From Ruminiclostridium sp. (GTDB lineage Bacteria > Bacillota_A > Clostridia > Oscillospirales > Ruminococcaceae): DNA of 9,276 nt. Below, one piece after another: positions 1 to 9,276 of this stretch; the stretch's first letter is position 1, and every line of letters starts with the position of its first letter. The notes beneath the pieces are model-generated. The model ran no database searches and was not told the origin of the DNA. It worked only from the letters and a program-made list of their open reading frames with translations. The position numbers and the translations under genes are program-made. Where the stretch lies: contig JAFZOA010000653.1 in assembly GCA_017550775.1 (NCBI GenBank), positions 1 to 9,276 on the forward strand, read 5' to 3'.

Positions 1-243
1 GATGATCTCGTTCAGATCGCTCGCGAGTGTTTCCATTGTAACTTCTTCTTTGTTTGCTTCTTTGCTTCCGCTGTGACCTCTGTGATCGTAGATAATGAAC
101 CGTGCCTTGTCTTTCAGCATTCCGACAGGAGCGGAATAAATGTCATGACTGCTTGTCCAGCAGTGCATAATTATAACCGGCTGACCGCTGCCGGAATCCT
201 CGTAGTACAGTTTCATGCCGTTTTTCAGTTCAAAGTCGCTCAT
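1..243 (-). CDS. alpha/beta hydrolase, N-terminal part (cut by window edge)
   Basis: Read on the minus strand from ATG at 243, 81 codons stay open to the window edge. The protein begins MSDFELKNGMKLYYEDSG, then GQPVIIMHCWTSSHD (residues about 20-34), then ARFIIYDHRGHSGS (about 48-61). This is the usual start of an alpha/beta hydrolase fold: a first strand, the His-containing oxyanion-hole loop after a hydrophobic strand (normally HGW, here HCW), and the D-x-RG-x-G-x-S strand. The nucleophile elbow, the acid and the catalytic His lie outside the window, so substrate and enzyme class cannot be told; esterases, haloperoxidase-like enzymes and lipases share this start. The ribosome binding site is weak (GGGGAAA upstream), but a near-consensus promoter lies at 303-331. 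The gene diverges from the peptide cassettes and is probably unrelated to them. Confidence 0.85.
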   Translation of the reverse strand, partial: MSDFELKNGMKLYYEDSGSGQPVIIMHCWTSSHDIYSAPVGMLKDKARFIIYDHRGHSGSKEANKEEVTMETLASDLNEII

Positions 244-302
244 AATCTTGTTTCCCCAAATTTCCGATTTAGTTGATTTTGTTTATGCTTCCAGGCTTTT
301 TT

Positions 303-331
303 AGTATATCATTTTTCCGGTGATATGTCAA
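303..331 (-). promoter_or_regulatory. sigma-A promoter of the hydrolase gene
   Basis: On the minus strand the sequence reads TTGACA (326-331), a 17-base spacer, then TATACT (303-308) preceded by TGA, giving an extended -10. This is a near-consensus housekeeping promoter. It lies about 60 bases upstream of the hydrolase ATG, and the intervening bases (244-302) hold only the untranslated leader. It begins where the SRAP-like remnant ends. Confidence 0.8.
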
Positions 332-530
332 CTCTGATAAGGGTACCTCTAAAAACCGCTTTGAAAAGAGAAAATGTAACTGCCGAAATATCTGTCGGGC
401 GAATCTCGCCGGACATCGAGAGCGTGCGTGACAGCTCGATCGTCATCTGCTCGGCAAAAAATGCCTGCTGAGCCGCATCAACAAAGGGTTTCAGCTCTTT
501 GTCAAGGTCGGCGTTAAATCTTGTGCACAT
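309..530 (-). pseudogene. SRAP/YedK-family remnant (N-terminal about 50 residues)
   Basis: The minus-strand ORF of 73 codons starts MCTRF and contains SGEIRPTDISAV at residues about 40-51. SOS-response-associated peptidases (SRAP, YedK/HMCES) start with Met-Cys, where Cys2 is the residue that crosslinks abasic DNA, followed by GRF or a similar triplet, and carry a conserved (S/T)GEIxPTxxxPV segment at about this distance. Full SRAP proteins are about 200 residues or more. Here the similarity stops after about 50 residues, followed by 22 unrelated ones and a stop, and I see no SRAP-like continuation in other frames before the hydrolase promoter. The ribosome binding site is poor. I read it as a gene truncated by deletion, probably not functional. 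It could be a short expressed peptide, but nothing supports that. Confidence 0.6.
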
Positions 531-542
531 AACATCACTTCA

Positions 543-623
543 TTTCATAATTTCAATGCGGTGAATGTACCGGATAAGATAGATCCGCTCGGTGTATGGA
601 ACAGTCTTGATGACGCAGCGTGA
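543..623 (+). other. possible C-terminal remnant of an unknown gene
   Basis: In this plus-strand frame the last codons before a TGA at 621 read FNAVNVPDKIDPLGVWNSLDDAA, which looks protein-like. There is no start codon or ribosome binding site in this frame, and it begins back-to-back with the SRAP remnant. It may be debris of a lost gene. The rest of 624-754 shows no gene I can support. Confidence 0.2.
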
Positions 624-754
624 TACCAGTGTACATAGAATTTATGAAATCGACGAAGTTCGGCATCAGAAAGCTCCATGTGTTTTATGCACAAACAGTT
701 ACCTCCGGATTTGTGCGTTTATACAAACTTTCAGAAAATACCCATAAATCAAAC

Positions 755-792
755 GATTTGCTTCACTTTTGCATCGCTTTATATGCTATTAT
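755..792 (+). promoter_or_regulatory. promoter region of regulator 1, with 23-base shared element
   Basis: Positions 755-777 are identical, base for base, to 6448-6470 upstream of regulator 2. The element contains GCTTCACTTTTGCATCGC. It is followed by TGCTATTAT (784-792), an extended -10 type sequence. No -35 with ideal spacing is evident: TTGCAT at 769-774 is only 12 bases from TATTAT, so the shared element may be an activator site rather than a plain -35. The regulator 1 start codon follows at 825 with AGGAG at 811-815. Confidence 0.6.
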
Positions 793-824
793 AAGAGATA
801 TCAGTAATCAAGGAGTATAAATAT

Positions 825-1670
825 ATGATATCCCTATCCGTAGATGACAGGCTCGCGGCGGCGCGGGCAATAACAGATATAATGAGCCACATTGACCCCG
901 AGGGTACGCACGAGGAAGAAAAAGACCCGGTCAGAGCCCTTGAAAAGGTCATTACACTGCACCCGGACATCGTGTGGCTGGATATAGAAATGGCGGGAAT
1001 GAACGGTCTGGAGCTTGCGGCTCAGATCAAGAAACAATCGCCGTTCACGAATATAGTGTTTGTAAGCGGTCACCCCGAGTACGCAATGGACGGCTTTTCG
1101 CTCCATGTCAGCGGATTTCTCGTAAAGCCGGTGACGGAAGCAAAGATACTCAACGAGATAGTCAATCTCCGCAGACCCGTGCTCTTCAACAACAATGCGT
1201 TTATAAGAGTGCAGTGCTTCGGTAATTTCGAGGTGCTTGACCGCTCGGGAAAGCCTCTGCATTTTTCCCGCACCATGAGCAAGGAAGCGTTCGCGTATCT
1301 GATAAACAAACGCGGTACAGGCGTATCTGTAGCGGAGCTCTGCGCTGTGCTGTGGGAGGACAGATGTGCGGACGCAGGCATAAAAGCCCAGTGCCGCTCG
1401 GTACTTCGGGGGCTGAAAATGGATCTGAAAGCAGTCGGAGCGGAAAGCGTGCTGATAAAGGAATGGAATGCGTGGAGCGTTAACACGGCGGCGATAAACT
1501 GCGATTACTACAATTTCCTTCAGGGCGACTCCTATGCGGTGAACTCGTTCCGTGGAGAATTCATGTCGCAGTATTCGTGGGCTGAAATGACTATCGGCTC
1601 GATAGTGAATACTACATCGGATTACTTTGAAGTCCCGGACGATTGGGGGAATGACGATGAGAGTGAGTAA
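825..1670 (+). CDS. response regulator, receiver plus SARP/OmpR-like winged-helix output
   Basis: The 281-residue protein has a receiver domain at about 1-115: acidic pair D7-D8, phosphoacceptor D53 in VWLDIEMAGMNG, switch Ser81 in VFVSGHPEYA, and the conserved Lys101-Pro102. A C-terminal DNA-binding domain spans about 127-235, starting IRVQCFGNFEVL and running through HFSRTMSKEAFAYLINKRG to the winged-helix region. This layout resembles the regulators whose output domain is like the N-terminal half of SARP activators; members of that fold bind direct repeats close to the -10. The start is fixed by AGGAG at 811-815. The 3' end overlaps the next gene, so it is co-transcribed with a membrane protein and a LytS-class kinase, its probable partner. 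It is the likely activator of the AGGGCGAA-repeat promoters at 3714 and 7413 (inference). Confidence 0.88.
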   Translation: MISLSVDDRLAAARAITDIMSHIDPEGTHEEEKDPVRALEKVITLHPDIVWLDIEMAGMNGLELAAQIKKQSPFTNIVFVSGHPEYAMDGFSLHVSGFLVKPVTEAKILNEIVNLRRPVLFNNNAFIRVQCFGNFEVLDRSGKPLHFSRTMSKEAFAYLINKRGTGVSVAELCAVLWEDRCADAGIKAQCRSVLRGLKMDLKAVGAESVLIKEWNAWSVNTAAINCDYYNFLQGDSYAVNSFRGEFMSQYSWAEMTIGSIVNTTSDYFEVPDDWGNDDESE

Positions 1671-2373
1671 ACGAGCTCTGCGAACTCTTCCCGGAATGCT
1701 GCTGCTCGAAATGCTCACACAGGTCATTACGCTCGCTTTTATCGGTATCGGCGCGCTTATCAAGGCGACCGGCAGTTCTGCGGCGGCCGATGTGACAGTG
1801 TTAGCTTCGGGCCTTGTTCTTCTTGCGATATGGATGACGGGTGCGGTATGCCTTTACGGGATAATGGATCTGTCGAAATACTTCCGTTATTCATGGTATC
1901 TGCACATAGTCTATTTCGTGATAAAGGCAGTAGTGCTGGTGCTCGACGGCATATCCGCCGTCATGGGTGAGGGCATTTCTCAGGAAACGCTGAACCTTTT
2001 CGGTGCCGCCGCGGACTTCCTTTCATCGGTGCGCGAGCTTTCCGGCATAGCTGCACAGTGCCTTGTCATGCTCGGATTCCGGACGCTGCTTGAAAAGCTC
2101 GGCGAACGCGATTTCGGCAGGAAATGCCGGAAATATGTTCACATCTTCCTGATAGTTGGGATTCTGTTCTTCCTGAATAATATCACCGGGCTTGTGATAC
2201 AGCTGCTTATACCTGCACCGGCCGATCAGCCCGCCGTGGAATATCTTCCGGTGCTTGTCATTTACGCGATACTGAACATATTCACAACCGCGGTCAGCAT
2301 ACCCGCGTTCCTTACGGCGAGAAAGTCCTGCAAAACGATATACGGCACACTCAGGAAAGCGCAGGTGGAGTAA
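1657..2373 (+). CDS. polytopic membrane protein of the two-component operon
   Basis: I do not recognise this 238-residue protein. It is strongly hydrophobic, with about six likely membrane segments at residues 12-36, 46-70, 80-103, 120-143, 159-186 and 195-220, and basic stretches between them (for example KLGERDFGRKCRKY at 147-160). Two ATG codons, at 1651 and 1657, are possible. I prefer 1657 because GGGGGA (1645-1650) then sits six bases upstream; the 1651 start would leave no spacing. The gene overlaps the end of the regulator by 14 bases, and its stop codon touches the kinase ATG, so all three are probably translationally coupled. A role in signal sensing, peptide transport or immunity with the adjacent kinase is possible, but no motif decides this. 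Confidence 0.75.
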   Translation: MRVSKRALRTLPGMLLLEMLTQVITLAFIGIGALIKATGSSAAADVTVLASGLVLLAIWMTGAVCLYGIMDLSKYFRYSWYLHIVYFVIKAVVLVLDGISAVMGEGISQETLNLFGAAADFLSSVRELSGIAAQCLVMLGFRTLLEKLGERDFGRKCRKYVHIFLIVGILFFLNNITGLVIQLLIPAPADQPAVEYLPVLVIYAILNIFTTAVSIPAFLTARKSCKTIYGTLRKAQVE

Positions 2374-3636
2374 ATGGAACAATTCATATACGGCGACATA
2401 CTCTCGGCGCTTATTCTTGTCCTGCTTGCGGCAACGCTTGTTATCAAGGATCGCGAGAACCGGACTGTCTCATTCTTTATCCCGGGCGTTCTTGTCGCGC
2501 TGTTTTGCACAGCGTTCTCGATCTATTGCAATACGGTACTTCCGGCAGAGCTTCGGAAAGGCACAGATCCCGCTCTCGCGGAGATCGAGCCGTGTATTCT
2601 GATGTTCGTAAAGCTCTGTGAGGCGTTCTCGTTATCATTCTTCTGCCTGTTCCTGAAAACGGCGCTGTACAGGAACTCGCACTCCGGGGATAAGCTGTTT
2701 ACCGTGCTCTCGTTTGTATGCGTTCCACTTACAATTATTGCCGCATTTCTGCCGGTACGGGATCACGCTTACGCTGTGGTATTCCTGCTCCAGACTGTGC
2801 TGTTCATACTTGCTGTAATGTTTTCCGGAGCCGAACGCAACGTCCGCGCATGGTTCATCACTGCCGGAGCGATATACGCCGTCACCTGCATTATCCGAGC
2901 CGTAAGTCCGGAGACCGATCTCGGCAGCATAGGTTTAATGCTGCTGTATCTTACGGTATTCATAGGCTATGAAGTCCGGCTCAAAAACGATATGCTGAAA
3001 CGGGAACTTGATCTCTCGGAGGCGAATAATGCGCTGCTCATGCGGCAGATATCACCGCACTTTATCTTCAACTCGTTACAGGTCATAACCGGGCTCTGCG
3101 ACAGCGAACCGGACAAGGTAAAGCCCGCTCTCACGCATTTCTCGGAATACCTGCGCGGCAACCTCGAATCTATCACGACGAACGAGCTGATACCGTTCAC
3201 GAAGGAGCTTGCCCACACCAAGGAATACCTCGCCCTCGAACAGTACGGCGACGGCAGGGATTTCACGGTGGAGTATGACCTTGAAGTGACCGGGTTCATG
3301 CTCCCGCCTCTGGTAATGCAGCCCATTGTCGAGAACGCGGTACACTACGGCATCGGCACCCGCACACAGGGCGGGCATATCGTGATAGAGACCTCGGACA
3401 CGCCGTTTGCGACGCTGATACGGGTTAAGGACGACGGCACGGGTAAAAGCACGATCACCGAGCAGCAGAAGACCCGTCAGAGCGTCGGTATGCAGAATGT
3501 CCGTGCGCGGCTCAAAGCGCTGTGCGGCGGTGATCTGATATTCGAGAGCTCGGACAAGGGAACAACGGTAACTATCACCATACCGAAAACCGACACCGAT
3601 AATGTCGGGAGACAAAATCACGGCCGAAATCAATGA
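2374..3636 (+). CDS. LytS-class sensor histidine kinase with multi-TM sensor
   Basis: The 420-residue protein has about seven hydrophobic segments in residues 8-200 (near 8-25, 33-53, 73-95, 107-126, 132-151, 160-178 and 184-200). A short linker likely to be helical (201-223) follows, then a His_kinase (PF06580)-type core. The phosphoacceptor is H229 in QISPHFIFNSL, the N box is PIVENAVHYG with N321, and the ATP-lid motifs are DDGTGK (353-358) and VGMQNVRARL (371-380). Membrane-embedded kinases of this class often sense peptides or cell-envelope signals. The ATG follows the preceding stop without a gap, and the ribosome binding site lies inside the upstream gene (AGGTGGAG). It is the only kinase in the window, so it should phosphorylate regulator 1. 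Regulator 2 lacks the phosphoacceptor Asp. A terminator follows at 3676. Confidence 0.9.
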   Translation: MEQFIYGDILSALILVLLAATLVIKDRENRTVSFFIPGVLVALFCTAFSIYCNTVLPAELRKGTDPALAEIEPCILMFVKLCEAFSLSFFCLFLKTALYRNSHSGDKLFTVLSFVCVPLTIIAAFLPVRDHAYAVVFLLQTVLFILAVMFSGAERNVRAWFITAGAIYAVTCIIRAVSPETDLGSIGLMLLYLTVFIGYEVRLKNDMLKRELDLSEANNALLMRQISPHFIFNSLQVITGLCDSEPDKVKPALTHFSEYLRGNLESITTNELIPFTKELAHTKEYLALEQYGDGRDFTVEYDLEVTGFMLPPLVMQPIVENAVHYGIGTRTQGGHIVIETSDTPFATLIRVKDDGTGKSTITEQQKTRQSVGMQNVRARLKALCGGDLIFESSDKGTTVTITIPKTDTDNVGRQNHGRNQ

Positions 3637-3675
3637 AATTTAACAACTTTGTATGAATAACCAAAGCAAGTTCTG

Positions 3676-3705
3676 AAAACCTTGTGCATATTGCATAAGG
3701 TTTTT
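3676..3705 (+). terminator. terminator after the kinase operon
   Basis: AAAACCTTGTGCA (3676-3688) pairs with TGCATAAGGTTTT (3692-3704) across a 3-base loop, with one G-U pair. The A run before and the T run after the stem fit a rho-independent, possibly bidirectional, terminator. It starts about 40 bases after the kinase stop and ends about 10 bases before the direct repeats of the next promoter. It corresponds in position to the hairpin at 7376. Confidence 0.75.
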
Positions 3706-3713
3706 GCCTTTTC

Positions 3714-3747
3714 AGGGCGAAATAGGGCGAACTTGGTGTGATATAAT
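3714..3747 (+). promoter_or_regulatory. array 1 promoter with tandem AGGGCGAA operator
   Basis: Two copies of AGGGCGAA (3714-3721 and 3724-3731) repeat with a period of 10 bases, one helical turn. Ten bases later comes TGATATAAT, an extended -10 (TATAAT at 3742-3747). No good -35 is present; the repeats occupy its place. Direct repeats replacing the -35 are the known arrangement for SARP/OmpR-fold activators. The block 3706-3747 matches 7405-7446 at 40 of 42 bases by my alignment. It should drive the two precursors and the radical SAM gene. Confidence 0.8.
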
Positions 3748-3756
3748 ATAAAAAAG

Positions 3757-3771
3757 GACCGGGAAACGGTC
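3757..3771 (+). other. 5' leader hairpin of array 1 transcript
   Basis: GACCG (3757-3761) and CGGTC (3767-3771) can pair around a GGAAA loop, just downstream of the expected start of transcription and seven bases before the ribosome binding site. It could protect the 5' end of the mRNA or influence translation. The stem is short, and the array 2 leader lacks an obvious equivalent. Confidence 0.35.
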
Positions 3772-3791
3772 AACCAAAAGGAGGAATCACT

Positions 3792-4208
3792 ATGACGCTT
3801 GAAGAATTCAGAAAGAAGCTTGACGGGGACGAGGCGTTCCGCGCAGAAGTCGAAGCGAAAGCAAAGGCACTCAAAGAGCTGAACCCGGATAAGAGTGACC
3901 CTGAGATCGACCGTATGTTCTCCGCAGAGTACGGTGTAGAGATCTCCTCGGGCAAGGAGATCAATGATGACGATATGGATGCTGTTGCGGGGGGCGTATT
4001 GTTTGCCGGTGAATTAGCAACAGACGGCCATGAACTGAATTGCATATTAACTTTCTATTGGGGCAAAGCGAATGCGAGCTGGAGGACCAGGGTCTGTCAG
4101 GACTGCAAGGTGAACCTGGAAAGGACTGATTGGCTTACATCGGACAGATTTCTGTGTCCCAAATGCAATACTCTTTACTGGTGGCTGGCTTCTGCGAAGA
4201 AGTCTTAG
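3792..4208 (+). CDS. RiPP-like precursor 1 (Nif11-type leader, Cys-rich 70-residue core)
   Basis: The 138-residue protein splits at a double glycine. The leader (1-68) is charged and probably helical: it starts MTLEEFRKKLDGDEAFRAEV and ends EINDDDMDAVAGG. It resembles Nif11-like leader peptides of the TIGR03798 type. The predicted core (69-138) has five Cys: one in GHELNC (core residue 16), then CQDC (34-37) and CPKC (54-57), with many aromatic residues (FYW, WWL). Two CxxC pairs 16 residues apart look like a zinc-ribbon knuckle pair, but Cys thioether formation by the downstream radical SAM enzyme is an equally valid reading. AAGGAGG at 3778-3784 fixes the start. It is the first gene after the repeat promoter. 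Leader removal would need a C39-type protease not present in this window. Confidence 0.85.
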   Translation: MTLEEFRKKLDGDEAFRAEVEAKAKALKELNPDKSDPEIDRMFSAEYGVEISSGKEINDDDMDAVAGGVLFAGELATDGHELNCILTFYWGKANASWRTRVCQDCKVNLERTDWLTSDRFLCPKCNTLYWWLASAKKS

Positions 4209-4239
4209 TATAAATAAATCATAGCAAGGAGGAATCACT

Positions 4240-4656
4240 ATGACACTTGAAGAATTCAGAAAGAAGCTTGACGGGGACGAGGCGTTCCGCACAGAGGTCG
4301 AAACAAAAGCAAAGGCGCTCAAAGAGCAGAACCCGGACAAGGGTGACCACGAGCGTGAGAAGATGCTGTGCGCTGAGTATGGAGTAGCAATGCCCGCAGG
4401 AACAGAGATCAACGACGATGATATGGATGCTGTTGCGGGCGGAAAAGATGCGGCTAACGGTCACGAGATCGGCTGTTTTTGTTGGTTTACCTGGTATATA
4501 AACGAAGGTGAAGCAGGGTATAAAAGTGGCGTATGCGTAAGATGCAACAGTCCATTGGAGAAGAAGTTTGACCATGGTGACAACGAAGTAAGAAGATGCT
4601 TGACTTGCGGCATTTGGTATATTAAGCAGCCAAATGGCAGTTTTAGGTTGGGTTGA
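4240..4656 (+). CDS. RiPP-like precursor 2 (same leader family, Cys-rich core)
   Basis: This 138-residue paralogue of precursor 1 has the same leader length (68) and a nearly identical leader start. The DNA from the AAGGAGG site (4226-4232) through the first 18 or so codons is almost the same as 448 bases upstream, so the pair arose by duplication. The leader ends EINDDDMDAVAGG and has an unusual Cys43. The core (70 residues) has diverged: GHEIGCFC near its start, then CVRC (core 31-34) and CLTC (52-55), followed by GIWY. The Cys layout therefore stays like precursor 1 (one or two Cys, then two CxxC pairs) while other residues differ. It lies 31 bases after precursor 1 with no terminator between them. 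Confidence 0.85.
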   Translation: MTLEEFRKKLDGDEAFRTEVETKAKALKEQNPDKGDHEREKMLCAEYGVAMPAGTEINDDDMDAVAGGKDAANGHEIGCFCWFTWYINEGEAGYKSGVCVRCNSPLEKKFDHGDNEVRRCLTCGIWYIKQPNGSFRLG

Positions 4657-4683
4657 TTCTGAACCTGAGTAATCAATAAGCCA

Positions 4684-4755
4684 AGGCATTCCGTGCGTTG
4701 CTTTTGAACGGACAGGTATAGAATATGTATATCAGATTATCGGATAATGCACTGC
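4684..4755 (+). repeat. partial duplication, copy 1 (truncated leader plus rSAM start)
   Basis: Bases 4684-4750 are identical to 4808-4874; after one mismatch four more match, giving 71 of 72. The unit covers the second half of a truncated leader ORF and the first codons of the radical SAM gene. Here the copied start (ATG at 4725, reading MYIRLSDNAL) runs into a stop at 4803-4805, so it is a 26-codon echo of the enzyme start. This copy lacks the leader start and its ribosome binding site. Confidence 0.9.
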
Positions 4756-4770
4756 AAAGGAGGAATCACT

Positions 4771-4845
4771 ATGATGACAATGGAAGAATTCAGAAAAAAG
4801 CATGACGAGGCATTCCGTGCGTTGCTTTTGAACGGACAGGTATAG
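4771..4845 (+). pseudogene. truncated precursor leader ORF upstream of the radical SAM gene
   Basis: A 24-codon ORF reads MMTMEEFRKKHDEAFRALLL then NGQV and stop. Residues 3-17 match the precursor leader start MTLEEFRKKLDGDEAFRA with two residues missing, and the ribosome binding site (AAAGGAGGAATCACT) equals that of precursors 1 and 2. There is no DAVAGG and no core. The stop ends three bases before the radical SAM ATG, which itself has only a weak site (GGACAGG at 4834-4840). The remnant may serve as a translational coupler for the enzyme. Alternatively it is only debris of array recombination. Confidence 0.7.
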
Positions 4846-4879
4846 AATATGTATATCAGATTATCGGATAATGCGCTGC
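4808..4879 (+). repeat. partial duplication, copy 2
   Basis: This is the second copy of the 72-base unit starting at 4684, offset by 124 bases. It runs from codon 13 of the truncated leader ORF into the first ten codons of the radical SAM gene. The 52 bases between the copies (4756-4807) carry the precursor-type ribosome binding site and leader start. Confidence 0.9.
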
Positions 4880-6345
4880 TGCGCGGCTGGCTCGATATGA
4901 CTCGAACCGTCGTCGGACGCACACCTCTGCCCGACACGAGTGCGGAGGGCGGGCTCAGGCTGCGTTATCACTACGAACAGCGCCCGCTGAAATTCACGCG
5001 GGAGGAGTATCAGTTCGTCAAGCGCCTTGACGGGCAGACCGATTTCCCGGCGCTTGACGAAGCCGAACAGGCTGTGCTTGAAAAGCTGATGCAGCATGGC
5101 TTTGTGCAGATCTCGGAAAGCCCTCTGCCGCCGCTTTCCTACGAGCAGCTGTACTTGGGCTATAAAACGCTGCATCTGCGCTCCTGCACATGGTCGGTTA
5201 CGGGCAAGTGCAATTACCGCTGCAAGCACTGCATACTCTCCGCCCCGGATGGAAAGCACCCGCAGCTCAGCCTTGACCGGTGTCGGGAGCTTGTGCGGCA
5301 GATCGCAGACTGCGGCGTTCACAGCGTCATACTGACGGGCGGAGAGCCCCTGCTGCGCCCGGATTTTCCGGAGATCGTGGATATGCTCACGGAGCGTGAC
5401 ATCTGCATCAAAACGATCATGTCCAACGGCAGATTTGTGACGGACGCGCTGCTCGATCATCTCGGAATGCGCGGACAGCACCCGTCCTTCCAGATCAGCT
5501 TTGACGGCACGAACGGCGGCCACGACTGGCTGCGCGGAGTTGAGGGCGCGGAGCAGGACGCGATAAGAGCGATAAAGTTGCTGATAAGCCGCGGGTTCTA
5601 TGTCACGGCTTCGATGTGTATGCACAAGGGCAACGCCGCTACGCTGCGCGATACGGCAAAGCTCATGGGCGGGCTCGGTGTCGAGCAATTTTCCGTCGGA
5701 GCGCCGCAGAAGCTCGGACTGTGGAGCGACCGCTCGGTGGAGCTGGGGCTGAGCGCTGAGGAACAGCGCGATGTCTGCCTTTCGTATATCCCGCAGTATT
5801 TCGAGGACGGAAGCCCCGTGTCGATAGCGCTGAACGGCCTTTTCGTCTGCGGAAAGCACGGTACGGCATACAGGGTTGAGATCGAACGGGAGTTTGAAAC
5901 GGTGGAGGAACTGAGCGGCGTTCTGATCTGTTCGTCTGCGCGGAACAATCCGTATATCTCCGCAGAGGGGCAGCTCATGCCCTGTCTCGGCTACGCGGCG
6001 GGCAGCTTTGCGGACGAATTTCCGAGCTTGTTTGACAAGCCGCTGAACGAGACGCTCACGGATTCGCTGACCTGCGATATTCTCTGCACCCGCTTTGAGA
6101 AGTATCTCGAACGTAATGAGAAATGCCGCACCTGTCCGAAGCTGCTGAAATGCGCCGGAGGCTGCCGGGCCTGCGGACTTGCGGGCGGCGGCGATCATCT
6201 GTGCATTGACGAGGCTGTCTGCGCACTTCATCTGAGCGGCAGTGCCGATATGGTCAGAGAGACCGCCGACCGTGCGATCGAGCGGCTCGGACTTGAAAAA
6301 GGCGTACAGGGCGAAATACCCCGTGCATTTGCTGTGGAGAACTGA
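4849..6345 (+). CDS. radical SAM/SPASM peptide maturase
   Basis: The 498-residue protein has an N-terminal region (about 1-95) including LRLRYHYEQRPLKFTREEYQ and ending in a predicted winged-helix-like stretch (LDEAEQAVLEKLMQHGFVQI), the usual place of a PqqD-like RiPP recognition element. The radical SAM core begins at about 112, with the cluster motif C121-x3-C125-x2-C128 (CNYRCKHC) and the GGEP motif at 164-167. The C-terminal region holds many Cys (361, 379, 409, 413, 426, 429, 435, 439, 442, 452, 458), including MPCLGY and CAGGCRAC, typical of a SPASM domain binding extra Fe-S clusters. Such enzymes form thioether, C-C or other crosslinks in peptides. Here the substrates should be precursors 1 and 2. 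The reaction cannot be told from sequence. The start is set by the truncated leader ORF stop at 4843; the shared N-terminus with the gene at 9207 supports it. Confidence 0.92.
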   Translation: MYIRLSDNALLRGWLDMTRTVVGRTPLPDTSAEGGLRLRYHYEQRPLKFTREEYQFVKRLDGQTDFPALDEAEQAVLEKLMQHGFVQISESPLPPLSYEQLYLGYKTLHLRSCTWSVTGKCNYRCKHCILSAPDGKHPQLSLDRCRELVRQIADCGVHSVILTGGEPLLRPDFPEIVDMLTERDICIKTIMSNGRFVTDALLDHLGMRGQHPSFQISFDGTNGGHDWLRGVEGAEQDAIRAIKLLISRGFYVTASMCMHKGNAATLRDTAKLMGGLGVEQFSVGAPQKLGLWSDRSVELGLSAEEQRDVCLSYIPQYFEDGSPVSIALNGLFVCGKHGTAYRVEIEREFETVEELSGVLICSSARNNPYISAEGQLMPCLGYAAGSFADEFPSLFDKPLNETLTDSLTCDILCTRFEKYLERNEKCRTCPKLLKCAGGCRACGLAGGGDHLCIDEAVCALHLSGSADMVRETADRAIERLGLEKGVQGEIPRAFAVEN

Positions 6346-6361
6346 ATAATATGATATCGGG

Positions 6362-6404
6362 TCAGGCTTATTGTGCAAACCGCTGCATAGTAAGCCTGAT
6401 TTTT
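6362..6404 (+). terminator. terminator after the radical SAM gene
   Basis: TCAGGCTTA (6362-6370) pairs perfectly with TAAGCCTGA (6391-6399). The 20-base loop contains a further TGCA/TGCA pairing. TTTTT follows at 6400-6404. It lies 16 bases after the stop and closes cassette 1 before the promoter of regulator 2. Confidence 0.75.
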
Positions 6405-6447
6405 GTGCAAATGGCAGATTTTTTCAAAAACGGCTCAAAAACCCCAT

Positions 6448-6490
6448 GATTTGCTTCACTTTTGCATCGCCCTGTTTGTTATGATATTAT
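6448..6490 (+). promoter_or_regulatory. promoter of regulator 2, with the shared 23-base element
   Basis: The 23-base element (6448-6470) is identical to 755-777. Within it TTGCAT (6462-6467) is 17 bases from TATTAT (6485-6490), which has TG two bases upstream, so here the element supplies a plausible -35. In the regulator 1 copy the same -10-like sequence lies five bases closer. Confidence 0.65.
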
Positions 6491-6511
6491 ATTATAGTAC
6501 CCGATAAAGGG

Positions 6512-7342
6512 GTGAGACCTATAAAAATACTTATCACAGACACCGACGAGACAGCGCGCAGAAAGCTGTCGGAGCTTGTCGCGGGACTGTCTCCGGGCGC
6601 GGAGATCATAACGCTTGCGGGCGTTGACGGATTTCAGACTTCCGTTGCCGGGACCGTATGGGATATCGCGTTTCTTGAGACCGAGATCGGAGAACATTCC
6701 GGCATAGCTCTCGCACTGGAGATAAAGAAGCATTCTCCGCGCTGCAACATCATATTCGTGACCTCGTTCCCGCAGCACAGCCTTGAAGCGTTCAGAGCGA
6801 GACCGAGCGGGTTTGTGCTGAAACCGTTCGGTGAGGACGATATCCGTCACGAGCTCGACGATCTGCGCTATCCGGTTGACGGGGCGCAGGAGGTGCGGAA
6901 AACGCTGCGCGTGGTGACCTTCGGCAGCTTCGCGGTATATGCGGGCGAGGCTCCGCTGAAATTCTCGCGGACGCTCTCAAAGGAGATATTCGCCTATCTT
7001 ATCGACCAGTGCGGCTATCCCGTGACAAGCCGCGATATTGCCGCCGATGTGCTCGGCGAGACGGCTTTCGATCCGAACATATCAAAGCGCGTATCAAAGG
7101 CTGTCGGCTATCTGCTGTCCGACCTGCAGAAAGCAGGCGCGGACGATGTGATAGACAAACAGAACCGTCAGATACGGGTCAACAGGCACCGTCTGTCCTG
7201 CGATCTTTACGACGCGCTCGACGGAAACGCAGATGCGCTTGCCGGATATGACGGTAATTACATGATAGAATACTCATGGTCAGAGACAAGTTTTGCTATG
7301 GGTCTGCTGGGTGAAAAAACAGGCTCAGGGAAACTTTTTTGA
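6512..7342 (+). CDS. atypical response regulator (phosphoacceptor Asp replaced by Glu)
   Basis: This 276-residue paralogue of regulator 1 has a receiver-like domain (about 4-120) and a SARP/OmpR-like winged-helix domain (about 129-235, starting LRVVTFGSFAVY, with KFSRTLSKEIFAYLIDQCG). The phosphoacceptor position reads AFLETEI, with Glu56 where regulator 1 has Asp53 (WLDIEM). The acidic pair is DTD rather than DD, and the conserved Lys-Pro (LKPF) remains. Glu at this site often mimics phosphorylation, so it may act without a kinase; none lies beside it. The GTG at 6512 has a ribosome binding site only if AAAGG directly abuts it. AAAGGGGTGA is better placed for initiation at ATA 6521, where the protein would begin (M)KILITDTDE like ordinary receivers. 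The gene precedes the array 2 promoter, its probable target. Confidence 0.85.
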   Translation: MRPIKILITDTDETARRKLSELVAGLSPGAEIITLAGVDGFQTSVAGTVWDIAFLETEIGEHSGIALALEIKKHSPRCNIIFVTSFPQHSLEAFRARPSGFVLKPFGEDDIRHELDDLRYPVDGAQEVRKTLRVVTFGSFAVYAGEAPLKFSRTLSKEIFAYLIDQCGYPVTSRDIAADVLGETAFDPNISKRVSKAVGYLLSDLQKAGADDVIDKQNRQIRVNRHRLSCDLYDALDGNADALAGYDGNYMIEYSWSETSFAMGLLGEKTGSGKLF

Positions 7343-7375
7343 AAAAATTGTATGAATAGACAAACGGAAATGCTG

Positions 7376-7403
7376 AAATCCTGTGCAATTTGCACAGGAT
7401 TTT
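7376..7403 (+). terminator. terminator after regulator 2
   Basis: AAATCCTGTGCA (7376-7387) and TGCACAGGATTT (7391-7402) form a perfect 12-base stem with an ATT loop and a short T run. It lies in the same place, relative to the next promoter, as the hairpin at 3676, and the two stems differ by paired changes. The palindromic TGTGCA/TGCACA half-sites could also bind a protein. Confidence 0.72.
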
Positions 7404-7412
7404 CGCCTTTTC

Positions 7413-7446
7413 AGGGCGAAATAGGGCGAAATTGGTGTGGTATAAT
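7413..7446 (+). promoter_or_regulatory. array 2 promoter with tandem AGGGCGAA operator
   Basis: AGGGCGAA occurs at 7413-7420 and 7423-7430 (period 10), followed after ten bases by TATAAT (7441-7446) with TGG just before it, an extended -10. Order and spacing equal the array 1 promoter. It should drive the four precursors and the maturase starting at 9207. Confidence 0.8.
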
Positions 7447-7480
7447 GTAGCTATACAATAAATAGACGGAGGTAAATCCG

Positions 7481-7804
7481 ATGAGTGAAGAAAAAACAAC
7501 AAAGTCTCCGGTTTCGGGTACCGAACTGGATGATGAAGCAATGGACGCGGTTGCGGGCGGTTTTGATTATCTCCCCGACGGCGACAGAGACGATTACTGG
7601 AGACCGGGTGAGACATTCGCCGTGACCGCATTCTGCAATCGGTGCGGGTGCGAGATCACAAACTGGAGAGCGACGATGGAGATCTATGGAAAAGTAGCAG
7701 TCTGCAATCACGGTTCTTCGATGGAGAGCAGTCATTACAGACGTTTCATCAAGAGCAACGGCGTGACGATCGAACCGTTCAACGGACGGCTGCTGGGCTG
7801 CTGA
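7481..7804 (+). CDS. RiPP-like precursor 3 (minimal leader, 80-residue core)
   Basis: The 107-residue protein carries only a 27-residue leader, MSEEKTTKSPVSGTELDDEA followed by MDAVAGG. It keeps the acidic stretch and the double-glycine site but lacks the helical Nif11-like part seen in the other precursors. The predicted core has five Cys: CNRCGC (core 25-30), one in VAVCNHG, and a C-terminal Cys. It does not follow the two-CxxC pattern of precursors 1, 2 and 5. Without the helical leader it may skip recognition by the maturase and only be exported, or be a separate substrate. GGAGG at 7468-7472 fixes the start. It is the first gene behind the array 2 promoter. Confidence 0.8.
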   Translation: MSEEKTTKSPVSGTELDDEAMDAVAGGFDYLPDGDRDDYWRPGETFAVTAFCNRCGCEITNWRATMEIYGKVAVCNHGSSMESSHYRRFIKSNGVTIEPFNGRLLGC

Positions 7805-7845
7805 TAAACGAAAACACCTGAAATCATACAAAGGAGGAATCTGCT

Positions 7846-8280
7846 ATGCTGAATGACGAAATCAGGAAGCTCACAGACCGGCTCAAAGACAAGCTCCTGC
7901 TTGCGGAGAGCGCAGACGAGATCAAGAATATCATCGCAAAAGCGGGCGGCGAGATCACAGCCGAGGACGCGGAGAAACTACTTGCGGAGATCAAGCAGAG
8001 CAAGCCTGCTTCCGGCGTGGATATCGACGACGACGAAATGGACGCGGTAGCAGGCGGCAGAGACTGGCAGAAAGAAGGATGTGCCGCGACCTGTGAACCG
8101 TCCAGCAATTGCTGGGGCACCGACTACTGCCGGTGGGTAGGTGTGAACTATTCCAATTTCTGGACAACCTGCCCCGATGGCTCGCCGCATAATATGGTGT
8201 TTTGGGAGGATGATTTTATGGGGACAAATCCGATCAAGAGATACAAATGCTCAAAATGCGGCTTTACAAAAATTGAATAA
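7846..8280 (+). CDS. RiPP-like precursor 4 (second leader family, seven-Cys core)
   Basis: The 144-residue protein has a 71-residue helical leader of a second type: LKDKLLLAESADEIKNIIAK, then AGGEITAEDAEKLLAEI, ending DIDDDEMDAVAGG. It shares only the last acidic and DAVAGG part with the cassette 1 leaders. The GG-E-[IV]-[TAS] motif at about 34-38 is like the middle of Nif11-type leaders. The core (73 residues) has seven Cys: four in the first 25 residues (GCAATCEPSSNC and YC), TTCPDG, and a terminal CSKCGF knuckle, plus many Trp. It is the most Cys-rich core here. AAAGGAGG at 7830-7837 precedes the ATG. It follows precursor 3 by 41 bases with no terminator. Confidence 0.83.
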   Translation: MLNDEIRKLTDRLKDKLLLAESADEIKNIIAKAGGEITAEDAEKLLAEIKQSKPASGVDIDDDEMDAVAGGRDWQKEGCAATCEPSSNCWGTDYCRWVGVNYSNFWTTCPDGSPHNMVFWEDDFMGTNPIKRYKCSKCGFTKIE

Positions 8281-8333
8281 ATCTATTAGTAAGCACCAAC
8301 GGAGTTTGAACAAACAACAAGGAGGATTTTAGG

Positions 8334-8747
8334 ATGAACGAAGCAACTAAGAAAGCGCTTACGGAGCAGAAGGATAAGCTCCTGCTCGCAGAGAGCGCAG
8401 ACGAGATCAAGGATATCGTCACAAAGGCGGGCGGCGAAATCGCAGCCGAGGACGCGGAGAAAATACTTGCGGAGATCAGGAGAGACAATGCCGCTTCCGG
8501 CACAGACATCGACGACGATGAAATGGACGCTGTCGCGGGCGGTTGGTCTTTCCCGTGGATCGACGGTAAGGCAACAGACGGAAAGGACATAGGATGTTGG
8601 ATGAGTGATTATCAAAACAAAAACGACGCAGGCTACGCTACAAACACCTGCCAGGATTGTAAAGTGACTTTGAGAGATAAAGCGTTACACGAGAAGGAAT
8701 GTCCCGTATGTCACAAAATCTATGAGTACTTCATTCCGGCATCGTAA
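8334..8747 (+). CDS. RiPP-like precursor 5 (second leader family, two-CxxC core)
   Basis: The 137-residue protein has a 70-residue leader close to that of precursor 4 (DKLLLAESADEIKDIVTKAG, then AAEDAEKILAEI, ending DIDDDEMDAVAGG). The 67-residue core, however, resembles precursor 1 of cassette 1: ATDGKDIGC (compare ATDGHELNC), CQDCKVTL (compare CQDCKVNL) and CPVCHKIY (compare CPKCNTLY). The Cys are at core positions 18, 36, 39, 53 and 56. The first Cys is followed by 17 residues before the first CxxC, exactly as in precursor 1. A precursor with a cassette 2 leader and a cassette 1-like core points to leader-core exchange at the DAVAGG junction. AAGGAGG at 8319-8325 precedes the ATG. Confidence 0.85.
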   Translation: MNEATKKALTEQKDKLLLAESADEIKDIVTKAGGEIAAEDAEKILAEIRRDNAASGTDIDDDEMDAVAGGWSFPWIDGKATDGKDIGCWMSDYQNKNDAGYATNTCQDCKVTLRDKALHEKECPVCHKIYEYFIPAS

Positions 8748-8796
8748 GGCGCAGCACAATATGACCGTCAGGTCAGCACAGTAAATCCGATAAACG

Positions 8797-8811
8797 GAGC
8801 TCACAGAGCTC
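8797..8811 (+). other. small hairpin between precursors 5 and 6
   Basis: GAGCTC (8797-8802) and GAGCTC (8806-8811) flank ACA and can pair. A few bases later the sequence is AT-rich but has no T run, so this is at most a processing or stability element, not a terminator. The 99-base gap between precursors 5 and 6 holds no other feature that I see. Confidence 0.25.
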
Positions 8812-8846
8812 TTAAATAATAATTCAATCTATCAGGAGGAAAAACC

Positions 8847-9110
8847 ATGAACGAACAGACAATTAAGATCGTAGAGCAGCTCAAAGACAAATTGGAACTT
8901 GCGGAAAGCGCCGACCAGATCAAGGAAATAATCGCAAAGGAGGGCGGCGAGGTATCCGACGAGATCGCAGAGAAAATGTTCGCACGGATCAAAGAGAAGA
9001 ATGCCGCTTCCGGCACAGACATCGACGATGACGAAATGGACGCTGTCGCGGGTGGAGCTTCAAACACTTGCACCTACTGGAGTATTTGTGACCGTTATTT
9101 TCTCGCATAA
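8847..9110 (+). CDS. RiPP-like precursor 6 (long leader, 17-residue core)
   Basis: The 87-residue protein has a 70-residue leader of the second family (LKDKLELAESADQIKEIIAK, GGEVSDEIAEKMFARI, DIDDDEMDAVAGG) followed by a core of only 17 residues, ASNTCTYWSICDRYFLA. It has two Cys separated by five residues and four aromatic residues. This is a typical size for a small cyclic peptide, in contrast to the 67-80-residue cores of its neighbours. It may instead be a truncated version of a longer core, but the 17 residues show no resemblance to the starts of the other cores. CAGGAGGA at 8833-8840 fixes the start. It is the last precursor before the second maturase start. Confidence 0.83.
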   Translation: MNEQTIKIVEQLKDKLELAESADQIKEIIAKEGGEVSDEIAEKMFARIKEKNAASGTDIDDDEMDAVAGGASNTCTYWSICDRYFLA

Positions 9111-9137
9111 TTATTTATCGGAGACAATTGTTCCCGC

Positions 9138-9159
9138 GGGCAGGAAAACGCTTCTGCCC
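9138..9159 (+). other. hairpin between the precursor array and the second maturase
   Basis: GGGCAGGA (9138-9145) pairs with TTCTGCCC (9152-9159), with one G-U pair and a 6-base loop. No T run follows directly. Its place between the array and the enzyme gene suits a partial terminator or an RNA-processing site that keeps enzyme expression below precursor expression (inference). Confidence 0.4.
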
Positions 9160-9206
9160 TCAGACTTACTTTAAACTTTTAGGCGGATACCCATAAGAGG
9201 TGAAGC

Positions 9207-9276
9207 ATGAAATACATTATTTCCGAAAATTACAGTCTGCGCGGGTGGAAGAAGCTCCCCTACGGACTGCAGAATC
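9207..9276 (+). CDS. probable second radical SAM maturase, first 23 codons (cut by edge)
   Basis: ATG at 9207 with AAGAGGTG at 9195-9202 opens a frame reading MKYIISENYSLRGWKKLPYG then LQN at the window edge. The start parallels that of the enzyme at 4849 (MYIRLSDNALLRGW): a short strand, a polar SEN/SDN turn, then LRGW. Its place after an array of precursors matches cassette 1. I infer a second radical SAM/SPASM enzyme for the cassette 2 leaders. No catalytic motif is visible yet, so it could also be another RiPP enzyme with the same N-terminal recognition domain. Confidence 0.6.
   Translation, partial: MKYIISENYSLRGWKKLPYGLQN

Follow-up and report, generated by a model that had tools for sequence, protein, structure and literature searches.

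Precursors of the Nif11/NHLP type, encoded with radical SAM proteins and peptidase-transporters, have been described previously (PMC3023750, PMC2887384, PMC4289311). As far as these systems (TIGR03798, TIGR03796, TIGR03797) are set out in the parts of those papers used here, the locus described below resembles them in having a long leader ending in VAGG, a variable cysteine-rich core and a radical SAM enzyme, and in the presence of NHLM transporters in a related genome. It differs from them in that its leaders fall under the TIGR03798 cut-off, in the combination of two arrays, one type of direct-repeat site and a two-component system with a pseudo-receiver, and in its recurrent ADGHEIGC-type and zinc-ribbon-like cores. 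The original prediction, which did not recognise the locus as described, needs to be qualified: the broad kind (Nif11/NHLP radical-SAM RiPP) is known, whereas this form differs in leader scores, control and cores. Prochlorosins, in the sections of PMC10783134 considered, likewise combine many Nif11-type precursors, a conserved leader and a varied core with one enzyme, which is the lanthipeptide synthetase ProcM there and a radical SAM enzyme here; a leader crossover was seen here between two related loci. A survey of 8,160 rumen genomes reported 2,126 sactipeptide clusters, mostly in Ruminococcus (PMC8241843), and loci of the present type may be among them; the survey, in the part used, gives counts by class and contains no description of precursors like these. 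Among the matches listed, a RiPP precursor containing a zinc ribbon has a precedent in the pamtide type II precursors (PMC10787088), which differ in that, in the excerpt cited, an O-methyltransferase is proposed as the modifier and the ribbon is of the DnaJ type.

The window, i.e. the whole stretch of 9,276 bp that was analysed (Ruminiclostridium sp. contig JAFZOA010000653.1, from a rumen-type bacterium), contains two adjoining gene sets with a common gene order. Six double-glycine precursor genes are present, with a radical SAM enzyme 3' of each array. The enzyme after array 2 is cut at the window end and is known in full from the orthologous contig of the nearest relative genome used for comparison (G001, a draft assembly of 240 contigs); bp 9129-9275 are 98.6% identical to this contig (C160, L011). 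The features are as follows.

755-777 (+): 23-base element, copy 1, upstream of regulator 1; exact copy at 6448
825-1670 (+): RR1, receiver domain and a C-terminal domain thought to be DNA-binding; canonical phospho-Asp (LDIEM)
~1657-2373 (+): hydrophobic membrane-type protein (ORF), overlapping the end of RR1, without Pfam match
2374-3636 (+): LytS-type sensor histidine kinase (Pfam His_kinase and HATPase_c)
3675-3705 (+): hairpin before array 1, followed by T-rich sequence (z -4.6)
3714-3731 (+): direct repeat AGGGCGAA-N2-AGGGCGAA of array 1, 10 nt before TATAAT at 3742-3747
3792-4208 (+): precursor P1, leader up to 3995; the core carries ATDGHELNC and a pair of CxxC knuckles
4240-4656 (+): precursor P2, leader up to 4443; the core carries AANGHEIGC and a pair of CxxC knuckles
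4771-4845 (+): truncated leader frame of 24 codons, between two copies of the enzyme-1 start region
4849-6345 (+): radical SAM maturase 1, N-terminal domain putatively of the leader-binding kind
6448-6470 (+): 23-base element, copy 2, exact match to 755-777
6512-7342 (+): RR2, regulator with a pseudo-receiver; Glu at the phospho-Asp position (Val in G001)
7375-7403 (+): hairpin before array 2 (z -5.8)
7413-7430 (+): direct repeat AGGGCGAA-N2-AGGGCGAA of array 2, 10 nt before TATAAT at 7441-7446
7481-7804 (+): precursor Q1, short 27-aa leader with only the processing end DDEAMDAVAGG
7846-8280 (+): precursor Q2, core class B (GCAATCEPSSNC...)
8334-8747 (+): precursor Q3, mosaic gene, core class A (ATDGKDIGC and CxxC...CxxC)
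8847-9110 (+): precursor Q4, short core with two Cys
9207-9276 (+): radical SAM/SPASM maturase 2, 5' end; complete in G001 as L011:3212-4615

The predicted repetition of elements and genes is real, as cis elements, regulators, precursors and enzymes were recovered in both sets. Both gene sets make families of small, probably secreted peptides, whose maturation appears to be the task of iron-sulphur radical SAM enzymes. The reading that we favour, and hold to be fairly probable, is that of two adjoining, separately derived radical-SAM RiPP cassettes under one control, combining a kinase acting on RR1, direct-repeat promoters, leader-guided modification, C39/NHLM export and diversification by crossover. 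The LytS-type kinase would activate RR1, and RR1, possibly also RR2, would bind the AGGGCGAA direct repeats at the expected -35 region of both array promoters, as their position and specificity suggest; RR2 would not be phosphorylatable in the usual way. Each array would yield several precursors sharing a single leader type, with differing, mostly Cys-containing cores. By homology, the downstream radical SAM enzyme is expected to recognise the leader via its N-terminal domain and to modify the cores. Cleavage after the GG and export of the products would then fall to a C39/NHLM transporter, whose gene lies at another site in the genome of the relative. Crossovers in the repeated leader DNA join existing leaders with other cores and so change the repertoire, as the nearest genome shows. 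What speaks against this reading is that 17 of 35 enzyme loci gave no candidate precursor with the filters applied, that the window precursors stay under the TIGR03798 cut-off and the P leaders match the Nif11-class profile over a short stretch, and that no linked transporter was found on the window or the orthologous contig.

The shared control DNA that had been predicted (23-base element, repeat promoter and stem-loop) was borne out by exact copies and by shuffling. None of 200 shuffles had two matches to the 23-base element, even at 3 mismatches. The 18-base direct repeat, identical at both arrays and located ahead of an extended -10 box, occurred in shuffled DNA with a mean of 0.01, and never twice in 200 shuffles, and both hairpins folded better than all 200 of their shuffles. 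The 74-nt block of hairpin, repeats and -10 box is 85% identical between the arrays. With up to one mismatch allowed, the direct repeat had two matches in G001, both at array promoters; in the other 39 of the 40 genomes scanned there were none at this stringency. Exact 8-mer direct repeats with a 10-base period before a TATA-like box were not found at L111, L014, L064 and L030. A consensus promoter scan was uninformative because it gave 10 matches where 8.6 were expected, and a search for RNA elements gave no Rfam matches at gathering scores.

Of the predicted receiver/winged-helix regulators, the receiver part was confirmed by Pfam (RR1 60.9 bits, RR2 40.3 bits; cut-off 30.2), whereas the winged-helix part was without Pfam or PDB sequence match. 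Since the C-terminal domain gave no such match, the DNA-binding role of the regulators is a presumed one. RR1 and RR2 are 34% identical. The phospho-accepting Asp is present in RR1 and lost in RR2; at 16 RR loci from other genomes, drawn from 35 places listed (4 of those in G001), it is kept in all 17 receiver proteins. A literature search combining pseudo-receiver, response regulator and bacteriocin found no match.

Precursor genes ending in DAVAGG start at 3792 and 4240 in array 1 and at 7481, 7846, 8334 and 8847 in array 2; they support the predicted RiPP-type precursors with double-glycine leaders. In the NCBIfam scan the best TIGR03798 score of the six window precursors was 20.4 (Q2; cut-off 32.3), and PF07862 had no match among the five scanned against Pfam. 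The Q leaders matched the G001 C141/L030 leaders in a profile-to-profile comparison (probability 94.8, E 5e-8), and TIGR03798 was passed by the sole C141 precursor scanned (55.4) and by the L030 precursor (33.7). For the P leaders, the match to the Nif11-class profile was limited to the last 15, C-terminal columns.

The enzyme after each array is a radical SAM protein, as had been predicted. Enzyme 1 scored 81.2 bits for Pfam Radical_SAM (cut-off 29.5), and maturase-like domains for the gene at 9207 were found via its G001 orthologue (467 aa; Radical_SAM 83.9, cut-off 29.5; SPASM 22.3, cut-off 21.5). Pfam SPASM was not reported for enzyme 1. In 11 aligned rows, enzyme 1 among them, the three cysteines of CxxxCxxC and seven C-terminal Cys columns are invariant, so the SPASM/auxiliary-cluster cysteines are present. 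The model of enzyme 1 (mean pLDDT 85.6) has an N-terminal strand/helix domain, a candidate leader-binding (RRE, PqqD-like) domain, and its best matches were SkfB (6efn; E 4.8e-16), SuiB (5v1q; 491-508 alignment columns, gaps counted) and the sactipeptide maturase 5why, presumably CteB. These are among the closest solved folds, with an identity of 15-20%, and do not indicate the crosslink type. NCBIfam gave no family at cut-off for enzyme 1 (best TIGR04250, 105 against 400). Three proteins of this radical SAM branch were scanned and none was captured by an NCBIfam model; the locus ties the branch to defined precursors in which a core motif recurs.

A C39 transporter had been expected just beyond 9276. 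None (TIGR03796) was found in the ORFs of the 9.3-kb window or of the 6.6-kb orthologous contig, which reaches ~3.3 kb past that point, and four NHLM peptidase-transporters (TIGR03796) above the cut-off are located elsewhere in G001. In the C65 cassette, the HlyD-like gene scored 39 (cut-off 156.2).

The common gene order and the identical or similar cis elements could also be explained by a simple tandem duplication, in which a single ancestral cassette would have been copied in its entirety, with later divergence of the copies. Enzymes 1 and 2, however, fall with different relatives in the tree, each at 100/100; among 28 sequences, the best tree uniting them was worse by 147 log units (p-AU 3e-55), and uniting RR1 and RR2 gave a p-AU of 0.005 (18 sequences, RR2 on a long branch). 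Both groupings were fixed by the finding ahead of tree building. In addition, the coding genes are 34-36% identical between the cassettes, against the 85% of the promoter block. The homologous regulator and enzyme copies, predicted to be duplicates, are thus not recent ones; whole-cassette duplication was ruled out by both trees under the models used, and we regard a simple tandem duplication as very improbable. As the enzymes have different relatives and the regulator grouping was rejected, similar control DNA appears to have been joined to separately derived genes. Of the predicted single regulated multi-product RiPP system, the precursors, enzymes, common cis elements and linkage stand, whereas the whole-cassette duplication does not.

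It is unlikely, in our estimation, that the arrays encode exported small zinc-ribbon metal-binding proteins or bacteriocins, unmodified or partly modified by a linked enzyme that mainly serves another substrate. Two CxxC knuckles occur in 17 of the 45 precursor candidates beside the enzyme branch (0.75 expected), and such pairs suggest zinc-ribbon-like products; moreover, the short-leader peptides (Q1 and one in G001, which carries a LysM domain above the Pfam cut-off) are without a leader part able to bind the enzyme, and at 17 of 35 enzyme loci no candidate precursor was found by the filters used. The predicted precursor-enzyme linkage was found in other genomes at 18 of the 35 enzyme loci examined (within 4.5 kb, same strand), and precursors lie directly before the enzymes in the window and G001. 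Against the metal-binding alternative, precursors lie immediately next to the enzyme, on one side or the other, at many of the remaining loci, the enzyme resembles leader-binding maturases, and the core motif A-x-D-G-[HKEN]-[ED]-[IMLF]-x-C recurs beneath different leaders, as expected for a modification site. Among the precursors scanned or modelled there was no significant zinc-ribbon profile or fold match: the best Pfam scores were 23.2 among 10 relatives scanned (Zn_ribbon_3, L060; cut-off 27) and 15.5 among five window precursors scanned (Zn_ribbon_6, P1; cut-off 25), and all fold matches of Q3 had E 1.1 or worse. Decay of a former bacteriocin locus, with the arrays as its non-expressed remnants, would fit the truncated leader at 4771, the loss of the phospho-Asp in RR2 and the 3 internal TGA codons of the G001 enzyme paralogue C21. 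We consider it extremely unlikely, as the six precursors and the two regulators all have open frames, the direct repeats, the hairpins and the core cysteines of Q2, Q3 and P2 are kept in G001 (Q1 and Q4 differ), and enzyme 1 is 92% identical to the G001 copy over its full length. The enzyme-1 start region is duplicated at 4684-4755 and 4808-4879, and the insertion is absent from G001 contig C220.

For the two separately derived cassettes under one control, comparison with the nearest genome, G001, demonstrates at the sequence level that arrays change through crossovers inside the repeated leader, joining existing leaders to other cores. Q3 tracks G001 gene g2 to ~8392 and gene g3 from ~8423, and so consists of the leader of one relative gene joined to the core of another; the sole G001 array-1 gene corresponds to the P1 upstream region joined to the P2 body. 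No clear crossover was found for Q4 against g4/g5. A PHI-like recombination statistic on 31 of the 34 leader proteins, excluding P0009, which lacked the motif, as well as P0030 and P0034, gave no signal (p 1.0): of the 21 pairs formed by 7 informative sites, 6 were incompatible. Two leader types and two core types occur in all four combinations (P0001, P0004, P0006, P0007). P0006 and P0007 come solely from short contigs of 1043 and 563 bases, so the crossover claim rests on the contigs of the window and G001. The locus is a directly testable case of repertoire change via leader-leader crossover.

A bolder proposal, which we offer tentatively and consider rather doubtful, is that zinc-ribbon mini-proteins are made for export by a gut-Clostridia branch of the Nif11-type radical-SAM systems. 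The enzyme would act on a folded metal-binding core and not on an unstructured peptide, the arrays would diversify by leader/core swaps via leader-repeat crossovers, and a shared regulon would include a phosphorylation-independent pseudo-receiver. If the cores bind zinc, the range of radical SAM substrates in RiPP pathways would be wider.

A phage or mobile origin was rejected, as no relative of enzyme 1 was confirmed in viral contigs. The direct repeat had no exact match in viral contigs, and phage records gave nothing beyond partial matches of <60% identity, in 11 records. Four precursors and the membrane protein were without a match in PHROGs; enzyme 1 had matches in seven families, five of them radical SAM, one Fe-S oxidoreductase and one unknown. 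The enzyme branch was present in 17 of the 297 family genomes sampled, and relatives of it were also found in Synergistota, Atopobiaceae and Lachnospiraceae contigs.

The two radical-SAM RiPP-type cassettes form a genuine ordered pair that shares control DNA. Both gene sets lie on the + strand, each with its own regulator, precursor array and radical SAM enzyme.

Features of the two gene sets
825-1670, + strand, set 1: regulator RR1
about 1657-2373, + strand, set 1: membrane-type protein
2374-3636, + strand, set 1: LytS-type kinase
between the kinase and enzyme 1, + strand, set 1: precursors P1 and P2
4849-6345, + strand, set 1: enzyme 1
6512-7342, + strand, set 2: regulator RR2
between RR2 and enzyme 2, + strand, set 2: precursors Q1-Q4
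from 9207, + strand, set 2: enzyme 2, start only

An identical 23-base element was found upstream of both RR1 and RR2. Both arrays are preceded by a hairpin and the direct repeat AGGGCGAA-AT-AGGGCGAA, which is exact, with TATAAT ten bases further on. The 23-base element, the hairpins and the direct repeat all exceeded shuffle expectation by far. Allowing at most 1 mismatch, the direct repeat was present in only one of 40 genus genomes, the nearest relative G001, in 2 copies that correspond to both array promoters. The pair is of the Nif11/NHLP kind, in a new form; we infer that the arrays are regulated, and that the cores are modified to give exported, active products.

The radical SAM domain of enzyme 1 scored above the cut-off; enzyme 1, the enzyme-2 orthologue and the enzyme on G001 contig C141 were below the cut-off for every NCBIfam family listed. 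For the predicted structure of enzyme 1 (mean pLDDT 85.6), the first eight structure matches were SkfB, SuiB, a sactipeptide maturase (5why) and PqqE, with non-RiPP radical SAM enzymes ranking after these. In a tree of 40 enzymes, the partner of enzyme 1 was the G001 C65 enzyme; that of the enzyme-2 orthologue was the YRB3002 enzyme. Both groupings had support 100/100. A constrained tree with enzymes 1 and 2 as sisters was rejected (p-AU 3e-55, 28 sequences), as was sisterhood of RR1 and RR2 (p-AU 0.005, 18 sequences, RR2 on a long branch). Therefore, what the two cassettes have in common is control DNA and layout, without recent gene ancestry; the enzymes and regulators are separately derived. 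The enzyme was found at E <= 1e-60 in 17 of the 297 genomes sampled from the family, and five copies from this branch occur in G001, of which one contains internal stops. In the scan, the paralogue on G001 C21 (locus L065) was interrupted by TGA at three places; it lies next to a STAS match.

Profile comparison matched the Q leaders to Nif11-class leaders, and the P leaders align with the Q leaders over 37 C-terminal columns, ending DDxMDAVAGG. Homologue searches revealed several unrelated core classes under one leader type: class A (A-x-DG-[HKEN]-[ED]-[IMLF]-x-C, then CxxC...CxxC), class B (GCAAT[CV]E...) and a further type with short cores. The class-A start motif, listed for 14 sequences (two of which come from a single gene, one full and one truncated), also occurs under different leaders on contigs C65, C141, C27 and C232. 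Q1 and two G001 peptides 3' of enzyme 2 have only the leader processing end, and may be exported without modification.

Candidate precursors were defined as frames of 55-200 aa, at most 4.5 kb from an enzyme of the branch and on the same strand, whose leader is acidic and whose GG motif sits where expected. Of 35 enzyme loci covered (L012, a copy of the window locus, was left out), 18 yielded 45 candidates and 17 none, including all four Atopobiaceae and four of the five Synergistota loci examined. At L017, L075 and L076, double-glycine frames are on the strand opposite to the enzyme. Two CxxC knuckles, 8-60 residues apart, were present in 17 of the 45 candidates, a count that includes paralogous and so non-independent genes, versus 0.75 expected when each core was shuffled. 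At least one such candidate was found at 9 of the 18 loci, including the window and its orthologue L011. Paired CxxC is enriched among the candidate precursors. Such cores are zinc-ribbon-like; their CxxC pairs might also take part in crosslinks or disulphides. In a scan of 10 relatives and five of the six window precursors, the Pfam zinc-ribbon cut-off was not reached (best 23.2 versus 27); L060, one of the precursors scanned, passes both Nif11 models (TIGR03798 and PF07862). The Q3 model (mean pLDDT 67.5; 83-87 over residues 101-130) gave no significant fold match (E 1.1 or worse), the top ones being mostly ribosomal and RNA-polymerase chains, which we take to be zinc-ribbon proteins.

Window Q3 and its upstream DNA were compared in 30-column blocks with the G001 array-2 precursor genes g2 and g3. 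Up to 8392 the region follows g2 (24/27, 19/22, 29/30 and 28/30; 12, 12, 18 and 19 for g3), block 8393-8422 is intermediate (23 for g2 versus 19 for g3), and from 8423 it follows g3 (27-30 of 30; 4-25 for g2). The single array-1 precursor of G001 combines the P1 upstream region with the P2 body, and a truncated leader at 4771 is flanked by a 72-base duplication. Recombination between leader copies therefore changes array length and repertoire, with the change on either the window or the G001 side.

The canonical phospho-Asp is present in RR1 and has been lost in RR2, where the window has Glu at this position and G001 has Val. Asp occupied this site in 17 of 17 receiver proteins scored from 16 regulator loci of other genomes, fetched out of 35 places listed. 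A kinase match was found at 11 of these 16 loci and, with the motif used, a convincing double-glycine precursor at none; therefore, the regulator/kinase pair was probably recruited. The C-terminal domain of the regulators has a conserved residue pattern and no match in Pfam or PDB; it may resemble SARP-type winged helices. SARP-type winged helices act on direct repeats immediately 5' of -10 boxes. At window 6512-6530, the GTG start of RR2 falls inside its own ribosome-binding-like stretch, as at the same place in G001 C220; an alternative ATA start three codons on, in both copies, would agree with the frame and the spacing, and with KILITD as the usual beginning of a receiver. This arrangement may result in weak translation. 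A hairpin and T-run also lie 3' of the closest RR2 relative (L111, about 4280-4602, G097 contig C36), with GGAGAA repeats about 10 bases apart and then a TATA-like box, read by eye, possibly paralleling the window layout; an exact 8-mer scan of L111 showed no direct repeat.

In the 240-contig draft of G001 the locus is split over C225, C220 and C160. Enzyme 2 is complete on C160 (L011). It is followed 3' by a 97-residue double-glycine peptide and then, two genes after enzyme 2 (L011:4926-5210), by a LysM double-glycine peptide, its LysM core scoring 24.7 bits against a cut-off of 20.9. Further on come a STAS protein, an anti-sigma-type ATPase and a protein of which only the start is present, similar to the N-terminal region of the SpoIIE-type phosphatase on C65. 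C160 contains no transporter; four NHLM peptidase-transporters scored above the curated cut-off in G001, on C141, C79, C65 and C10. C65 and C141 each combine precursors, enzyme and both ABC transporters. The C65 transporters pass the NHLM models TIGR03796 (913, cut-off 853) and TIGR03797 (713.5, cut-off 709.4); its HlyD-like gene is below TIGR03794 (39, cut-off 156). At the 12 fetched loci where a C39 transporter matched strongly, matches were also present to a SpoIIE-type phosphatase (8 loci), STAS (8) and an anti-sigma-type ATPase (6). Judging from gene content, a putative partner-switch module would share the stretch with RiPP export genes at such loci.

The window match to G001 C225 starts at 669. 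Upstream of this, a 37-base stretch (340-376) recurs at four other G001 places with 95-100% identity and is probably a dispersed repeat, and 1-243 on the - strand encodes the N-terminal part of a protein, presumably, from the appearance of its sequence, resembling an alpha/beta hydrolase.
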